This document shows positions 1 to 64,000 of a DNA stretch of 64,000 nt, piece by piece. The stretch comes from Bacteroidota bacterium. Lineage in GTDB: Bacteria > Bacteroidota > Bacteroidia > NS11-12g > UBA955. How positions within the stretch are numbered: the first letter of the stretch is position 1; every line of letters begins with the position of its first letter. Made by a program: the position numbers and the translations under genes. Location of the stretch: assembly GCA_023957335.1 (NCBI GenBank), contig JAMLHC010000002.1, forward strand, positions 448,809 through 512,808, given 5' to 3'. Below the pieces are notes generated by a model. It made no database searches. It saw only the letters and a program-made list of their open reading frames with translations, and was not told the DNA's origin.

Positions 1-1764
1 TTTGAAGGCGTTCCAAATTTTATTACAAAAGTTTCTGCCTTGTTCAACTAATGCTTCATCAAACAACACATCATTGCCCGCAGGTGCAGACAGCAAAATT
101 CCCATTCGGGTACCATCTGCGCCAAATTGTTTAATCAAATCTAAGGGGTCGGGGCTATTGCCCAAGGATTTAGACATTTTGCGTCTTTGCTTATCACGCA
201 CAATGCCGGTAAAATATACATTCTTGAAGGGTTTTTGACCCGCAAATTCGTATCCTGCCATTACCATTCTTGCCACCCAGAAGAAGATAATATCAGGACC
301 GGTAACCAAGTCGCTTGTGGGATAATAATATTGAAAATCTTTACTATTGGGTTCAAAACCATTGAAAACCGAAATAGGCCACAGCCAAGATGAAAACCAT
401 GTATCAAGCACATCTTCATCCTGTGACAGACGGGCAGTTTTTCCAAATTTTTGTTTATATACTTCTTGTGCATTCTCCTCATTGTCTGCTACCACAAAAT
501 TTCCGTCAGTATCATACCAAGCAGGGATACGATGTCCCCACCACAACTGCCGACTGATATTCCAATCCTTGATATTGTCTATCCAGTGTTTGTATGTGTT
601 TTTGAACTTGTCCGGGAAGAATGTAATCTCGTCATTCATAACCGCATCAAGCACTTGCGGGTTGCGTTCCATAAATTTTTGCATATTCAAGAACCATTGT
701 GTACTGATTCTTGATTCTATAACCGCCCCTGTTCGTTCGCTGTGCCCAATGCTGTTGCTGATATTTTTTATTTCAACGAGTAGTTCTTGTTCTTTGAGGT
801 CTTTTACTACTTCTTTGCGTGCATCAAACCTATCCATTCCGTTGTAGCGCAAGGCGACATACTTAACCTTGCCGCTTTCATCCAGCATTTCTATTGTATC
901 AAGTTTGTATTTTTTGCCCAAATTGTAGTCATTGATATCGTGAGCAGGCGTAACTTTCAGACATCCGGTACCAAATTCTTTGTCCACGTATTCGTCTGCA
1001 ATTATGGGGATTTGCCTATTTACCAAAGGAACTTCAACGAATTTGCCAATCCATTGCTTGTATCGTTCATCGTCCGGGTGCACACACACTGCAGTGTCGC
1101 CCAGCAGGGTTTCAGGGCGTGTTGTAGCAATAATCAATGATTCGTCAGAGTCGATGATTTTGTATTTGATATGATATAATGCAGAATTTGCTTCTTTATA
1201 CACAACTTCCTCATCGCTCAGGGTAGTTTTTCCCTCAGGGTCCCAGTTCACCATTTTGGTATCACGATATATCAGCCCTTTTTTATATAAATCAATAAAA
1301 ACATGAATAACCGCTTTGCTCAGGTCTTCTTCCATCGTAAATCGGGTACGCGTCCAATCACAGCTTGCACCAAGTTTTTTGAGTTGTTCCAGAATAATAC
1401 CGCCATATTTTTCTTTCCAAGCCCAAGCGTGTTTCAGAAAATCGTCTCTTGAAATATCCGTTTTATTAATTCCTTGTTCTTTCAACATGGCGACTACCTT
1501 AGCTTCCGTTGCAATAGAAGCATGGTCGGTACCCGGCACCCAGCAAGCGTTTTTACCTTCCATTCGCGCCTTGCGGATAAGAACGTCCTGAATGGTATTG
1601 TTGAGCATGTGCCCCATGTGCAACACTCCTGTAACATTGGGAGGTGGAATAACTATCGTGTAAGGCTCTCTCTCATCGGGTACGGAACTGAAATAGCCAT
1701 GCGTGAGCCAGTATTCATACCACTTATCTTCTACCAACGCTGGGTTGTAATGCTTGCTGTCCAT
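1..1764 (-). CDS. valS: Valyl-tRNA synthetase (partial, C-terminus beyond the window)
   Basis: This enzyme charges tRNA-Val with valine in the cytoplasm. Reading the minus strand from the ATG at 1764 gives a class I synthetase start. The HIGH-type motif HMGH lies near residues 49-52, following IPPPNVTG, which is typical of ValS. The second class I signature, [12 protein letters not shown], lies near residue 530, close to its usual place. The reading frame is open to base 1, so roughly the last third (anticodon-binding domain and C-terminal coiled coil) is missing from the window. A TAATTTCG hexamer-like -7 element sits only 7 nt before the ATG, so the mRNA may have almost no leader. Identification is firm. 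Confidence 0.97.
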
Positions 1765-1780
1765 AGGGCTGCGAAATTAA

Positions 1781-1810
1781 ACAAAAAAGCCATCCTTGCG
1801 GGATGGCTTT
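1781..1810 (-). terminator. Intrinsic terminator after the lipoprotein gene
   Basis: On the minus strand AAAGCCATCC, a short CGCAA-like loop and GGATGGCTTT form a hairpin of about 10 bp, followed by TTTTTTG. It lies 20 nt after the stop of the lipoprotein gene and just upstream of valS, so it should separate the two transcripts. Confidence 0.8.
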
Positions 1811-1831
1811 GATATCAGTGTGATTACTTGG

Positions 1832-2290
1832 TTAATTAGATTTTTCGAATTCCATTTTTTGATCTTGATCATTGTCGTCCTTGATGCCGTTTATGACAAG
1901 TTTGGTTTTAGTGAGTTCAACTATGGTTACGGTTGTCTCTTCACCGTCTTCATCTTTTGTTTTCACTTGAGTAGAACTGATAACTTCATAAGTACTATAA
2001 GAAGTGTCAGAACTTTCCGGGAAACCCGGTATAGTCATTTTGGTTATCCCTACAGCTGTTCCGGTACCTTTTTTAGCTTTGTCTTCTTTGAATGTGATTT
2101 TCATCTCTAAAAATTGCATCATTTCAGGGACACTGTCATTAATTTTTGTCAACTTCCATGTTCCTTCCATTTTTTCGGCAGTCGTTTGGGTTGTTCCACC
2201 TCCACCATTTCCATTGTCGTCTTTTTTGTCTTTTTTACATGCTGTAAAAGCAGTGGCGGCTACTAAGACCGCAATAAGTAATTGTTTCAT
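1832..2290 (-). CDS. Lipocalin-like lipoprotein
   Basis: This is a 152-residue predicted lipoprotein. Residues 1-17 form a signal peptide ending in the lipobox TAC, followed by the Lys/Asp-rich KKDKKDDNGNGGGG linker common in Bacteroidota lipoproteins. The body begins EGTWKLTKIN and has alternating short strands, which resembles the 'lipocalin-like' or DUF5004-type small beta-barrel proteins of this phylum. The assignment to a particular family is inference; no catalytic motif is visible. The gene is monocistronic, with a TAcaTTTG promoter element 21 nt upstream of the ATG and a strong terminator downstream. Probable location is the periplasmic or outer face of a membrane. Confidence 0.8.
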   Translation of the reverse strand: MKQLLIAVLVAATAFTACKKDKKDDNGNGGGGTTQTTAEKMEGTWKLTKINDSVPEMMQFLEMKITFKEDKAKKGTGTAVGITKMTIPGFPESSDTSYSTYEVISSTQVKTKDEDGEETTVTIVELTKTKLVINGIKDDNDQDQKMEFEKSN

Positions 2291-2311
2291 AAGTATTGTT
2301 AATTAATATCG

Positions 2312-2319
2312 CAAATGTA
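2312..2319 (-). promoter_or_regulatory. -7 element TACATTTG for the lipoprotein gene
   Basis: This exact match to the Bacteroidota -7 consensus TAnnTTTG, followed by C, lies 21 nt before the ATG at 2290. No clear TTTG -33 element is visible at the usual spacing. Confidence 0.6.
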
Positions 2320-2427
2320 AGCTATTTCAATGCATTGATATAGTTTACTTATAAAATTTCTCGCATTCAAATAACAAAGCGCAATTCATTGACACGAAAA
2401 GACTGAAATCAAGTTAAATTTAGTTCC

Positions 2428-3498
2428 TCAGAATCCTACGGCTCTGAACCATTTTTCGGGCACTTCTCCCTGTACTGCAATATTGTAATCATCTTCGGTA
2501 CAGCCCGTCCAGCGTAATTGCTTACCAAACGGCACCTGCATCCACATCCTACCGCTAATCAAACTTTTTATAAAAACCACCTCCGGCAAAGGTGAGCCCT
2601 CCAAGGGGCAGTGAATCACCTTAAAATCTCTACTCTCAGGATTAGGAAAATCATGATAGCGATTCTCCACCCCATCTGTAAAATACCACATCATCTGAGC
2701 TATCAGTTGCGCATCTGTATCAGACATCTTCTTGGAGTTTAATTCGAGCATTGACATAGATTTGATTTTATTGGAAACACCCGCATAACGAGCTATCAAA
2801 CAGGCTTCTTCACTGTATAGCCCATTGGGATTAGGTGAAGTCTGCGCTGTAAAATCAGAGCGTTTGAGCGCATTCATATCAAAACCTGCAAAATCTGCTT
2901 CGCGCAACAAAGTTTCAACATTATGAGGGTTTGCCCTAAACTCACCCAAACGCATATCATCATAAAAAAAATTATTTAACTCATCGTATGTACTCAGGTC
3001 ATTATAATAAGACTGACTTGCAATCAATGAAAAATGAAACAAATGTTGGCGGTCTTGTTTTTGTTTCCATACATCAAACAGATAATCAGCAATAGGTGCA
3101 TTAAAAGAAGGTGTAATCAGTGCGCAATCGGTTGAGTTTTGGAGTTCTTTTTCAACTTGCCATTGTGCTAATACCACAGTTGCATTTGTGCTTAAAATAA
3201 GCACCTTAGATTGTTTGGCATACAAATACAATAAGACTTCACGCAAGCCTGCAATGTTATTTTTTTGTGATTTAGAGCTATTAAAAAGTCCTAAATCTGC
3301 TATTTGTGTGTTTTCAAAATGCTTGGCAAGGCGCGAAAATGCTTTTCGAACTTCCGGAAAATCATGTCCAACCGAAAAAATCACTAAACTATCTTCTGAA
3401 ATTTTGTCCGCAGCTATCATACTGTTTCCAATAATATTAGTGCTTGGGGATGCTTTATGGACATTCTTGGCAATTGGTTGAAAAAAATTCTCTATCAT
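2428..3498 (-). CDS. Arginase/formimidoylglutamase-fold protein, metal sites degenerate
   Basis: This 356-residue protein resembles the Bacteroidota branch of the ureohydrolase (arginase, agmatinase, HutG) fold. Visible support is SFDMNAL-type FDMNALKRSD near residue 200, in the place of the family's SxDxDxxDP motif, and the SPNPNGLYSEEACLIARYAG segment that follows. The GGDHS and DAHxD motifs that bind the manganese pair in true arginases cannot be recognised. It may therefore be a non-catalytic or altered member; databases often label such proteins formimidoylglutamase. The start at 3498 gives a natural N-terminus. It is divergent from the epimerase gene at 3561, with about 60 nt between them. 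Fold assignment is moderate; function is not claimed. Confidence 0.7.
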   Translation of the reverse strand: MIENFFQPIAKNVHKASPSTNIIGNSMIAADKISEDSLVIFSVGHDFPEVRKAFSRLAKHFENTQIADLGLFNSSKSQKNNIAGLREVLLYLYAKQSKVLILSTNATVVLAQWQVEKELQNSTDCALITPSFNAPIADYLFDVWKQKQDRQHLFHFSLIASQSYYNDLSTYDELNNFFYDDMRLGEFRANPHNVETLLREADFAGFDMNALKRSDFTAQTSPNPNGLYSEEACLIARYAGVSNKIKSMSMLELNSKKMSDTDAQLIAQMMWYFTDGVENRYHDFPNPESRDFKVIHCPLEGSPLPEVVFIKSLISGRMWMQVPFGKQLRWTGCTEDDYNIAVQGEVPEKWFRAVGF

Positions 3499-3560
3499 AG
3501 GGGTTATTTGTGTTCAATATTCTTCTATTTGCAGCACACTTAAACAGAAGATTTTCAACA

Positions 3561-4580
3561 ATGCGTTTAGTAACCGGAGCAACGGGATTAGTGGGCAGCT
3601 ATGTGGTTTGTCAATTGCTTTTGCAAGGACACTCTGTCAGAGCACTTAAACGCAAAAATGCTTCTACAGATTGGTTTATGCGTATTGCACAAGTATGTGG
3701 AATAACAAAAAATCTTCTTGAAGAGAAATTGGAATGGGTAGAAGGAGATTTGAATGACATCATTGGGCTTGAACAAAATCTTACAGGAGTTGAACGAGTA
3801 TATCATTGTGCGGCAGTTGTTACTTTCAAAAAAAATCAAGAAGAAAACCTTTTTAACACCAACGTAGGTGGAACGGCTAACCTGGTCAACGTTTGCTTGA
3901 GTGCACATGTTCAAAAGTTGTGTTATATCAGTTCCATTGCTGCTTTGTCCAGAAAAAAAGAGACTGAACAAATTGATGAAACTGCTGAATGGGAAGACTC
4001 CAAGTTAAATTCTAACTACTCTAAAAGTAAGTTTATGGGTGAACTCGAAGTTTGGCGTGGGAAAGAAGAAGGGCTGGAAGTTGTTATCCTCAATCCGGGA
4101 TTTATACTCGGTTTTGGCAACCCGGACAGAAGTTCGGCTTCTATTTTCAAGAAAATTGCAAAGGGATTCACTTTTTATACGCAAGGTGTCAATGGCTATG
4201 TAGATGTTTTGGATGTTGCCAAAGCAGCAGTTCTGCTCAATGAAGGAGATAATAAGAGTGAGCGATTTGTATTGGTGGGATTTAATATTTCTTACAAAGA
4301 ACTATTCTTCACCATTGCCAAAGAAATGGGCAAACGACCTCCCACCTTTGAGGTACGCCCTTGGATGGCTAAAACATTGAAGTTTACGCTGAATATCTTA
4401 GCCAATATTGGCATTAGAACAAATTTTATAACTCCTGAAACCATTACCAACTCTATGAATAAGTACTATTATAATTCGGACAAGATAAAGACACAAACAG
4501 GATTTGAATTTACTCCAAAAGAGCACACAATAAGAAGAATTGTCAGTGAGTTTAAGGAGTATGGGGGAAAACCTTTTTAA
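3561..4580 (+). CDS. NAD-dependent epimerase/dehydratase (extended SDR)
   Basis: This 339-residue extended short-chain dehydrogenase/reductase begins MRLVTGATGLVGSYVV, which carries the GxxGxxG dinucleotide-binding motif of the Rossmann fold. The catalytic pair appears as YSKSKFMGE (YxxxK), with the upstream serine in YISSIAALS. The frame is open further upstream to 3510, but the ATG at 3561 directly precedes the Rossmann strand and is the likely start. The family oxidises or epimerises nucleotide sugars, or reduces dihydroflavonol-like and sterol-like substrates; the substrate cannot be read from the sequence. Cytoplasmic. Confidence 0.9.
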   Translation: MRLVTGATGLVGSYVVCQLLLQGHSVRALKRKNASTDWFMRIAQVCGITKNLLEEKLEWVEGDLNDIIGLEQNLTGVERVYHCAAVVTFKKNQEENLFNTNVGGTANLVNVCLSAHVQKLCYISSIAALSRKKETEQIDETAEWEDSKLNSNYSKSKFMGELEVWRGKEEGLEVVILNPGFILGFGNPDRSSASIFKKIAKGFTFYTQGVNGYVDVLDVAKAAVLLNEGDNKSERFVLVGFNISYKELFFTIAKEMGKRPPTFEVRPWMAKTLKFTLNILANIGIRTNFITPETITNSMNKYYYNSDKIKTQTGFEFTPKEHTIRRIVSEFKEYGGKPF

Positions 4581-4714
4581 GAATGTAGTATTATACCAAC
4601 GAATGTTACAAATGAATAATCAAACGGAGGCAACGAATTCAAAAAAAAGTGTGTCTTTAGTACAGAGAAAAATGGTACATAATTTGAAACAGTAAAATAA
4701 AGAGAGAAAAAGCC

Positions 4715-4822
4715 ATGGCACAAAAACCTGAAATACAGCCTCACAACAACGTAAGAAAAGGAGTTCAAAAACCACAACGTGTATCTGACAGAGGTTTTGA
4801 ACAAAAAGCAGCCGGAGTTTAG
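4715..4822 (+). CDS. Possible 35-residue basic small protein
   Basis: A short reading frame starts at ATG 4715, preceded at a suitable distance by the purine stretch AGAGAGAAAA, and encodes MAQKPEIQPHNNVRKGVQKP and 15 further residues ending KAAGV. It is basic and has no hydrophobic segment. It sits alone in the 330-nt gap between the epimerase and methyltransferase genes. An 8-bp inverted repeat, GAGTTTAG/CTAAACTC, overlaps its stop codon but lacks a good T-run. No homologous family is recognised. It could be a small regulatory or structural protein, or a chance ORF. Confidence 0.4.
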   Translation: MAQKPEIQPHNNVRKGVQKPQRVSDRGFEQKAAGV

Positions 4823-4912
4823 TTTTTACTAAACTCAGCACTTATTCTTTTAACCTTGTTCCATTCAATAATATTGATTGCTGATTTTCGCGGCTTTTTT
4901 CTTAACTAAATC

Positions 4913-5815
4913 CTACCCTAATCTTCCAAACACACTCAGCGGCAAGTAATGTCCATGCTCTGATTTGATGCACAAATCTCCGGTTTCAATTTTATTTTTC
5001 GGAAACAGTGACAGCAGCAAATTATAGCATAACAATGGTGAATAGCCAAGAGAATAGAGATTGATAATCAATTTACCATCAGGTTTCAGAATAGTTTTGA
5101 CCATTTGCAGTAATTCTGCTAATTTTTCTTCCAAAATCCATTTTTCGCCTTTGGGTCCTCTTCCATACGCAGGCGGGTCAAGCACAATACAATCATATTG
5201 ATTGCCGCGACTTTGCTCACGTTGAACAAATTTAAAAGCATCTTCTACTATCCATCGGATATTATCCAAATGATTAGATTCCGCGTTCTCTCGCCCCCAA
5301 TTGACCACATTTTTTACAGAATCAATATGCGTAACAAGAGCCCCGGCTTTGGCTGCTGCCAATGATGCTATTCCAGTATAGGCAAATAAATTGAGTACTT
5401 TCTGTCCTTTTTGAACATGTTGCAATAAAAATTCCCAATTTGACGACTGTTCAGGAAAAATACCAATATGTCCAAAACCTGTCATCCTCAGGTTGATTTT
5501 TAGAGAAACGCTTGAAGAAACATATTGCATAGTCCAAATTTCCGGCATTTTCTTCAAAATTTTCCAGCCTCCTTCAAGCTCATTTTCTTTAGCAGGATTT
5601 TGCCTGAAATCCGGTTTGCGCACAAACTCAGCGTGCGCCATTCTATACCAATCCTTCATTTCGAGTTTAGGCTGCCAAATTGCCTGAGGTTCAGGACGAA
5701 TCAGAATATATTGCCCAAACTGTTCGAGTTTGCACTTATTTCCGCAATCAATCAACCGGTATTCCTTCCACTGAGCAGAAGGATAGTCAATTTTTATAAG
5801 AGAGTCTGTAGTCAT
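4913..5815 (-). CDS. Class I SAM-dependent RNA methyltransferase
   Basis: This 300-residue methyltransferase resembles the C-terminal catalytic part of the RlmI/RlmK 23S rRNA cytosine methyltransferases. Motif I is LNLFAYTGIASLAAAKAG, the acidic residue of motif II lies in VTHIDSVKN, and motif IV is VLDPPAYGRG, which contacts the target base. The start is set at the ATG at 5815: the open frame continues upstream only inside pgk, and 5815 lies 4 nt past the pgk stop at 5820. The two genes are therefore probably cotranscribed and translationally coupled. No PUA domain is recognisable at the N-terminus. Exact rRNA target unknown. Confidence 0.85.
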   Translation of the reverse strand: MTTDSLIKIDYPSAQWKEYRLIDCGNKCKLEQFGQYILIRPEPQAIWQPKLEMKDWYRMAHAEFVRKPDFRQNPAKENELEGGWKILKKMPEIWTMQYVSSSVSLKINLRMTGFGHIGIFPEQSSNWEFLLQHVQKGQKVLNLFAYTGIASLAAAKAGALVTHIDSVKNVVNWGRENAESNHLDNIRWIVEDAFKFVQREQSRGNQYDCIVLDPPAYGRGPKGEKWILEEKLAELLQMVKTILKPDGKLIINLYSLGYSPLLCYNLLLSLFPKNKIETGDLCIKSEHGHYLPLSVFGRLG

Positions 5816-5819
5816 CTTT

Positions 5820-7025
5820 TCAGATATTTTGAGAGGCATCTTCAATAGCCGCAATTCCGGGTAATTCTTTGCCCTCAAAATACTCAAGCAACGCGCCTCC
5901 ACCGGTACTGATATAGCTCACTTTGTCTGCAAAACCAAATTTGCGTACAGCGGCAGCACTATCACCACCGCCAATCAGGGTAAAAGCACCTTTGTCGGTA
6001 GCTTTGGCAAGCGATTCTGCCACTTTGCGCGTTCCGTTGCTAAATTTTTCCATTTCAAAAACTCCCATGGGTCCGTTCCACAAAATGACTTTCGAGTTTT
6101 CTATAATAGTGCAAAAAATTTGGACACTTTCCATACCTATATCCAGCCCCATCCAACCATCCGGAATGGCATTGTTCTTCGCAGAATCAGTCATTGCATC
6201 TTCTGCAAATTTATCTGCAATCACACTATCCACTGGCAATACAAGGTTTACGTTTTTAGTCTTTGCCTTTTGTATCAATTCTTTACAAAGTTCAACCTTA
6301 TCATTTTCGCTCAATGAATTACCTATTTTGCCACCCATTGCTTTGGCGAAGGTATAAGCCATTCCGCCTCCAATCAGGATATTTTGAGCAATATTCATCA
6401 GATTCTCAATGATGAGCAATTTATCTGAAACTTTAGCTCCACCAACAATTGCAGTAAAAGGTTTTGGAGGATTATTCAGTATGATTTGTGCATTCTCAAT
6501 TTCCTTTGCCATCAAATAACCGAAGCATTTTTTTAAAGGAAAAAACTGTGCAATGATGGCAGTAGATGCATGCGCACGATGAGCAGTTCCAAAAGCGTCA
6601 TTGACATAGAATGTTCCGAGTTTTGCCAACTTTTGTGCAAATGCCGCATCACCTTTGGTTTCTTCTTTATAAAAGCGTAGATTTTCCAACAAAAGAATTT
6701 CCCCGGGTTTGAGTGCAGATGCCAACTTTACAGCCTGTTCTCCAACACAATCATCGGCAAAAAAGACTTTAGCTCCTGTTAGTTCAGACACTCTGGACAC
6801 AATATGTTTGAGTGAGAATTTATCTTCCGCACCTTCCTTGGGTCTGCCCAAGTGTGACATCAATACAACAGAACCTCCGTCTTTGAGCACTTTGTTGATG
6901 GTAGGAACTGCCTCTCTGATTCTGGAATCGTCCGTAATATGTTTATTGACATCCAATGGCACATTGAAGTCCACTCGCATCACCACTCTTTCATTGTTAA
7001 AATTAAATTGTGCTACTGTTTTCAT
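5820..7025 (-). CDS. pgk: Phosphoglycerate kinase
   Basis: This 401-residue protein has the family's usual length and is colinear from end to end. The N-terminal RVDFNVPLD and SHLGRPK segments bind 3-phosphoglycerate. [15 protein letters not shown] lies in the C-terminal nucleotide domain, and [13 protein letters not shown] forms the phosphate-binding loop near the C-terminus. It catalyses the ATP-generating step of glycolysis from 1,3-bisphosphoglycerate. It heads a short minus-strand pair with the methyltransferase gene. Identification is certain. Confidence 0.98.
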
Positions 7026-7170
7026 TTGTTATGAAGTAATCATTTTATGTCTGCGAAAATAATAGCAGAAAATCAAAAAGCATACACAGCAATTCCACCT
7101 TTCTAATTTTTTCTTTTAACAAATCAAAATCATTGCAAATAGCATTTCGCTCCTGTGAATGAAGGGATTT

Positions 7171-8079
7171 CTACTTATTTTCCAGATAGTTTTGTAAGTT
7201 TTCCGGTATTTCAGAAAAGAAATTATAACCGGTTGAGTGCTCAATTTGCTTGATACTGGTACGGTATCTCTGCCATGCATCCTTTCTAATACCTTGTATA
7301 TTGGGCATCATGACTGCATATACTGCCGTGCTCGAATCTATGTTATCAAGTGAATTCTTGCTAGCTATGACAATTTTAAAACACGAATCCGGGATAGCCA
7401 CTTTTCCAAGCTTATTCAGCGTAGTATTGCTGTGATACACTCCACCGGCAACAATCAATAGTTTGTATCCACTATCCAAACAAAGTGTTTTACAAAAATT
7501 TTCAAATTTCAGCCATACTCCTCTATTCAAATCAGGGGTTTGGGGCATCACATTACTCATCCAAAACGTAGCTTTGTTGTCCTCCGGTGAGCGCGACCTT
7601 TCGTGGCTTTGTACAACATGTCCTCTGTCATATCCGGTGCCTGTGTAGTCATTGTGTGTGGGTTTATAAAAAGAATCGGGCAAGGTATAATCAGTGATAA
7701 AATTTCCTTTGAATCGTCCGGCAGTACCATACCATGTATCATCTAATTCCCAACTTGCCCAGTTTGGCACTCCTTTGAAACGGTTGTATGACAATGCATA
7801 TTGCGCTCTGAAAATCAAGTAGTCATTACTTGTGTCAGCATCATAGGGTGTTCCCCAAAGGACGTGAATTTTTACCGAATCCGGAAGTGTGGAAGTGGTA
7901 ATGAGATAAGGGTTATGATGAGTAGGAACTTTACGCGACACGACTGTATCCGTTGTCGGGTTTCCTGAATGTTGCGTTTTTGTTTCAGACAGAGGGGGTT
8001 TGAATTGTCCGCATGCAACAAAAAATATAATCATCAACAACAATAACAGCACACAAGCAATCCACCATTTAGTTTTCAT
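7171..8079 (-). CDS. Secreted DNA/RNA non-specific endonuclease lipoprotein
   Basis: This His-Me finger (beta-beta-alpha metal) nuclease of the NucA/Serratia nuclease family carries the catalytic DRGH motif near residues 150-154, the asparagine-containing SNVMPQTPDLNRGVW segment that binds Mg, and the following W..E..C region. The N-terminus MKTKWWIACVLLLLLMIIFF ends in VACG, a lipobox, so the enzyme is probably anchored to an envelope membrane and acts outside the cytoplasm. The frame is open to an ATG at 8094; 8079 is preferred because a basic start directly precedes the hydrophobic core. It probably scavenges extracellular nucleic acid. No inhibitor gene is adjacent. Confidence 0.9.
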   Translation of the reverse strand: MKTKWWIACVLLLLLMIIFFVACGQFKPPLSETKTQHSGNPTTDTVVSRKVPTHHNPYLITTSTLPDSVKIHVLWGTPYDADTSNDYLIFRAQYALSYNRFKGVPNWASWELDDTWYGTAGRFKGNFITDYTLPDSFYKPTHNDYTGTGYDRGHVVQSHERSRSPEDNKATFWMSNVMPQTPDLNRGVWLKFENFCKTLCLDSGYKLLIVAGGVYHSNTTLNKLGKVAIPDSCFKIVIASKNSLDNIDSSTAVYAVMMPNIQGIRKDAWQRYRTSIKQIEHSTGYNFFSEIPENLQNYLENK

Positions 8080-8210
8080 TACTAAAAATTTCAATACAAT
8101 ATTAATTCATGAGCATTGTAGCAATTCAATATTTAATCCACAATGAGAAAGTGCGAGGGACACTCATTTTTTGAGGCTCATTGCAATAATTTGTTCTTCA
8201 CAGTCTTTAC

Positions 8211-9245
8211 TCAAAAGTAAACTTCATTCCAATGTCTAAAAAAACTTATACCCCACTTTGGCTCTTGGTATTCAAAATGGTTTTGTAGTGCAAGTTCAAC
8301 CGCTATTTTAGGAAAATTAATACCGGCACCCAAACATGCGACTGTTGTTCCTTGTACTCTGGGGTTGATTTCCAAAATTTTGAAACTTCCGTTTTCGGCT
8401 TTTTTTAATTGCACACCTACAATCCAATTCATTTTGAGCAAGCCTACTATTTGAGTTACATAGCTAATGATTTCTGCATTCTTGAGCATTTTACCTCTTG
8501 TACTGATTCCTCCTTTGGTCTCCAAGCGCAGACGCGGCACTATTTGCAACACTTTGCCATTTTGTGCTAACACATCGACTGTATATTCTTCACCGGGGAG
8601 GTATTCACTCACAACATAATCAGGCATTGGGTTTTGAGAGAAAATATATTCCAATTTCTGCAAACTGATATAGCGACTATCAGGTTTATGATTGAGTAAC
8701 AAATCCAGTTCATTGATTTGTGAATCTATGATTCTAAAACCGCGCAGTCCATTGCTTACACAGGGTTTAATAATCACTTTTCGGGCGGGATATCCCAATG
8801 CACAAATCGCTTGTTTCATATCTTGCCAATTATTTACTCTCACAAAGTCGGGGGCAAGAGTATTATTGTCAATCAAAGTTTGATAAAGGAGTCCCTTGTC
8901 ATTGGCTGTTTTAAGAACCTCCGGTTGCGACACAAGCACTTTTATATTTTCATTTTCAAATTGATTGAGCGCATTGCTAAAATGAATCAATTCACGGGTT
9001 ACAAGCGGAAGAATTAAGTTGATTTGAGCTTTTCGGCAAATATTCAAGACAGTTGGGATAAACTCTGTATGGTCTGCATCGGGAATGTCAAAAAATGCGT
9101 CTGCGAGGTATTTTCCATAAGCTTCTGCGTTTCGGTCGCAAGCTGTGATATGAACATTGGGTATTTCGCGCAAACAGCGAATAATTCCCTCTGCTCCGGG
9201 TGCGCCTCCACCGGTGATTAATATGTTTACCCTACTTACTGTCAT
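8211..9245 (-). CDS. ATP-grasp ligase, CarB-like
   Basis: The protein has about 344 residues. It begins with the Rossmann-like NILITGGGAPGAEGI, has the central ATP-grasp strands VIIKPCVSNGLRGFRI and YLPGEEYTVDVLA, and ends with the metal-binding EINPRVQGT. The fold activates a carboxylate with ATP and joins it to an amine or other nucleophile; the substrate is unknown. The ATG at 9245 is preferred over 9254. It overlaps the 3' end of the glycosyltransferase gene by 14 nt, so the two are expected to be coupled and to act in one pathway, plausibly decoration of a surface polysaccharide. Confidence 0.85.
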   Translation of the reverse strand: MTVSRVNILITGGGAPGAEGIIRCLREIPNVHITACDRNAEAYGKYLADAFFDIPDADHTEFIPTVLNICRKAQINLILPLVTRELIHFSNALNQFENENIKVLVSQPEVLKTANDKGLLYQTLIDNNTLAPDFVRVNNWQDMKQAICALGYPARKVIIKPCVSNGLRGFRIIDSQINELDLLLNHKPDSRYISLQKLEYIFSQNPMPDYVVSEYLPGEEYTVDVLAQNGKVLQIVPRLRLETKGGISTRGKMLKNAEIISYVTQIVGLLKMNWIVGVQLKKAENGSFKILEINPRVQGTTVACLGAGINFPKIAVELALQNHFEYQEPKWGISFFRHWNEVYF

Positions 9246-10389
9246 TGGGCGCAAATAAAGTTAAATATGAGTTTATCCACTCTTCTTTGTTATAATGTTT
9301 TTGGGCAAATGCAAACGCACCTTCGCTCCAACATTCCCATTCTTCTTGGTTCATTTGAGCAAACAAACTCAACTTTTCACTAAAAGCACTTTTATTATCC
9401 AATGCAATATCAAAACCTGCTTTTTCAGTTTCCAGTTTACGCCACGGAGTTTGGTCTGAAATTAAGACAGGACAAGCACTTGCAAAAGCTTCATAAATCG
9501 AGTGTCCGAAATTCTCATTAGCAGACGGCAAACAAAACAAATGATATTGCGCACTGATGTCATTTAATTCATCCGGTGCAACAGCCCCTTTGAGATTAAA
9601 ATACAAGTTAGGAATTTGTTGTGCCAAACGGTTCAACTCCTCTGCATATTCTTTGTCTTCGACAGGTCCATAAATATCAAAAGTGATGTGTATATCTATC
9701 GGATATGCTTGCAAAGACTGCAACAATACTTCTATTTTTTTGATAGGAACGACACGGGTTACAGAGTACATTTTGAGTTCGCCTTGTACCTTTTCAGGGC
9801 GATTTTTTAATTTGCTTGGCAATAAGGGGATATTGGAAAGTACATAAATTTGTTTGGCTTGGGGAAAGAATTTTTTGATTCTGCTTTCCTCCTCCTGCGA
9901 AGTTGCATGCCAAACTACTTTGTCAAACAAGCCCAGACCGCGTGCAAAAGAAATAAAAATAAGTTTTTTAACAGATTTAATCTCTAATGCGCCCTCGTTC
10001 AACATTCCGCGAGGCGACACTACCACTTTTTTTGAAGGAAAATAGGTTTTCAAAATAAACAAAGGCAAAATGGAAAACTTGGGCGAATAAATTCCATTTA
10101 CATGAAAAACTCCTTCGGGAAACTGCAAAATCCAATCTCTAATAATAGATTTCTTGGGTTTTGAGCAATACATAACCTGCTCTCCCGAGTCTTGCTCAAT
10201 CCATTGATTGCTCTCAACATCCGGCATTGTTCCATCAATTTCCTTATTTCCGCACATCATAAACAAGTCGGCATATTCGCCTAATAATTCAGCCAAGTTG
10301 ACCATTGACCTCACGGGACCGCCTGCTTTAAAAGCAGGTTTATACCAATCAATAAAGGAGAGTATGGCAGGTTTAGGATTTTCGTTCAT
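9232..10389 (-). CDS. Glycosyltransferase family 4 (GT-B fold)
   Basis: This 385-residue GT-B glycosyltransferase has an N-terminal acceptor domain beginning PAILSFIDWYKPAFKAGGPV, a WHATSQEEE bridge, and the nucleotide-sugar domain with the GT4 signature ENFGHSIYEAFASACPVLIS, in which the EX7E glutamates contact the donor. The ATG at 10389 sits next to the stop of the upstream gene at 10391 and gives the natural N-terminus; the longer open frame lies inside that gene. It presumably transfers a sugar to a cell-surface glycan together with the overlapping ATP-grasp gene. Donor and acceptor are unknown. Confidence 0.9.
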   Translation of the reverse strand: MNENPKPAILSFIDWYKPAFKAGGPVRSMVNLAELLGEYADLFMMCGNKEIDGTMPDVESNQWIEQDSGEQVMYCSKPKKSIIRDWILQFPEGVFHVNGIYSPKFSILPLFILKTYFPSKKVVVSPRGMLNEGALEIKSVKKLIFISFARGLGLFDKVVWHATSQEEESRIKKFFPQAKQIYVLSNIPLLPSKLKNRPEKVQGELKMYSVTRVVPIKKIEVLLQSLQAYPIDIHITFDIYGPVEDKEYAEELNRLAQQIPNLYFNLKGAVAPDELNDISAQYHLFCLPSANENFGHSIYEAFASACPVLISDQTPWRKLETEKAGFDIALDNKSAFSEKLSLFAQMNQEEWECWSEGAFAFAQKHYNKEEWINSYLTLFAPNDSK

Positions 10390-10390
10390 A

Positions 10391-13300
10391 CTAAAAGTCA
10401 AGACCGAGTGAAAAATGATTAAAAAAGCGTGTTGGCGCACCATCCATCATTCCCCATGCAGCATCATACTTAATAAAATATGAGTCCAACTTCATTCGGG
10501 CACCAAAACCGGTTCCCAAAATAAAGGGATTTCTATTGGCAGTAACCGTTATATCTATATCCGGTTTGTTTATTATCGTAGTATTAAAAGGATTCTTGCT
10601 ACTGTATGGGTTATCTCCGACCCATGCTGTACCAATATCGGCAAAGGCAACCAAGGCGAAGCTCCTAATCCATTCATACTGGATAGGCTTCTGAGTTAAA
10701 TATGCAAAAACCGGCAATCTTAACTCGGAATTAAGCACCATATAGGAAGTTCCTGAACGAGCATTAAGTGGAAATCCTCTTACCGGAGCACCAATAGTTT
10801 GCAGCGCAAATTCGGAATTACGCAAGTTGCCCACATTTCCTTCAAATTTGCTGTAATACCAGTTTTCCGGTCCTCCAACAAAATAGGCTGTTTTGAGCGA
10901 GCCCACAGAAGAATTCGCCACAAATCGGTTTGCCCAAATCAATTGCCTATGTAGTTTAGTATAATTTCTAATATCTATTCCCAACATCAAATCCATTCCT
11001 TTACGACTAAGCCCAAAATAAGGGTCGGCAAATATTTTGATACGTGTGCCTTGCAGCATATTCAATCCTCGAGAAACTGTATTATCAAAGACATAACCCA
11101 GCCTTGTGCCTAATAAATATTGTTTTAAATCATGATGAAATAATGATTCGCTATCTACTGCCAAATCAATATGCATATCATTTCGGAATAATATTCTGGC
11201 TTCAATCCGCGACCGGTCACTCAAAGGCAATTCAAATCCTATACCACCTTGAGTAAAAATATTTCTTTGATACAGCCCTTGATCATCAAAGTAACGAGCA
11301 CGTCTGTTAAAGAACACTTCTTTATTAATCTTGCCCTGCCTGTTATTATACTTAAAATAATAATCCGAACCATCCAAAGTCCCCATAATTCTTGCCCCCG
11401 CCTGTATTGTATGATTATTGAACATATCACTCAACGAGAAAGTAACATGCGGACTGACTAAGGTGGAGTGAAAAATACTTTCGTTGAGTCCCCCTTGAAA
11501 GTAGTAATCCCCGATAATAGAATTATCCAACAACTTCAACAGAAAATAATCTACGTGCACCAAAGGAATTACTTCATTTCCAAATGTAAGCTCATTTTTC
11601 ATTGTGGGTTCGGGCGTATGGTTGGGAGAGACATAATCAACACGTGGAAATTGTATTTGAAATGAAGGTGGTAGAGCATCACTGATCTTATTTGTATCCT
11701 GCGCAACCGAATCAGATTGTACACCACCGGATGGGATTTCAATAATCGGTTGATTGGGCACTATATACTTTGGCTGTTTTGTATTACTTATTTCTTTACG
11801 ATAAAGTGTGGTGTTTTGAAACGGCACATAAGAAGAACTAAGAAAATCAGCCATATTGAAATTGGATATATAAATTTTGTATTTCCCTTGAATGTATAGC
11901 ATCTCCGCAATTTTTGCATTTTCAACAGAAACACTCTGAAACAATATACTGCGGTTATAATTGGTAAGTTTCTTATATTCTGAGTACTCAACTTCTTTCC
12001 CTTTAAATTCAACGAGATAACTATTAAAAATACCATCTATATCGGAAGTGAAAGAAATATAATTACCACCTTGATGTATGGGCTGAGAATAGTTTACAGA
12101 ATAATTAACGGGTGTGATTCGGGTGCTTTCTTTGGTGTTTATATTATAGTAAAAAACACCTTTAGTCGAATTAAAAAGAGCAAAACGAGATTCATCTTTA
12201 CCGCCACCTATTGCATTGGAAATATAAAGAATATTACCGTCTTGTGTAAAAGAGACTTCCGAAATATCAAAGATATTATCCGTAAGTTGCGTAAACCCTT
12301 TTTCGCCTTTATTTCTATAGTAAAGATTGGTTTTACCATTCTTAAAGGCAGCAATGACAAGAGCATTCCCATCATGAGAAAAATCAAAATCCTTTACCCA
12401 ATCAAATTCTCTCAAATCCGTTGTATTAAGTTTCTTACCAGAAATTGAAAACTCTGTCAGCGAAAGAGTTCCATTTTTTTCTTGCAAAACTCCTACTCTA
12501 TTTTTATCAATCCATTTCACAGTGGGAAAAAAGTAATTAGGCTCTCGTGTATAGGTTTTGCTACCACCACCAAACAGAAATTTAGTACCGCGTTGCGAGA
12601 TAGAATAAATCCACACTTTATATGCCCCTCGATTGTTGGTAACAAATGCTATTTTCTTGCCATCAGGGCTCAAACTCATATCGGTATGTCTGATAGCAGC
12701 ATATTTACCGAGCTTGCTTTCCTCTCCTCTTGGTGGGATAAATCCGGCAATATCCTTAGTGTATCTGTCTTTATAAAAAGCAATCCATTCCTTAAGAAAC
12801 TGCGAGATACTTAAATCAGTATAGGCTTCAATTCCACTTTCTACACTCCTTGATATTCGGACATTAAAGAGGATATTTCGGATTCTTTCTTTGCCGTATT
12901 TTCTTTCAAGAAAAAACCAAATACTATGTCCGGCAAAAACGCTGAGGTCTTTGTCCAAAGACGTAAAATTATTAAATCGACCTTGTTCAACAGCATCGCG
13001 CATCAGGTTGTCATTGCTTGTATTCCATTGCTCTGCAAGATAAGCCGCAAGCCCGTCCACAAACCATTCCGGTAGCGTAATCAGCGCACTGCTCTGCACT
13101 CTTTCGAGCATTGTCCCCCCTAATACCATTTCGTTGATGATAGTTTTGGCAATGCCTTGTTTGATATCTTTGTTGAGTTGGTTGTAATCACCATTAAAGT
13201 AAACAAAGATTGTATTTTGAGGAGTGTAAATATATCCTCCCGCATAAAATTGCTGATCGCTGATTCCAAAATTCCCTTGTGAATAATCGGCAAAATTGGT

Positions 13301-13633
13301 AAAGATTATCACTCTGACACCGCTTCTGAGTTGATATTGCAGTTCTCTTTCTAATGTTTTTTTTTCAAAATTAAACTGCTGTAAAATAGTTTCAGCCATT
13401 AATGACTGACCTTTCTCATAAATAATTTCGTCAGCACCACTGTTAATTTTTTCCCAAACAAAATCCTTGTAATCCACTCTGTTCTCGCCAAAGTGAGAGT
13501 AAATGCCTTGCGCTATCAGAACAACATGTATTCTGAACAAAAGAAACACTAATAGTACTGTATATTTTAAGGGCAATTTCAAAAGCGTTTCAAAAGTAGA
13601 AAAAACAACGGTTGAAAGAAACGCAAAGAACAA
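10391..13633 (-). CDS. Large envelope protein: peptidase-MA-like domain, TolB-like propeller, C-terminal barrel
   Basis: The protein has 1080 residues. A hydrophobic segment near residues 20-42 serves as signal peptide. The next part resembles the peptidase MA/M1-like fold (INEMVLGGTML, then LPEWFVDGLAAYLAEQW), but the HExxH zinc motif is replaced by INEMV. Residues of about 300-560 contain TolB/WD40-like repeats such as DMSLSPDGKKIAFVTNNRG. The C-terminal 350 residues have the alternating pattern of an outer-membrane beta-barrel and end in F. In Bacteroidota this architecture is usually annotated as a TolB or surface-antigen-like protein; its role is not established. It lies directly upstream of the glycosyltransferase. 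Confidence 0.8.
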   Translation of the reverse strand: MFFAFLSTVVFSTFETLLKLPLKYTVLLVFLLFRIHVVLIAQGIYSHFGENRVDYKDFVWEKINSGADEIIYEKGQSLMAETILQQFNFEKKTLERELQYQLRSGVRVIIFTNFADYSQGNFGISDQQFYAGGYIYTPQNTIFVYFNGDYNQLNKDIKQGIAKTIINEMVLGGTMLERVQSSALITLPEWFVDGLAAYLAEQWNTSNDNLMRDAVEQGRFNNFTSLDKDLSVFAGHSIWFFLERKYGKERIRNILFNVRISRSVESGIEAYTDLSISQFLKEWIAFYKDRYTKDIAGFIPPRGEESKLGKYAAIRHTDMSLSPDGKKIAFVTNNRGAYKVWIYSISQRGTKFLFGGGSKTYTREPNYFFPTVKWIDKNRVGVLQEKNGTLSLTEFSISGKKLNTTDLREFDWVKDFDFSHDGNALVIAAFKNGKTNLYYRNKGEKGFTQLTDNIFDISEVSFTQDGNILYISNAIGGGKDESRFALFNSTKGVFYYNINTKESTRITPVNYSVNYSQPIHQGGNYISFTSDIDGIFNSYLVEFKGKEVEYSEYKKLTNYNRSILFQSVSVENAKIAEMLYIQGKYKIYISNFNMADFLSSSYVPFQNTTLYRKEISNTKQPKYIVPNQPIIEIPSGGVQSDSVAQDTNKISDALPPSFQIQFPRVDYVSPNHTPEPTMKNELTFGNEVIPLVHVDYFLLKLLDNSIIGDYYFQGGLNESIFHSTLVSPHVTFSLSDMFNNHTIQAGARIMGTLDGSDYYFKYNNRQGKINKEVFFNRRARYFDDQGLYQRNIFTQGGIGFELPLSDRSRIEARILFRNDMHIDLAVDSESLFHHDLKQYLLGTRLGYVFDNTVSRGLNMLQGTRIKIFADPYFGLSRKGMDLMLGIDIRNYTKLHRQLIWANRFVANSSVGSLKTAYFVGGPENWYYSKFEGNVGNLRNSEFALQTIGAPVRGFPLNARSGTSYMVLNSELRLPVFAYLTQKPIQYEWIRSFALVAFADIGTAWVGDNPYSSKNPFNTTIINKPDIDITVTANRNPFILGTGFGARMKLDSYFIKYDAAWGMMDGAPTRFFNHFSLGLDF

Positions 13634-13760
13634 TTTAAGACAAACTTTATGCAGTCAAACATGTAAAGCAGACAAGAGCAGTAAAAATTACGGCACAATT
13701 AAGAATTTCACGCCTAGTTTAAAAGCAATCGGCTGTAATACCTTATTTTTGAAATCCTGA

Positions 13761-15674
13761 ATGAAACTGATTCTGTCCTTTATTTTGTTAACAACCCCAT
13801 TCTTTATCTTGGCACAAGATACCCCTTTCTCTGCTACTGAAAAATGCGGTTTCACGTCCAGACAAATGGTGGATAGACGCAGTGATGACACTAAGCTCGA
13901 TATTATTTTCCAAAATTTGAAATTAGACCCCAATCCGGCAAATGGCGAGCTAAAAGGCAGCACGCTGATTATTTACAGCCCAAAAACTACAAGCTCTCAA
14001 ATTGTATTTGGATTAGAAAAATCTTTAACTGTGGATTCTGCATTTAGAAACGGAGCAAAATTTAATATCACAAGACAGCCCGACAAAATCATCTTCGAAT
14101 TGCTGACACCATTATCCGCAGGCAAAGCCGACACAGTTGAAATATTTTATAGTGGGAAACCGAGTTTTGATGAATTATACTACAGCCGTTCTGCGCACAA
14201 AAGCGGGAATATTGTTGCCACTCGTTCCGAACCTTATGGCTGTTATTATTGGTTCCCATGCCAAAACACACTCAGCGACAAAATTGATTCTTTAGAAGTA
14301 ACAATTTATTGCGACAGTATCTATAAAGGGGTTTCAAATGGAATCTTGGTGGAAGTCGCAGACACAGGTTCAGGCAGAAATTATTATAGATGGAAACACA
14401 GCTACCCTATTGCCCCCTATTTGGTTGCAATTGCAGTTTCCCCTTATGACATTATCACAGATTATGCCCCCGTAAACAACGGTAATGATTCGCTCAGGAT
14501 ACAAAACTTTGTTTATCCGTTTTACAAAGAAACTGCGAAGACACTTGTCAAACAGACTATCCCCATCATGACTTTGTATGACAGTTTGTTCGGACCCTAC
14601 CCATTTATGCGCGAACAATATGGACATGCTCAGTTTCATCACGGTGGCGGCATGGAGCATCAGACGATGAGTTTTATGGGCAGCTTCAGCTTTGATTTAA
14701 TTGCTCACGAACTGATGCATCAATGGTTTGGAGACAAAATCACTTGCGGGACATGGCAGGATTTATGGCTTAATGAAGGTTTTGCTACATACGGGAATAT
14801 GCTTTGTTACCAATACTTGAAAAACGATAGTTTATGGAAACAACAACTACAGACCAATATAGATCAGGTATTGAGTAAACCCAATGGAAGTGTTTTTGCA
14901 AAAGACACAAGCAAAATGAGCATTTTATTTGACCAAAGATTGGTGTATATGAAAGGTGCAATGGTCATTCACATGCTAAGATTTGTGTGTGGCGACAGTG
15001 CTTTTTATGCAGGTATTCGCAACTACCTTGCAGACAGTAATCTTGCATATAATTTTGCACGTCAAGGGAATTTGAAATCGCATTTGGAGCAAAGTTCAGG
15101 GCTGGATTTGGACTTGTTCTTTGAGCAATGGATTATGCGCGAAGGCTTTCCAACATTTACTATTCACTATACACAAAATACAGACAGATCGTTGCAAATC
15201 AGCATCATACAAGAAACCTCCGACCCTTCTGTGAACTTTTTTGATATCCCTGTTCCTATTATGATTAATGGAAAAAACGGAGAAAAAGAATATAGGATTC
15301 TGAAACCCACTACCAATCTTTTCAATGTTAAGATTCAGCTTGGGTTTGAAGTTGAATCTGTCCAATTTGACCCTGAAAAATGGTTGTTGGCGAGAGGAAT
15401 GACAATCAAAGAAAAGTCTTCAAAATCACCGAGTTTGCTACTGTTCCCAAACCCCAACAATGGAAACTTATCAGTATTATCATTTGACTATGACATAATA
15501 TCATACAGAATCATGTCAGCAGAAGGCAAAACAGTTTTATATAACAACTTCGAAATTCCGTTTCGCAAAGGAGAAAACCTTCTCATTGACATTGGTTCAC
15601 TATCCGATGGTTTTTATATTTTTGAAAGCACATATAACGAAGGAAAACAAATCACTAAATTTATCAAACAATAG
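13761..15674 (+). CDS. Secreted M1 family metallopeptidase with T9SS sorting domain
   Basis: This 637-residue zinc aminopeptidase-like protein starts with signal peptide MKLILSFILLTTPFFILAQ. An N-terminal beta-domain precedes the gluzincin domain: HELMH at residues 316-320 and the third zinc ligand in NEGFATYG at 339. The exopeptidase motif GAMEN appears as GGMEH at 296-300, an unusual variant. The last 80 residues (LLFPNPNNGNLSV to GFYIFES and KQITKFIKQ) form a Por-type C-terminal sorting domain, so export across the outer membrane by the type IX system is expected. It is the first gene of a plus-strand run with 12 nt to the MbnP-like gene. Confidence 0.93.
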   Translation: MKLILSFILLTTPFFILAQDTPFSATEKCGFTSRQMVDRRSDDTKLDIIFQNLKLDPNPANGELKGSTLIIYSPKTTSSQIVFGLEKSLTVDSAFRNGAKFNITRQPDKIIFELLTPLSAGKADTVEIFYSGKPSFDELYYSRSAHKSGNIVATRSEPYGCYYWFPCQNTLSDKIDSLEVTIYCDSIYKGVSNGILVEVADTGSGRNYYRWKHSYPIAPYLVAIAVSPYDIITDYAPVNNGNDSLRIQNFVYPFYKETAKTLVKQTIPIMTLYDSLFGPYPFMREQYGHAQFHHGGGMEHQTMSFMGSFSFDLIAHELMHQWFGDKITCGTWQDLWLNEGFATYGNMLCYQYLKNDSLWKQQLQTNIDQVLSKPNGSVFAKDTSKMSILFDQRLVYMKGAMVIHMLRFVCGDSAFYAGIRNYLADSNLAYNFARQGNLKSHLEQSSGLDLDLFFEQWIMREGFPTFTIHYTQNTDRSLQISIIQETSDPSVNFFDIPVPIMINGKNGEKEYRILKPTTNLFNVKIQLGFEVESVQFDPEKWLLARGMTIKEKSSKSPSLLLFPNPNNGNLSVLSFDYDIISYRIMSAEGKTVLYNNFEIPFRKGENLLIDIGSLSDGFYIFESTYNEGKQITKFIKQ

Positions 15675-15686
15675 AAATTTAACCTT

Positions 15687-16466
15687 ATGAAAATCTCAAG
15701 CTCAATTTCACTTATAGCAATATTGGCAGTAATCCTATTCAGTTGCAAAAAGAACGACAAACCCAATACAGAACCTCCAAAAGTCGAAAAAACTCCGGCA
15801 TTGCGTTTCACATTCAAGCCCAAATTCAATGGGCAAGACATAGAGTTCAACAAAATGCAATATATAAATGCCGAAGGCGATACACTTAATTTTACACGCA
15901 GTCAGATGATTCTTTCTAATTTTGAACTAATCAAAACCAATGGAGACATAGTTAAAGTGGACACTTTTGCTTATTTAAGTTTGGGCGAAAAGCGCAACAA
16001 TGTTGATATTGACATGGATTTTCCCACAGGCGAATACAAAGGAATTCGATTTATGATTGGACTTGACTCCTCAATCAACCATGGCGACCCGAACCATTGG
16101 GGCAAAAATCACCCTCTCAACCCGATTGTAAATAATATGCATTGGGGATGGCAAGGGGGCTATATCTTCTGGGTTTGCGAAGGCTATCACATGAATAACG
16201 GAAATAGCAATGAGATTTTCTCTTTTCACATGGCAACGATTCAATATTTGAAAAACATCGAATTAATCACTAACAATACTTTTAGTTTCGACAACAAGAC
16301 GAAAGTACAAAGAGATATCATAGTGAATTTAGATAAATACTTCTCTACACCTCAACCCTACAGCCTGAAAAAGAATGGTGCTATTTCACATTCAAGTTCA
16401 CCGGCAGAAAACTTACGCATGGATGTATTACACAACAATCTAAGTAACACATTTGAACTGAAGTAA
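15687..16466 (+). CDS. MbnP-family copper-binding lipoprotein
   Basis: This 259-residue lipoprotein (lipobox LFSC, residues 17-20) belongs to the MbnP family, first seen in methanobactin operons but widespread elsewhere. Typical elements are RFTFKPKFNG, RSQMILSNFEL, the GxxYxGIRFMIGLD segment and the tryptophan-rich NNMHWGWQGGYIFW at residues 149-162. In characterised MbnP a tryptophan is oxidised to kynurenine by the partner di-haem enzyme MbnH, creating the copper site. The downstream gene encodes such a partner and overlaps this stop codon (TAATG), which supports the assignment. Periplasmic copper handling is the likely role. Confidence 0.88.
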   Translation: MKISSSISLIAILAVILFSCKKNDKPNTEPPKVEKTPALRFTFKPKFNGQDIEFNKMQYINAEGDTLNFTRSQMILSNFELIKTNGDIVKVDTFAYLSLGEKRNNVDIDMDFPTGEYKGIRFMIGLDSSINHGDPNHWGKNHPLNPIVNNMHWGWQGGYIFWVCEGYHMNNGNSNEIFSFHMATIQYLKNIELITNNTFSFDNKTKVQRDIIVNLDKYFSTPQPYSLKKNGAISHSSSPAENLRMDVLHNNLSNTFELK

Positions 16467-17542
16467 TGACAAATGGGATACGTCAAACAAGTGTTTATCT
16501 GTTAATACTCATCACAGTAGTAGCTTGTAAACGCGAGCCCAAAAAAACTGTCATTTATAATCCCACACCACATCATTTTCCCGAAAGACACACCGGCTAT
16601 CCTCAGTTTGAAGCCAACGCAGACAACCCTTTGACCGAAGAAGGAATTGCGCTGGGTAGATTTCTATTTTATGACCCCATATTATCGGGAGACAGCACCC
16701 AAAGTTGTGCAAGTTGCCACCTGCAAGAAAACGCCTTTGCAGATCCACAGCGCTTTTCTACCGGTATTACAGGAGCGGTAGGCAGAAGAAACGGAATGGC
16801 ATTATTCAACCTAATGTGGCATCCTGAGTTTTTTTGGGATGGAAGAGCAAGTCATATACGAGAGCAGGTAGTTGCACCTATTGCAGACCCCAATGAAATG
16901 AATTCATCAATGGAGGAAGCATTGCACAAACTCAATAATTCTAATTTTTATCGCAAATTATTTTATCAAGCATTTGGCAGAGAGATTATCACGCAAGACT
17001 TGTATGCCAAGGCGATGGAACAGTTTTTATTTTCATTGATTTCATTTAACTCCGAATTTGACAAATGGAATCGCGGAGAACCCAGCACTTTTAGCGATTC
17101 AGCATTCAGGGGCTTAGGCATTTTTAACCGTGAGCCTTCTCTTGGAGGTGCAGACTGCTTTCATTGTCACGGCAATATCCAATTCGGCAGTTTCAAAATG
17201 ACAAATAATGGTTTGGATGCAGAACACATATCCGACTTGGGCTATGCCGAGGTAACCGGCAAGGAATATGACAAGGGCAAATTTAAAGTGGTCAGTTTAA
17301 GGAATATCGAACTGACGGCTCCTTATATGCACGATGGCAGGTTTGCTACGCTGGAAGAAGTCATTGATTTCTATGCACAAGGTGTTCATGCCAACTCTCC
17401 CAATATAGACCCTCAAATGGACCAGATACCACAAGGTTTAAATTTGGATGCAAAACAAAAAGCAGACTTGATTGCTTATCTGAAAAGCTTGACAGACCAC
17501 AGTTTTATTAACAATTCCAAATTTTCAAATCCTTTTCATTAA
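16466..17542 (+). CDS. Di-haem cytochrome c peroxidase/MauG family protein, MbnH-like
   Basis: This 358-residue lipoprotein-type cytochrome (VVAC near residue 21) has two c-haem attachment sites, CASCH at residues 81-85 and CFHCH at 231-235. The spacing is that of bacterial di-haem peroxidases and MauG enzymes. RNGMALFNLMWHPEFFWDGR and APYMHDGRFATLEEV are conserved family segments. Because its ATG overlaps the stop of the MbnP-like gene, the most specific inference is an MbnH-type enzyme that oxidises a tryptophan of MbnP. A general periplasmic peroxidase is the alternative. It is followed after 4 nt by the O-methyltransferase gene. Confidence 0.9.
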   Translation: MTNGIRQTSVYLLILITVVACKREPKKTVIYNPTPHHFPERHTGYPQFEANADNPLTEEGIALGRFLFYDPILSGDSTQSCASCHLQENAFADPQRFSTGITGAVGRRNGMALFNLMWHPEFFWDGRASHIREQVVAPIADPNEMNSSMEEALHKLNNSNFYRKLFYQAFGREIITQDLYAKAMEQFLFSLISFNSEFDKWNRGEPSTFSDSAFRGLGIFNREPSLGGADCFHCHGNIQFGSFKMTNNGLDAEHISDLGYAEVTGKEYDKGKFKVVSLRNIELTAPYMHDGRFATLEEVIDFYAQGVHANSPNIDPQMDQIPQGLNLDAKQKADLIAYLKSLTDHSFINNSKFSNPFH

Positions 17543-17546
17543 AAAA

Positions 17547-18191
17547 ATGAGCGCAACCACTATTGAAGAATATGCTGAAAATGCTTCCACTCTGAATGAT
17601 TTGCTTCTGGATGAGTTAGAACGCTACACCCAAACCAATATGTTACAACCGCGAATGTTAAGCGGAAAAGTACAAGGGCGTTTTTTATCTTTTGTCAGCA
17701 AACTCATCCAACCTATCCATGTATTAGAAATTGGCACCTATTCAGGGTACTCTGCTTTGTGTATGGCAGAAGGATTAACTTCAAACGGGATGCTTCACAC
17801 CATTGACATCAATGATGAATTAGAAGATGTACATGACAAGTTTATTAAAAAATCACGCTTTTCACGTCAAATCCATATCCACTATGGAAATGCACTAAAT
17901 ATTATACCCGAAATCAGCCTATCAAAATGGGATTTGGTTTTCATTGATGCAGACAAATCCAATTATCTGAATTATTATAAAATGGTTTTACCTAATATGA
18001 ATAGAGGAGGCGTACTCATTGCCGATAATGTGTTGTGGAGTGGCAAAGTTTTGGACATTAAAGAGCGTGAAAATGACAGGGATACCAAGTCATTACATGA
18101 ATTCAACCAATTTGTTTTGAATGATAACAGAGTAGAAAATTTTTTACTACCGTTCAGAGATGGACTCATGATTGTGAGGGTTAATAATTAA
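17547..18191 (+). CDS. Class I O-methyltransferase
   Basis: This 214-residue SAM-dependent methyltransferase belongs to the caffeoyl-CoA/catechol O-methyltransferase family. Motif I is VLEIGTYSGYSAL, the following acidic residue lies in HTIDIND, and the metal-binding region is VFIDADKSNYLNYY followed by GGVLIADNVLWSG, where Asp and Asn residues hold the divalent cation. Family members methylate catechol hydroxyls; the bacterial substrate here is unknown. Gaps of 4 and 7 nt to its neighbours place it in the operon running from the M1 peptidase to hemW. Confidence 0.9.
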   Translation: MSATTIEEYAENASTLNDLLLDELERYTQTNMLQPRMLSGKVQGRFLSFVSKLIQPIHVLEIGTYSGYSALCMAEGLTSNGMLHTIDINDELEDVHDKFIKKSRFSRQIHIHYGNALNIIPEISLSKWDLVFIDADKSNYLNYYKMVLPNMNRGGVLIADNVLWSGKVLDIKERENDRDTKSLHEFNQFVLNDNRVENFLLPFRDGLMIVRVNN

Positions 18192-18198
18192 AAAATAA

Positions 18199-19332
18199 TT
18201 GGCTGGTTTATACATCCATATCCCTTTTTGCCGTCAGGCTTGTATCTATTGCAACTTTCATTTCAAAGCCGGCAATCAATCTACACAAGCAATGACAGAT
18301 GCCATTTGCAAAGAGATAAAATTAAGAAAAGACTATTTAGGGAAAGAATCCATCAACACTCTTTATTTCGGAGGTGGCACCCCTTCCATTCTACCTGCAA
18401 AGGAAATAGAGCAGATTATCAATACAGTTTATCAAGAATTTAATATTTCATCTCTGACAGAAGTGACTTTAGAAGCAAATCCGGATGATTTAGATAAACA
18501 AAAATTAATGGCTTTGTTTGGCATGGGTGTAAACAGGCTGAGTATTGGAGTTCAATCCTTTGAAGACAAAGCGCTCAAATGGATGAATAGAGCACACACA
18601 GCACGAGAAGCCATCAAGAGTATCAAAACTGCACAAGATTTAGGTTTTCAAAATATCAGTATTGACATCATTACCGGCATTCCCGTAGTGGGCAACATAC
18701 AACACATCACAGATATTGAGCAAGCATTATCGTTACAACCACAGCACCTTTCATGTTATACCCTTACCCTTGAGCCGAACACAAGTTGGGAAAGGCTTAT
18801 CAGATTAAAACATTTTCCTAAGCCCAAAGAAAAGGAACAAGCAAAAGCATTTGAAGAATCAATAGCCTTAATCAAATCAAAGGGATGGATACACTATGAA
18901 ATTTCAAATTTTGCATTGTCAGATGAGCACATCTCCAAGCACAATAGCTCATACTGGGAGAAAGCACATTATCTTGGAATAGGACCTTCGGCACATTCAT
19001 ACAATGGACATTCTCGAAGATGGAATCTGACGGCACATAGTCATTATATGCAAAACCTCAACCAACAGTTAGAACCTCCGCATGAAATTGAAACGATTAC
19101 ACCCACAATGGCCTTTAATGAAGCCATCATGACAGGCATTCGCACTGCCAAAGGAATAGAACTTAATTATCTTAAAACAATGTTACCCGGAGAGTCTGAT
19201 AAATTATTACAGAAAGTAATCAGCAAGCCTTTGAATCAGCAAGTTTATATTCAAGGCAACAGATTGATTTGTAAAGAAGAAGCTTTATTATTTTCAGATG
19301 CGATAGCGGCATGTCTATTTGCAGACGAGTAG
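18199..19332 (+). CDS. hemW: Radical SAM protein HemW
   Basis: This 377-residue radical SAM protein begins at a TTG codon (18199), since the usual N-terminus GLYIHIPFCRQACIYCNFHF follows at once and no ATG is near. C-R-Q-A-C-I-Y-C is the CxxxCxxC cluster motif. The HNSSYW segment and the absence of the oxygen-independent coproporphyrinogen oxidase N-terminal extension identify HemW, a haem chaperone, rather than HemN. The start lies 7 nt after the methyltransferase stop. It fits a genome rich in c-type cytochromes and a cbb3 oxidase. Confidence 0.93.
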   Translation: MAGLYIHIPFCRQACIYCNFHFKAGNQSTQAMTDAICKEIKLRKDYLGKESINTLYFGGGTPSILPAKEIEQIINTVYQEFNISSLTEVTLEANPDDLDKQKLMALFGMGVNRLSIGVQSFEDKALKWMNRAHTAREAIKSIKTAQDLGFQNISIDIITGIPVVGNIQHITDIEQALSLQPQHLSCYTLTLEPNTSWERLIRLKHFPKPKEKEQAKAFEESIALIKSKGWIHYEISNFALSDEHISKHNSSYWEKAHYLGIGPSAHSYNGHSRRWNLTAHSHYMQNLNQQLEPPHEIETITPTMAFNEAIMTGIRTAKGIELNYLKTMLPGESDKLLQKVISKPLNQQVYIQGNRLICKEEALLFSDAIAACLFADE

Positions 19333-19334
19333 GT

Positions 19335-20231
19335 TTACTTAACTACTTTTACTTCTGTTTCCAATGTTTTGGAAAGTATTGCAGCTGCTAAGTCCGGGTC
19401 TAAATTAGGGAAGGAAGTAGTAATCAAAACAGTACTCATACTTTTGGGATATATAAATTTCACACCCAGTACATGTTCTAATCGTTCTACAACGTCAGAC
19501 AATGGCTCATTGACAAACTCTAGTTTGCTATCCAACCAAGCTAAAATAGAATTCGAATTAAATGAAGAAATACTCACTTCGTTGGTTAATTGGTTGGCTA
19601 TCGCCAAATCACCCGGTTTCAAAACAGCAACCTTATGTTGGATAAAATTCAACTCAACAGAACCTTCTGTGAGAGCCACTTTCACCAGATTTTGAGTAAA
19701 TGCATTTATATTAAAATGAGTGCCGGTTACTTTTGTTTCAAGATTTCCGGTAGTAACCACGAAAGGTAGTTCTTTGTTTTTGCTCACATCAAAGAATGCT
19801 TCACCTTGCAAGGTAATATTTCTGTGTTTGGAGCCAAATTTCGAGTCTGTTATTACTTTTGAATTGTGATTCAAAGTAATTTGTGTTCCATCATTTAATG
19901 TAATAATCTTATTCTGAGATGTGGCAACGTATTCAACAGGCGTAATTTGGACTGACTGATAATAATAGATAGCACCAAAGGCACACAACAAAGCCAAACT
20001 TGCGGCAACTGCCCAAGTTTTAAAGTAATTTACTTTTAATGGTTTAGGTGCTGCTTGTGGATGAATCCTGTCAGTGAGTTGCATCCAAGCTTTGTCAACG
20101 TTCAGTTGCGGGTATTCAAAATTTTCAGCCGCTTCCCAAATAGTATAAAAGCAACTCTCACTCTCAGGGAGGGAGTAGCCTTTCTCTAAGTCTGAGAGAA
20201 TATTACTGAAGTTTCTTTTTTCTTTTTTCAT
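19335..20231 (-). CDS. FecR-family anti-sigma protein
   Basis: The protein has 298 residues with a cytoplasmic N-terminal part, one membrane segment (TWAVAASLALLCAFGAIYYY near residues 69-88) and a periplasmic FecR domain (KIITLNDGTQITLNHNS, ITLQGEAFFDVSK). The C-terminal FecR_C-like part ends VVK. FecR proteins hold or activate an ECF sigma factor in response to a TonB-dependent receptor. The sigma gene lies upstream in the same direction, with a 57-codon ORF between whose stop is 1 nt from this ATG. No SusC-like receptor gene follows; hemW converges from the other side. Confidence 0.9.
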   Translation of the reverse strand: MKKEKRNFSNILSDLEKGYSLPESESCFYTIWEAAENFEYPQLNVDKAWMQLTDRIHPQAAPKPLKVNYFKTWAVAASLALLCAFGAIYYYQSVQITPVEYVATSQNKIITLNDGTQITLNHNSKVITDSKFGSKHRNITLQGEAFFDVSKNKELPFVVTTGNLETKVTGTHFNINAFTQNLVKVALTEGSVELNFIQHKVAVLKPGDLAIANQLTNEVSISSFNSNSILAWLDSKLEFVNEPLSDVVERLEHVLGVKFIYPKSMSTVLITTSFPNLDPDLAAAILSKTLETEVKVVK

Positions 20232-20232
20232 T

Positions 20233-20406
20233 TTACTTCACAACCGCAATTCCAGGGCTGTTCATTAAGTTTTGCTTTATGTATCCAAGGAACAACTGGT
20301 TTGTACTGTTAGTTTTTAACCAATTTTTTATAAACTCTTCCTCATCGGGAGTGCAAAGACCACAAATATATTTTGTGATTAAATTTGCTTTAAGTTCGTC
20401 TTTCAT
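20233..20406 (-). CDS. 57-residue FecR-N-terminus-like small protein
   Basis: An ATG at 20406 opens a 57-codon frame beginning MKDELKANLITKYICGLCTP and ending GIAVVK. Its pattern (short helix, KYxxG, then DEEEFIKNWL) resembles the DUF4880-type N-terminal domain found in many FecR proteins. The stop is 1 nt from the fecR ATG, so translational coupling is likely. It may be a detached anti-sigma interaction module or an extra small regulator. It contains two cysteines (CGLC) that could bind metal or form a disulfide. Family assignment is tentative. Confidence 0.6.
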   Translation of the reverse strand: MKDELKANLITKYICGLCTPDEEEFIKNWLKTNSTNQLFLGYIKQNLMNSPGIAVVK

Positions 20407-20458
20407 CAACTGCTAAAACAACAAAAGATAATCTTTCCCCCAAAAATCAGTGTATTTT

Positions 20459-21037
20459 TTAATAAATATGGTCCAGAGCCAATGAAATCAATGTCCATAG
20501 AGGAATTGCGCCATTATTTTTGTCTATTGTTTTGTGCCGTTTTTCTATTCCTTCTTTTATTTGTTTAATAGCAATACTGATTTGGTTCTCGACAGTCTTT
20601 GGGCTGATATCCATAATGTCGGAAATGTCTTTATATGAGAAACCTTCTTTACGGCTCAAAACAAACACCTGCTTGCAGCGAGGTGGCAATTTTTCAATGA
20701 GCTCAAGCACAAGTTTTTCTGTTTCTTTAGTGTAGAGTATTTCAAAGGGATTGGAATAAGCCTTGTGAGAGAGATTCTCTATAGATTCAACTTCCTGTAT
20801 TTCAAGCTTTCTTTTTTGCAGAAAATTTAATGATTTATTACGTACTGCTTTGTACAAATAGGGCTTCAACTGCAAATCGAGAGTAAGCACATCGCGTTTT
20901 TCCCAAATCGCAACAAAAGTGTCATTCACAATCTCTTGTGCATCATCGTCAGAATGCACAAATTGCTTGCAGAAATAGTGCAAGGCACGGTAGTACTGTC
21001 TGTACAAAAGTTCAAATTGGGTTAGTGAATTTTGCAA
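20459..21037 (-). CDS. RNA polymerase ECF sigma factor
   Basis: This 192-residue sigma-70-family protein of the extracytoplasmic function type has region 2 as FELLYRQYYRALHYFCKQFV with DAQEIVNDTFVAIWEKRD, and region 4 as LPPRCKQVFVLSRKEGFSYKDISDIMDISPKTVENQISIAIKQI. No ATG is available at the N-terminus. The frame is open to 21067, but a TAgcTTTG promoter element covers 21065-21072, so a TTG at 21037 (MQNSLTQFELLY) is the likely start. It forms a regulatory unit with the downstream small ORF and FecR. Confidence 0.9.
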   Translation of the reverse strand: MQNSLTQFELLYRQYYRALHYFCKQFVHSDDDAQEIVNDTFVAIWEKRDVLTLDLQLKPYLYKAVRNKSLNFLQKRKLEIQEVESIENLSHKAYSNPFEILYTKETEKLVLELIEKLPPRCKQVFVLSRKEGFSYKDISDIMDISPKTVENQISIAIKQIKEGIEKRHKTIDKNNGAIPLWTLISLALDHIY

Positions 21038-21064
21038 AAGAAAACCGGTAATTATGGAACAAAG

Positions 21065-21072
21065 CAAAGCTA
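21065..21072 (-). promoter_or_regulatory. -7 element TAGCTTTG of the sigma/FecR unit
   Basis: It matches TAnnTTTG and lies 28 nt before the proposed TTG start at 21037. Its position argues against the longer open frame that begins at 21067. Confidence 0.5.
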
Positions 21073-21108
21073 AACAAACACAATACTGAAAAGTATATTT
21101 CCACAGTC

Positions 21109-22953
21109 TTAATCTTGCGAAGTACTTTGCACAACGGCAGGTGTGACAGGATTTAACATTCTTTTGTACATATCGGGCTTGGCTGTTTCTTTACTTTGTT
21201 TAATATAACGTTCCATTATCAACGATGCAATTGGGGCAGCCCACGTAGCGCCAAACCCTCCATTTTCAATTACAACCGCAACCGCAATTTGTGGATCTTC
21301 TTTGGGTCCAAAACCTACAAAAATGGAGTGGTCTTTACCGTGTGGGTTTTGAGCAGTTCCTGTCTTTCCGCATAAATTCAGTCCCGGAATAGAAGCCCAA
21401 AATGCGGTACCTCCAGGTTGATAGACAAAGTTCATGGCTTCAATTATGAGAGGAAAATATGCAGTATCAACCGATACATAATGTCGTTGTAAGTTCTCAG
21501 GGCGATGAGCTTTGTTCCTGCCAATATATTTAACAACATGGGGACGAATATAATATCCTCCATTGGCGATGATAGCCGTAAAATTTGCCATTTGAAGCGG
21601 TGTTACACCCACTTCTCCTTGACCTATGCCTATAGAAACCACATTAGAAGAACGCCAATTTTTACCAAACACACGCGTATAAAGTTTTACGGACGGTAAA
21701 ATACCTTTTGATTCTCCCGGTATATCAATGTCAATATAAGAGCCTATTCCGAATGTATTTAAGTGTGCAATCCAAGCATTCAAACCCTCTGATACATTAG
21801 CATATTTAGGGTTATCTACAATATTTCTAAATATATGACAGTAATATGCATTGCAAGATGTTTGAATTGAGTATCTAAGGTTAACGGGGCTGGCATGAGC
21901 GTGGCAACCTACTTTTCTATTACCTAAAACATATCCTCTGTAACAGGAAAAAGTGGTTTGGGGGGTAATAATTCCTTCTTGCAGCCCAATTAATGCTTCT
22001 ACGGGTTTAAAAGTAGAGCCGGGCGGATAAGGTGCTTTGAGTGCTCTGTTAAACAGCGGTTTCTTGGGGTCTAAAAGGAGTTTTCTGAAATTTTTATTTC
22101 GTTCGGGACCCGTGAGTTCATTGGGATCGTAGGCAGGGCTATTGGCAATACATAAAACTTCTCCCGTTTTGGGGTTAATGGCTACGATACTACCGGTTTT
22201 ATTAGCTAATAATTCTTCTGCTAATTCTTGCAAATCAAGGTCAATGGAAGTGAAAAGGTCTTGTCCGGGTGTAGGCTCGGTGTCATATACTCCATCTGCA
22301 AAATTTCCTTTTTCAATATTGTGTTTATCTACAATCATCACGCGCACACCATTATTGCCGCGCAGTTCTTTTTCATAGCTTTTTTCAATCCCGGTAACTC
22401 CAATAAAATCACCCTGTTTGTAATAGCGATCTTTTTCAATATCTTCTTTGGTTACTTCACTTGTGTAGCCTAGAACATGAGCCATTCCGGTTACTTTATA
22501 TTTTCTATCCGTTTTATTTTCTATATAAAAACCGGGGAAAAGAAAAAGATTTTCTTGAAGTATAGAATATGCGGGAGTACTCAGGTTTTTGGCTATCAGT
22601 GCTGGCTTGCGCGAAGAAAAACTTCTGGCTTTTTGGAGTTTAGATTTGAGCTCTGCAGTATCCATTCCCAAAATTCGGCATAGTGCTATAGTGTCAAACT
22701 GTTCCGTTTTGATTGGAACTACCAACAAATCATAAACATAATCATTATACACAATGAGTTTCCCGTTGCGGTCATATATTGTACCACGCACCGGATGTAA
22801 TGTAATTTCTGCCGAACTGTTTCTTAATGCTTGTTTTAAATAATCCTCTCCTTTGAATAATTGCAGAACAGCAACTTTATAAATGAAGACAATACCTACT
22901 ACTACAAGCGCACCATAATAAACCCATATCTTAAAATTATTTTGGCTACTCAT
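21109..22953 (-). CDS. mrdA: Penicillin-binding protein 2 (elongation transpeptidase)
   Basis: This 614-residue class B penicillin-binding protein has one membrane anchor at residues 12-33, then the PBP dimerisation domain with RGTIYDRNGKLIVYN. The transpeptidase domain carries STFK at 313-316, SCN at 366-368 and KTGTA at 530-534. It crosslinks peptidoglycan during side-wall growth together with RodA and MreBCD. It is the last gene of mreB-mreC-mreD-mrdA, and its ATG overlaps the mreD stop by 4 nt. Confidence 0.96.
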   Translation of the reverse strand: MSSQNNFKIWVYYGALVVVGIVFIYKVAVLQLFKGEDYLKQALRNSSAEITLHPVRGTIYDRNGKLIVYNDYVYDLLVVPIKTEQFDTIALCRILGMDTAELKSKLQKARSFSSRKPALIAKNLSTPAYSILQENLFLFPGFYIENKTDRKYKVTGMAHVLGYTSEVTKEDIEKDRYYKQGDFIGVTGIEKSYEKELRGNNGVRVMIVDKHNIEKGNFADGVYDTEPTPGQDLFTSIDLDLQELAEELLANKTGSIVAINPKTGEVLCIANSPAYDPNELTGPERNKNFRKLLLDPKKPLFNRALKAPYPPGSTFKPVEALIGLQEGIITPQTTFSCYRGYVLGNRKVGCHAHASPVNLRYSIQTSCNAYYCHIFRNIVDNPKYANVSEGLNAWIAHLNTFGIGSYIDIDIPGESKGILPSVKLYTRVFGKNWRSSNVVSIGIGQGEVGVTPLQMANFTAIIANGGYYIRPHVVKYIGRNKAHRPENLQRHYVSVDTAYFPLIIEAMNFVYQPGGTAFWASIPGLNLCGKTGTAQNPHGKDHSIFVGFGPKEDPQIAVAVVIENGGFGATWAAPIASLIMERYIKQSKETAKPDMYKRMLNPVTPAVVQSTSQD

Positions 22954-23477
22954 TTGGATGTCCTAAAAGTTCTAAAAAACAATTCTTCGGATAATAACAA
23001 AAACAAATAGGTGAGGATGGTGCTGCCCAACCAAGTAGGAACAAAGACAGTAATAAAATCATGCCCCAAAGATTCCAAAAAGAACACCCAAAAATGATGA
23101 ATCAGAATGAACGAAAGTAGAAAGATTGTTTTAAATCTTCTTTTCCCTTTATTGAGCCAGCTTCCTTTTTCGTCTTCTCGGGTGGGAGCAGTATTTACAT
23201 TACCGATGGTAACAAAGGGTTTAATTAATCCTAACAATAAACAAGCAGAAGCGTGAATTCCATAAGAATTAAGAAAGACATCATACAATAAGCCCACCAT
23301 AAAAAATACTAAAACAGACAGCCATTTTGGCATCACAGGAGGAAAATAAAGCAGAAAAAAGAGATATACAAAAGGATGGAACCAGTAGGCTACATGGATG
23401 TTTTCTAATATCACAATCTGGACACCAAAACAATAGATAAACATCAATATATACTTCTGCCAATCTTTCATCTTCAA
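22950..23477 (-). CDS. mreD: Rod-shape determining protein MreD
   Basis: This 175-residue integral membrane protein has about five predicted helices, including YILMFIYCFGVQIVILENI, WLSVLVFFMVGLLYDVFLNS and TIFLLSFILIHHFWVFFLE. Sequence is weakly conserved in this family; the assignment rests on size, topology, the GLLYDxFxxxxG motif and gene order. It overlaps mreC and mrdA by 4 nt on each side, so the operon is tightly coupled. It works with MreC and MreB in positioning side-wall synthesis. Confidence 0.9.
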   Translation of the reverse strand: MKMKDWQKYILMFIYCFGVQIVILENIHVAYWFHPFVYLFFLLYFPPVMPKWLSVLVFFMVGLLYDVFLNSYGIHASACLLLGLIKPFVTIGNVNTAPTREDEKGSWLNKGKRRFKTIFLLSFILIHHFWVFFLESLGHDFITVFVPTWLGSTILTYLFLLLSEELFFRTFRTSK

Positions 23478-24307
23478 TTTTGACTTTCTATCTGTTTATT
23501 AAACTTTTCAAACTCTGCTTTGAATAAATCTTTCACAATATACACCTCTCTGAGTTGGCTAAACGAGGTGGACAACCGGACTTTTGCTTTCAAGAAACTA
23601 CCGTCAATCTCTTTTACATCCTCAATTACACCGATGGGTATATTCTCAGGAAAGTTTTTAGAATAAGGACTCGTAACAACCCTCTGCCCTGCATGCACTT
23701 TCTCATAACGATTAATACCCTCAAGGTAAGCATAATAAGGGCTTCTGTTACCCCAAATCAGTTTGCCTTGCGATAAGTTGAGTTCTTTAATTTTAGGTGA
23801 AACGATTGCTCTGGCATTCAGAATACTCATAACAAGACAAAAATTATCCGACACATCTTCAACCACACCAACAATTCCATCGGGTCCGAACACTCCCATA
23901 CCTTTTTCAATCCCGGCTGACTTGCCTTTATTGAGAGTTAGAAAATTATTTTCTTTGTCCACACTATTACCTATGACAGATGCAGGCACATACACATAAT
24001 GCTGTTTGTAAAGTGTATCATTGATATAGAATGTGTCTTTTGTTTGCATATAGAAATTTTCTTTGAGAAAACCTCTCAAATACAAGTTTTCGTTCACAAG
24101 CGAGCGATTGACATCTCTGAGATTTCTATATTCGTTAATATTATTAAAAAAGGACTTAATATTTCCGGTTATAGAATTGGATGTATTAAAAAAAAATATT
24201 TGATATAATGCGTGAAATCTGACAACCAAGGTTATCGAAAAAGCCTGAAAAACAACAAAAAGTATCAGGTGAAGGTAGGTCTTGATAAACTGTATAACCG
24301 AACCCAT
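23474..24307 (-). CDS. mreC: Rod-shape determining protein MreC
   Basis: The 277-residue protein has an N-terminal membrane segment (LILFVVFQAFSITLVVRF), a coiled-coil stretch near residues 55-85 (RNLRDVNRSLVNENLYLRG), and the periplasmic beta domains with LNKGKSAGIEKGMGVFGPDG and SPYSKNFPENIPIGVI, all typical of MreC. It links MreB to the peptidoglycan synthases. The start lies 21 nt after the mreB stop. Confidence 0.95.
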   Translation of the reverse strand: MGSVIQFIKTYLHLILFVVFQAFSITLVVRFHALYQIFFFNTSNSITGNIKSFFNNINEYRNLRDVNRSLVNENLYLRGFLKENFYMQTKDTFYINDTLYKQHYVYVPASVIGNSVDKENNFLTLNKGKSAGIEKGMGVFGPDGIVGVVEDVSDNFCLVMSILNARAIVSPKIKELNLSQGKLIWGNRSPYYAYLEGINRYEKVHAGQRVVTSPYSKNFPENIPIGVIEDVKEIDGSFLKAKVRLSTSFSQLREVYIVKDLFKAEFEKFNKQIESQN

Positions 24308-24328
24308 AACATACTCACGCTAAGTTTT

Positions 24329-25354
24329 TTATTGCATTAAGAATTTGAATCTGCCAATATTTCTAAGAGCAATACCGGTTCCTCTGACAACGGCTCTGAG
24401 TGGGTCTTCTGCAATTGTAACAGGTAATTTAGTAATATGAGAAATACGTTTATCCAAGCCTCTAAGCAAGGCTCCTCCTCCGGTCAAATACAATCCGGTT
24501 TGATAGATATCGGCTGACAATTCGGGCGGGGTACGCTCCAAAGCCCTGAGAATAGCTTCTTCCATTTTGCTGATGGATTTGTCCAAAGCCAAAGCCACTT
24601 CGGTATAAGAAACCATTACTTGCTTTGGAATACCGGAAACCAAATCTCTGCCTTGTACGGGAAAATCCTCCGGTGGGTTATCCAACTCAGACAAAGCCGA
24701 ACCAACATTAATCTTGATCTTCTCTGCGGTTCTTTCACCAATTTGCAAACTATGCTCTCTGCGCATATAATCAACGATGTCAGAATTAAATTCATTTCCA
24801 CCAACAGTAATTGATTCATCACACACTATACCACCTAAAGCAATAACAGCAATTTCCGAAGTTCCACCACCTATGTCAATAATCATATTACCCATCGGTT
24901 CGGTAACATCAATTCCAATACCAACGGCAGCAGCCATAGGCTCATGAATCATATAAACTTCTTTGCCACCGGAACGTTCAGCAGAGTCTTTTACTGCTCT
25001 GCGTTCAACCTCAGTAATACCTGAGGGAACACAAATAACCATTCTCAATTGAGGGGAAAATGTTCTGCCAATATTGATTTTTTTAATCATCCCTCTAATC
25101 ATGTGTTCAGCAGCCAAAAAGTCTGCAATAACCCCATCTTTCAAAGGCTTAATGGTTTTAATATTTTCGTTCTCCTTACCTTGCATTTGCATTGCCTCAT
25201 GACCGATGGCAAGCACTTCGTTGGTAGAGCGTTCGATAGCAATAATAGATGGCTCGTCTACAACAACTTGGTCTTTGTATATAATCAAAGTGTTGGCAGT
25301 GCCCAAATCTATTGCGAGTTCCTGTGTAAAAAAGTTAAAAAGTCCCATTGTCAA
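24329..25354 (-). CDS. mreB: Rod-shape determining actin homologue MreB
   Basis: This 341-residue actin-fold ATPase starts with phosphate-1 motif ELAIDLGTANTLIIY. The phosphate-2 segment is MIIDIGGGTSEIAVIALGG and the adenosine motif is LTGGGALLRGLDKRI. It forms membrane-associated filaments that organise cell-wall elongation. A second ATG six bases downstream of the first (MGLFNFF) is an equally plausible start. It is the first gene of the mre operon. Confidence 0.97.
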   Translation of the reverse strand: MTMGLFNFFTQELAIDLGTANTLIIYKDQVVVDEPSIIAIERSTNEVLAIGHEAMQMQGKENENIKTIKPLKDGVIADFLAAEHMIRGMIKKINIGRTFSPQLRMVICVPSGITEVERRAVKDSAERSGGKEVYMIHEPMAAAVGIGIDVTEPMGNMIIDIGGGTSEIAVIALGGIVCDESITVGGNEFNSDIVDYMRREHSLQIGERTAEKIKINVGSALSELDNPPEDFPVQGRDLVSGIPKQVMVSYTEVALALDKSISKMEEAILRALERTPPELSADIYQTGLYLTGGGALLRGLDKRISHITKLPVTIAEDPLRAVVRGTGIALRNIGRFKFLMQ

Positions 25355-25497
25355 AATCCGTCAGAAGAGAGGGTGCAAAATAATAGAATTTACAACCATT
25401 TGATGTTACTTTAGAAAATATTTTTTTGTAAATATTCTTTATGTTTTGCTTCATAGGCAAAACGTCAGACCTGTTAGTTCAAAGAAAGTGAACAAGT

Positions 25498-26991
25498 TTA
25501 GTGTTTAAAATGCCTGTTGCCGGCAAAAACCATTGCTATTTTTAGCTTATCGGCTTCGTCAATTGACATTTGGTCTTTGACCGAACCGCCCGGCTGTACA
25601 ATCGCTTTAACACCTGCTGTTGCACCAATTTCCACACAGTCGGGAAAAGGGAAAAATGCGTCAGATGCCATCACACACCCTTGCAAATCAAAGCCAAACC
25701 GTTTTGCTTTCTCAACAGCCTGATTAAGCGCATCCACACGCGAGGTCTGTCCTGTGCCTGACGCAAGCAACTGACCATTTTTGACTAAAACGATTGCATT
25801 TGATTTGGTGTGTTTTACCACCCTGAGTGCAAATTCCAAATCCGACAACTGTGTTGGCGTGGGTGCTATATGGGTTACGGTTTTGAACACATCTCTATTT
25901 TCGACCAGTCCGTCTCTGTCTTGAATGAGCGTACCGTTCAAAATAGTGCGCTTTTGATTTTTTGACATTTTGAAGGAAGTGATTTTGAGCAAGGTTCTTT
26001 GGGCTTTTTTGGTAAATAATTCTTCTACTCCTTCCTCATATCCGGGAGCTAAAAGGATTTCAAAGAAAATGCTGTTGATTTTTTGTGCAGTTGCCATGTC
26101 TATCGGCTTGTTGCAAATCATGATTCCGCCAAAAGCAGAAACGGGGTCGGCCGCCAAAGCCGCATCATAACTATCTGCAACTGTTGCACGTGTGGCAATG
26201 CCGCAAGCATTATTGTGTTTGATAATGGCAAATGTTGCTCCGGCTTGGCTATCAAAATCTCCCAAGAGTGCCATTGCAGCTTCTATGTCCAACAAATTAT
26301 TATAGGAGATTTCTTTGCCTTGAATACGCTCAAAATTATCCTCCATATTGCCTCTGAAACTTGCCTTTTGATGCGGATTTTCGCCATATCTTAATGCGTA
26401 TTCCTGCTCACCTGCCAAATATGATCCGATAAGTTCGTCATAAGCTTGCGTAACCTTGAAAGCTTTGGCCGCAAATGATTTTCGCGCTGCCAAGTCCAAC
26501 TTGTTTTGCATAATCAGCTCTGCCGCTTTACTATAATCGGCTTTGTCACAGATTACACAAGTAGAATTGAAATTTTTGGCAGCAGCTCTGATAAGTGAAA
26601 CACCGCCAATATCAATCTTTTCAATGATTTCTTGGGCTGTCCCCCCGGCTTGTAATGTTTCTTCGAACGGATACAAATCGACCACAATCAAATCAATATT
26701 TGGAATATTGAACTCCTTTGCTTGAGCAATATCTCCTTCATGGTCTCGCCTGAATAAAATACCTCCAAACACAGCAGGATGTAAGGTTTTGACACGTCCA
26801 CCAAAAATAGATGGGTAACCGGTCAGGTCTTCCACATGATTCACTTTGCCACCGCGTTCTTCAATAAATTTTGCAGTTCCACCGGTCGAATAAATACCGA
26901 TATTTTGGGTTTTAAGTGCGTTAAGAAGCACTTCCAAGCCGTCTTTATAAAAAACGGAAATCAGTGCATTTTTGATTTGTAAAGAGTCCAA
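25498..26991 (-). CDS. purH: Bifunctional IMP cyclohydrolase/AICAR formyltransferase
   Basis: The protein has 497 residues. The N-terminal MGS-like cyclohydrolase domain begins IKNALISVFYKDGLEVLLNAL and contains STGGTAKFIEERG and GGRVKTLHPAVFGGIL. The C-terminal AICAR transformylase domain contains RYGENPHQKASF and the catalytic KHNNACGIA, and ends near IVQPGGSVKDQMSID. It performs the last two steps of purine biosynthesis. It lies between rodA and mreB on the same strand and has its own promoter element, so sharing the strand need not mean a shared transcript. Confidence 0.97.
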   Translation of the reverse strand: MDSLQIKNALISVFYKDGLEVLLNALKTQNIGIYSTGGTAKFIEERGGKVNHVEDLTGYPSIFGGRVKTLHPAVFGGILFRRDHEGDIAQAKEFNIPNIDLIVVDLYPFEETLQAGGTAQEIIEKIDIGGVSLIRAAAKNFNSTCVICDKADYSKAAELIMQNKLDLAARKSFAAKAFKVTQAYDELIGSYLAGEQEYALRYGENPHQKASFRGNMEDNFERIQGKEISYNNLLDIEAAMALLGDFDSQAGATFAIIKHNNACGIATRATVADSYDAALAADPVSAFGGIMICNKPIDMATAQKINSIFFEILLAPGYEEGVEELFTKKAQRTLLKITSFKMSKNQKRTILNGTLIQDRDGLVENRDVFKTVTHIAPTPTQLSDLEFALRVVKHTKSNAIVLVKNGQLLASGTGQTSRVDALNQAVEKAKRFGFDLQGCVMASDAFFPFPDCVEIGATAGVKAIVQPGGSVKDQMSIDEADKLKIAMVFAGNRHFKH

Positions 26992-27016
26992 TTTATTTCT
27001 TTGATTTGTAAGGGCG

Positions 27017-27024
27017 CAAAGGTA
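27017..27024 (-). promoter_or_regulatory. -7 element TACCTTTG of purH
   Basis: This exact TAnnTTTG match, followed by C, lies 25 nt before the purH ATG at 26991. Confidence 0.6.
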
Positions 27025-27130
27025 GTTTAAACGCGTCCAAAAGACGGAAGTCTGAACCGGAGTTCTTTACAAATTATAAACAAAATAGGGCTAAAATAAT
27101 AGCATCTAATGCAAAACATCGCTTAGATGT

Positions 27131-28426
27131 TTACCCCCGCGCCATTTCAAAAATCCGTTTGGAGTCAAGGCTAATAAAAGTAAATAGCAGTACTGTAAAA
27201 GCGATAAAGGAACTACCGCCATAGCTAAAAAACGGTAAAGGAATTCCTATGACAGGCACGATTCCCAATGTCATTCCTATATTGATAAAAAAATGAATCA
27301 ATAAAATAGAAAAGAGTCCATACCCTACCACCCTGCTAAATGTGGTTCGCTGTCGCTCCGCCAGATATACAATTCTGCCCATGAAACTCAGGTAGATTAG
27401 AATAACAGATGCTGTTCCGGCAAATCCCCACTCTTCGCCAATCGTACAAAAAATAAAATCAGTAGATTGTTCCGGCACAAATCCCATCAAGGTTTGTGTA
27501 CCCTGCATAAAACCACGTCCCATAACACCGCCTGCACCAATAGCAATCTTAGATTGGTTTACATTGTAACCAATACCCATCTTATCCTCTTTGATGTTGA
27601 GCGTAACAAGGATTCTGTCCCTTTGATATTGTTTAAGCACTTTATTAAAAAAAACGTTCACAGTTACGTTCAACGCAATAGACCCGGCCACAATCAGCAG
27701 AATGAGTAAAAGTGCTTTTTTATATCTGCGCAAAACGAATGCTGCAATTGCGCCTAATACTATGATACTGATTGATATATAATAACTTTCATAATAATAA
27801 TCTATGATAATTGATAGAACGAACACTAAGATTACCCAAAGACCCATTACCAAAATGTAACCGGGCATCCCTTCACGATAAAACACCAACACAAAACTTA
27901 AGAATACCAAAGCGGAGCCTGTGTCATTCTGTGCCAAAGTGAGCAAAAAAGGAAGCCCGACCAAAGCAATGCAAATACCAATGTTTTTCCAACCTTTAAA
28001 ACCAACATTATATCCATCTAAGTATTTTGCAACCCCCAAAACCGTGGCATATTTGGCAAACTCTGCCGGCTGAAGCCGAAAACTTCCAATACTTATCCAA
28101 CTTTTAGAAGCAGCAATCGTAGTACCTATCACAAGTACCAACACCAACAACCCGATTACCAATGCGTATATGAAATAGGAGGTTACATTAAAAAAAGTGG
28201 GGGTAAGCAACATAAAAAAGAATCCTACCCCCAATGCAACTGCCATGAACATCAACTGTTTTCCGTGATTTTGTGAAAAATCCCAAAACCCCGCATTTTC
28301 AGTTGAGGCTGATGCAGAAAATACATTCAACACCCCAAATGACGATAAAATCAAAAACAAGATGATTGTCAGCCAATCAGGGCGAGGTTTCTCCTTAAAA
28401 ATACCGGGATTGTGGTAATTAACCAT
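27131..28426 (-). CDS. rodA: Peptidoglycan glycosyltransferase RodA
   Basis: This 431-residue SEDS-family membrane protein has about ten helices. The loop WISIGSFRLQPAEFAKYATV and the C-terminal GIPLPFFSYGGSSFIAF are SEDS signatures. It polymerises glycan strands in partnership with PBP2, encoded 4 kb downstream. The start ATG is only 4 nt past a TAatTTTG element, suggesting a leaderless mRNA. An insertion around residues 200-260 with two extra hydrophobic segments makes it longer than typical RodA of about 370-380 residues. Confidence 0.94.
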   Translation of the reverse strand: MVNYHNPGIFKEKPRPDWLTIILFLILSSFGVLNVFSASASTENAGFWDFSQNHGKQLMFMAVALGVGFFFMLLTPTFFNVTSYFIYALVIGLLVLVLVIGTTIAASKSWISIGSFRLQPAEFAKYATVLGVAKYLDGYNVGFKGWKNIGICIALVGLPFLLTLAQNDTGSALVFLSFVLVFYREGMPGYILVMGLWVILVFVLSIIIDYYYESYYISISIIVLGAIAAFVLRRYKKALLLILLIVAGSIALNVTVNVFFNKVLKQYQRDRILVTLNIKEDKMGIGYNVNQSKIAIGAGGVMGRGFMQGTQTLMGFVPEQSTDFIFCTIGEEWGFAGTASVILIYLSFMGRIVYLAERQRTTFSRVVGYGLFSILLIHFFINIGMTLGIVPVIGIPLPFFSYGGSSFIAFTVLLFTFISLDSKRIFEMARG

Positions 28427-28430
28427 GCAG

Positions 28431-28438
28431 CAAAATTA
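28431..28438 (-). promoter_or_regulatory. -7 element TAATTTTG abutting the rodA ATG
   Basis: Only CTGC separates this TAnnTTTG match from the ATG. With a start point 4-7 nt after the element, the transcript would begin at or next to the first codon. Confidence 0.55.
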
Positions 28439-28450
28439 CAATTAAGTCAA

Positions 28451-28927
28451 CTACCAAGTATGGTCTGCAATAATTTTCCAACCTTCTTTATCAAAAAACT
28501 TGAACAACAGCGAAAATTTCCCGGACAATACCGTGTCAGTGCGTGTTACTTGCCAATCTCCCGGCACAAGACAAACACCCGACTCAATAGAAATCACTTG
28601 GGTAATTTCAAACTTGAGTATGCCTCGGTTCTCACTATTACTATTAAAATATGTCCGTTGATACATATCATGCAGATTCTGCCATCCGTAACTCACACCT
28701 TTTGCAGTCAAAAAAGGCAGCGAATCCGATTGCTCATACAAAGACATAAAACACTCCAAACTCCCTTGGTTCCATGCCTCTGACTGTTTCAAAATAAGCC
28801 CCGGAATATGAGATAGGCTGCTTCTGGTTTTATTTTCCATGTTTTCTTTCATGGTGGGAATGATATAAGTACCCAACAAAGCAGCAATCAAAAAGATTAG
28901 AAGTGCAGTAGAAGTCTTTTTATTCAT
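28451..28927 (-). CDS. DUF4440/SnoaL-like (NTF2-fold) membrane-anchored protein
   Basis: The protein has 158 residues. An N-terminal hydrophobic segment (TALLIFLIAALLGTYIIP) is followed by a cone-shaped NTF2-type domain: LECFMSLYEQSDSLPFLTAKG, GWQNLHDMYQRTYF and WQVTRTDTVLSGKFSLLFKF, ending GWKIIADHTW. This matches the DUF4440 pattern, used in enzymes and in small binding proteins. Function unknown. Its ATG overlaps the stop of the upstream barrel gene by 4 nt, so the two are probably expressed together. Confidence 0.8.
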   Translation of the reverse strand: MNKKTSTALLIFLIAALLGTYIIPTMKENMENKTRSSLSHIPGLILKQSEAWNQGSLECFMSLYEQSDSLPFLTAKGVSYGWQNLHDMYQRTYFNSNSENRGILKFEITQVISIESGVCLVPGDWQVTRTDTVLSGKFSLLFKFFDKEGWKIIADHTW

Positions 28928-29550
28928 TTTGTCATCAAATATTTGAGCGAAACCTGAACCAAGTTGTGATAAACACCATTTCTGCGGAATTGTGCTAAAG
29001 GTAAATTAATGCTTGACTTATCCGAGTCAATAATGGAGCGGATTGAATACTCATATCCGGCAAAAACAGATAGTTGTTCGGATACAAAATATTCTCCACC
29101 AAAATGCAACAAATAATCTGCATTGCGTAGCCCTATGATGGGCTTTGGCGAACCTCCGTCATCATACTTTGAACTGAATACATAAGCCCAAGCAAGCCCG
29201 CCCCGAATGGCATATTTCTTTTGGACATAACGATAGTAAAGCGGGACTTCTACATAATGATATGAGTAGATTAAGACAGGCTCTATTCCTTGCGGATCGC
29301 GTCTGTTGCGACTTCCTTTGCCCATATACATTAAATCAAATCCGAGAGAATGGCTCTCCTTTGGCAAAACATAGTGTACAAAAACACCACCATTAAAGCC
29401 GAGTTTATTGTAACCTGCATTAAAGTCACCATCTACTTGACAAAGATTCACACCCACTTGCAAGCCACCTTCAAAATGTTGAGCTTGCGTATTCATAACT
29501 ATAAATAACATCATGAATAAGACAACTAATTTGTTCTGCATCGTAGTCAA
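28924..29550 (-). CDS. Outer-membrane beta-barrel protein (PorT-like)
   Basis: This 208-residue protein has signal peptide MQNKLVVLFMMLFIVMNTQA cleaved near AQA. The mature part, EGGLQVGVNLCQVDGDFNAG, GFNGGVFVHYVLP, SLGFDLMYMGKG and LSVFAGYEYSIRS, has the amphipathic strand pattern of the PorT/OMP_b-brl_2 eight-stranded barrels. It probably sits in the outer membrane; its partner and function are unknown. It is the first gene of a pair with the DUF4440-like gene. Confidence 0.85.
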   Translation of the reverse strand: MTTMQNKLVVLFMMLFIVMNTQAQHFEGGLQVGVNLCQVDGDFNAGYNKLGFNGGVFVHYVLPKESHSLGFDLMYMGKGSRNRRDPQGIEPVLIYSYHYVEVPLYYRYVQKKYAIRGGLAWAYVFSSKYDDGGSPKPIIGLRNADYLLHFGGEYFVSEQLSVFAGYEYSIRSIIDSDKSSINLPLAQFRRNGVYHNLVQVSLKYLMTK

Positions 29551-29758
29551 AAGTAGGGGTATTTTTTAAAATAATACAATCTCACACAAATTAAAAAAAG
29601 AATAATTACTCGCCTATTTACAAAGCAGAAAAGCAATGTTTTATGTCATTGTCGCAACAAAATATGAATTAATTTAAAAAAAAGCACTTGAGTTACCGCA
29701 CAAACCCATTAATATTGTGCTACCAAAAACAATATTTATAACTTAAAAAAATTATTTT

Positions 29759-30184
29759 ATGGAAAACGTAGACATGGCTCAATTTGAACAAAATCAAGGC
29801 TTGATTGCCGCCTTATTTGGCGGTATAGGACTAGGCTTATTGATTTTTTATTTTTTAATCGTTCTTTTAATGATTATCAGTATGTGGAAAGTATTTGAAA
29901 AGGCGGGCAAACCAGGCTGGGCTGCCATTGTACCTATTTACAATCTGGTAATTTTATTAGAAATTGTAAGAAAACCTATTTGGTGGATTATTCTTCTTTT
30001 AATTCCATTTGTTAACTTGATTGTAATCATCATTCTTTACATTGAATTGGCAAAGGTTTTTGGACAAGGCGGAGGCTTTGCTGTAGGCTTGATTCTTCTT
30101 GGCATCATTTTCATTCCTATTTTAGCCTTTGGGGATGCTAAGTATGTAGTAGCAGACAATAATAACACCCCGGATTCTAATTAA
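29759..30184 (+). CDS. DUF5684-like small membrane protein
   Basis: This 141-residue protein has four hydrophobic stretches (LLIFYFLIVLLMIISMW, WAAIVPIYNLVILLEI, WWIILLLIPFVNLIVIIILY and FAVGLILLGIIFIPILAFG). The motif KAGKPGWAAIVPIYN followed by PIWWIILLLIP is characteristic of DUF5684, a domain also found before signal-peptidase-like proteins. Function unknown. It is monocistronic with a strong terminator. The 207 nt before it are very AT-rich and show no convincing promoter. Confidence 0.85.
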   Translation: MENVDMAQFEQNQGLIAALFGGIGLGLLIFYFLIVLLMIISMWKVFEKAGKPGWAAIVPIYNLVILLEIVRKPIWWIILLLIPFVNLIVIIILYIELAKVFGQGGGFAVGLILLGIIFIPILAFGDAKYVVADNNNTPDSN

Positions 30185-30210
30185 GCACTATTTCGCTGAC
30201 TCAAACCAAC

Positions 30211-30244
30211 AAAAAGCCTGTGAACGCTCACGGGCTTTTTGTTT
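30211..30244 (+). terminator. Intrinsic terminator after the DUF5684 gene
   Basis: AAAAAGCCTGTGA, loop ACGC and TCACGGGCTTTTT form a 13-bp hairpin with one G-T pair, followed by GTTT. It lies 27 nt past the stop. Confidence 0.85.
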
Positions 30245-30308
30245 GCTGCAAAGTAGGTGTGCTCTTTATTACCAAAATCATAGCACTTAGCTGAGACTCA
30301 TTTTATCT

Positions 30309-30316
30309 TATCTTTG
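30309..30316 (+). promoter_or_regulatory. -7 element TATCTTTG of the PLP lyase gene
   Basis: This exact TAnnTTTG match lies 25 nt before the ATG at 30342. No clear -33 TTTG is present. Confidence 0.5.
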
Positions 30317-30341
30317 ACATCCTCAAAACACGCAAACACAG

Positions 30342-31577
30342 ATGAAACCTGAAAGTTTAATGATGTCTTATGGCTACAAGCCTGAGCTATCCGAAGGAGC
30401 TGTAAAAAGCCCGATTTTTATGACTTCTACCTTTGTTTTTAAAACAGCAGAAGAAGGCAAAGCTTTTTTTGAAATTGCTTATGGACATAGAGAGAAAGGC
30501 AAAACGGAAGAATTGGGATTGATATACAGCAGAATCAACAACCCAAATCTTGAAATATTCGAGAACCGTCTTTGTTTGTGGGAAGGAGCAGAAGATTGTT
30601 GTGTTTTTGAGAGCGGAATGGCTGCTATTTCCACTGTGTTTTGGGAATTCCTGCGTCCCGGCAATTTACTTTTGATGAGCAGTCCGGTTTATGGAGGCAC
30701 AGACCATTTTGTGAAGAAAGTACTTCCTCAATTTGGCATCCACATCTTGGAGTTTGGCATTCATCAAAGCCAAGAAGAAATTATTGCAATGGTGAATAAA
30801 AGCGGTTTAGCCGACAAATTAGCACTTATCTATACTGAAACCCCTGCCAATCCTACCAACGACCTAATTGACATTTCAATCTGCAAGGCAGTAGCCAATC
30901 ATTTTTCAAAACCGGAGAAAGAGGTTTTTGTAGCTGTTGACAACACATATATGGGACCACTTTGGCAACATCCATTGGCACATGGAGCCGACCTTGTGCT
31001 CTATTCTGCAACAAAATATATAGGAGGGCATAGTGATATAATTGCAGGTGCGTGTTTGGGCAATAAATCTATTATGCCCAGAGTGCGTGCCATGCGAACG
31101 TTCTTGGGCAATATGGCAAGTCCACACACGGGATGGCTCTTGCTCAGAAGCTTAGAAACACTAAAAGTCCGCATGGATACTCAATCTGCAAATGCCAATA
31201 AAATTGCAGATTACTTAATTACCCATCCCAAGGTTGAAAAGTTGTATTTTTTAGGCAACATTCTTGAAGACAGTGCGCAAGGCAGAATCAAAGCAAAACA
31301 ATGTCTTAGTAATGGGGCTATGATTTCGTTTGATATTAAAGGTGGGGAAAAAGAAGCTTTCACATTTCTGAATTCACTGAAACTTATCAAACTTGCCGTA
31401 AGCCTTGGTAGCACAGAAAGTCTTGCTGAACACCCAGCTACCATGACGCACTGCGATGTGGACCCGACAGATAGACAAAAACTATCCATTACCGAAAAGA
31501 TGGTGCGTTTGTCTGTAGGAGTTGAAAACTATGAAGATATCATTGCGGATATTAGACAAGCCTTAGAAAGGGTGTAA
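30342..31577 (+). CDS. PLP-dependent cystathionine gamma-synthase/methionine gamma-lyase family enzyme
   Basis: This 411-residue fold-type I PLP enzyme of the Cys/Met metabolism family has its Schiff-base lysine in SATKYIGGHSDI near residue 228. VFESGMAAISTVFW and SSPVYGGTDHFV form the cofactor site, VDNTYMGPLWQHPLAHGAD precedes the lysine, and SLGSTESLAEHPATMTH binds the substrate carboxylate. Whether it makes cystathionine or degrades methionine cannot be told by eye. The insert HREKGKTEELGLIYSR is typical of the cystathionine gamma-synthase-like branch. It converges on the helicase gene with 6 nt between stops. Confidence 0.92.
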   Translation: MKPESLMMSYGYKPELSEGAVKSPIFMTSTFVFKTAEEGKAFFEIAYGHREKGKTEELGLIYSRINNPNLEIFENRLCLWEGAEDCCVFESGMAAISTVFWEFLRPGNLLLMSSPVYGGTDHFVKKVLPQFGIHILEFGIHQSQEEIIAMVNKSGLADKLALIYTETPANPTNDLIDISICKAVANHFSKPEKEVFVAVDNTYMGPLWQHPLAHGADLVLYSATKYIGGHSDIIAGACLGNKSIMPRVRAMRTFLGNMASPHTGWLLLRSLETLKVRMDTQSANANKIADYLITHPKVEKLYFLGNILEDSAQGRIKAKQCLSNGAMISFDIKGGEKEAFTFLNSLKLIKLAVSLGSTESLAEHPATMTHCDVDPTDRQKLSITEKMVRLSVGVENYEDIIADIRQALERV

Positions 31578-31583
31578 AAACCA

Positions 31584-33875
31584 TTATCCCAATATTTTCA
31601 TTTTTGCAAATTTCAAAACCAAGGTTTTAGAACCGGCTTCTTCAAAATTAACCACCGCCTTGCTGTTTACCCCTTCCTTACTTACTGACTCAACTATCCC
31701 TTTGCCAAAGCGTTGGTGCATAACCCTTGTGCCTGTCACTAACCCCGACAAATCATCTGTTGTGAAATTGGGGTCTGATATCTGTTGTTTGGGCGAAGCA
31801 AATTGATGATGATAAGCCGGATTGATGGTAAATTTATTACTTGAACTCTCACGGTTTTCTTTATTGCCAAACACACTAACCTTGTCAGGCATTGGCTTGC
31901 CTTTAAACATGTCATTTGTATTCAGGTAGCGCGGCTCGATTTCGCGCAAAAAACGACTGGGCTCACAATACAATAAATTTCCATGCCTAAAACGAGATGT
32001 GGCATAACTTAGATGCAATTTTTTTTCGGCACGGGTAACGGCAACATAAAACAATCTCCTCTCCTCCTCCAGCTCCGACCTGCTTTGCAAGGTCATAAAA
32101 GAAGGAAACAAATTTTCTTCCAAGCCCACAACAAAAACTGCCGGAAATTCCAACCCCTTAGAAGCATGAATCGTCATCAACTTCACTTTTTCATGCTCGG
32201 AATCGTCCTGTTTGTCCACATCAGTAAGTAGTGCAACATCTTGCAAAAATGCATCCAGTGTTTTATCGGCTTCATTGGTATCATCTTCACAAAACTCCTT
32301 GACTCCATTGAGCAATTCCATGATATTCTCATGGCGCGAAATCCCTTCGGGGGTCTTGTCTTCATGCAAATGTTTGAGCAAGCCGGACTGCTTGGCAACA
32401 TAGTCAACGGTATCAAAAGCATCTTTGGTTTTTGCGATATCGCGAAAATTGCAAATCATCATATAGAAATTCTGAATTCTCCCCAAAGCAGCTCCAAACA
32501 CATCGAAATGATGGGCTTTCTCTAATACATCCCAAAGAGTTACATTGTATTGATTTGCTATGTAAACAATTTTCTGAATGGTTGTATCTCCAATTCCTCT
32601 GACTGGATAATTGATAACGCGTTTAAGTGCTTCTTCATCTTTCTGATTCACGGTTAGGCGCAAATAGGCAATCAGGTCTTTGATTTCCTTGCGTTGATAA
32701 AAGGACAAACCTCCATAAATTTTATAGGGAATGTTAATTTTTCGGAGTGATTCCTCAAATGCTCTTGATTGTGCATTGGTTCTGTACAAAATAGCAATTT
32801 CATCATTCTTAAAACCTTGGGAGTGAATTAAAGAATATATCTGTTGTGTTACCATAGTCCCCTCTTCCTTGTCGGTAAGGGCTTTAATCACGTTGATTTT
32901 GTCTCCTTCAGGGTTTGAAGTCCAAATTTTTTTGTCAAGTTTTTGTTTGTTGTGATTAATAATATCTCCGGACGCTGCTACAATTGTTTTGGTTGAGCGA
33001 TAGTTTTGTTCGAGTTTCACAACTTTATGCTCGGGATAATCTACTGCAAAATTGAGAATATTCTGAATGTTGGCTCCTCTGAAAGAATAAATACTTTGCG
33101 AATCATCGCCCACCACACAGATATTGCGAGAGACCGCAACCAACTTTTTGATAATCATATACTGACAATGATTAGTGTCCTGATATTCATCCACCAACAC
33201 ATAGTGAAACTGATGTTGGTATTTGTTCAACACTTCGGGATGTTCTTTGAGTAACTTATAGGTATTGAGTAACAGGTCATCAAAATCCATGACATTGGAT
33301 TTGAAACATCTTTTGGAATATTCAACAAAAATTTCACCGGTTTTTGGTCTTCCGTTGGCTTCATCATTGACTGAACATTCATAAGAAGCAAGGTATTCCT
33401 CTGCTGTAATGAGATTGTTCTTGGCGGATGAAATACGGTTATAAATCACAGATGCTTTGTAGAGTTTATCATCGAGGTTCATTTCTTTGATAATACTTTT
33501 TACCATACTCTTGGCATCATCAGAGTCAAATATTGTAAAATTAGGCTGGTAGCCAATCTTGACGGCTTCGGAACGGAGTATTCTGGCAAAAACCGAGTGA
33601 AAAGTTCCCATCCACAAGTTCTTAGCTTCCGGACCAACAATTTTCTCGATACGTTCTCTCATTTCACGTGAAGCCTTATTGGTAAAGGTAAGCGCCAGAA
33701 TATTGAAAGGGTCAACCCCGTGATACATAAGTAAAGCGATGCGATAGGTAAGTACTCTTGTTTTGCCCGAACCCGCACCGGCAAGCACCATCAAAGGTCC
33801 TTCCAGACACATAACAGCCTCTTTTTGAGACTCATCTAAATCTTTCAAAAAAGGAGCAAGCTCCATGTTTTCCAT
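31584..33875 (-). CDS. UvrD/PcrA-type ATP-dependent DNA helicase
   Basis: This 763-residue superfamily 1 helicase has Walker A LAGAGSGKTRVLTYR near residue 32, motif II VDEYQDTN, motif III GDDSQSIYSFRGA, motif IV region LEQNYRST, motif V MTIHASKGLEFPAVFVVG and motif VI VAVTRAEKKL. The C-terminal GTRVMHQRFGKGIVES segment is the PcrA/UvrD Tudor-like tail. It unwinds DNA in repair and clears protein roadblocks. A TATTTTTG element stands 4 nt before the ATG at 33875, so a leaderless transcript is likely. Confidence 0.95.
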   Translation of the reverse strand: MENMELAPFLKDLDESQKEAVMCLEGPLMVLAGAGSGKTRVLTYRIALLMYHGVDPFNILALTFTNKASREMRERIEKIVGPEAKNLWMGTFHSVFARILRSEAVKIGYQPNFTIFDSDDAKSMVKSIIKEMNLDDKLYKASVIYNRISSAKNNLITAEEYLASYECSVNDEANGRPKTGEIFVEYSKRCFKSNVMDFDDLLLNTYKLLKEHPEVLNKYQHQFHYVLVDEYQDTNHCQYMIIKKLVAVSRNICVVGDDSQSIYSFRGANIQNILNFAVDYPEHKVVKLEQNYRSTKTIVAASGDIINHNKQKLDKKIWTSNPEGDKINVIKALTDKEEGTMVTQQIYSLIHSQGFKNDEIAILYRTNAQSRAFEESLRKINIPYKIYGGLSFYQRKEIKDLIAYLRLTVNQKDEEALKRVINYPVRGIGDTTIQKIVYIANQYNVTLWDVLEKAHHFDVFGAALGRIQNFYMMICNFRDIAKTKDAFDTVDYVAKQSGLLKHLHEDKTPEGISRHENIMELLNGVKEFCEDDTNEADKTLDAFLQDVALLTDVDKQDDSEHEKVKLMTIHASKGLEFPAVFVVGLEENLFPSFMTLQSRSELEEERRLFYVAVTRAEKKLHLSYATSRFRHGNLLYCEPSRFLREIEPRYLNTNDMFKGKPMPDKVSVFGNKENRESSSNKFTINPAYHHQFASPKQQISDPNFTTDDLSGLVTGTRVMHQRFGKGIVESVSKEGVNSKAVVNFEEAGSKTLVLKFAKMKILG

Positions 33876-33879
33876 GTTT

Positions 33880-33887
33880 CAAAAATA
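33880..33887 (-). promoter_or_regulatory. -7 element TATTTTTG abutting the helicase ATG
   Basis: Only AAAC lies between this TAnnTTTG match and the ATG. This is the same arrangement as at rodA. Confidence 0.55.
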
Positions 33888-33930
33888 AGGTTGAATTGTT
33901 GTGTGAGAAAACTATTTCCCCACGCAAAAC

Positions 33931-34626
33931 TCACATGTAATCAAAAATCAGTATATCATTTGAATTGTCCTTATCAGGAAGGCTCTTGGCATATTTCCTT
34001 TGAACAAAAGGTATTAAAAAACGCATATCGTTATACCACTTTTCAAATCCATTGAAATAGCTGTATAAATGATTTAACATTTCCATCTCATCTTGATATT
34101 CTCGACCTTTTTTCCTTGCAAAAGACTTATCCATATTTTCCATATAAATTTTGAAATCGAGCATGCTTTCAAACCAATTTCTATAGATAGCGTAGTTGGT
34201 ATTGGTGGCTCCAATGGCATAAGTCTCACGAGATTTAGGAAAACGCATTCCGGTCAGGTTATTGTATTTGCGTGCGAGCCAACTTGGCTTCTTGTCGGCA
34301 CCGGACTCCTCAATTTTAATGGCAATAAAAAAAACTGCATATTTTCCCAGATAATAATCTGCAATCTCAAATAATTCTTGCATACCCGGTATTTCATTAA
34401 GGTTTAGACTATCCTGAGAAAACTTATTGGGTAAATCACTTTTGAAATAGACAAGTTTAAAAACCTTCTTCTGTGGACGCGGAGTTTCCACTCTTTTGGT
34501 AGCTGTATTAACAATAATTAAAAGTATCAGAATTGGGAACTTGGCAATACTCCAAAACTTTCTTTGATTTTTAATGAGTACCATATAGCGGGCAAAATTA
34601 CCATGATATTTAAAAGAATAAACCAC
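33931..34626 (-). CDS. Putative glucosaminidase-like (peptidoglycan hydrolase) protein
   Basis: The 231-residue protein has an N-terminal membrane segment (FPILILLIIVNTA). The rest resembles the lysozyme-like glucosaminidase fold: AVFFIAIKIEESG holds a glutamate where the catalytic residue is expected. SWLARKYNNLTGMRFPKSRET matches the family's 'NN..G' segment, and YAIYRNWFESMLDFKIYMENM the segment after it. If correct it would trim peptidoglycan at the inner membrane. The assignment is by pattern only and the degree of divergence is high. It stands alone between the helicase and the divergent lipoprotein genes. Confidence 0.55.
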   Translation of the reverse strand: MVYSFKYHGNFARYMVLIKNQRKFWSIAKFPILILLIIVNTATKRVETPRPQKKVFKLVYFKSDLPNKFSQDSLNLNEIPGMQELFEIADYYLGKYAVFFIAIKIEESGADKKPSWLARKYNNLTGMRFPKSRETYAIGATNTNYAIYRNWFESMLDFKIYMENMDKSFARKKGREYQDEMEMLNHLYSYFNGFEKWYNDMRFLIPFVQRKYAKSLPDKDNSNDILIFDYM

Positions 34627-34736
34627 AAGTTTTCCAATGGCGTTGATAAATTGACCAACGGCTTATGGACAGGGGTATTTGGTATGTGTCTTTGAGCAAT
34701 CCAATAAACTTCATATACGGTTTGCCGTCTTTCATG

Positions 34737-34744
34737 TATTTTTG
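34737..34744 (+). promoter_or_regulatory. -7 element TATTTTTG before the lipoprotein pair
   Basis: It matches TAnnTTTG and lies 28 nt before the GTG at 34773. It covers the region just after an upstream ATG at 34734, so that ATG is unlikely to be the start. Confidence 0.45.
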
Positions 34745-34772
34745 CATTTTAATACTGAGCACAAAAGTCAAG

Positions 34773-35435
34773 GTGAGACCCATTATAGTATTACTTTGTT
34801 TGGTGGCAACCATGCTTCTTTCATGTGAAAACAAGAAGGAGGATATGAGCAATATTCTGGGCACAGAGTATTTTCCGCTCAATTCCGGCAGGGAGTATAT
34901 TTATCAAGTGGATTCTATCATTTTTGACGAATTCAACCAATCTGTTGATACAATTACTTCGCGATTAAGAATCAGGTATATAAACACTTTTATTGACAGT
35001 TCAAAGACATCTTCATTACGAGTGGAATATGACAATCCCGACAAAGGATATAATGACCCCAAAAATCGCTGGGTGAGTGTTATCAAATTGACTCAAAATT
35101 CGATTGTCAATTACTCAGACACTTTCAGAACTATCAAAATGAGTTTCCCTGTGAGAAATGGCAAGAAATGGGATGCAAACACATTCAACAATCTTCCCGC
35201 ACAAATATATTCTTACAAAAATGTAGGCATTCCGTTTGAAATACTTAATTTTAAATTCTCCGAAACAGCCACTATTCAACAATACGAACTCTATACACCA
35301 CTCACCGAAATCAACTCTTATGAAGTTTATGCAAAGAATGTAGGAATGATATATTCAGTCAACACTTATATCCAACGTTTTGACGGCAAAGTTTCCGGAA
35401 AGAAAATAATAACCACACTGAGGGAATACAGATAA
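34773..35435 (+). CDS. Lipoprotein, first of a paralogous pair
   Basis: The open frame reaches back to 34665, but GTG at 34773 gives a compact signal peptide (MRPIIVLLCLVATMLLSC) with a lipobox at LLSC, and a promoter element lies just upstream. The mature protein starts ENKKEDM. Its segment LGTEYFPLNSGREYIYQVD followed by FDEFNQSVDT is echoed in the next gene (LGTNYFPIKTKMYHQYKV, FDAFNQTSDT), showing a tandem duplication followed by divergence. Beta-rich, no catalytic motif; function unknown. The next gene starts 1 nt after its stop. Confidence 0.75.
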   Translation: MRPIIVLLCLVATMLLSCENKKEDMSNILGTEYFPLNSGREYIYQVDSIIFDEFNQSVDTITSRLRIRYINTFIDSSKTSSLRVEYDNPDKGYNDPKNRWVSVIKLTQNSIVNYSDTFRTIKMSFPVRNGKKWDANTFNNLPAQIYSYKNVGIPFEILNFKFSETATIQQYELYTPLTEINSYEVYAKNVGMIYSVNTYIQRFDGKVSGKKIITTLREYR

Positions 35436-35436
35436 A

Positions 35437-36120
35437 ATGAGGATTAAGTCATTCATATTGATATTGTTAATGGCACCAATGATGCTGTGGTTTTCCTGTC
35501 GCAAAGACAAATTTGAGGATTTTGACAATAATCAATTAGGCACAAATTACTTTCCAATCAAAACTAAAATGTACCATCAGTACAAAGTGAAAATTATACA
35601 TTTTGATGCTTTTAATCAAACTTCCGACACGCTGCATTTGATAGAAAGAATTGAACAAGACACATTCTTCAAAGATAATTTGGGCAGAAATGCCATGCGT
35701 ATTGAGGTTTTCACAAAAGACAGCAATGCAGCCCAATGGGAGTCCGTGCGCTCATACTATTATGTTGGTCTCAAAACTCATGTAGAAGCGGTGATAGAAA
35801 ATAAACGAAATGTGATTTTGACTTTACCTATGCATGAAGAATCTGTTTGGGATTATAATACCTACAACAATCAACCTCAGTATTTGCTTATGTATAGTAA
35901 AAAGATGGATTCTTATAGTAATGGTATAATTCAAGCAGGAAGAAGTATGGAAATCACCCGACTTGGGCGAGATTTGCCGTTTGAAAGCAACTATTGGAAA
36001 GAAATATACTCGGAAGGAATCGGCTTAGTGTCGCGCGAATACACAAATATTGAATTTGTCAATAATATACCGTCAGGAATAAAAGAAAATAAAGAACTCA
36101 TAGAATATGGTTACAAATAA
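35437..36120 (+). CDS. Lipoprotein, second of the paralogous pair
   Basis: The protein has 227 residues, with signal peptide MRIKSFILILLMAPMMLWFSC ending in a lipobox cysteine followed by RKDKFED. It shares the LGTxYFPI and FDxFNQxxDT segments and overall length with the preceding protein. It overlaps the subtilase gene by 14 nt, so the three genes form one operon ending at the terminator at 37901. The role may be related to the secreted protease, but that is only inferred from linkage. Confidence 0.8.
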   Translation: MRIKSFILILLMAPMMLWFSCRKDKFEDFDNNQLGTNYFPIKTKMYHQYKVKIIHFDAFNQTSDTLHLIERIEQDTFFKDNLGRNAMRIEVFTKDSNAAQWESVRSYYYVGLKTHVEAVIENKRNVILTLPMHEESVWDYNTYNNQPQYLLMYSKKMDSYSNGIIQAGRSMEITRLGRDLPFESNYWKEIYSEGIGLVSREYTNIEFVNNIPSGIKENKELIEYGYK

Positions 36121-37864
36121 GAAAATACTACTCACCGCACTATTTTTGTGTTATTGTATTGCAACTATTACCGGATTGCAGGCAGAAGACTCACTCCAAA
36201 TGAATCAACAATTTATTGTTCATTTAAAGGATAAATCAGGCTCTCCTTTCAGCATAGACAAACCCGAAGCATTTCTAAGCCCTCGCGCTATTGAACGCAG
36301 AAAAAGACTTGGAATCCCCATCAACAACGAAGATATTCCCGTAAACAATCACTATAAAAACCAAATTGCCCAACTCCCTGGTGTTCATGTTTTATATACT
36401 TCACGTTGGTTCAATACTGTAACAATCAACATGGACACCATGCAAACCAAAACTTCAGACTTGCTCTCACTTCCCTTTGTCGCTTCTTTTGAGCACATCG
36501 GGCGCACACCCGCGTCCGGTGAAAAAGATACAACCGGCTTAACCGGTCAAGCAGAAATATTAGATGAAAAGATTAAAAACTTAAAACTCAGTTATATCAA
36601 TAATCGGGATTTAAATCTTAATGAGTATTATGGCGCAGGGTTAGAACAAATTCAAATGTTATCCGGACACGTGGTTCACCAAGCCGGATACAAAGGCAAA
36701 GGTGTTTTGATTGCGGTATTAGATGTTGGATTTCAAAATGTTAATAAGCTACCCGCGTTTGACAGTTTGATGCTCAATCATAAAATTATTTCTTATACAG
36801 ATTTTGTCAACTTTGATGGCAGTGTTTGGGAGGACGGCTCACACGGAACCAACGCATTGAGTTGTATAGCCGGCAACATTCCGGGCGTATTTGTCGGTAC
36901 AGCACCGGATGCAAACTTTGTTCTTGTAAGGACAGAAAACGAAGGCTATGAATCCAGATTAGAAGAATCAAATTGGTTGACAGGAGCCGAATATGCTGAC
37001 AGTATAGGAGCAGATTTGATTAGCTCCTCGCTTGGATATACAACCTTTACAGACAAAGAGTTTTCGCACACTTATTCTGACATGGATGGAAATACTACAT
37101 TAATCACCCGTGCTGCCGACAAAGCTTTCGAGAAAGGCATCATGGTCATGAATTCAGCCGGCAACGAAGGCTATTCTCCTTGGCACTATATCGGTGCACC
37201 TGCGGACGGCATTAATGTCGTGGCATCCGGTGGGGTGGATGTATATATGACTCCTTCTATTTTTAGTTCATTCGGACCCAGCTATGACAACCGTGTGAAA
37301 CCCGATATTTCAGCGATGGCAACCAATACCATTGTAGCTGAATCGGATGGTGAAATAGTTCCGTCAAATGGTACTTCTTTTTCAAATCCCGTTTTGGCAG
37401 GAATGATGGCTTGTATGATTCAGGCTTGTCCGGACAAGAGTTTACAAGAAATTAAAGAAGCTGTGTTCAAAAGCAGCACACACTATGCAAAGCCTGACAA
37501 TATGTATGGATATGGAGTACCAGATTTTACAATGGCACTTGTGATTTTGGGCAAAATACCTCAGTTTGATACAACTCAAAATTTTGTCTTTGAAAATGAC
37601 CTCAAAAAAGGCTTTGCTATCGCTTCCTTAAAAATGTATTCTGCCTATGACCAGAAGGTTACATTTTCATTAAAGAAAATGAACAAATCCGGCAAATACA
37701 AAAAAGTTACTAGAACCAAAGTAACACTCACAGAAGGTCAGTTTTACAGCACACCTTGGCTGATTAACTATATACTCAAAAACAAACTTCAAAGAGGCAA
37801 TTACATGATAGAGATAGAGTCTAAATACATGTTTTATCAACGCTCTCTGACAGTGGGAGGGTAA
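36107..37864 (+). CDS. Secreted S8 (subtilisin-like) serine peptidase
   Basis: The protein has 585 residues. Signal peptide ends near residue 26 and is followed by an inhibitor-like propeptide (QQFIVHLKDKSGSPFSI, PRAIERRKRLG). The catalytic triad is visible: Asp206 in AVLDVGF, His246 in DGSHGTN and Ser424 in NGTSFSNPVLAGM; the oxyanion region is NSAGNEG near 349. The C-terminal domain ends MFYQRSLTVGG and is not a recognisable T9SS sorting tail, so final location is unclear. It is the last gene of the lipoprotein operon. Confidence 0.92.
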   Translation: MVTNKKILLTALFLCYCIATITGLQAEDSLQMNQQFIVHLKDKSGSPFSIDKPEAFLSPRAIERRKRLGIPINNEDIPVNNHYKNQIAQLPGVHVLYTSRWFNTVTINMDTMQTKTSDLLSLPFVASFEHIGRTPASGEKDTTGLTGQAEILDEKIKNLKLSYINNRDLNLNEYYGAGLEQIQMLSGHVVHQAGYKGKGVLIAVLDVGFQNVNKLPAFDSLMLNHKIISYTDFVNFDGSVWEDGSHGTNALSCIAGNIPGVFVGTAPDANFVLVRTENEGYESRLEESNWLTGAEYADSIGADLISSSLGYTTFTDKEFSHTYSDMDGNTTLITRAADKAFEKGIMVMNSAGNEGYSPWHYIGAPADGINVVASGGVDVYMTPSIFSSFGPSYDNRVKPDISAMATNTIVAESDGEIVPSNGTSFSNPVLAGMMACMIQACPDKSLQEIKEAVFKSSTHYAKPDNMYGYGVPDFTMALVILGKIPQFDTTQNFVFENDLKKGFAIASLKMYSAYDQKVTFSLKKMNKSGKYKKVTRTKVTLTEGQFYSTPWLINYILKNKLQRGNYMIEIESKYMFYQRSLTVGG

Positions 37865-37900
37865 AGAGTTGATTGACAAATCTCACAAATCAATATAACA

Positions 37901-37932
37901 AAAAAGACTGTTCAAATGAACAGTCTTTTTTG
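37901..37932. terminator. Bidirectional intrinsic terminator
   Basis: AAAAAGACTGTTCA, loop AA and TGAACAGTCTTTTT form a perfect 14-bp hairpin with T-runs on both sides. It lies between the subtilase stop (37864) and the converging atpC stop (37957) and should serve both. Confidence 0.9.
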
Positions 37933-37956
37933 TTTCTAAATATATAAATCGTTTTT

Positions 37957-38190
37957 TTAAACCAGAACAATCACTTTATTGTTCAACACTTCCACAATAC
38001 CGCCTTCAACAGCAAATGATTCGTTTTTTGTTCCATTTCCCACTTCAACATTACCTTTCACAAGGTTTGAAACAACGGGGGCGTGTCCTTTCAATACTTG
38101 AAAACTACCTTTAGCACCCGGCAATATAATAGAATCAGCATTGCCTTCAAAAAGAGTTGTATCGGGAGTGATGATTTTAATTTCTAACAT
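37957..38190 (-). CDS. atpC: F1 ATP synthase subunit epsilon (short form)
   Basis: The 77-residue protein begins MLEIKIITPDTTLFEGNADS and contains LPGAKGSFQVLKGHAPVVSNL, the beta-sandwich signature of the epsilon subunit. It lacks the C-terminal helical hairpin that inhibits the enzyme in many bacteria (about 130-140 residues in E. coli), as is common for short forms in Bacteroidota. It lies 8 nt after atpD; the other ATP synthase genes are not in the window. Confidence 0.95.
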   Translation of the reverse strand: MLEIKIITPDTTLFEGNADSIILPGAKGSFQVLKGHAPVVSNLVKGNVEVGNGTKNESFAVEGGIVEVLNNKVIVLV

Positions 38191-38198
38191 AAACAGGG

Positions 38199-39821
<1,623 letters not shown>

Positions 39822-39980
39822 CTATTTTATGTTTTGAGTCGCTGTTACAAATTATTTAAGGGACTTTTGAGCTTAGCAATTTCTTGCTCTGTAGCGTTGT
39901 ATTGATAAAGTTAATGTTTTTATTCCTAAGAGTTTTTGGATTAGCTTGTGTTTTCTGTTTTGAGTAAACTCATTTTTTGG

Positions 39981-40112
39981 GCATCTAACCCCACTTGCTT
40001 AAGCAAATATCTGCAAGTACAAACTATAACAATGAAGCAGTATGCAGACTTAAAATCACTTGAATATATGTAGAATTTGGTTTAGTATTGCAGATATTTA
40101 AGAGTTAGGTGC
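39981..40112. repeat. attC-like imperfect hairpin (candidate recombination site)
   Basis: Outer arms GCATCTAAC (39981-39989) and GTTAGGTGC (40104-40112) pair at 8 of 9 positions and contain RYYYAAC and GTTRRRY, the core-site patterns of integron attC sites. Inner arms AAATATCTGCAA (40005-40016) and TTGCAGATATTT (40088-40099) are a perfect 12-bp inverted repeat. Total length is 132 bp, within the range of attC sites. The spacers are asymmetric (15 and 4 nt) and no integrase is in the window, so this remains a candidate. It lies at the left edge of the accessory island, in an otherwise gene-free stretch of about 660 nt. Confidence 0.35.
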
Positions 40113-40313
40113 AAGCGTAGCGGACGACACAACAACCATCGACAGGCAGACAATTTAACAGAAAAAGTAAACCATTTTGACGAGTGACCAAAGACATATA
40201 GACCATATTGAAATCGGACATCAAGTAAGCCGACACTCATTGCCGATCCTTCTGTATTTTTTATTTTTTCCCTCCGCACTTTTTTTTAATTCAATTTTAG
40301 CCAACCGTACAAG

Positions 40314-40371
40314 TGGCTCTTTTGGTTTTGCCCGACACACAAGCCGACCCTACGCAAAACCAAAAGAGCCA
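40314..40371. repeat. Perfect 18-bp inverted repeat upstream of the restriction gene
   Basis: TGGCTCTTTTGGTTTTGC (40314-40331) and its exact complement (40354-40371) flank a 22-nt spacer. It lies 69 nt before the ATG of the restriction-modification gene and is not followed by a T-run. It could be a palindromic extragenic repeat, the end of a small mobile cassette, or an operator for the restriction gene. Confidence 0.8.
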
Positions 40372-40439
40372 TTTTTCGCCAACGCACAGAATGACATTAG
40401 GACTTTAAATAATTATCTTAGCAACTTGACAATATAAGA

Positions 40440-43120
40440 ATGGCATTAAGCTGGAACGAAATAAAAGATAGAGCATTAAAATTCTCAAAAGAATGGGCAA
40501 ATACTTCAAATGAAGAAGCAGACGCAAAGCCATTTTTAGTTGAGTTTTTTAATGTATTTGGCATTAGCAGTAAACGTGTTTCGACTTTTGAACACAGAGT
40601 GAAAAAACTGGACGACAAAGACGGTTACATTGACCTGCTTTGGAAAGGAACAATTTTAATTGAAATGAAAAGCAGGGGCAAAAACCTTGACAAAGCCTAT
40701 CAGCAAGCAAAAGAATATACACACGGACTAAAACAGCACGAATTACCGAAATACATTCTCATTTCCGACTTTGAAAATTTTAGACTTTACGACCTTGATG
40801 AAGATAAAACCGTAGAATTTAAACTCAACGACCTTGTAAATAATGTTCAGCATTTCGGTTACATTTTAGGTTATCAAAAAAAGGTTTACAAAGAACAAGA
40901 CCCTGCTAACATCAAAGCAGCCGAGTTAATGGGTAAACTTCACGACAGACTTGAAGAAATCGGCTACACAGGACATCCATTAGAAGTTTACTTGGTTCGT
41001 ATTTTATTTTTGCTGTTTGCCGAAGACACGACAATTTTCAATAAACAACAATTTCAGGAATATTTAGAACAACGGACAGCAGAAGACGGAAGCGACCTTG
41101 CAGCCAAACTGCAAGAACTTTTTCAGGTGCTGAACACACCAAAGGAAAACCGTTTTAAAAATCTTGATGAGCAACTTGCCGACTTTCCGTATGTAAACGG
41201 AAAACTTTTTGAAGAAAACTTGCCTACGGCAAGTTTCGACACAAAAATGCGTCAAGCCTTACTTGACTGCTGTTACATTGATTGGAGCAAAATATCTCCA
41301 GCGATATTTGGTTCAATGTTTCAAAGCGTAACGAACCCAAAAGAACGCAGAAACTTAGGAGCACATTACACAAGCGAAACCAATATTTTAAAACTTATCA
41401 AACCGCTTTTCTTAGATGACCTTTGGAAAGAATTTGAAAGCATCAAAGACAATAAAAACAAACTTCCTGAATTTCATAAAAAATTAAGCACCCTTAAATT
41501 CCTTGACCCTGCTTGCGGTTGCGGAAACTTTCTTGTAATTACTTACAGAGAATTACGATTGTTAGAATTAGAAATTTTAAGAGCATCAAACAAAAGTGGA
41601 CAAGGAGTTTTAGACGTAAGAGATATTATTTGGCTTGACGTTGATATGATGTGTGGTATTGAATATGAAGAATTTCCTGCACGAATTGCAGAAGTTGCAA
41701 TGTGGCTAATTGACCACCAAATGAATATGCAAATTAGCAATGAATTTGGGCAATACTTTGTTCGTTTACCGTTAAAGAAATCCGCAAAAATTATTCACGG
41801 AAACGCATTACAAACAAACTGGGAAAGCATAGTTTCCAAAAATGAACTTTCTTTCATTCTCGGAAATCCACCTTTTATTGGTAAACAAGTTCAAAAACCT
41901 GAACAAAAAGCGGATATGGAAAAAATATTTGCAGGCGTAACAGGTGGCGGAACTTTAGATTATGTAACAGCGTGGTATGTAAAAGCAGCTCAATATATTC
42001 AAGACACAAAAATTAAAGTTGCTTTTGTATCAACTAATTCAATTGCTCAAGGAGAGCAAGTCGGAATTATTTGGGGTTTGCTTTTTCATAAATATAAAAT
42101 CAAAATTCACTTTGCTCATAGAACTTTTAAATGGAACAACGAAGCAAAAGGTAATGCCGCTGTTTATTGTGTTATAGTTGGCTTCGCAAACTACGACTCT
42201 AATGAAAAACGGATATTTGAATACGAAGACATAAAAGGTGAAGCACACGAAATAAAAGTAAAAAACATCAATCCTTATTTGGTTGATGCGAAAGATATTT
42301 TGGTTGAAAGAAGACAAAAAGCAATTTCAAATGTCCCAGAAATGTGTTTTGGAAATATGCCTGCTGACGGAGGCGAATTGCTTTTTACAACAGAAGAAAA
42401 GGAGGAGTTTTTGGCAAAAGAACCCAATGCAAAAAGTATTTTAGAAAATTTATCGGTTCTGAAGAATTTATTAATAACAAAGAACGTTGGTGTTTATGGT
42501 TGGAAGACATTAATCCAACAGAATTGAAATCTTTAAAATTGGTTTTAGACAGAGTTCAAAAAGTAAAAACAATTCGAGAAAAATCATCACGTCCACAGCT
42601 TGCACAAATTCCTCATTTATTTGCTCAAATTACGCAACCAAAAGGCGTTGATTATATTGTTGTTCCTAGCGTTTCTTCGGAAAGAAGAAAATATATTCCA
42701 ATGGGTTTTGAGAAATCAAATGTTATTTCGAGTAATCTAAATTTAATTGTGCCGAGCGGAACACTTTATCACTTTGGCATATTAACGAGTGCAATGCATA
42801 TGGCTTGGGTTAAAAACATATGCGGAAGACTAAAAAGCGACTATCGTTACTCAAAAGATATTGTTTACAATAATTATCCATTTCCCGAAAAACCAACAGA
42901 CAAACAATTAAAAGCGATAGAAGAAAAAGCATTAGCGGTTTTAGATGCTAGACAGCAATTTCCTAACAGTTCACTTGCTGATTTATACGACCCTTTAACA
43001 ATGCCTCCAGCTTTAATCAAAGCACACAACGAATTAGACAAAGCAGTGGACTTGGCTTACAGACCACAAGCATTTACAAGTGAGGCAAACAGAATGGTAT
43101 TTTTATTTGACTTGTCCTGA
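40440..43120 (+). pseudogene. MmeI-like type IIG/IIL restriction-modification enzyme, frameshifted and 3'-truncated
   Basis: A fused nuclease-methyltransferase is read in two frames, 40440-42527 and 42500-43120. Residues 65-77 (D65, E75, K77 in IEMKSRG) form a PD-(D/E)XK nuclease site. DPACGCGNFLVITYRELRLLE is SAM motif I and ILGNPPFIGKQ is the amino-methyltransferase NPPF motif. The second frame holds the target-recognition and C-terminal part (YRPQAFTSEANRMVFLF). Frame is lost at A4 (42445-42448); one more A would restore KFIGSEEFINNKERWCLWLE. The 3' end is cut by the left end of the IS at 43114, so the normal C-terminal residues are replaced by two codons. Such enzymes cut unmodified DNA and protect the host by single-strand methylation. 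As sequenced it is probably inactive. Confidence 0.88.
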
Positions 43121-43126
43121 AATAAG

Positions 43127-43501
43127 TTGACAGAAATGTTAACTTTATTTCGCACAAAAATGAGTCAAAAAAGAAAAACAAAAGAGGAAATTGTTGCCGA
43201 ATATTTATCGGGCAACTACACTTATCGAGAACTTGGATTGAAGTACGATATTCCATTTCGTAGTATTTGCGATTGGGTTTTGGAATATCAAGGTCGAAAA
43301 CCAACATGGCGTGAAAAGATGAAACGCAAACGGGAAAAAGAAACAGGCGTAAAAGAGCCTGAATTACCAAACGAAGTTAAGCTCCTACAGAAGGAACTTA
43401 AAAAGCAGCAATTGCATAATAAGCTGCTTGAAGAAATCATCAATATTGCCAATAAAGAAACAGGAACCGACTGGAAAAAAAAGCTTGGCACCAAGCAATA
43501 A
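43127..43501 (+). CDS. IS3-family OrfA (helix-turn-helix protein)
   Basis: The protein has up to 124 residues; a start at the ATG at 43160 (MSQKRKTKEEIVAEYL) is likely, since the longer frame overlaps the terminal repeat. The helix-turn-helix part is YTYRELGLKYDIPFRSICDW, followed by a Lys/Glu-rich leucine-zipper-like region (VKLLQKELKKQQLHNKLLEE) used for dimerisation. It binds the IS ends. The stop TAA overlaps the orfB ATG, and a -1 frameshift signal lies just upstream. Confidence 0.88.
   Translation: MTEMLTLFRTKMSQKRKTKEEIVAEYLSGNYTYRELGLKYDIPFRSICDWVLEYQGRKPTWREKMKRKREKETGVKEPELPNEVKLLQKELKKQQLHNKLLEEIINIANKETGTDWKKKLGTKQ
43477..43496 (+). other. Programmed -1 frameshift signal (A AAA AAG plus hairpin)
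   Basis: The heptamer A_AAA_AAG (43477-43483) is in the X_XXY_YYZ register of orfA. It is followed at once by GCTTGG CA CCAAGC (43483-43496). The -1 frame is open through the orfB ATG, so slippage yields the OrfAB fusion transposase used by IS3 elements. Confidence 0.8.
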
Positions 43502-44403
43502 TGAATATAGGGCAAAGCGAAAGCCGAAGCATACAAACGCTTTGCTCATTGCTTGGTTACAGTCGGCAAGCCTTTTATAAGTTTATCAAACAATCGGAAA
43601 AAGAAGCATTGCAGCATGATTTAATTCTTCAGGAAGTATTGAAAATCAGAAAAACGCTAAAGCGATTAGGAACAAGAAAACTGCTGTTTAAAATGGAAGG
43701 ATTTATGAGAGAACAACATATTGAGATTGGCAGAGATGCCATGTTTGATTTGCTGGCAACTCATAAACTATTGATAAGGAAAAGAAAACGTAGAGTTCCA
43801 GTTACAACTTTCTCTGATCATTGGATGCGAAAATATCCAAACCTGATAATTGATTTTATTCCAACTGCTCCCAATCAACTTTGGGTAAGTGATATTACTT
43901 ACATCACGTTGAAAGATGACTTTGCTTATTTATCGCTGATTACGGATGCTTACAGCAGAAAGATAGTAGGGTTTTACTTATCAGAAACACTATCGGCAGA
44001 TGGCTGTATAAAAGCATTACTAATGGCTTTAAAAAATAATCCGCAACTGGGAAGACTCATTCATCATTCTGATAGAGGTAGCCAATACTGCTGTGCCGAT
44101 TATGTTTCAATACTTGACAAACACTTTGTTAAAATTAGCATGACTCAAAGTGGTGATCCTTTAGAAAATGCAATTGCAGAAAGGGTAAACGGTATTTTGA
44201 AAGATGAGTTGTTGGAGAAAATATACATCAATTATCAGGAAGCTAAACAAGCTATTGCGGCTGCAATTAGCATCTACAACTATCAAAGACCGCATAGCAG
44301 TATTGATATGTTAACTCCTATTGAAGCTCATTTACGAGAGGGAGAACTAAAACGCAGATGGAAAAATTATTATTCAAAAAAGAAGGAGGTTGTTATGTCG
44401 TAA
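43501..44403 (+). CDS. IS3-family OrfB transposase (DDE)
   Basis: This 300-residue rve-type integrase domain contains an HTH_21-like N-terminal part (RKTLKRLGTRKLLFKMEG) and the DDE triad: first Asp in QLWVSDITYI, second in HHSDRGSQY, Glu in PLENAIAERVNG. The C-terminal IYNYQRPHSSIDMLTPIEAH is typical. It can be made by reinitiation at the overlapping TAATG or as a fusion by frameshifting. All catalytic residues are present, so the element could still be mobile. Confidence 0.95.
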   Translation: MNIGQSESRSIQTLCSLLGYSRQAFYKFIKQSEKEALQHDLILQEVLKIRKTLKRLGTRKLLFKMEGFMREQHIEIGRDAMFDLLATHKLLIRKRKRRVPVTTFSDHWMRKYPNLIIDFIPTAPNQLWVSDITYITLKDDFAYLSLITDAYSRKIVGFYLSETLSADGCIKALLMALKNNPQLGRLIHHSDRGSQYCCADYVSILDKHFVKISMTQSGDPLENAIAERVNGILKDELLEKIYINYQEAKQAIAAAISIYNYQRPHSSIDMLTPIEAHLREGELKRRWKNYYSKKKEVVMS

Positions 44404-44437
44404 AATGAGTTTTTTTCAGGCATGAAGGGTTCAAGAA

Positions 44438-44546
44438 TAAAAAAGCCAAGCTGTTACACTTGGCTAATAAGACGTTTTATTCCGTCACCCGGAGATGTAT
44501 CCCTAGCAAGTTGCTCTCCAGCAGAGCTTGCTTTCGTTTAGTCTCC
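44438..44546 (-). ncRNA. Predicted structured small RNA, about 109 nt, antisense strand of the IS tail
   Basis: On the minus strand a TAcaTTTG element (44558-44551) is followed after 4 nt by GGAGA. The transcript would contain outer stem GGAGA/TCTCC enclosing a bulged hairpin GCAAG-CTCT...AGAG-CAA-CTTGC. Next comes GACG/CGTC with loop AATAA able to pair with TTATT directly downstream (an H-type pseudoknot). It ends in a perfect intrinsic terminator, AGCCAAG/CTTGGCT plus six T. Nothing in it is coding. The RNA class is not recognised. It may control the IS or be a passenger RNA. Confidence 0.65.
44439..44465 (-). terminator. Terminator of the predicted small RNA
   Basis: AGCCAAG, 8-nt loop and CTTGGCT form a perfect 7-bp stem followed by TTTTT TATT on the minus strand. 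On the plus strand no T-run follows, so it acts in the minus direction only. Confidence 0.8.
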
Positions 44547-44550
44547 AATG

Positions 44551-44577
44551 CAAATGTAAACCATATTTAGGATTACT
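44551..44577 (-). promoter_or_regulatory. Promoter of the predicted small RNA
   Basis: TACATTTG (44558-44551) matches the -7 consensus exactly. A TTTT tract about 20 nt upstream stands at the -33 spacing. The predicted start is the G at 44546. Confidence 0.6.
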
Positions 44578-44638
44578 GAAAAATGTGTAAACTTGTAACA
44601 GGATTTAGAACCAAAAAAGTGTCAACTTTTTTCAGGAC

Positions 44639-44842
44639 GATACACGCATCATCTTTTGTGGTGTAATGACAGTTTTGTGCTCCGAAATCCGCCACTGCGC
44701 CAAGCGCCAAACCGTTACATCCAAATAATTTGTCTAATACATTGATTGTCAGTATATTTACTGCATGAAATTCATACTTGGTAAAGACTGAAGCCAAATC
44801 AGTTTCTTTTCCAAAAAGTTTGATGTGTCTTCTATTACAAAC
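44639..44842 (-). pseudogene. Unrecognised gene fragment abutting the IS
   Basis: An open frame on the minus strand (VCNRRHIKLFGKETDLASVF, then YEFHAVNILTINVLDKLFGC and LALGAVADFGAQNCHYTTKD) runs into the right IS end at 44638, where the downstream part is lost. A stop lies just before it and no convincing start is present. Composition looks protein-like. No family is recognised. The stretch from 44843 to 44975 holds nothing else I can identify. Confidence 0.4.
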
Positions 44843-44975
44843 CTACTTTTAAGTGCCTGAAAGTGGATTTATTTGCTTAGTCTTGCAAAGTAATGGATGG
44901 TAAATTAAGTTTTTAGACAGACTGCCATTAGCAGTAACCGTAGGATGACCGTGCTAACAGGAAAACAGAACACGA

Positions 44976-45518
44976 ATGACAACATACATTTCAATACTGA
45001 GAGGAATTAACGTAAGCGGACAAAAACTTATCAAAATGGAAGCTTTACGAAAATCGTATGAAAATTTAGGCTTTCGGTGCGTTACGACATATGTGCAAAG
45101 TGGAAACGATGTTTTTTCAGGAGACAAAGCAAAACTTGACGAACTTGCGCAAACAATAACACGACAAATTAAAAAGGATTTTGGTTTTGATGTTCCCGTA
45201 ATCGTTTTGACTATTGATAAGTTGAAGCAAATCATTGACAACAATCCATTTTTAAACGATAAGGACAAAACTTTTTTACACGTTACTTTTCTGTCTTCAA
45301 AACCACAAATGATTGACCTCAAGACAATAGAAGAAAAGAAACTAAGCGGAGAAGCAATATCTTTTACTGACAATGCTGTTTACTTGTATTGCCCAAATGG
45401 ATATGGAAAATCAAAATTGAGTAATAACTTTTTGGAAACAAAATTAAAGGTAGGTGCGACAACAAGAAACTGGAAAACAACAAATGAACTTTTAAAAATA
45501 GCACAAGAAATTGCGTAA
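44976..45518 (+). CDS. DUF1697 domain protein
   Basis: This 180-residue protein matches DUF1697 throughout: TYISILRGINVSGQKLIKME at the start, YENLGFRCVTTYVQSGNDVF, then KTFLHVTFLSSKP and the C-terminal CPNGYGKSKLSNNFLETKL followed by ATTRNWKTTNELL. The fold is a small alpha/beta protein; biochemical function unknown. Frequently found as a solitary, laterally spread gene. It lies at the right edge of the accessory island with its own short leader. Confidence 0.93.
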   Translation: MTTYISILRGINVSGQKLIKMEALRKSYENLGFRCVTTYVQSGNDVFSGDKAKLDELAQTITRQIKKDFGFDVPVIVLTIDKLKQIIDNNPFLNDKDKTFLHVTFLSSKPQMIDLKTIEEKKLSGEAISFTDNAVYLYCPNGYGKSKLSNNFLETKLKVGATTRNWKTTNELLKIAQEIA

Positions 45519-45608
45519 AACACAAGCAGTTCATATTGACTACTGAGAAAATTCAATGCAAGAAATGAAGCTGAGTATATACAGCACTGTTAATCCAGAA
45601 AACAGATA

Positions 45609-46223
45609 TCAGTGGTATAATTTCTCGCCTGCTTCAATGGCTATATGTAAACGATTTTCGAAAGGTACAACTGGACAAGAATAGCCTGTATCATAGTGAC
45701 AGTAGGGATTATAAGCCGTATTAAAATCCAGCCATAAAGAGTCTTGAGCGGGTGTAATTTCAATGTCCATGTAGCGTCCTCCGCCATAGGTGGTATTACC
45801 ATTACTGAGGTCTTTGAATGGTACAAAAACCCTTTGTGGGGCTTCATTATTGACAAAACCCCATAATGTATCTTGCGTTCCGGACAGATTAAAAACAAAG
45901 AAATACTTCTTCATATACACAGGCTTCCGCTCTGTATTGGTCTCAAACTGAACTATTTCCGGATTGCTTTGTGTATTAGCTTTCACTCGTATTCGTAAGT
46001 CAAAGTCAGGCTTGAAATAATTGAGTTTTGTAAAATTCTTGTATCGATAAAAAGGGGATTCTTTGCTGATTCTAAATAGTGAATCTTGTGTTAGTCTGGC
46101 AGACAATAGATTTTGAATGTATGTTTCTTCCTCATTGCTGCGGGTAGAACCTGACTGATTACATGAGCTGAACAAAAACATGCATGCACACCAAGTTACA
46201 GAAGCAATGAAGATAGATTTCAT
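45609..46223 (-). CDS. DUF1684 lipoprotein
   Basis: The 204-residue protein has a signal peptide ending MFLFSSC and the DUF1684 signature near its C-terminus: LDFNTAYNPYCHYDTGYSCP followed by ENRLHIAIEAGEKL. ESPFYRYKNFTKLNYFKPD near residue 55 also fits. The conserved Cys/His/Tyr cluster (PYC-H-Y, YSCP) may bind a metal or ligand, but the function of the family is unknown. It lies 9 nt after the LysM gene in the same direction. Confidence 0.9.
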   Translation of the reverse strand: MKSIFIASVTWCACMFLFSSCNQSGSTRSNEEETYIQNLLSARLTQDSLFRISKESPFYRYKNFTKLNYFKPDFDLRIRVKANTQSNPEIVQFETNTERKPVYMKKYFFVFNLSGTQDTLWGFVNNEAPQRVFVPFKDLSNGNTTYGGGRYMDIEITPAQDSLWLDFNTAYNPYCHYDTGYSCPVVPFENRLHIAIEAGEKLYH

Positions 46224-46232
46224 GATAATAAA

Positions 46233-47489
46233 TTATTTACGCCTTGCCAATGCCTGCTTTTGAGAAGCGGACATAGTATTAATTTTTTTGTATTCGGCAA
46301 TTTTATCTCCCGGCACAAAGAGTTTTATTTTGGCACCTGCATATAGTACATTGCCTTTGATGTTATTCCATTTTCTAATTTCATGAATACTGCAATCAAA
46401 GAGTTTAGATAGCAAACCCATATTGTCGCCCTTCTTTACTGTATAATAAATGAGTTTTGGGTCGGATGATACATCTGTGTTAACCGGCACTCCGGTTGGA
46501 GTTTTCATGTTGGCAGGTGCAACGGTTGGAGTTGAGTCTCTTTGTGTTGAGTCTCGTTGCATTGTATCTTGTTGTTGCACTCTTATTTCTATGCTGTCGC
46601 GTTGCGTTTTATAGTTTTGAACCAATGCAGTAGGTAGTCTAAAACAAGTACAATTAGGTATTTCGGGCACTATTCCTTCGATAAAATCAGGGTTTAATAA
46701 AGATACAATACTCTGTTTAACCCCTAATTTGTCAGACACATAGTCCAAGCTCAACGCAACGGATGTACAAACTGTATCGCTTTGGGGAATTGCATAGACG
46801 TTTTCATTAATCTTGTGATCGTTATGGTAATTGTACATGTACCACAGTGCCATAAATTTTTCCAAACATTGTCTTTGATTAGACTCCAGAGATTCATGCA
46901 CCAACGGATAGTCGAGCGAGTTACCTGCTTTTCGGATTGCCATATTCAGATTGATGGGACCTACGTAGAAAGCTGAAATTACAAAATGCCAGTCCTGATA
47001 AATCTGCTCCAAGTCATATAGATACTTAGCGGCAACCGATGTTGAGAGCCATAGATTACGTCTTTGGTCTATATATGAATTGGTAATTAGGCGATATCGC
47101 TTGGCGGTGGAATAGGTGAGAGGCCAAACACCCGAAGCTCCCGTGGAAGGTTCCACATAATTGGTGTTGAACTGACTGATTACGACTGAGATTAAGGCTA
47201 GTTCACGAGGCAGCCCGAGGCTGTCGAAATAAGGTCCTAAATTCTTGATTGCAAAACTTGATTTCCCTAATAGTTCCGAAGTTTTGTGACCTTGATTTCT
47301 GAGAAGATTCATGATTTCAAGCCTCACGCCATTGTTATAAAAAACCGGAATTTCTGATTGTATCTTGGAGAGTTTAAGGAAATATGGGTCTTTAGCGTAT
47401 GTAGTTCGGCTGGTATCGGTTTGAGATTGTATAGCACCTGCGGCAAAAAAAAGCACAAGGAACAGCAACAAGGATAGAGACTTTTGCAT
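46233..47489 (-). CDS. MltD-like lytic transglycosylase homologue with LysM, catalytic Glu missing
   Basis: The protein is about 418 residues from MQKSLSLLLFLVLFFAAGAI (signal peptide, start 47489; open frame reaches 47561). The SLT-type domain is recognisable from LPRELALISVV to AFYVGPINLNMAIRKAG, and the C-terminal LysM from YYTVKKGDNMGLLSKLFDCS to IKLF. In MltD-type enzymes the glutamate of the VES motif is catalytic; here the aligned residues are VIS (codons GTA ATC AGT). A Gln/Arg/Thr-rich linker separates the domains. It may bind peptidoglycan without cutting it. Confidence 0.85.
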   Translation of the reverse strand: MQKSLSLLLFLVLFFAAGAIQSQTDTSRTTYAKDPYFLKLSKIQSEIPVFYNNGVRLEIMNLLRNQGHKTSELLGKSSFAIKNLGPYFDSLGLPRELALISVVISQFNTNYVEPSTGASGVWPLTYSTAKRYRLITNSYIDQRRNLWLSTSVAAKYLYDLEQIYQDWHFVISAFYVGPINLNMAIRKAGNSLDYPLVHESLESNQRQCLEKFMALWYMYNYHNDHKINENVYAIPQSDTVCTSVALSLDYVSDKLGVKQSIVSLLNPDFIEGIVPEIPNCTCFRLPTALVQNYKTQRDSIEIRVQQQDTMQRDSTQRDSTPTVAPANMKTPTGVPVNTDVSSDPKLIYYTVKKGDNMGLLSKLFDCSIHEIRKWNNIKGNVLYAGAKIKLFVPGDKIAEYKKINTMSASQKQALARRK

Positions 47490-47643
47490 GGTGTCGGTTA
47501 TCAACGCACAAAACAAAGGTTTTAATTGAGCAATTACAACATACATCAATAGAGTTTTCAACGAAGTTTACCATAAAAAATTGTTTTTTATAAGCAATCA
47601 AAAAGTACTTATAAACCCCAAAAAACTATAATTGAAAATAGCT

Positions 47644-48414
47644 TTAGGGCAGCTGGGTGCAGCACTCAACCTTGCCTTTTTGCAGACTTGGGCTTAGGTA
47701 TGGAATATTCAGGTTCATCCCTCTGAGAATAAATAAAACACCTATCAACCCGATAACATAAGGGGTGGCTTTGCGAATGGCATTGCGAAAAGATAAACTG
47801 ATAACATCTTGTGCAAGGCTGACAGCAGCCATTGCAGGCAGTGTTCCAAACCCAAATCCCGCCATGAAAAGTGCGGACTCCCAAGGAGATGCAAAAGCTA
47901 ATGCACCGGCAATTGCAACATATACCAGCCCACAGGGCAGCAGCCCGTTCAATAGTCCTATGATGGTTAATATCAATGGGTTTTTATGTTGAAAAAAGGG
48001 CGCCATCTTTTGACTCAAAATCCGATTCCAAGATTGCAACCACCTTGTATTGTTGAAAAGTCGTTTGCCTGCCAAAGTCAAAATGAAAACTATCAGCATG
48101 AGTATGCCCATGATGATAGAAAACATTTGTTGGGTAGTAAAAAAAACAAAGGTTTTTCCAATAATTCCAAAAACAATTCCTAAAACGCTATAGGTAAAAA
48201 CCCTGCCCAGATTGTAAGACAAGATGCCCAATATTTTTTTAGCACCTTTCAAATGCCCCACAGGCAAAGAGAGAGCAATCGGTCCGCACATACCCACACA
48301 GTGAAAACTTCCCAAAAAGCCCAATGCCAATGCCGGAATTAGAATGAGTGAAAACACGGAATTTATTTGTTCGTTAATTTCAAATGCGAATATCGTGGCT
48401 AATCTTGAGAACAT
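47644..48414 (-). CDS. SafE/UreH-domain sulfite exporter-like membrane protein (cbb3 maturation context)
   Basis: This 256-residue protein has about six helices, with FLGSFHCVGMCGPIALSLP near residue 30 and a later GLLPCGLVYVAIAGA. These cysteine-containing motifs are typical of the TauE/SafE-related family found beside cbb3 oxidase genes, where it is thought to help metal (copper) delivery. The ATG at 48414 follows the ccoH stop; the longer open frame lies inside ccoH. It is the last gene of the cbb3 operon. Confidence 0.88.
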   Translation of the reverse strand: MFSRLATIFAFEINEQINSVFSLILIPALALGFLGSFHCVGMCGPIALSLPVGHLKGAKKILGILSYNLGRVFTYSVLGIVFGIIGKTFVFFTTQQMFSIIMGILMLIVFILTLAGKRLFNNTRWLQSWNRILSQKMAPFFQHKNPLILTIIGLLNGLLPCGLVYVAIAGALAFASPWESALFMAGFGFGTLPAMAAVSLAQDVISLSFRNAIRKATPYVIGLIGVLFILRGMNLNIPYLSPSLQKGKVECCTQLP

Positions 48415-48416
48415 GG

Positions 48417-48887
48417 CTATTTTGTAACGAAGAAAGCTTGTTCCACATCGTAACTTTTGCCGTTCATTTGCCAATTGCCTTTGAGAATATATTTGCCGGA
48501 TATGAGCTTGGAATCCTCTATGATAATCATCCCGTCTTTGTCGAGTTGTAATGGAATTTCAATATCCAATCTCTGGTCTGAGGGACGGTATAGAACAAGT
48601 CCACCTTGTATATTACTGCCAATACATTCTTTTGGAAACCGTATTATCAAAAAACCGCTATCATGATGAATGTTTATTGGGGATGAAAGTGAGCGTGTGT
48701 TTGCTTGTGCGGCTTTTTTGCTGTCGAATTGAAGCTCTGCTGAATAATAGTCTTTTTCAACCATTGAGAAATTAACTTGGGTGGTTTTGTAAACAAGAAA
48801 AATCAGTGCAGCAGCCCCCAATATCAGCACCAATGCAATGCCGGTACCCCAATTCCAAAATCCGTAATTTCGTTCTTGTCTTGCCAT
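48417..48887 (-). CDS. ccoH: FixH/CcoH family protein
   Basis: The 156-residue protein has one N-terminal helix (WNWGTGIALVLILGAAALIF) followed by VNFSMVEKDYYSAELQFDSK and a beta-rich external domain, ending GKSYDVEQAFFVTK. This is the FixH pattern. It takes part in assembly of cbb3 oxidase. It starts 1 nt after the ccoG stop. Confidence 0.9.
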   Translation of the reverse strand: MARQERNYGFWNWGTGIALVLILGAAALIFLVYKTTQVNFSMVEKDYYSAELQFDSKKAAQANTRSLSSPINIHHDSGFLIIRFPKECIGSNIQGGLVLYRPSDQRLDIEIPLQLDKDGMIIIEDSKLISGKYILKGNWQMNGKSYDVEQAFFVTK

Positions 48888-48888
48888 T

Positions 48889-50319
48889 TTATTGATATCC
48901 TGAAACAGGTCCTAAAAAATTGGTTTTAAGGGTTTTGATTAACTCGCCATTTTCATACAAACCAATTTTGATGGGATTCTTCCTTTCTTTGACCTCTGTT
49001 TTGGGCAAAATCACAAAGAAAGTAGCAGATGAATAATCGTCTGCCTTACTGTCTATATAAGGTTTGCCAACATATTGAACAGAGCCATCCATGCCTTCCA
49101 ATCTCAAATCAAGTTTCCTGTCTGATAAGGTTTTATTGATGACCTTTATATTGAATAAATTAGAAATACTATCCGCTCCTCTTTCCTGATAAAGCAAACC
49201 CGAAGTTCTCAAAACCTGACCTGAAATATTGCTCATGGAAGCAAGTAGCGCAATCATCGCGGTTGCCAACAACACCAAAGCTGCAGAATAGAGTTTGAGT
49301 CTTCGTGTAAATTTAAATGTCTTTTCGTTAGCAATATTGAATTCGGAATCATAGCGAATCAAACCTTGCGGACGTCCGGTTTTGTCCATCATAAAATTGC
49401 AGGCATCTATACAGGCGGTACAATTTACACATTCCAACTGTGTTCCGTTTCGGATATCAATACCGGTAGGGCACACATTGACACATTGAAAGCAATCAAT
49501 ACAGTCTCCCAAATCTCCTTGCTCTTTTTTGTATTTACCTCTGGGTTCACCACGCATATAGTCATAGGCAACAACTATACTATGTTTGTCCAATAACACG
49601 CTCTGCATACGTCCATAGGGACAAATGTTGGTGCAAACCTGCTCTCGCAAAAATACATATACACTAAAGAATATTGCAGTAAAGATGATAATGCCCACAA
49701 ACCCTGCAACATGAAGGCTCACAGGCTCGGTAATAATCTTGTAGAGTTCATCTATTCCAATCAGATAAGAAAGAAAAGTATTGGCAATGATAAAAGAGAG
49801 TATCAAATAAAGCCCATAACGCAAACTAAAGATTCCAATCTTCTTTGCAGACATAGGTGCATTAGCCCATTTTCTGTGGTTAGCCGGGGAGCCGAGCACA
49901 ATAAAATCCACCCTGCGAAACAGCATTTCCAAAAAAATGGTTTGAGGGCAAATCCACCCGCAGAAGATTCTACCATAAGCCACAGTGAATATGGCAATAA
50001 ACAGAATGGCTGCCAGCATAATCACTCCAAGTATAAAGAAATCTTGTGGCCAAAAAGCTTTACCAAACAAAATAAATCTGCCGTCAAAGAAGTCAAACAA
50101 CATCAACGGTCGTCCATTGACTTTGATAAAAGGAATGCTAAAGAAACCTGCATAATATAATACAGCCAGTATTACTCTTCGATTAAACCATTTTCCTTTG
50201 GGTTTGGTAGGTTTGATGTATTTGGAGCTGCCGTCTTCTGATACAGTGGTCAGATGGTCGCGAAAGGATTGATCCCAAACCGGAATCTCTTTGTTATTTA
50301 ACTCTTCATTCATGTTCAC
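48889..50319 (-). CDS. ccoG: Cytochrome oxidase accessory protein CcoG (FixG)
   Basis: The 476-residue membrane protein has five or six helices. It carries the NapH-like FCGWICPQTIFLEM and two 4Fe-4S motifs, CIDCFQCVNVCPTGIDIRNG and ECVNCTACIDACNFMM. The C-terminal Ig-like domain (FNIKVINKTLSDRKLDLRLE) is typical of CcoG. It reduces copper for insertion into cbb3 oxidase. It is cotranscribed with ccoP (5 nt gap). Confidence 0.96.
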   Translation of the reverse strand: MNMNEELNNKEIPVWDQSFRDHLTTVSEDGSSKYIKPTKPKGKWFNRRVILAVLYYAGFFSIPFIKVNGRPLMLFDFFDGRFILFGKAFWPQDFFILGVIMLAAILFIAIFTVAYGRIFCGWICPQTIFLEMLFRRVDFIVLGSPANHRKWANAPMSAKKIGIFSLRYGLYLILSFIIANTFLSYLIGIDELYKIITEPVSLHVAGFVGIIIFTAIFFSVYVFLREQVCTNICPYGRMQSVLLDKHSIVVAYDYMRGEPRGKYKKEQGDLGDCIDCFQCVNVCPTGIDIRNGTQLECVNCTACIDACNFMMDKTGRPQGLIRYDSEFNIANEKTFKFTRRLKLYSAALVLLATAMIALLASMSNISGQVLRTSGLLYQERGADSISNLFNIKVINKTLSDRKLDLRLEGMDGSVQYVGKPYIDSKADDYSSATFFVILPKTEVKERKNPIKIGLYENGELIKTLKTNFLGPVSGYQ

Positions 50320-50324
50320 AAACT

Positions 50325-51194
50325 TTAATCTTTCATTAACTCGCCCTCAGGTTCTTTGGCAGTCATAGGTTTGGTTCCATGAAGTGATTTTACAAAGCTT
50401 GTTATCTGTACTATTTGCTTGTCTGAAAAGTTGTTTTTCCAAGCAACCATTCCGGTACCGGGCACACCGTATTTAATGGTTTTGAAAATATCGTTTAATG
50501 TATTGCCATGCATCCAATAATCATCTGTGAGGTTTGGTCCAATCATACCTCCTCCGTCTGCGAGATGACAGGCAGAACAGTTATTGACAAAGAAATCCTT
50601 GCCTATAGCCAATTCAGAAGCATCTGTAAGTGTGGGGATATTATTTTCATCAACCATATTGCCCGTTTTAGCAAGATATTCTGCTTTGGCTTTTTCTGCT
50701 TGAGCATTGGCAATCGCGAGCTCCTCTATTTGCAATGGTGCATTTTTTCCTACAAAATAAACCCACAAATACACTACTGCAAACAACATGCTGAGACGAA
50801 ATCCCCAAACCCACCAAGGAGGTGTAGGGTTGTCAAGTTCGCGAATACCATCGTAATCATGACCCATGTCAACAGCTGCTTCTGAATCCGCATCAAGGCT
50901 TTTGGTTTCATTCATTTTCTCCCACCAAGATTTCCTTGTAATACCTTTTTTGTCGTTTATCTCTTTGATAATAGGCGCAATGGCTTTGTTGATAGACGCA
51001 ACTAATATGATAACAGATATCACAATCAATAAGAGAATACCGAAGATGGTATAAAAATAACCTGCAGGAATACCTGCAATCAGGTGAATCTCTTCTACTG
51101 TGTTTGCGTCATTGGCAAACAAACCCGAAAGGGGCATCAACAGGAATGTAGTTGCTAATACAAAATGCTTTAAATTCTTATTTGTCTTTTTCAT
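50325..51194 (-). CDS. ccoP: cbb3 oxidase subunit CcoP with a single haem c site
   Basis: The 289-residue protein has a hydrophobic segment near 8-27 and another at 45-66. The CcoP signature ELDNPTPPWWVWGFRLSM lies near residue 120, and one cytochrome c domain holds CSACH at 206-210 with the axial Met in GTGMVAWKN. Proteobacterial CcoP normally has two CxxCH sites; only one is present here. It transfers electrons to the CcoN catalytic centre, probably from a periplasmic cytochrome c. Confidence 0.92.
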   Translation of the reverse strand: MKKTNKNLKHFVLATTFLLMPLSGLFANDANTVEEIHLIAGIPAGYFYTIFGILLLIVISVIILVASINKAIAPIIKEINDKKGITRKSWWEKMNETKSLDADSEAAVDMGHDYDGIRELDNPTPPWWVWGFRLSMLFAVVYLWVYFVGKNAPLQIEELAIANAQAEKAKAEYLAKTGNMVDENNIPTLTDASELAIGKDFFVNNCSACHLADGGGMIGPNLTDDYWMHGNTLNDIFKTIKYGVPGTGMVAWKNNFSDKQIVQITSFVKSLHGTKPMTAKEPEGELMKD

Positions 51195-51197
51195 TTT

Positions 51198-51395
51198 CTA
51201 ATGCGTGTTGTTATTGTTTTGAGAATTAATTTGAGAATCTTCTAAGGGAAGTTGCTTGATTTCGTTGATGGTTTTCTTGCTTTTGGAAAAAATCAAGATG
51301 ACAGCAAGTATAAAAATAACCATAAACAATATCAGCGTGAATATGGGATATATACTTACACCTTCAATAGATTTCAAGGAATTTATGAATCTCAT
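51198..51395 (-). CDS. CcoQ-like small cbb3 subunit
   Basis: The 65-residue protein has one membrane helix (IYPIFTLILFMVIFILAVILIF) and a polar C-terminal tail rich in Asn and Gln. Size, topology and position between ccoNO and ccoP identify it as the CcoQ/FixQ equivalent, although sequence similarity to that poorly conserved family is weak. It probably stabilises the complex. Confidence 0.75.
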   Translation of the reverse strand: MRFINSLKSIEGVSIYPIFTLILFMVIFILAVILIFSKSKKTINEIKQLPLEDSQINSQNNNNTH

Positions 51396-51404
51396 TTGTT
51401 CAAT

Positions 51405-53570
51405 TTATTTTGAATCGCCTAACTCTTTATTTTCTTTTTTTAGGTCTGTTCCAAGTCTTTGCAAGTAGGCAATCAAGGCGACAATCTCTTTGTCTTTTGC
51501 CACCTCAATTTTGTCTTTTTTGAGCGAAGCCTGAATTTCAGCCCCTTGCTTATCCATATCATCATTCGCTTGGTTTTCGTAACCGTCAGCATAAGGAATT
51601 CCAAGTCGTTTCATAGCTTTTATCATACTGTATGTTTTGCTTTTGTCAATTTTATCATTGAAAAGCCAAGGATAAGCCGGCATGATTGACCCTGCTGAAA
51701 TGGAGTTTGGTTCTAACATGTGATTGTAGTGCCAACTGTCAGGATATTTGCCGCCAATTCTTTGCAAATCAGGACCGGTTCTTTTGGAACCCCACTGATA
51801 AGGATGGTCATACACAAACTCACCTGCTTTTGAATATTCACCATAACGTGCTTCTTCATCTCTGAAAGGTCTAATCATCTGTGAATGACAAGTGTAACAA
51901 CCTTCACGAATATAAATGCTTCTTCCATAAAGTTCCAATGCAGTATAGGGTTGCACACTACTGATGGTGGGTACGTTTGATTTAATCAAGAAAGTCGGTA
52001 CCATTTCTACCAATCCGCCAATACCTACTGCAATCAGGGATAGAATAACCATTTGGACAGGTCTTTTTTCAACCCATGTATGCCAATGTTCTTTTACATT
52101 GGATTTAACTTCCAACTTAGGCAGAGGCGCAGCCTGAGCCATTTCGTTTTCAATTAATTTGCCGGATTTAATGGTCTTAAATAAGTTGTAAATCATCAAG
52201 AAAACCCCTATCAGATAGATAGTTCCTCCTAATGCTCTCAATCCATACATGGGAAGAATTGTATTTACGGTTTCCATAAATTGATATTTCAATGTGCCTT
52301 CCGGTGTAAACTGTTTCCACATCAAACTTTGTGTGAATGCAGCCCAATACAAAGGAATCACATAAAAAACTATACCCACGACTCCAATCCAGAAATGCTG
52401 ATTTGCCATTCTCTTGGAATATAATTTTGTTCCGAATAGACGTGGTATCATCCAATATAACATACCAAAAGCAAGAAATCCGTTCCAGCCCAATGCGCCC
52501 ACATGCACGTGCGCTATCGTCCAATCTGTATAGTGGCTGATGGCATTTACACTCTTTAATGAAAGCATAGGACCTTCAAAAGTTGCCATTCCATAGCAAG
52601 TAAGCGCCACCACAAAGAATTTGAGAATAGCATCCTCGCGAACCCTGTCCCAAGCGCCACGCAATGTCAATAAACCATTCAACATTCCTCCCCATGAAGG
52701 TGCAATCAACATGATAGAGAAAACAGTTCCCAAACCTTGCGCCCACTCAGGAAGTGCTGTATAGAGCAAATGGTGAGGACCCGCCCATATATAAATAAAA
52801 ATTAAAGACCAGAAGTGGATGATAGACCAGCGGTAAGAATACACAGGGCGGTTTGCCGCTTTAGGAATAAAGTAATACATCAATCCCAAGAAGGGTGTAG
52901 TAAGGAAGAATGCAACGGCATTGTGCCCATACCACCATTGTACCAATGCATCTTGAACACCTGCATACCAACTTACACTTCCAAAAATTGCATAAGGCAT
53001 AGCCATTGAATTGATGATATGTAACATAGCCACAGCAACCCAAGTACCAATATAGAACCAAATGGCAACATAAAGATGCCTTTCTCTTCTTTTCAGGATT
53101 GTACCCATCATGTTGATACCGAACACAACCCAAAGTAGTGTGATAGCAATGTCAAGTGGCCATTCAAGTTCAGCATATTCTTTTGCTTGCGTAAAACCCA
53201 TCCAGAGTGTCAAAGCGCCTGCAAGAATGAGCAGTTGCCAACCCCAGAAATGAACTTTGCTGAGTGTGTCCGAAAACATACGGGCTTTGGTTAACCTTTG
53301 AAGTGAATAATACACTCCTGCAAAAATGGCATTGCCCACAAAAGCAAAAATCACCGCATTCGTGTGTACAGGACGCATACGTCCGAATGTGGTAGCGGGT
53401 AAACCTAAATTAACTTCGGGAAAATATAATGACAATGCAGCCCAAAGACCGGCTAACATTCCGACCACGCCCCAAAGAACAGTGGCATAAGCAAAGTTTC
53501 TGACAATCTTGTTGTCGTAGTAAAATGTCTCAAGTCCTGTCGAGACGTTTGTGCTTTTTGTTTCTTCCAT
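51405..53570 (-). CDS. ccoN: Fused cbb3 oxidase subunits I and II (CcoNO)
   Basis: The 721-residue protein has a twelve-helix CcoN part at residues 1 to about 480: AVIFAFVGNAIFAGVYYSLQ, WWYGHNAVAFFLTTPFLGLM and YTDWTIAHVHVGALGWNGFL contain the haem and CuB histidines. The CcoO part has a membrane anchor (VQMVILSLIAVGIGGLVEM) and the haem c motif CYTCHSQMIRPFRDE near residue 557. The fusion of two subunits is usual in Bacteroidota. This is the oxygen-reducing core of a high-affinity terminal oxidase. Its first 41 nt overlap ccoS. Confidence 0.97.
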   Translation of the reverse strand: MEETKSTNVSTGLETFYYDNKIVRNFAYATVLWGVVGMLAGLWAALSLYFPEVNLGLPATTFGRMRPVHTNAVIFAFVGNAIFAGVYYSLQRLTKARMFSDTLSKVHFWGWQLLILAGALTLWMGFTQAKEYAELEWPLDIAITLLWVVFGINMMGTILKRRERHLYVAIWFYIGTWVAVAMLHIINSMAMPYAIFGSVSWYAGVQDALVQWWYGHNAVAFFLTTPFLGLMYYFIPKAANRPVYSYRWSIIHFWSLIFIYIWAGPHHLLYTALPEWAQGLGTVFSIMLIAPSWGGMLNGLLTLRGAWDRVREDAILKFFVVALTCYGMATFEGPMLSLKSVNAISHYTDWTIAHVHVGALGWNGFLAFGMLYWMIPRLFGTKLYSKRMANQHFWIGVVGIVFYVIPLYWAAFTQSLMWKQFTPEGTLKYQFMETVNTILPMYGLRALGGTIYLIGVFLMIYNLFKTIKSGKLIENEMAQAAPLPKLEVKSNVKEHWHTWVEKRPVQMVILSLIAVGIGGLVEMVPTFLIKSNVPTISSVQPYTALELYGRSIYIREGCYTCHSQMIRPFRDEEARYGEYSKAGEFVYDHPYQWGSKRTGPDLQRIGGKYPDSWHYNHMLEPNSISAGSIMPAYPWLFNDKIDKSKTYSMIKAMKRLGIPYADGYENQANDDMDKQGAEIQASLKKDKIEVAKDKEIVALIAYLQRLGTDLKKENKELGDSK

Positions 53571-53766
53571 TTATTGATTGGTTGTTTTGAGTAATTTGAT
53601 GAGATATTTCTTTTTCTTGTTTCTGAATGGGGTTGTCAAATAGTATTTTATGAGCAGGAGAAAAGTCATCCTCGAACTGTCCGCTTTTCACTGACCAGAT
53701 AAAAGCAATCAGGAAAATAATTCCAACTAATAAACTTGCACCCAGCAGAATAATCATTACACTCAT
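53530..53766 (-). CDS. ccoS: cbb3 oxidase maturation protein CcoS
   Basis: The 78-residue protein is MSVMIILLGASLLVGIIFLI followed by AFIWSVKSGQFEDDFSPAHK, with ILFDNP after that: a single N-terminal helix followed by the CcoS signature SGQFxD...P..KILFD. It is needed for cofactor insertion in cbb3 oxidase. Unusually it is the first gene of the operon, and its last 41 nt overlap the start of ccoNO in another frame. Confidence 0.92.
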   Translation of the reverse strand: MSVMIILLGASLLVGIIFLIAFIWSVKSGQFEDDFSPAHKILFDNPIQKQEKEISHQITQNNQSINGRNKKHKRLDRT

Positions 53767-53802
53767 GAAAATAGCCTTCTTTTATCAGAATTTATAAGTG
53801 TG

Positions 53803-53857
53803 CAAAAATATCATTTAACTCAGCGAAAACAAGCCGTTGCATTATGACTTTTGTCAT
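53803..53857 (-). promoter_or_regulatory. cbb3 operon promoter and FNR/CRP-type operator
   Basis: TATTTTTG (53810-53803) matches the -7 consensus 36 nt before the ccoS ATG. The dyad ATGAC TTTT GTCAT (53844-53857) lies about 53 nt upstream of the expected start point. Its TGAC-N4-GTCA layout is that of FNR-family operators, which fits oxygen-dependent control of a microaerobic oxidase. Confidence 0.6.
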
Positions 53858-53925
53858 GTTTGCAAGCACGTTTTTTTTTTATTTATTAGAGGAGTACTAA
53901 TTTGATAATGAGTAGTAAGACTAAA

Positions 53926-54540
53926 TTAAAAATTCAGCAACCTGAAAAGTTCTTTTCGGGTTTCCAACTCTTCAAACACACCGCTGTATTCTTCGGTTGT
54001 AGTTGTGCTGCTATCATCTTTGATACCGCGAGATGCAACGCATAAATGTTTGGCGTTCACAATGACGGCAACATCAGGCGTGTTGAGTGCTTTTTGCAGT
54101 TCGTGTGAAATTTGCATGGTCATACGTTCCTGCACCTGAGGTCTTTTGGCATAATATTCAACAATGCGATTGAGTTTGGAAAGCCCTACAACCTTGCCAT
54201 TCGGAATATATGCCAAATGAACTTTGCCAAAGAAAGGCACAAAGTGGTGTTCGCAATGGGTGTAGAAATTAATGTCTTTTTCAATTAAAATTTTATTGTA
54301 TTTAAATTCATTGACAAAATGCATAATCTTGGGTTTGAGATTAGGATTCAATCCCCAAAACATTTCTTTGACATACATTTTGGCAACTCTGTGTGGAGTT
54401 CCTTTCAAACTGTCATTGTTGAGGTCTAAACCAAGTGTATTCATTATCTCTCTGAAATGACCTTCGATAATGTGCATTTTTTCTTCATCGGAAAGCTCAA
54501 AAGCATCCGGTCTCAGGGGGGTGTTGATATTATTTTCCAT
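53926..54540 (-). CDS. folE: GTP cyclohydrolase I
   Basis: The 204-residue protein has the conserved zinc and substrate residues: HCEHHFVPFFGKVHLAYIPN, VVGLSKLNRIVEYYAKRPQV with QERMT after it, and KHLCVASRGIKDDSS. It converts GTP to dihydroneopterin triphosphate, the entry to folate and queuosine synthesis. Its ATG lies within the last codons of queD, giving an 11-nt overlap, so the two are coupled. Confidence 0.97.
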   Translation of the reverse strand: MENNINTPLRPDAFELSDEEKMHIIEGHFREIMNTLGLDLNNDSLKGTPHRVAKMYVKEMFWGLNPNLKPKIMHFVNEFKYNKILIEKDINFYTHCEHHFVPFFGKVHLAYIPNGKVVGLSKLNRIVEYYAKRPQVQERMTMQISHELQKALNTPDVAVIVNAKHLCVASRGIKDDSSTTTTEEYSGVFEELETRKELFRLLNF

Positions 54541-54940
54541 TAACTGTTACGATATTTCTGGGGGTTTCGGCAAGTGTAACCGTAAGTTCATATTCGGTTT
54601 CGATTTGACTTCTAAGTTTTTGCCAAATAACAGAGGCAATATTTTCTGCGGTGGGATTCAGGTTTTTAAATTCTGGTGTGTCAAGATTCAAATTCTTGTG
54701 GTCAAAGGCTTCGGTTATTTCTTTTTCAATCAATTTTTTGAGTTTTCCTATGTCATAGGCAAAACCCGTGAGAGGATTGATTTCTCCCGTTACACTGACA
54801 TCGAGTTCGTAATTGTGTCCATGAAAATTGGGGTTATTGCATAAACCAAAATAAGTCTGATTTTTTTCATCTGACCAAGTGGGAACATGGAGTCTGTGTG
54901 CTGAATTAAAATGTGCTTTGCGTGTTACTGTTGCTTTCAC
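54530..54940 (-). CDS. queD: 6-carboxytetrahydropterin synthase (QueD/PTPS family)
   Basis: The protein is about 136 residues from a GTG at 54940 (VKATVTRKAHFNSAHRLHVP). Zinc ligands are His in FNSAHRL and in NPNFHGHNYELDV, with the catalytic region DHKNLNLDTPEF and the glutamate of TEYELTVTLAETPRN. The open frame continues to 55090, but the extra N-terminus is unlike the family, and a TAccTTTG promoter element lies 6 nt before the GTG. It makes the queuosine precursor from the folE product. Confidence 0.9.
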   Translation of the reverse strand: MKATVTRKAHFNSAHRLHVPTWSDEKNQTYFGLCNNPNFHGHNYELDVSVTGEINPLTGFAYDIGKLKKLIEKEITEAFDHKNLNLDTPEFKNLNPTAENIASVIWQKLRSQIETEYELTVTLAETPRNIVTVNGK

Positions 54941-54946
54941 TCGGTG

Positions 54947-54954
54947 CAAAGGTA
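54947..54954 (-). promoter_or_regulatory. -7 element TACCTTTG placing a near-leaderless queD start
   Basis: Only CACCGA separates the element from the GTG at 54940. It supports the short form of queD and a leader of zero to two nucleotides. Confidence 0.55.
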
Positions 54955-55071
54955 AGGATTCGGTAGATACATTTTGATGAAAGCGAGAACTCCGGCTCAG
55001 TTCGGGGTTGATGTTGTGTTTTTTTTGGTGGGTTGAGTCAAAAACCAAAGGGCTTATGGATTCTTCTTTCT

Positions 55072-55104
55072 TTTGGCACAGAGGCAGCACATTTAGTATA
55101 TTTG
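55072..55104 (+). promoter_or_regulatory. Promoter of the lipoprotein array
   Basis: TTTG (55072-55075) and TATATTTG (55097-55104) are separated by 21 nt, a full match to the Bacteroidota -33/-7 promoter. The expected start is near 55110, about 18 nt before the first ATG. No other terminator or promoter is evident before 59983. Confidence 0.75.
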
Positions 55105-55127
55105 CACAACACTAAAACATAGATACT

Positions 55128-55760
55128 ATGAAAACACTATTAAAAACAAGAACTTATGGCTTATATCCCTTGCATTGATTTTGCTTTTTTCATGCAAGAA
55201 AAACTCATTCTTTGATGGCACATTTGAACTTAGCGGTACGGTTAGAGATGAACTGACGGGCAAGCCCATTGCTAATGCTGATGTGAGAATAATTGAACGA
55301 GAAAGAGGCTGGATGGTTGGCTATGCAGGCAAATTGGTTGGCTCTCAAATAGCCAATAAGAAAGGAGAGTTTGTTATTTCTTTTCCTGCCAAAGAGGAAG
55401 GTTTTTCTTATGAAATTGTTGCTACAGAAAATAACAAATATTTTGAAGACAATACACCTCCCTGGGTGGAATTTACCAAAACAGGCAAAGGCAGGCAGGA
55501 TATTACGCTGATGCCTTACGGATATCTAACTTTTATTATTAAAGGGAATAAGGGAGGATATAGATTGAAAATAAATGGAATTTCAAATCATTATTTTTCA
55601 AATTCTGACACATTGCAAACCGTAAAAAAAACACCAAAACTAAATACCGGTATTTATTATTTTGTTTATGATGTTAATAATGAGTTGCTTTACAATAAGA
55701 TTGATACGGTTCTTATCCCCCCCCCCCCCCGACACTGCTTATCATCTAATCGAGTTTTAA
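55128..55760 (+). CDS. Array gene 1: lipoprotein with regulatory-like beta domain, two homopolymer frame breaks
   Basis: ATG 55128 is followed by AAAACACTATTAAAAACAAG; with six instead of five A at 55142-55146 the frame would read MKTLLKNKNLWLISLALILL then FSC, a lipoprotein signal. The mature part (FELSGTVRDELTGKPIANAD) has the carboxypeptidase-regulatory-like pattern of Bacteroidota surface lipoproteins. Near the 3' end a run of 14 C (55717-55730) shifts the frame. With 13 C the protein would end PPPPDTAYHLIEF at 55760; as sequenced it reads RHCLSSNRVLT and into the next ORF, to 56008. It is nearly identical to array gene 7 over about 575 bp. Confidence 0.65.
55717..55730 (+). repeat. Homopolymeric C14 tract
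   Basis: Fourteen consecutive C lie just before the end of array gene 1. In the sister copies the tract is C6-T-C6 (58963-58975) and C5-T-C8 (59605-59618). Tract length determines which of two C-terminal frames is read, a classical slipped-strand arrangement. Confidence 0.9.
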
Positions 55761-55774
55761 CTAAATATATCACT

Positions 55775-56008
55775 ATGAAACATCTACACATTACATTATT
55801 TATAGCGTTCACGTTTATTACAAACACATACAACGCACAAGCGCAATCTCCTCCAGACAGTTCTTCCGGACTGCAAGAGGTCATTGACTGGACATTCGCC
55901 CCTTTGGACACCTCTCAACTTTTAACCACCGGGCTTTTGATGGATAAAGGCATGATGGATTCTTCCTTCTTTCCATACCTTTGTCGTAACAAAACACTAC
56001 TGCTATGA
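55775..56008 (+). CDS. Array gene 2: short secreted protein, N-terminal piece of a longer family
   Basis: The 77-residue protein has signal peptide MKHLHITLFIAFTFITNTYN to AQAQ. The mature part, GLQEVIDWTFAPLDTSQLLT followed by TGLLMDKGMMDSSFF, is shared with array gene 9 at 59667. After SSFF the two differ, and here the protein stops after 11 more residues. The pattern suggests the N-terminus of a large T9SS-type secreted protein whose remainder has been lost. When gene 1 is in the C14 frame, translation runs through it. Its TGA overlaps the next ATG. Confidence 0.6.
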   Translation: MKHLHITLFIAFTFITNTYNAQAQSPPDSSSGLQEVIDWTFAPLDTSQLLTTGLLMDKGMMDSSFFPYLCRNKTLLL

Positions 56009-56604
56009 ACAAAAACAATCTTATCATATTGATTTTCAGCTTTTTAGTAGCCTTTCTCCCAAGCTGCAAGAGAGAAACCCCAATAATCTTTAAAAAACCG
56101 GGGCGACCCACCGAGTTGCCTCCCATTACCACGGAAGGCAAAAACACCTTTGGCTGGTTAGTGGATGGAGAACTGCTTGTGCCTTACCCTAGAAAAGCTA
56201 TAAAAGATAATTTCGTAAAATTTTACTATGGAGTAAAATGGGCAGATTTAGAGGGAACATTACAAGTTGGTGGTACTATGGAAGGAGAGACAGGTTATGA
56301 ATCGAGAACAGTTAGCTTATATCTTCCTAATCGTGTTTTTAATGAGGGTGATTATGTTTTGTTCACGGACTCTAATACTCTTACAGGTCCAAGACTTAAT
56401 GAGGTAACTCTTTATATTACAGACAAATCAGGTAATGTAACTTTTAGTTCATGGAGGGTTTATAATCCGGATTGTGGTCGTATTAAAGTATTAAGGCTTG
56501 ATACGTTTGAAAGAATTATAGCAGGAACCTTTTATTTTGATGCTGTCAACAAGGATGGAGATACCATAAAAGTAACAGACGGCAGATTTGATTTAAAATA
56601 TTAA
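56005..56604 (+). CDS. Array gene 3: DUF6252-like lipoprotein
   Basis: The 199-residue lipoprotein has lipobox LPSC at residue 21. The mature N-terminal signature ELPPITTEGKNTFGWLVDGE, then LLVPYPRKAIKDNF, and the C-terminal IIAGTFYFDAVNKDGDTIKV are shared with genes 4 and 5. This resembles the DUF6252 lipoproteins of Bacteroidota. Beta-rich, function unknown. The middle of the protein (residues 65-150) is much more variable than the ends. Confidence 0.8.
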   Translation: MNKNNLIILIFSFLVAFLPSCKRETPIIFKKPGRPTELPPITTEGKNTFGWLVDGELLVPYPRKAIKDNFVKFYYGVKWADLEGTLQVGGTMEGETGYESRTVSLYLPNRVFNEGDYVLFTDSNTLTGPRLNEVTLYITDKSGNVTFSSWRVYNPDCGRIKVLRLDTFERIIAGTFYFDAVNKDGDTIKVTDGRFDLKY

Positions 56605-56625
56605 CCAACTAAAAACTTATACATT

Positions 56626-57243
56626 ATGAAAACTAAACTAATACCCTTACTCTCATTATGTTTTCTCCTTGTTTTCTCATCACTTCGTTGCAACAAAGAT
56701 GACGATGGTGTTTTTAAACAAAAACGCCCCACAGAACTTCCCCCCATTACAACAGAAGGCAATAACACCTTTGGCTGCTATGTGGACGGAGAACTGCTTG
56801 TGCCTTACCCTAGAAAAGCGATAAAAGATAATTTTGGAGGCTTTTATTACTCAGGGAAGTGGGGCATAGAGTATCATGGTACATTTGATATGTTTGCTAC
56901 CATGTATGGTATTCAAGAACGTGAAAGAAAGGTTGTTAACATCAGGTTAGACAGAAGAATCTTTGATGTGGGAGAATATTTACTATATAGCGACTCACTT
57001 AGAAATGGTAATACTCTTATAACCCAATACAATAATGCAAGTTTGAGAGTTTATGATGAATCTGGTTCTAGGGTATTTGAATCATGGAGAGTTCCCAACC
57101 CCAACAGTGGTCGCCTAAATATTTTGCGGCTTGACACGCTAAACCGAATTATGGCAGGCACCTTTTACTTTGACGCTGTCAACAAGGAGGGAGATACTAT
57201 AAAAGTAACAGACGGCAGATTTGATTTGAAATATGCATATTAA
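56626..57243 (+). CDS. Array gene 4: DUF6252-like lipoprotein
   Basis: The 205-residue protein has signal peptide MKTKLIPLLSLCFLLVFSSL followed by RCNKDDDG. It has the same ELPPITTEGNNTFGCYVDGE start as genes 3 and 5. Its last 159 nt before the terminal codons (57076-57234) are identical to gene 5 except at two positions, while the middle differs. That points to recent duplication or gene conversion. The start is 21 nt after the gene 3 stop, with a good AT-rich leader. Confidence 0.85.
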   Translation: MKTKLIPLLSLCFLLVFSSLRCNKDDDGVFKQKRPTELPPITTEGNNTFGCYVDGELLVPYPRKAIKDNFGGFYYSGKWGIEYHGTFDMFATMYGIQERERKVVNIRLDRRIFDVGEYLLYSDSLRNGNTLITQYNNASLRVYDESGSRVFESWRVPNPNSGRLNILRLDTLNRIMAGTFYFDAVNKEGDTIKVTDGRFDLKYAY

Positions 57244-57260
57244 CTTAAAAATAATAAATC

Positions 57261-57872
57261 ATGAAAACTAATCCAATATACTTATTTTCATTGCTCTTAC
57301 TCCTTGTTTTCTCATCACTTCGTTGCAACAAGGATGACGATGGTATCTTTAAACAAAAACGCCCAACAGAACTTCCACCGATTACCACAGAAGGCAAAAA
57401 CACCTTTGGCTGCTTAGTGGACGGAGAACTACTTGTACCTTACCCTAGAAAAGCGATAAAAGATAATTTTGAGGGCTTGTACTATTCTGGAGTATGGGGA
57501 GATGAGCATCACGGCTCATTTCACATGTTTGCAGCTATGGATGGTATTCAAGGACATGAAAGCAAGGTAATTAATATCAGATTATTTAATAGAGTATTTG
57601 ATGTAGGAGAATATTTATTATTTAACGACTCTCTTAATAGTGGTAATACTAATACAACTGATTATAATAATGCAAGTTTGAGAGTTTATGATGAGAAAGG
57701 AAAATCAACTTTTGAATCATGGAGAGTTCCCAACCCCAACAGTGGTCGCCTAAATATTTTGCGGCTTGACACGCTAAACCGAATTATGGCAGGCACCTTT
57801 TACTTTGACGCTGTCAACAAGGAGGGAGATACCATAAAAGTAACAGACGGCAGGTTTGATTTGAAATATTAA
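57261..57872 (+). CDS. Array gene 5: DUF6252-like lipoprotein
   Basis: The 203-residue protein has signal peptide MKTNPIYLFSLLLLLVFSSL with RCNKDDDGIF after it, nearly the same as gene 4. The 3' block 57712-57870 matches gene 4 almost exactly. The variable middle (GLYYSGVWGDEHHGSFHMFA) differs by about one residue in three. It sits 17 nt after gene 4 and 20 nt before the next ORF. Function unknown. Confidence 0.85.
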   Translation: MKTNPIYLFSLLLLLVFSSLRCNKDDDGIFKQKRPTELPPITTEGKNTFGCLVDGELLVPYPRKAIKDNFEGLYYSGVWGDEHHGSFHMFAAMDGIQGHESKVINIRLFNRVFDVGEYLLFNDSLNSGNTNTTDYNNASLRVYDEKGKSTFESWRVPNPNSGRLNILRLDTLNRIMAGTFYFDAVNKEGDTIKVTDGRFDLKY

Positions 57873-57892
57873 CTAACTAAAACATATACATT

Positions 57893-58387
57893 ATGAAAAA
57901 TAAATTGACCAAACTGACAGTATGCATCTCGCTCTTTTTAGGGCTGCTGATTCACGCAAACGGACAAACCCCCTATGCCTACGAAGAGGATGACCCTGTG
58001 GGGGATTACACCGAATGGTTGGATTCCGTGTTTATGAATGTGAACATGGATGGACTGAGTACAAACCTGCTGATTGACAGGAGCCTCGGTATTCACAACC
58101 CCGCTCTTTATGACGGGTTTTCTATAGGTAATAACGTAAGTCCTTATCTGTTTGAGGGGCTGTAAATACCCTGTATATGTCCTGCACGGATACGCTGAAC
58201 CCTCTTGTGGACTGGGAATACAATGTGGAGCCTGTGTGGAAGCTGAACAACAGCTATTTTTCAGCAAACATAGGGCTGCTGTTTTTTGATTACGACCGTG
58301 TAAAGCCCCATGCGCTTGACAGCGGTTTGCTGATAAGTGACGGGCAGTACCTGTACGACCCTGTTCCTGCCATAGGAAATCCTTTTG
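57893..58387 (+). pseudogene. Array gene 6: broken N-terminal piece of a secreted protein
   Basis: A signal peptide (MKNKLTKLTVCISLFLGLLI to ANGQ) and the mature start EWLDSVFMNVNMDGLSTNLL followed by IDRSLG resemble the N-termini of genes 2 and 9. The frame ends at 58165 because a G run at 58156-58159 has four G; a fifth would give EGAVNTLYMSCTDTLNPLVD and keep it open. Even then the gene ends abruptly near 58387, where sequence switches in mid-gene to the start of array gene 7. It is thus frameshifted and truncated by recombination. Confidence 0.8.
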
Positions 58388-59005
58388 AAAAACAAGAACT
58401 TATGGCTTATTTCCCTTGCATTGATTTTGCTTTTTTCCTGCAAGAAAAACGAACCTTTTGACGGCACGTTTGAACTTAGCGGTACGGTTAGAGACGAACT
58501 GACGGGCAAGCCCATTGCTAATGCTGATGTGAGAATAATAGAAAGAGAACGAGGCTGGATGGTTGGCTATGCCGGCAAATTGGTTGGCTCTCAAATAGCC
58601 AATAAGCAAGGCGAGTTTGTAATTTCTTTTCCTGCCAAAGAGGACGGTTACTCCTATGAGATTGTTGCTACAGAAAATAACAAATATTTTGAAGACAATA
58701 CACCTCCCTGGGTAGAATTTACCAAAAAAGGTAAAGGAAGGCAAGATATTACGCTGATGCCTTACGGGTATCTAAAACTTCATATTAAAGGGAATAAGGG
58801 GGGATATAGATTGAAAATAAATGGAATTTCAAATCATTATTTTTCAAATTCTGACACATTGCAAACCGTAAAAAAAACACCAAAACTAAATGCCGGTATT
58901 TATTATTTTGTTTATGATGTTAATAATGAGTTGCTTTACAATAAGATTGATACGGTTCTTATCCCCCCTCCCCCCGACACGGCTTATTATCTAATAGAGT
59001 TTTAA
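58385..59005 (+). CDS. Array gene 7: second copy of the regulatory-like-domain lipoprotein, frame intact
   Basis: The 206-residue protein is almost identical to array gene 1 at a distance of 3246 bp. It reads KNKNLWLISLALILLFSC with a TTG as the only start near the junction, then DELTGKPIANADVRII and so on to IPPPPDTAYYLIEF. Its tract C6-T-C6 (58963-58975) keeps the short C-terminus in frame, which shows the reference end of the family. It has no leader of its own because it is fused into gene 6. Confidence 0.8.
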   Translation: MKNKNLWLISLALILLFSCKKNEPFDGTFELSGTVRDELTGKPIANADVRIIERERGWMVGYAGKLVGSQIANKQGEFVISFPAKEDGYSYEIVATENNKYFEDNTPPWVEFTKKGKGRQDITLMPYGYLKLHIKGNKGGYRLKINGISNHYFSNSDTLQTVKKTPKLNAGIYYFVYDVNNELLYNKIDTVLIPPPPDTAYYLIEF

Positions 59006-59023
59006 TTTAAAAAAATAAAAGAC

Positions 59024-59648
59024 ATGAAAAAATTAAGAATCAAATTATTAGTAATCTTACTTTTTGGGGTGCTACTCACCAGTTGCAAAAAAGACCTGCC
59101 CTACGATGACGATTATGAAGTAAGCGGGTACGTGTTGGACGAACTGACTGGCAAACCTATTGCCTATGCCACCGTGGGTGTGTTACAAATAAGCCGAGAA
59201 GATTTCTTGGGCTGGGGAGCGAAAACAGTAGCGAGTGGCACAGCAGACAGCACAGGATATTTTAAGTACCATTTCCACGCCAATGAAAACGATAACCTCT
59301 ACGAGCTGGTAGCACGAAAAGATGACCACTACTTTGAAAAGTCCAATTTTCCCGATATATCCTTTAACAAGAATGGTAAAACTACCCAAAATGTAACCCT
59401 TATGCCACATGGTTACCTGACCTTAGTTATTAAGGGAAATAAGGGAGGATGGACAATTGGTGGTATTGGTCAATATCGATTTTATAGAGGAGTTGACACA
59501 TCTGTAACTCTTTATGAAACACCAAATCAAAATAGTGCTGTAAATTATGTTGTGAGAAATGAACAAGATAGTATTATTTACACTAGTTTAAATACAATCT
59601 TAATCCCCCTCCCCCCCCGACACGGCTTATTATCTAATAGAGTTTTAA
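59024..59648 (+). CDS. Array gene 8: divergent lipoprotein with out-of-frame C tract
   Basis: Signal MKKLRIKLLVILLFGVLLTS is followed by CKKDLPYDDDYEVSGYVLDE and the same LTGKPIAYA, LMPHGYLTLVIKGNKGG layout as genes 1 and 7, with only moderate similarity in between. The tract C5-T-C8 (59605-59618) has one base more than the in-frame copy. As sequenced the end is PLPPRHGLLSNRVLI (stop at 59653); one C fewer would give PPPDTAYYLIEF with the stop at 59648. Confidence 0.8.
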
Positions 59649-59666
59649 TTTAAAAAAATAAAAGAC

Positions 59667-59976
59667 ATGAAAAATCTATTACACATTATAGCAGCTTACT
59701 TTGTTTTGCTAGCTTCATTCAGCTTAAAAGCACAAACCCCACCGGGTAGTAGAGCTAATCTCAAAGAGATTATGGATTGGATTTATGCACCCATTGATAA
59801 TTCTCAGTATATAAGCACAGGCTTATTGATGGATAAAGGCATGATGGATTCTTCTTTTTTTCTCGCATACCGACCAATGGCTCATAGACAGCAGAAGCCT
59901 TGCAGACGGTTTGTATTTTGTCCGAATAACAACAAGTAAAACAACCATTACCAAACAAGTCAGGATTTTGAGATAG
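59667..59976 (+). CDS. Array gene 9: secreted N-terminal piece joined to a T9SS sorting tail across a T7 tract
   Basis: As sequenced the ORF runs to 59939: signal MKNLLHIIAAYFVLLASFSL to KAQ, then LKEIMDWIYAPIDNSQYIST and GLLMDKGMMDSSFF. After a run of seven T (59855-59861) the reading becomes unnatural. In the +1 frame the same DNA reads WLIDSRSLADGLYFVRI and ends TKQVRILR at 59976, a clear type IX C-terminal sorting motif. With six T it would be a complete mini-protein of about 100 residues. It is either an internal-deletion derivative or a switchable short secreted protein. Confidence 0.7.
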
Positions 59977-59982
59977 AGCAAC

Positions 59983-60011
59983 AAAAAAGCGGCTTTTTGA
60001 GCCGCTTTTTT
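59983..60011. terminator. Bidirectional terminator between the array and mdh
   Basis: AAAAAAGCGGCT and AGCCGCTTTTTT form a 12-bp hairpin with a TTTTG loop and flanking T-runs on both strands. It ends the array transcript and also the converging mdh transcript. Confidence 0.9.
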
Positions 60012-60031
60012 GTTTTAAAACCAATGTGTTA

Positions 60032-60973
60032 TTAAGCTGATTGCGAATTGAGTTTGTCTAATACAGACATCACTTCTCTTACATGCCCTGCAGACTCTTC
60101 CAACAATGCTTTTTCTTCAGCATTTAATTTTAGTTCAATAATTTTCTCAATACCGTTTTTGCCAAGAATAACCGGTACACCCAAGTAAATGTTATTCATG
60201 CCATACTCGCCTTGTAACCATGCACAAACAGGGAAAATCCTTTTCTGGTCGCGAACAATCGCTTCTACCATTTGTGCAGCAGATGCACCGGGTGCATACC
60301 ATGCAGAAGTACCCAGCAGATTGACAATTTCTCCACCGCCTTTTTTAGTTCTTTCAATGATAGCGTCCAGCTTGTCTTTGGCAACCAGTTCGGTAACGGG
60401 AATACCGGCTACGGTTGTGTATCTGGGAAGTGGAACCATGGTGTCGCCATGTCCGCCCAACAACAAGGCTTGAATGTCTTTCGGAGAGCAGTGCAGTTCA
60501 GAAGCTAAGAATGCTCTATATCTTGCAGTGTCAAGGATTCCCGCCATTCCAAAAACTTCATGAGCAGGTTTTTTAGATGTTAAATATGCGCAATAGGTCA
60601 TGACATCCAAGGGGTTAGAAACCACAATGATTTTGGCTTTAGGCGAATATTTGATTACATTTTCAGTAACAGTTTTTACAATACCTGCATTGGTAGAAAT
60701 AAGGTCATCACGAGTCATGCCGGGCTTACGGGGCAAACCGGAGGTGATTACCACCACTTCTGAGTTGGCTGTTTTTGAATAATCATTCGTAGAGCCTGTA
60801 ACTCTTGTGTCATAGAGGTTTACGGGAGCACATTCCCAAATGTCGAGCGCTTTTCCTTCGGCAAAATTTTCTTTGATGTCTAATAGAACTACTTCGCTCA
60901 CAATGTCTTTTTGAGCCAAAACATCTGCGCAGGTTGCACCCACATTTCCGGCTCCGATTACACTAACTTTCAT
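60032..60973 (-). CDS. mdh: Malate dehydrogenase
   Basis: This 313-residue LDH-like malate dehydrogenase has NAD site KVSVIGAGNVGATCADVLAQ and substrate arginines in GLPRKPGMTRDDLISTNAGI. It also has VSNPLDVMTYCAY, MAGILDTARYRAFLASEL with catalytic Asp, and LLGGHGDTMVPLPRYTTVAG with catalytic His. It interconverts malate and oxaloacetate in the TCA cycle. It has its own promoter and terminator. Confidence 0.97.
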   Translation of the reverse strand: MKVSVIGAGNVGATCADVLAQKDIVSEVVLLDIKENFAEGKALDIWECAPVNLYDTRVTGSTNDYSKTANSEVVVITSGLPRKPGMTRDDLISTNAGIVKTVTENVIKYSPKAKIIVVSNPLDVMTYCAYLTSKKPAHEVFGMAGILDTARYRAFLASELHCSPKDIQALLLGGHGDTMVPLPRYTTVAGIPVTELVAKDKLDAIIERTKKGGGEIVNLLGTSAWYAPGASAAQMVEAIVRDQKRIFPVCAWLQGEYGMNNIYLGVPVILGKNGIEKIIELKLNAEEKALLEESAGHVREVMSVLDKLNSQSA

Positions 60974-61014
60974 AATATTTTATTATAATTTTGATTGATT
61001 AAAAATTTCGACCG

Positions 61015-61022
61015 CAAAGTTA
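61015..61022 (-). promoter_or_regulatory. -7 element TAACTTTG of mdh
   Basis: This exact TAnnTTTG match, followed by C, lies 41 nt before the mdh ATG. Confidence 0.55.
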
Positions 61023-61178
61023 CATTTATTATTACTAAAATGATTGATAAATCACGCTCTGCTTACAATTAAATGAAGTAAGAAATACCCGAGTTGGTGG
61101 TTAAGCTATGGTTATCTTTGTTATGCCAGGTCGTTTTGTCTTACAAGTCTGTCTGTATTTTGTCAGTTTCAATGGTAC

Positions 61179-61655
61179 TTATTTGTTAAGAAATGCAGAA
61201 TACATCCAAACCAATTTTTCTTGTGCCCGGATATAGTCACTCATGAGAGCATTTGTCCCCTCGTCTTCAGCGTCTGCGGATAGCACAAGTATTTCTCTTT
61301 GCAAACTAATCACTGTCTGAAATGAGTTGAGAATGTCAGCAACAGCTTTAAGTCCGTCCGAAATCTGATTGCTTTCAGAAATTTTTGAAACCTTCTTGTA
61401 ATCAGAATATTTATGATTGGGCGTGTGTCCCAAAGTCAATATTCTTTCTGCAACCTCGTCAATTTTGATAAGTAAGTCATTATACAACTCTTCAAACTTT
61501 AAATGCAGTTCAAAGAATTTCTCTCCCTTAATATTCCAGTGAAACCCTCTCGTGTTTTGATAAAAAATGGAATAGTTTGCCAACAACTCATTTAGCTTGT
61601 CCGCTAAATGCTTGGACTTTGTGCTGTCAAGTCCGATTGCGTTTATTTTCTTCAT
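61179..61655 (-). CDS. dps: Dps family ferritin-like protein
   Basis: The 158-residue protein is counted from MKKINAIGLDSTKSKHLADK. Ferroxidase-site residues lie in NTRGFHWNIKGEKFFELHLK and FEELYNDLLIKIDEVAERIL, arranged as in Dps, where the iron site is shared between subunits. The family stores iron and protects DNA from peroxide. The frame is open to 61673, but a TAccTTTG element at 61671-61678 overlaps that ATG, so the start at 61655 is preferred. Confidence 0.93.
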   Translation of the reverse strand: MKKINAIGLDSTKSKHLADKLNELLANYSIFYQNTRGFHWNIKGEKFFELHLKFEELYNDLLIKIDEVAERILTLGHTPNHKYSDYKKVSKISESNQISDGLKAVADILNSFQTVISLQREILVLSADAEDEGTNALMSDYIRAQEKLVWMYSAFLNK

Positions 61656-61670
61656 CTTTGTATTTTTTGA

Positions 61671-61678
61671 CAAAGGTA
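61671..61678 (-). promoter_or_regulatory. -7 element TACCTTTG of dps
   Basis: Matches TAnnTTTG 15 nt before the ATG at 61655 and decides the start codon of dps. Confidence 0.6.
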
Positions 61679-61801
61679 GAATTTAAATTAGTGTCAGAAA
61701 ATGAATTCGTTCATGTCGCACTATGCTTGGATATAACGTCCTGCAGCTTGGCGATGTGGCGGATTTCAAGGCACTGACCTTTGAATTTTGCACTATCGTA
61801 A

Positions 61802-61856
61802 GCAAAAGCCATTTTCAGTTTTTAAATTTATACAAAAGTTAAGAAATGGCTTTTGC
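61802..61856. repeat. 13-bp inverted repeat in the dps/IS gap
   Basis: GCAAAAGCCATTT (61802-61814) and AAATGGCTTTTGC (61844-61856) are exact complements with a 29-nt spacer. Nothing else recognisable lies between dps and the IS1182-like remnant. Confidence 0.7.
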
Positions 61857-61919
61857 GGATTTGAAAAACTGCCGTTCAAATTACGCCTTCACCCGCCATT
61901 TTGCCAAACCGCTGTACCT

Positions 61920-62627
61920 GTTGCACGACTCAAAAGTAAAATAAAAATTAGAGTACAAAAAATGTCATAACAATTTGATAGTTAGTTAATTATGTATATT
62001 TTTGCACCATGCAAGGACATAAAAAATTCAATCCGCAACTCTTTTACGAACTCAGCTTAGACGGCTTGGTTCCTCAAGACAATTTCTACCGCAAAATAAA
62101 CCGTGAATTAGAGTTTGGATTTTTATATTCCGAAACCAAAAAATACTATGGTACAGAAGGTCAGCAGAGCATTTATCCGGTAGTTTTCTTTAAGATATTA
62201 TTAGTTGGCTTTTTGAACAATATCAACAGCGACAGAGCTTTGCTTCGCTATTGCAGCAACTGCTTGGATGTGCGTTTGTTTCTGGGTTACGACTTGAATG
62301 AAGAGTTGCCTTGGCATTCCACCATATCAAGAACAAGACAGCCAATAAACATGTATTGATGGCAGCTTTAGCCTACAACCTGAAAAAACTATTGAAATTT
62401 GTGCCTAAAAAAGTCCGGAGCAATGCCCAAGAATTAGAAGTTCCGCAAGGAATATTCGGGTGTATTCAAAACACGCTGCTCCAAATTGAAATAAGTCTTT
62501 TTAGCGCCACTCAAAAACACAGCTATTTTTCTCTGCTCCTCAACTAAACCTTGCTTAAATCGCTTCTAATAAAGCCGTTTTTTAGGCGTTTTCACTTTTA
62601 GTTTGAAGAAAGAGGTGGTTGTGCAAC
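61920..62627 (+). mobile_element. Internally deleted IS1182-like element
   Basis: The ends GTTGCACGAC (61920-61929) and GTTGTGCAAC (62618-62627) form an imperfect terminal inverted repeat around about 0.7 kb. Inside are the two ends of a transposase gene and no middle. The element resembles a miniature derivative that would need a full-length copy elsewhere for movement. Exact ends are approximate. Confidence 0.6.
62009..62547 (+). pseudogene. IS1182-like transposase remnant (N- and C-terminal ends only)
   Basis: The N-terminal frame (62009-62359) starts MQGHKKFNPQLFYELSLDGL and has the DUF772-like NTDRALLRYC-type segment (NSDRALLRYCSNCLDVRLFL) with LPWHSTISRTRQ. At about 62335 it switches to ANKHVLMAALAYNLKKLLKF, the normal C-terminal segment of these enzymes, in another frame (62311-62547). 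The catalytic core between is absent. Confidence 0.85.
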
Positions 62628-62648
62628 GGTTACCCGTGTTAGCGGTAG

Positions 62649-63389
62649 TTATTTTTGTTTTAAATATATATGTCTAATATTATTCACTCCACTATCTCTC
62701 TCGTCAATGTCAAATTTTTTGATGTCTTTTATTAATGGAAGTAATTTGGTAAATCCATAATTTCTTGGGTCAAAGTCTGGTTTCTTTTTAAGAATGTAGT
62801 TTCCTAAACTACCCAAAAATGTCCAGCCTGTTTCGTCAGCCAAATCGTTAACACTTTCTGTTATTATTCTAATTGTTTCACTATCTACTTTACTGATAGG
62901 TTCTTTCTTCTTCGGCTTGGCAATTGGTTTTGTTGTAGCTTTTGATTCAGCGGCCACTGTTTTAAGAATTTCTAAATAAATAAATTTATCACAAGCCGAA
63001 ATAAATGGCTGTGGCGTTTTCTTTTCACCAAAGCCTATAACTGTCATTCCAGCCTCTCTTAGTCTTGTCGCTAATCTCGTAAAATCACTGTCGCTGGAAA
63101 CAATACAAAAGCCATTTACTTTTCCTGAATACAAAATGTCCATAGCGTCAATTATCAATGCACTGTCGCTAGAATTTTTACCAGTAGTATAACTATATTG
63201 TTGAATTGGGGTGATTGCATTTTCTAAGAGAACATTTTTCCAGCCCGAAACAGTAGACTTAGTCCAATCTGCATAAATTCTCTTTATTGTTGGTGTTCCG
63301 TTTTTTGCGATTTCAGCAAGCATTTCTTTTACGTTCGAATAAGGAACATTGTCTGCGTCAATTAATACTGCAAGTTTATCTTCTGTCAT
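62649..63389 (-). CDS. NYN-domain protein with LOTUS-like C-terminus
   Basis: The 246-residue protein has an N-terminal PIN-like NYN nuclease domain: LAVLIDADNVPYSNVKEMLA, KRIYADWTK, SSDSALIIDAMDILY and CIVSSDSDFTRLATRLREAG supply the four acidic residues. After a Lys/Pro-rich linker, residues of about 170-240 (IRIITESVNDLADETGWTFL, GSLGNYILKKKPDFDPRNYG) match the OST-HTH/LOTUS RNA-binding domain. The combination suggests an RNA-cleaving protein of unknown target. It is flanked by mobile remnants. Confidence 0.9.
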   Translation of the reverse strand: MTEDKLAVLIDADNVPYSNVKEMLAEIAKNGTPTIKRIYADWTKSTVSGWKNVLLENAITPIQQYSYTTGKNSSDSALIIDAMDILYSGKVNGFCIVSSDSDFTRLATRLREAGMTVIGFGEKKTPQPFISACDKFIYLEILKTVAAESKATTKPIAKPKKKEPISKVDSETIRIITESVNDLADETGWTFLGSLGNYILKKKPDFDPRNYGFTKLLPLIKDIKKFDIDERDSGVNNIRHIYLKQK

Positions 63390-63451
63390 GTGTTAATGTT
63401 TTTTGTCGTCTGTTATAATTCTGACTAACGTTTTTTTATTGTTGTTCATAA

Positions 63452-64000
63452 TCAGGTTGTTGCCAATCCTAAGTCTTGATTAGTGAGTTCAAATTTAGTG
63501 ATTTGTTTTCGGATACGCTTCACTAAACCGAGTTTTCTTTTTTCGTCAAGGAACAGGTAATCTGTTGGTGGTTTATAAGGCATATTTTTCACCACCATAT
63601 TCCAAAGTATAACGGCAAGTTTTCTGGCAGTTGCACTCACGGCTACGGTTCTGTTTTGCGGTAACACACCCTGTTGAAGAAGTTGGACAGTGTGTGTCTT
63701 TGAGATTTCCTATTGCATTGGCTGCATTGCGAAGAGCAATTTTAAGTCTGTTGCTTCCTTTTGGTGTTTTGGAACTGAGCAGTTTTCCCCGCTTTTACTT
63801 TATTGTTCGGTGCAAGTCTTAACCAACTTGTAAAATGCTTTGCTGTTTCAAACTTATGAAAACCTTCGTCCTATTTCACTGATGATGCTTAGGATAGTTG
63901 CGTGGCTCATTCCTTCAATACTCATCAAATCAACTCCGCCAAAATATTGGTAAGCAGTTTGATTCAGGTCTATTCCTTTAATGGCATTTTTATTGATTCT
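63452..64000 (-). pseudogene. Decayed IS110-family transposase (continues beyond the window)
   Basis: Minus-strand pieces in several frames read as the C-terminal half of an IS110-type transposase: YFGGVDLMSIEGMSHATILS to SEIGRRFS at the edge, then KTAKHF-like sequence, NAANAIGNLKDTH and RTVAVSATARKLAVILWNMV. At least two frame changes and a stop break the gene. The helix-hairpin-helix part (DLMSIEGMS) is typical of the family. The N-terminal DEDD domain would lie beyond base 64000. Confidence 0.8.

What the first reader, a model, noticed from the sequence alone, without database searches (positions are those of the whole stretch)
44438..44577. Complete small-RNA gene hidden on the opposite strand of an IS3 element
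The IS carries about 220 nt beyond orfB. Read on the minus strand this has an exact TAcaTTTG promoter element, a predicted start at GGAGA, an outer stem GGAGA/TCTCC around a 9-bp bulged hairpin, a GACG/CGTC hairpin whose loop can form a pseudoknot with the next five bases, and a perfect terminator. Promoter, fold and terminator agree in strand and spacing. No known RNA class is recognised. It could be an antisense regulator of transposition, block outside transcription, or be a cargo RNA.
Basis: partly seen in the sequence, partly recalled or inferred. Interest (0 to 1): 0.78.

Follow-up and report, generated by a model that had tools for sequence, protein, structure and literature searches.

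The report
Pseudoknotted RNA shared by unrelated transposons
A small RNA gene at the tail of this jumping gene belongs to a previously uncatalogued, strongly conserved RNA family carried by at least five unrelated families of jumping genes across the phylum Bacteroidota, which suggests a common helper or regulator of mobile DNA that does not depend on the transposase.

Summary
In detail: a minus-strand RNA gene lies between orfB and the right end of an IS3-family element, with an exact Bacteroidota-type TAnnTTTG box. It is not a feature of one IS. The same RNA occurs in 60 of 395 class-level genomes sampled, next to transposases of IS3, IS256, Zn-variant IS256 (IS1249-like), IS110 and IS481, and possibly on small RepL replicons. 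Outer stem P1 and stem P2 covary strongly (covariation score 0.66 against 0.23 shuffled). The 'GACG/CGTC hairpin plus terminator' is one long covarying arm (P4), whose T-run pairs with an upstream A-run. The RNA continues about 30 nt further, to a motif AUGSCUnnnAAAACYCA. The start of that motif forms a covarying pseudoknot with the core (AGG/CCU, AGC/GCU, AGU/ACU). The RNA is about 140 nt, not 109. Rfam has no match, and the papers searched describe none. The antisense reading is weak: the cassette is sometimes inverted relative to the transposase, and it shows no excess pairing with its own transposase mRNA start. Best reading: an autonomous, mobile-element-borne structured RNA that acts in trans, probably on a host factor. 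Its function is inferred.

The parts
43108..44644 (+). IS3-family element; ends TG ACTT GTCCTGAAA... / ...TTTCAGGACGATACA; no clear target duplication
   Evidence: sequence, right end shared with copies that have different flanks and with sister IS copies in the same genome
43160..43501 (+). orfA, HTH protein of the IS
   Evidence: Pfam HTH_28, below its cut-off
43501..44403 (+). orfB, IS3-family DDE transposase, intact
   Evidence: NCBIfam transpos_IS3 1e-72
44551..44558 (-). TACATTTG promoter box; in this IS it overlaps a subterminal repeat of the right end
   Evidence: sequence; position conserved: 44/61 relatives have <=1 mismatch to TAnnTTTG near P1 (shuffles 22%), 29 of them exactly 3 nt before the model start
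44407..44548 (-). structured RNA, about 140 nt; predicted 5' end near 44546
44542..44546 (-). P1 5' arm GGAGA
   Evidence: permutation z 9.6, 0/20000; covariation
44491..44495 (-). P1 3' arm TCTCC
44527..44531 (-). P2 5' arm
   Evidence: 4 of 5 pairs with changes on both sides
44506..44510 (-). P2 3' arm
44514..44526 (-). P3 apical hairpin CUCUGCUGGAGAG, most conserved sequence of the family
44499..44504 (-). pseudoknot 5' strand AGGGAU in the P1/P2 internal loop
44424..44490 (-).
   Evidence: permutation z 12.6; similar fold in 43 loci
44418..44423 (-). pseudoknot 3' strand AUGCCU, start of the conserved motif AUGSCUnnnAAAACYCA
44407..44417 (-). A-rich tail GAAAAAAACUC, 4 nt from the orfB stop codon

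Best explanation
The segment is an independent gene for a compact, pseudoknotted small RNA that travels as an accessory module of mobile elements in Bacteroidota. Supported by the sequences: conserved promoter-box position, covarying stems P1, P2 and P4, a core-to-3'-end pseudoknot, and association with unrelated transposases in either orientation. Inferred: the RNA is transcribed from its own promoter, folds into a two-armed pseudoknot, and acts in trans through the conserved core (J1, P3 loop, pseudoknot) on a factor common to its hosts (a protein or the ribosome). In doing so it tunes the mobile element's expression or the host's tolerance of it, rather than pairing with one transposase mRNA.
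For: Family: DNA search 32/395 genomes, covariance model 60/395, often several identical copies per genome. Structure: 92.5% of cells paired against 70.7% shuffled, covariation 0.656 against 0.229, slid versions 35-45% paired. P1 arms z 9.6; P4 arms z 12.6. Pseudoknot types AGG/CCU, AGC/GCU, AGU/ACU, plus a compensated insertion in L057. Strand: G-U 55 against A-C 16. Promoter box. Transposase families: IS3, Zn-variant IS256, IS256, IS110, IS481. Inverted cassettes keep the pseudoknot, P4 and tail (L056, L058, L119, L177-L179). Mobile with the element: copies share the RNA and the IS end but differ beyond it.
Against: No transcript has been seen. Trans action is inferred from orientation and family independence only. 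The antisense arrangement is the majority among loci with an identified transposase (about 30 to 6). Many IS3 relatives lack the RNA, including the nearest OrfB relatives at 73% (L009, L010) and the sister IS in the same genome. It is therefore dispensable for transposition.
Confidence: 0.5

Rival explanations
1. Antisense regulator: transcription from the right end runs against the transposase gene and represses it by RNA pairing or interference; the structured part is only a stabiliser.
For: About 30 loci with an identified transposase have the RNA convergent with it, and the RNA's 3' end touches or overlaps the transposase stop codon. No obvious terminator is conserved after the motif.
Against: IS3 loci L056, L058, L119 and IS481 loci L177-L179 carry it in sense orientation with pseudoknot, P4 and tail intact. 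No excess pairing with own transposase mRNA start (own -53.2, cross -53.5 kcal/mol, fraction 0.59). A strongly conserved core is not needed for this.
Confidence: 0.17
2. Transcriptional insulator or 3'-end element: a bidirectional terminator-like arm that blocks transcription through the IS end.
For: In AT-rich genomes P4 has A- and T-runs around a GC hairpin; the window site scores as a terminator.
Against: GC-rich relatives (L147, L148, L151, L071) keep P4 without a T-run. P1, core and the long-range pseudoknot are unnecessary for termination.
Confidence: 0.13
3. Translational switch: the pseudoknot holds an AUG followed by A-rich codons and controls translation of a downstream peptide.
For: The pseudoknot 3' strand begins AUG in 34 of 41 non-redundant loci, with NNN AAA AC after AUG SCU.
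Against: The downstream frame is mostly 2-36 codons, not conserved in sequence, and in several loci has a stop as third codon.
Confidence: 0.1
4. Guide-type RNA (like omega RNA or bridge RNA) for a nuclease or recombinase encoded elsewhere.
For: Scaffold-like fold with a 3' pseudoknot and tail; some carriers are IS110 elements, whose transposases are RNA-guided.
Against: No TnpB/IscB-like gene was identified next to the RNA in the loci scanned. IS3, IS256 and IS481 transposases are not known to be RNA-guided. What follows the tail is the transposase gene or the IS's own end.
Confidence: 0.04
5. Structure used as DNA or on the other strand (transposase mRNA 3' UTR).
For: Inverted repeats are symmetric in DNA; in sense-oriented loci the RNA would lie in the transposase mRNA.
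Against: G-U pairs outnumber A-C 55 to 16 on the minus strand, and the promoter box is on that strand.
Confidence: 0.06

Closest known systems
5'tnpA RNA of IS200 (Salmonella; PMC12594629)
   Same: Small structured RNA produced by an insertion sequence, acting on host genes in trans
   Different: 5'tnpA is processed from the transposase transcript of one IS family; here a separate gene with its own promoter box is shared by at least five transposase families
stnpA, a transposon-derived sRNA that binds protein YadG (PMC11980398)
   Same: sRNA inside a transposon with its own promoter, acting through a protein
   Different: Enterobacterial multidrug-resistance plasmids; no sequence or fold relation was tested or is claimed
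RNA-OUT of IS10 (own knowledge)
   Same: Antisense-orientated small RNA in an IS
   Different: RNA-OUT overlaps and pairs with the transposase 5' end; here the RNA lies at the 3' end, shows no such pairing, and may be inverted
Omega RNAs of TnpB/IscB and bridge RNA of IS110 (own knowledge)
   Same: Structured RNAs at the ends of mobile elements; some carriers here are IS110 elements
   Different: Not tied to one protein, no guide segment recognised, different fold; no Rfam model matches

Membership tests
Rfam 15 families (4227) | Score at or above a family's gathering threshold | tested here: not met
   No match in the window or 15 relatives at gathering; none at E<=1 in seven more loci; only chance snoRNA/lncRNA hits at E<=10 in the window stretch
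cis-antisense transposase regulators (RNA-OUT type) | Overlaps or pairs with the transposase translation start | tested here: not met
   Lies at the 3' end; own-versus-cross duplex test fraction 0.59
cis-antisense transposase regulators (RNA-OUT type) | Always opposite to the transposase | tested here: not met
   L056, L058, L119 and L177-L179 are in sense orientation
Omega RNA / bridge RNA | Associated with TnpB/IscB or only with IS110 | tested here: not met
   Associated with IS3, IS256, IS481 and IS110
Structured RNA family (as such) | Covariation above shuffled and slid controls | tested here: met
Structured RNA family (as such) | Detected transcript | not testable with these tools
   No transcriptome data available

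The most novel reading that the evidence does not exclude
A transposase-independent RNA module: one conserved pseudoknotted RNA recruited again and again, in either orientation, by unrelated mobile elements (IS3, IS256, Zn-variant IS256, IS110, IS481, possibly RepL replicons), which serves them through a common host target. This would be a general RNA accessory of mobile DNA with no described precedent that I found.
Probability: 0.45. Interest if true: 0.88.

Novelty: new variant of a known kind. Interest (0 to 1): 0.72.

Why it matters
Small RNAs of insertion sequences are known one IS at a time. A single RNA fold shared by transposases of unrelated families implies a common need or a common host target, and makes it testable how mobile DNA in Bacteroidota is kept in check or tolerated. 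It also supplies a new structured RNA class with a defined pseudoknot for Rfam-type annotation.

Tried and rejected
Rfam at gathering and relaxed thresholds: nothing convincing. OrfB and RNA core in viral contigs, plasmids and phages: no IS relatives, and only one credible RNA hit, at a contig end. Protein-coding core: the frame SSAGEQLARD is open in some loci, but in many the conserved UAAACGG puts a stop just upstream and there are one-base indels, so rejected. Antisense pairing with the transposase start: no signal. AUG as a peptide start: frames short and not conserved. HDV- or hammerhead-like ribozyme: order of strands or core does not fit (by eye). Terminator as 3' end: rejected by P4 covariation and by GC-rich relatives without a T-run. 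Papers: seven searches found no description; bioRxiv and most subscription journals are not covered.

Full report
OBSERVATION. The window holds an IS3-family element (about 43108-44644) with orfA, orfB and a 240-nt tail. On the minus strand the tail has TACATTTG at 44558-44551, then GGAGA/TCTCC around a 5+4 bp bulged hairpin, as reported. The strand folds better than shuffles (z -3.0, -3.2). Rfam has no match at gathering score, and only chance hits at E <= 10.

RELATIVES OF THE IS. Four near copies (93-97% OrfB identity) carry the same segment, with different flanks beyond the IS end. More distant IS3 elements, including the sister IS present four times in this genome, end without it; several carry a different palindrome in the same place. 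OrfB relatives at 73% lack it, while others at 63, 60, 59, 51, 47, 44 and 39% have it. The distribution is patchy.

A FAMILY. A class-level DNA search found the core (RNA CGGAAGCAAGCUCUGCUGGAGAGCAACUUGCCAGGGAUA) in 32 of 395 genomes. A covariance model built from seven copies found it in 60 of 395 genomes and 44 of 196 genera, often as several identical copies broken at contig ends, as repeats are. A phylum-level sample of mostly high-quality genomes gave 10 of 395, two of them outside the class. No genome outside the phylum was examined with the model. Copies within one genome (G116, G317) share sequence from the IS end through the RNA and differ outside, so the RNA moves with the element.

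STRUCTURE. P1 arms pair with their own partners far better than with those of other loci (27 loci, z 9.6, 0 of 20000 permutations). On 62 distinct sequences, 92.5% of P1-P2-P3 cells are paired (shuffled 70.7%), 232 cells have changes on both sides (shuffled 68), covariation is 0.656 (shuffled 0.229), and slid structures give 35-45%. The alignment was fitted to the model, but the P1 permutation test was not. P3 itself hardly varies, so it is supported by conservation rather than covariation. G-U pairs outnumber A-C 55 to 16, which favours the minus strand. A TAnnTTTG box with at most one mismatch lies just upstream in 44 of 61 non-redundant loci (shuffles 22%; exact 26% against 1.4%), at exactly 3 nt before the model start in 29.

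THE 3' HALF IS NOT AS REPORTED. A motif AUGSCUnnnAAAACYCA follows the core model by 54-75 nt in about 50 of 68 loci. The sequence after P1 pairs with the sequence just before this motif (38 loci, z 12.6, 0 of 20000). Folded alone, this stretch gives a similar arm in 43 loci: a short base stem, an internal loop, a helix, a one-sided bulge and a hairpin, then a linker of mostly 2-3 nt. The T-run called a terminator is inside this arm and pairs with an A-run; GC-rich loci (L071, L147, L148, L151) keep the arm without a T-run. The motif's first six bases pair with the core's AGNNAU: AGG with CCU (28 loci), AGC with GCU (10), AGU with ACU (1), and in L057 an extra base on both sides. Because the two main types may be two lineages, this amounts to at least two or three independent compensations, not dozens. 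The RNA is therefore about 140 nt: P1 with core, P4, pseudoknot, A-rich tail. Where the transcript ends is unknown.

CONTEXT. Among loci with an identified transposase, the RNA lies at its 3' end. It is opposite to Zn-variant IS256 (16 loci), IS3 (about nine), IS110 (L121, L180, L181, L186) and IS256 (L187). It is in sense orientation in IS3 loci L056, L058, L119 and IS481 loci L177-L179. The inverted cassettes keep the pseudoknot, P4 and tail; the three IS3 ones also keep an exact promoter box. The AUGGCU-type RNA is found with IS110, IS481 and Zn-variant IS256; the AUGCCU type with IS3, IS256 and Zn-variant IS256. This points to exchange between element families. In two genomes the core, without the pseudoknot partner, sits on short contigs near a RepL-like gene or a relative of it, followed by a terminator-like hairpin (L117, L118). 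Many other loci are cut by contig ends or show decayed elements, so solo copies cannot be excluded.

FUNCTION. Orientation and family independence argue against antisense control of the transposase. A direct test of pairing with the own transposase mRNA start found none (18 loci, own -53.2 against cross -53.5 kcal/mol). An insulator role does not explain the core or pseudoknot. A translation switch is not supported by the short, unconserved frames after AUG. What remains is an RNA acting in trans, most simply on a factor common to its hosts. That is inference; no transcript, partner or phenotype is known.

KNOWN OR NEW. IS-derived sRNAs acting on host functions exist (IS200 5'tnpA, PMC12594629; stnpA, PMC11980398), so the kind is known. 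This family differs in having its own fold and in being shared by unrelated transposases. I found no description in the papers searched, but bioRxiv and most subscription journals were not covered.

Noticed in passing
window 40440-43117: MmeI-family restriction-modification gene split into two overlapping frames (40440-42527 and 42500-43120) and cut near its 3' end by the IS; probably inactivated.
   Followed up: partly
L009 1450-1520, L010, L011, L019, L020, L022: At the same tail position, sister IS3 elements carry a different module: a long palindrome CCCCTCTTTG...GTTCCGTTCCGCTACGCTCCAC...CAAAGAGGGG, inverted in L019.
   Followed up: no
L117 2418-2475; L118 1933-1991 and 3401-3460: The RNA core occurs on short contigs near a RepL-like replication gene (Pfam hit in L118; a relative in L117), followed by a terminator-like hairpin and without the AUGSCU pseudoknot partner; possibly small plasmids.
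   Followed up: partly
window 44514-44527 (- strand): The apical hairpin GCUC-UGCUGGA-GAGC resembles a tRNA D-arm (GCUC-AGYUGGnA-GAGC); possibly chance, possibly mimicry.
   Followed up: no
window 44545-44640: The right end of the IS carries three spaced copies of TGT(A/C)AAC...AGGA(TTA), one of which overlaps the RNA promoter, so transposase binding could control the RNA.
   Followed up: no
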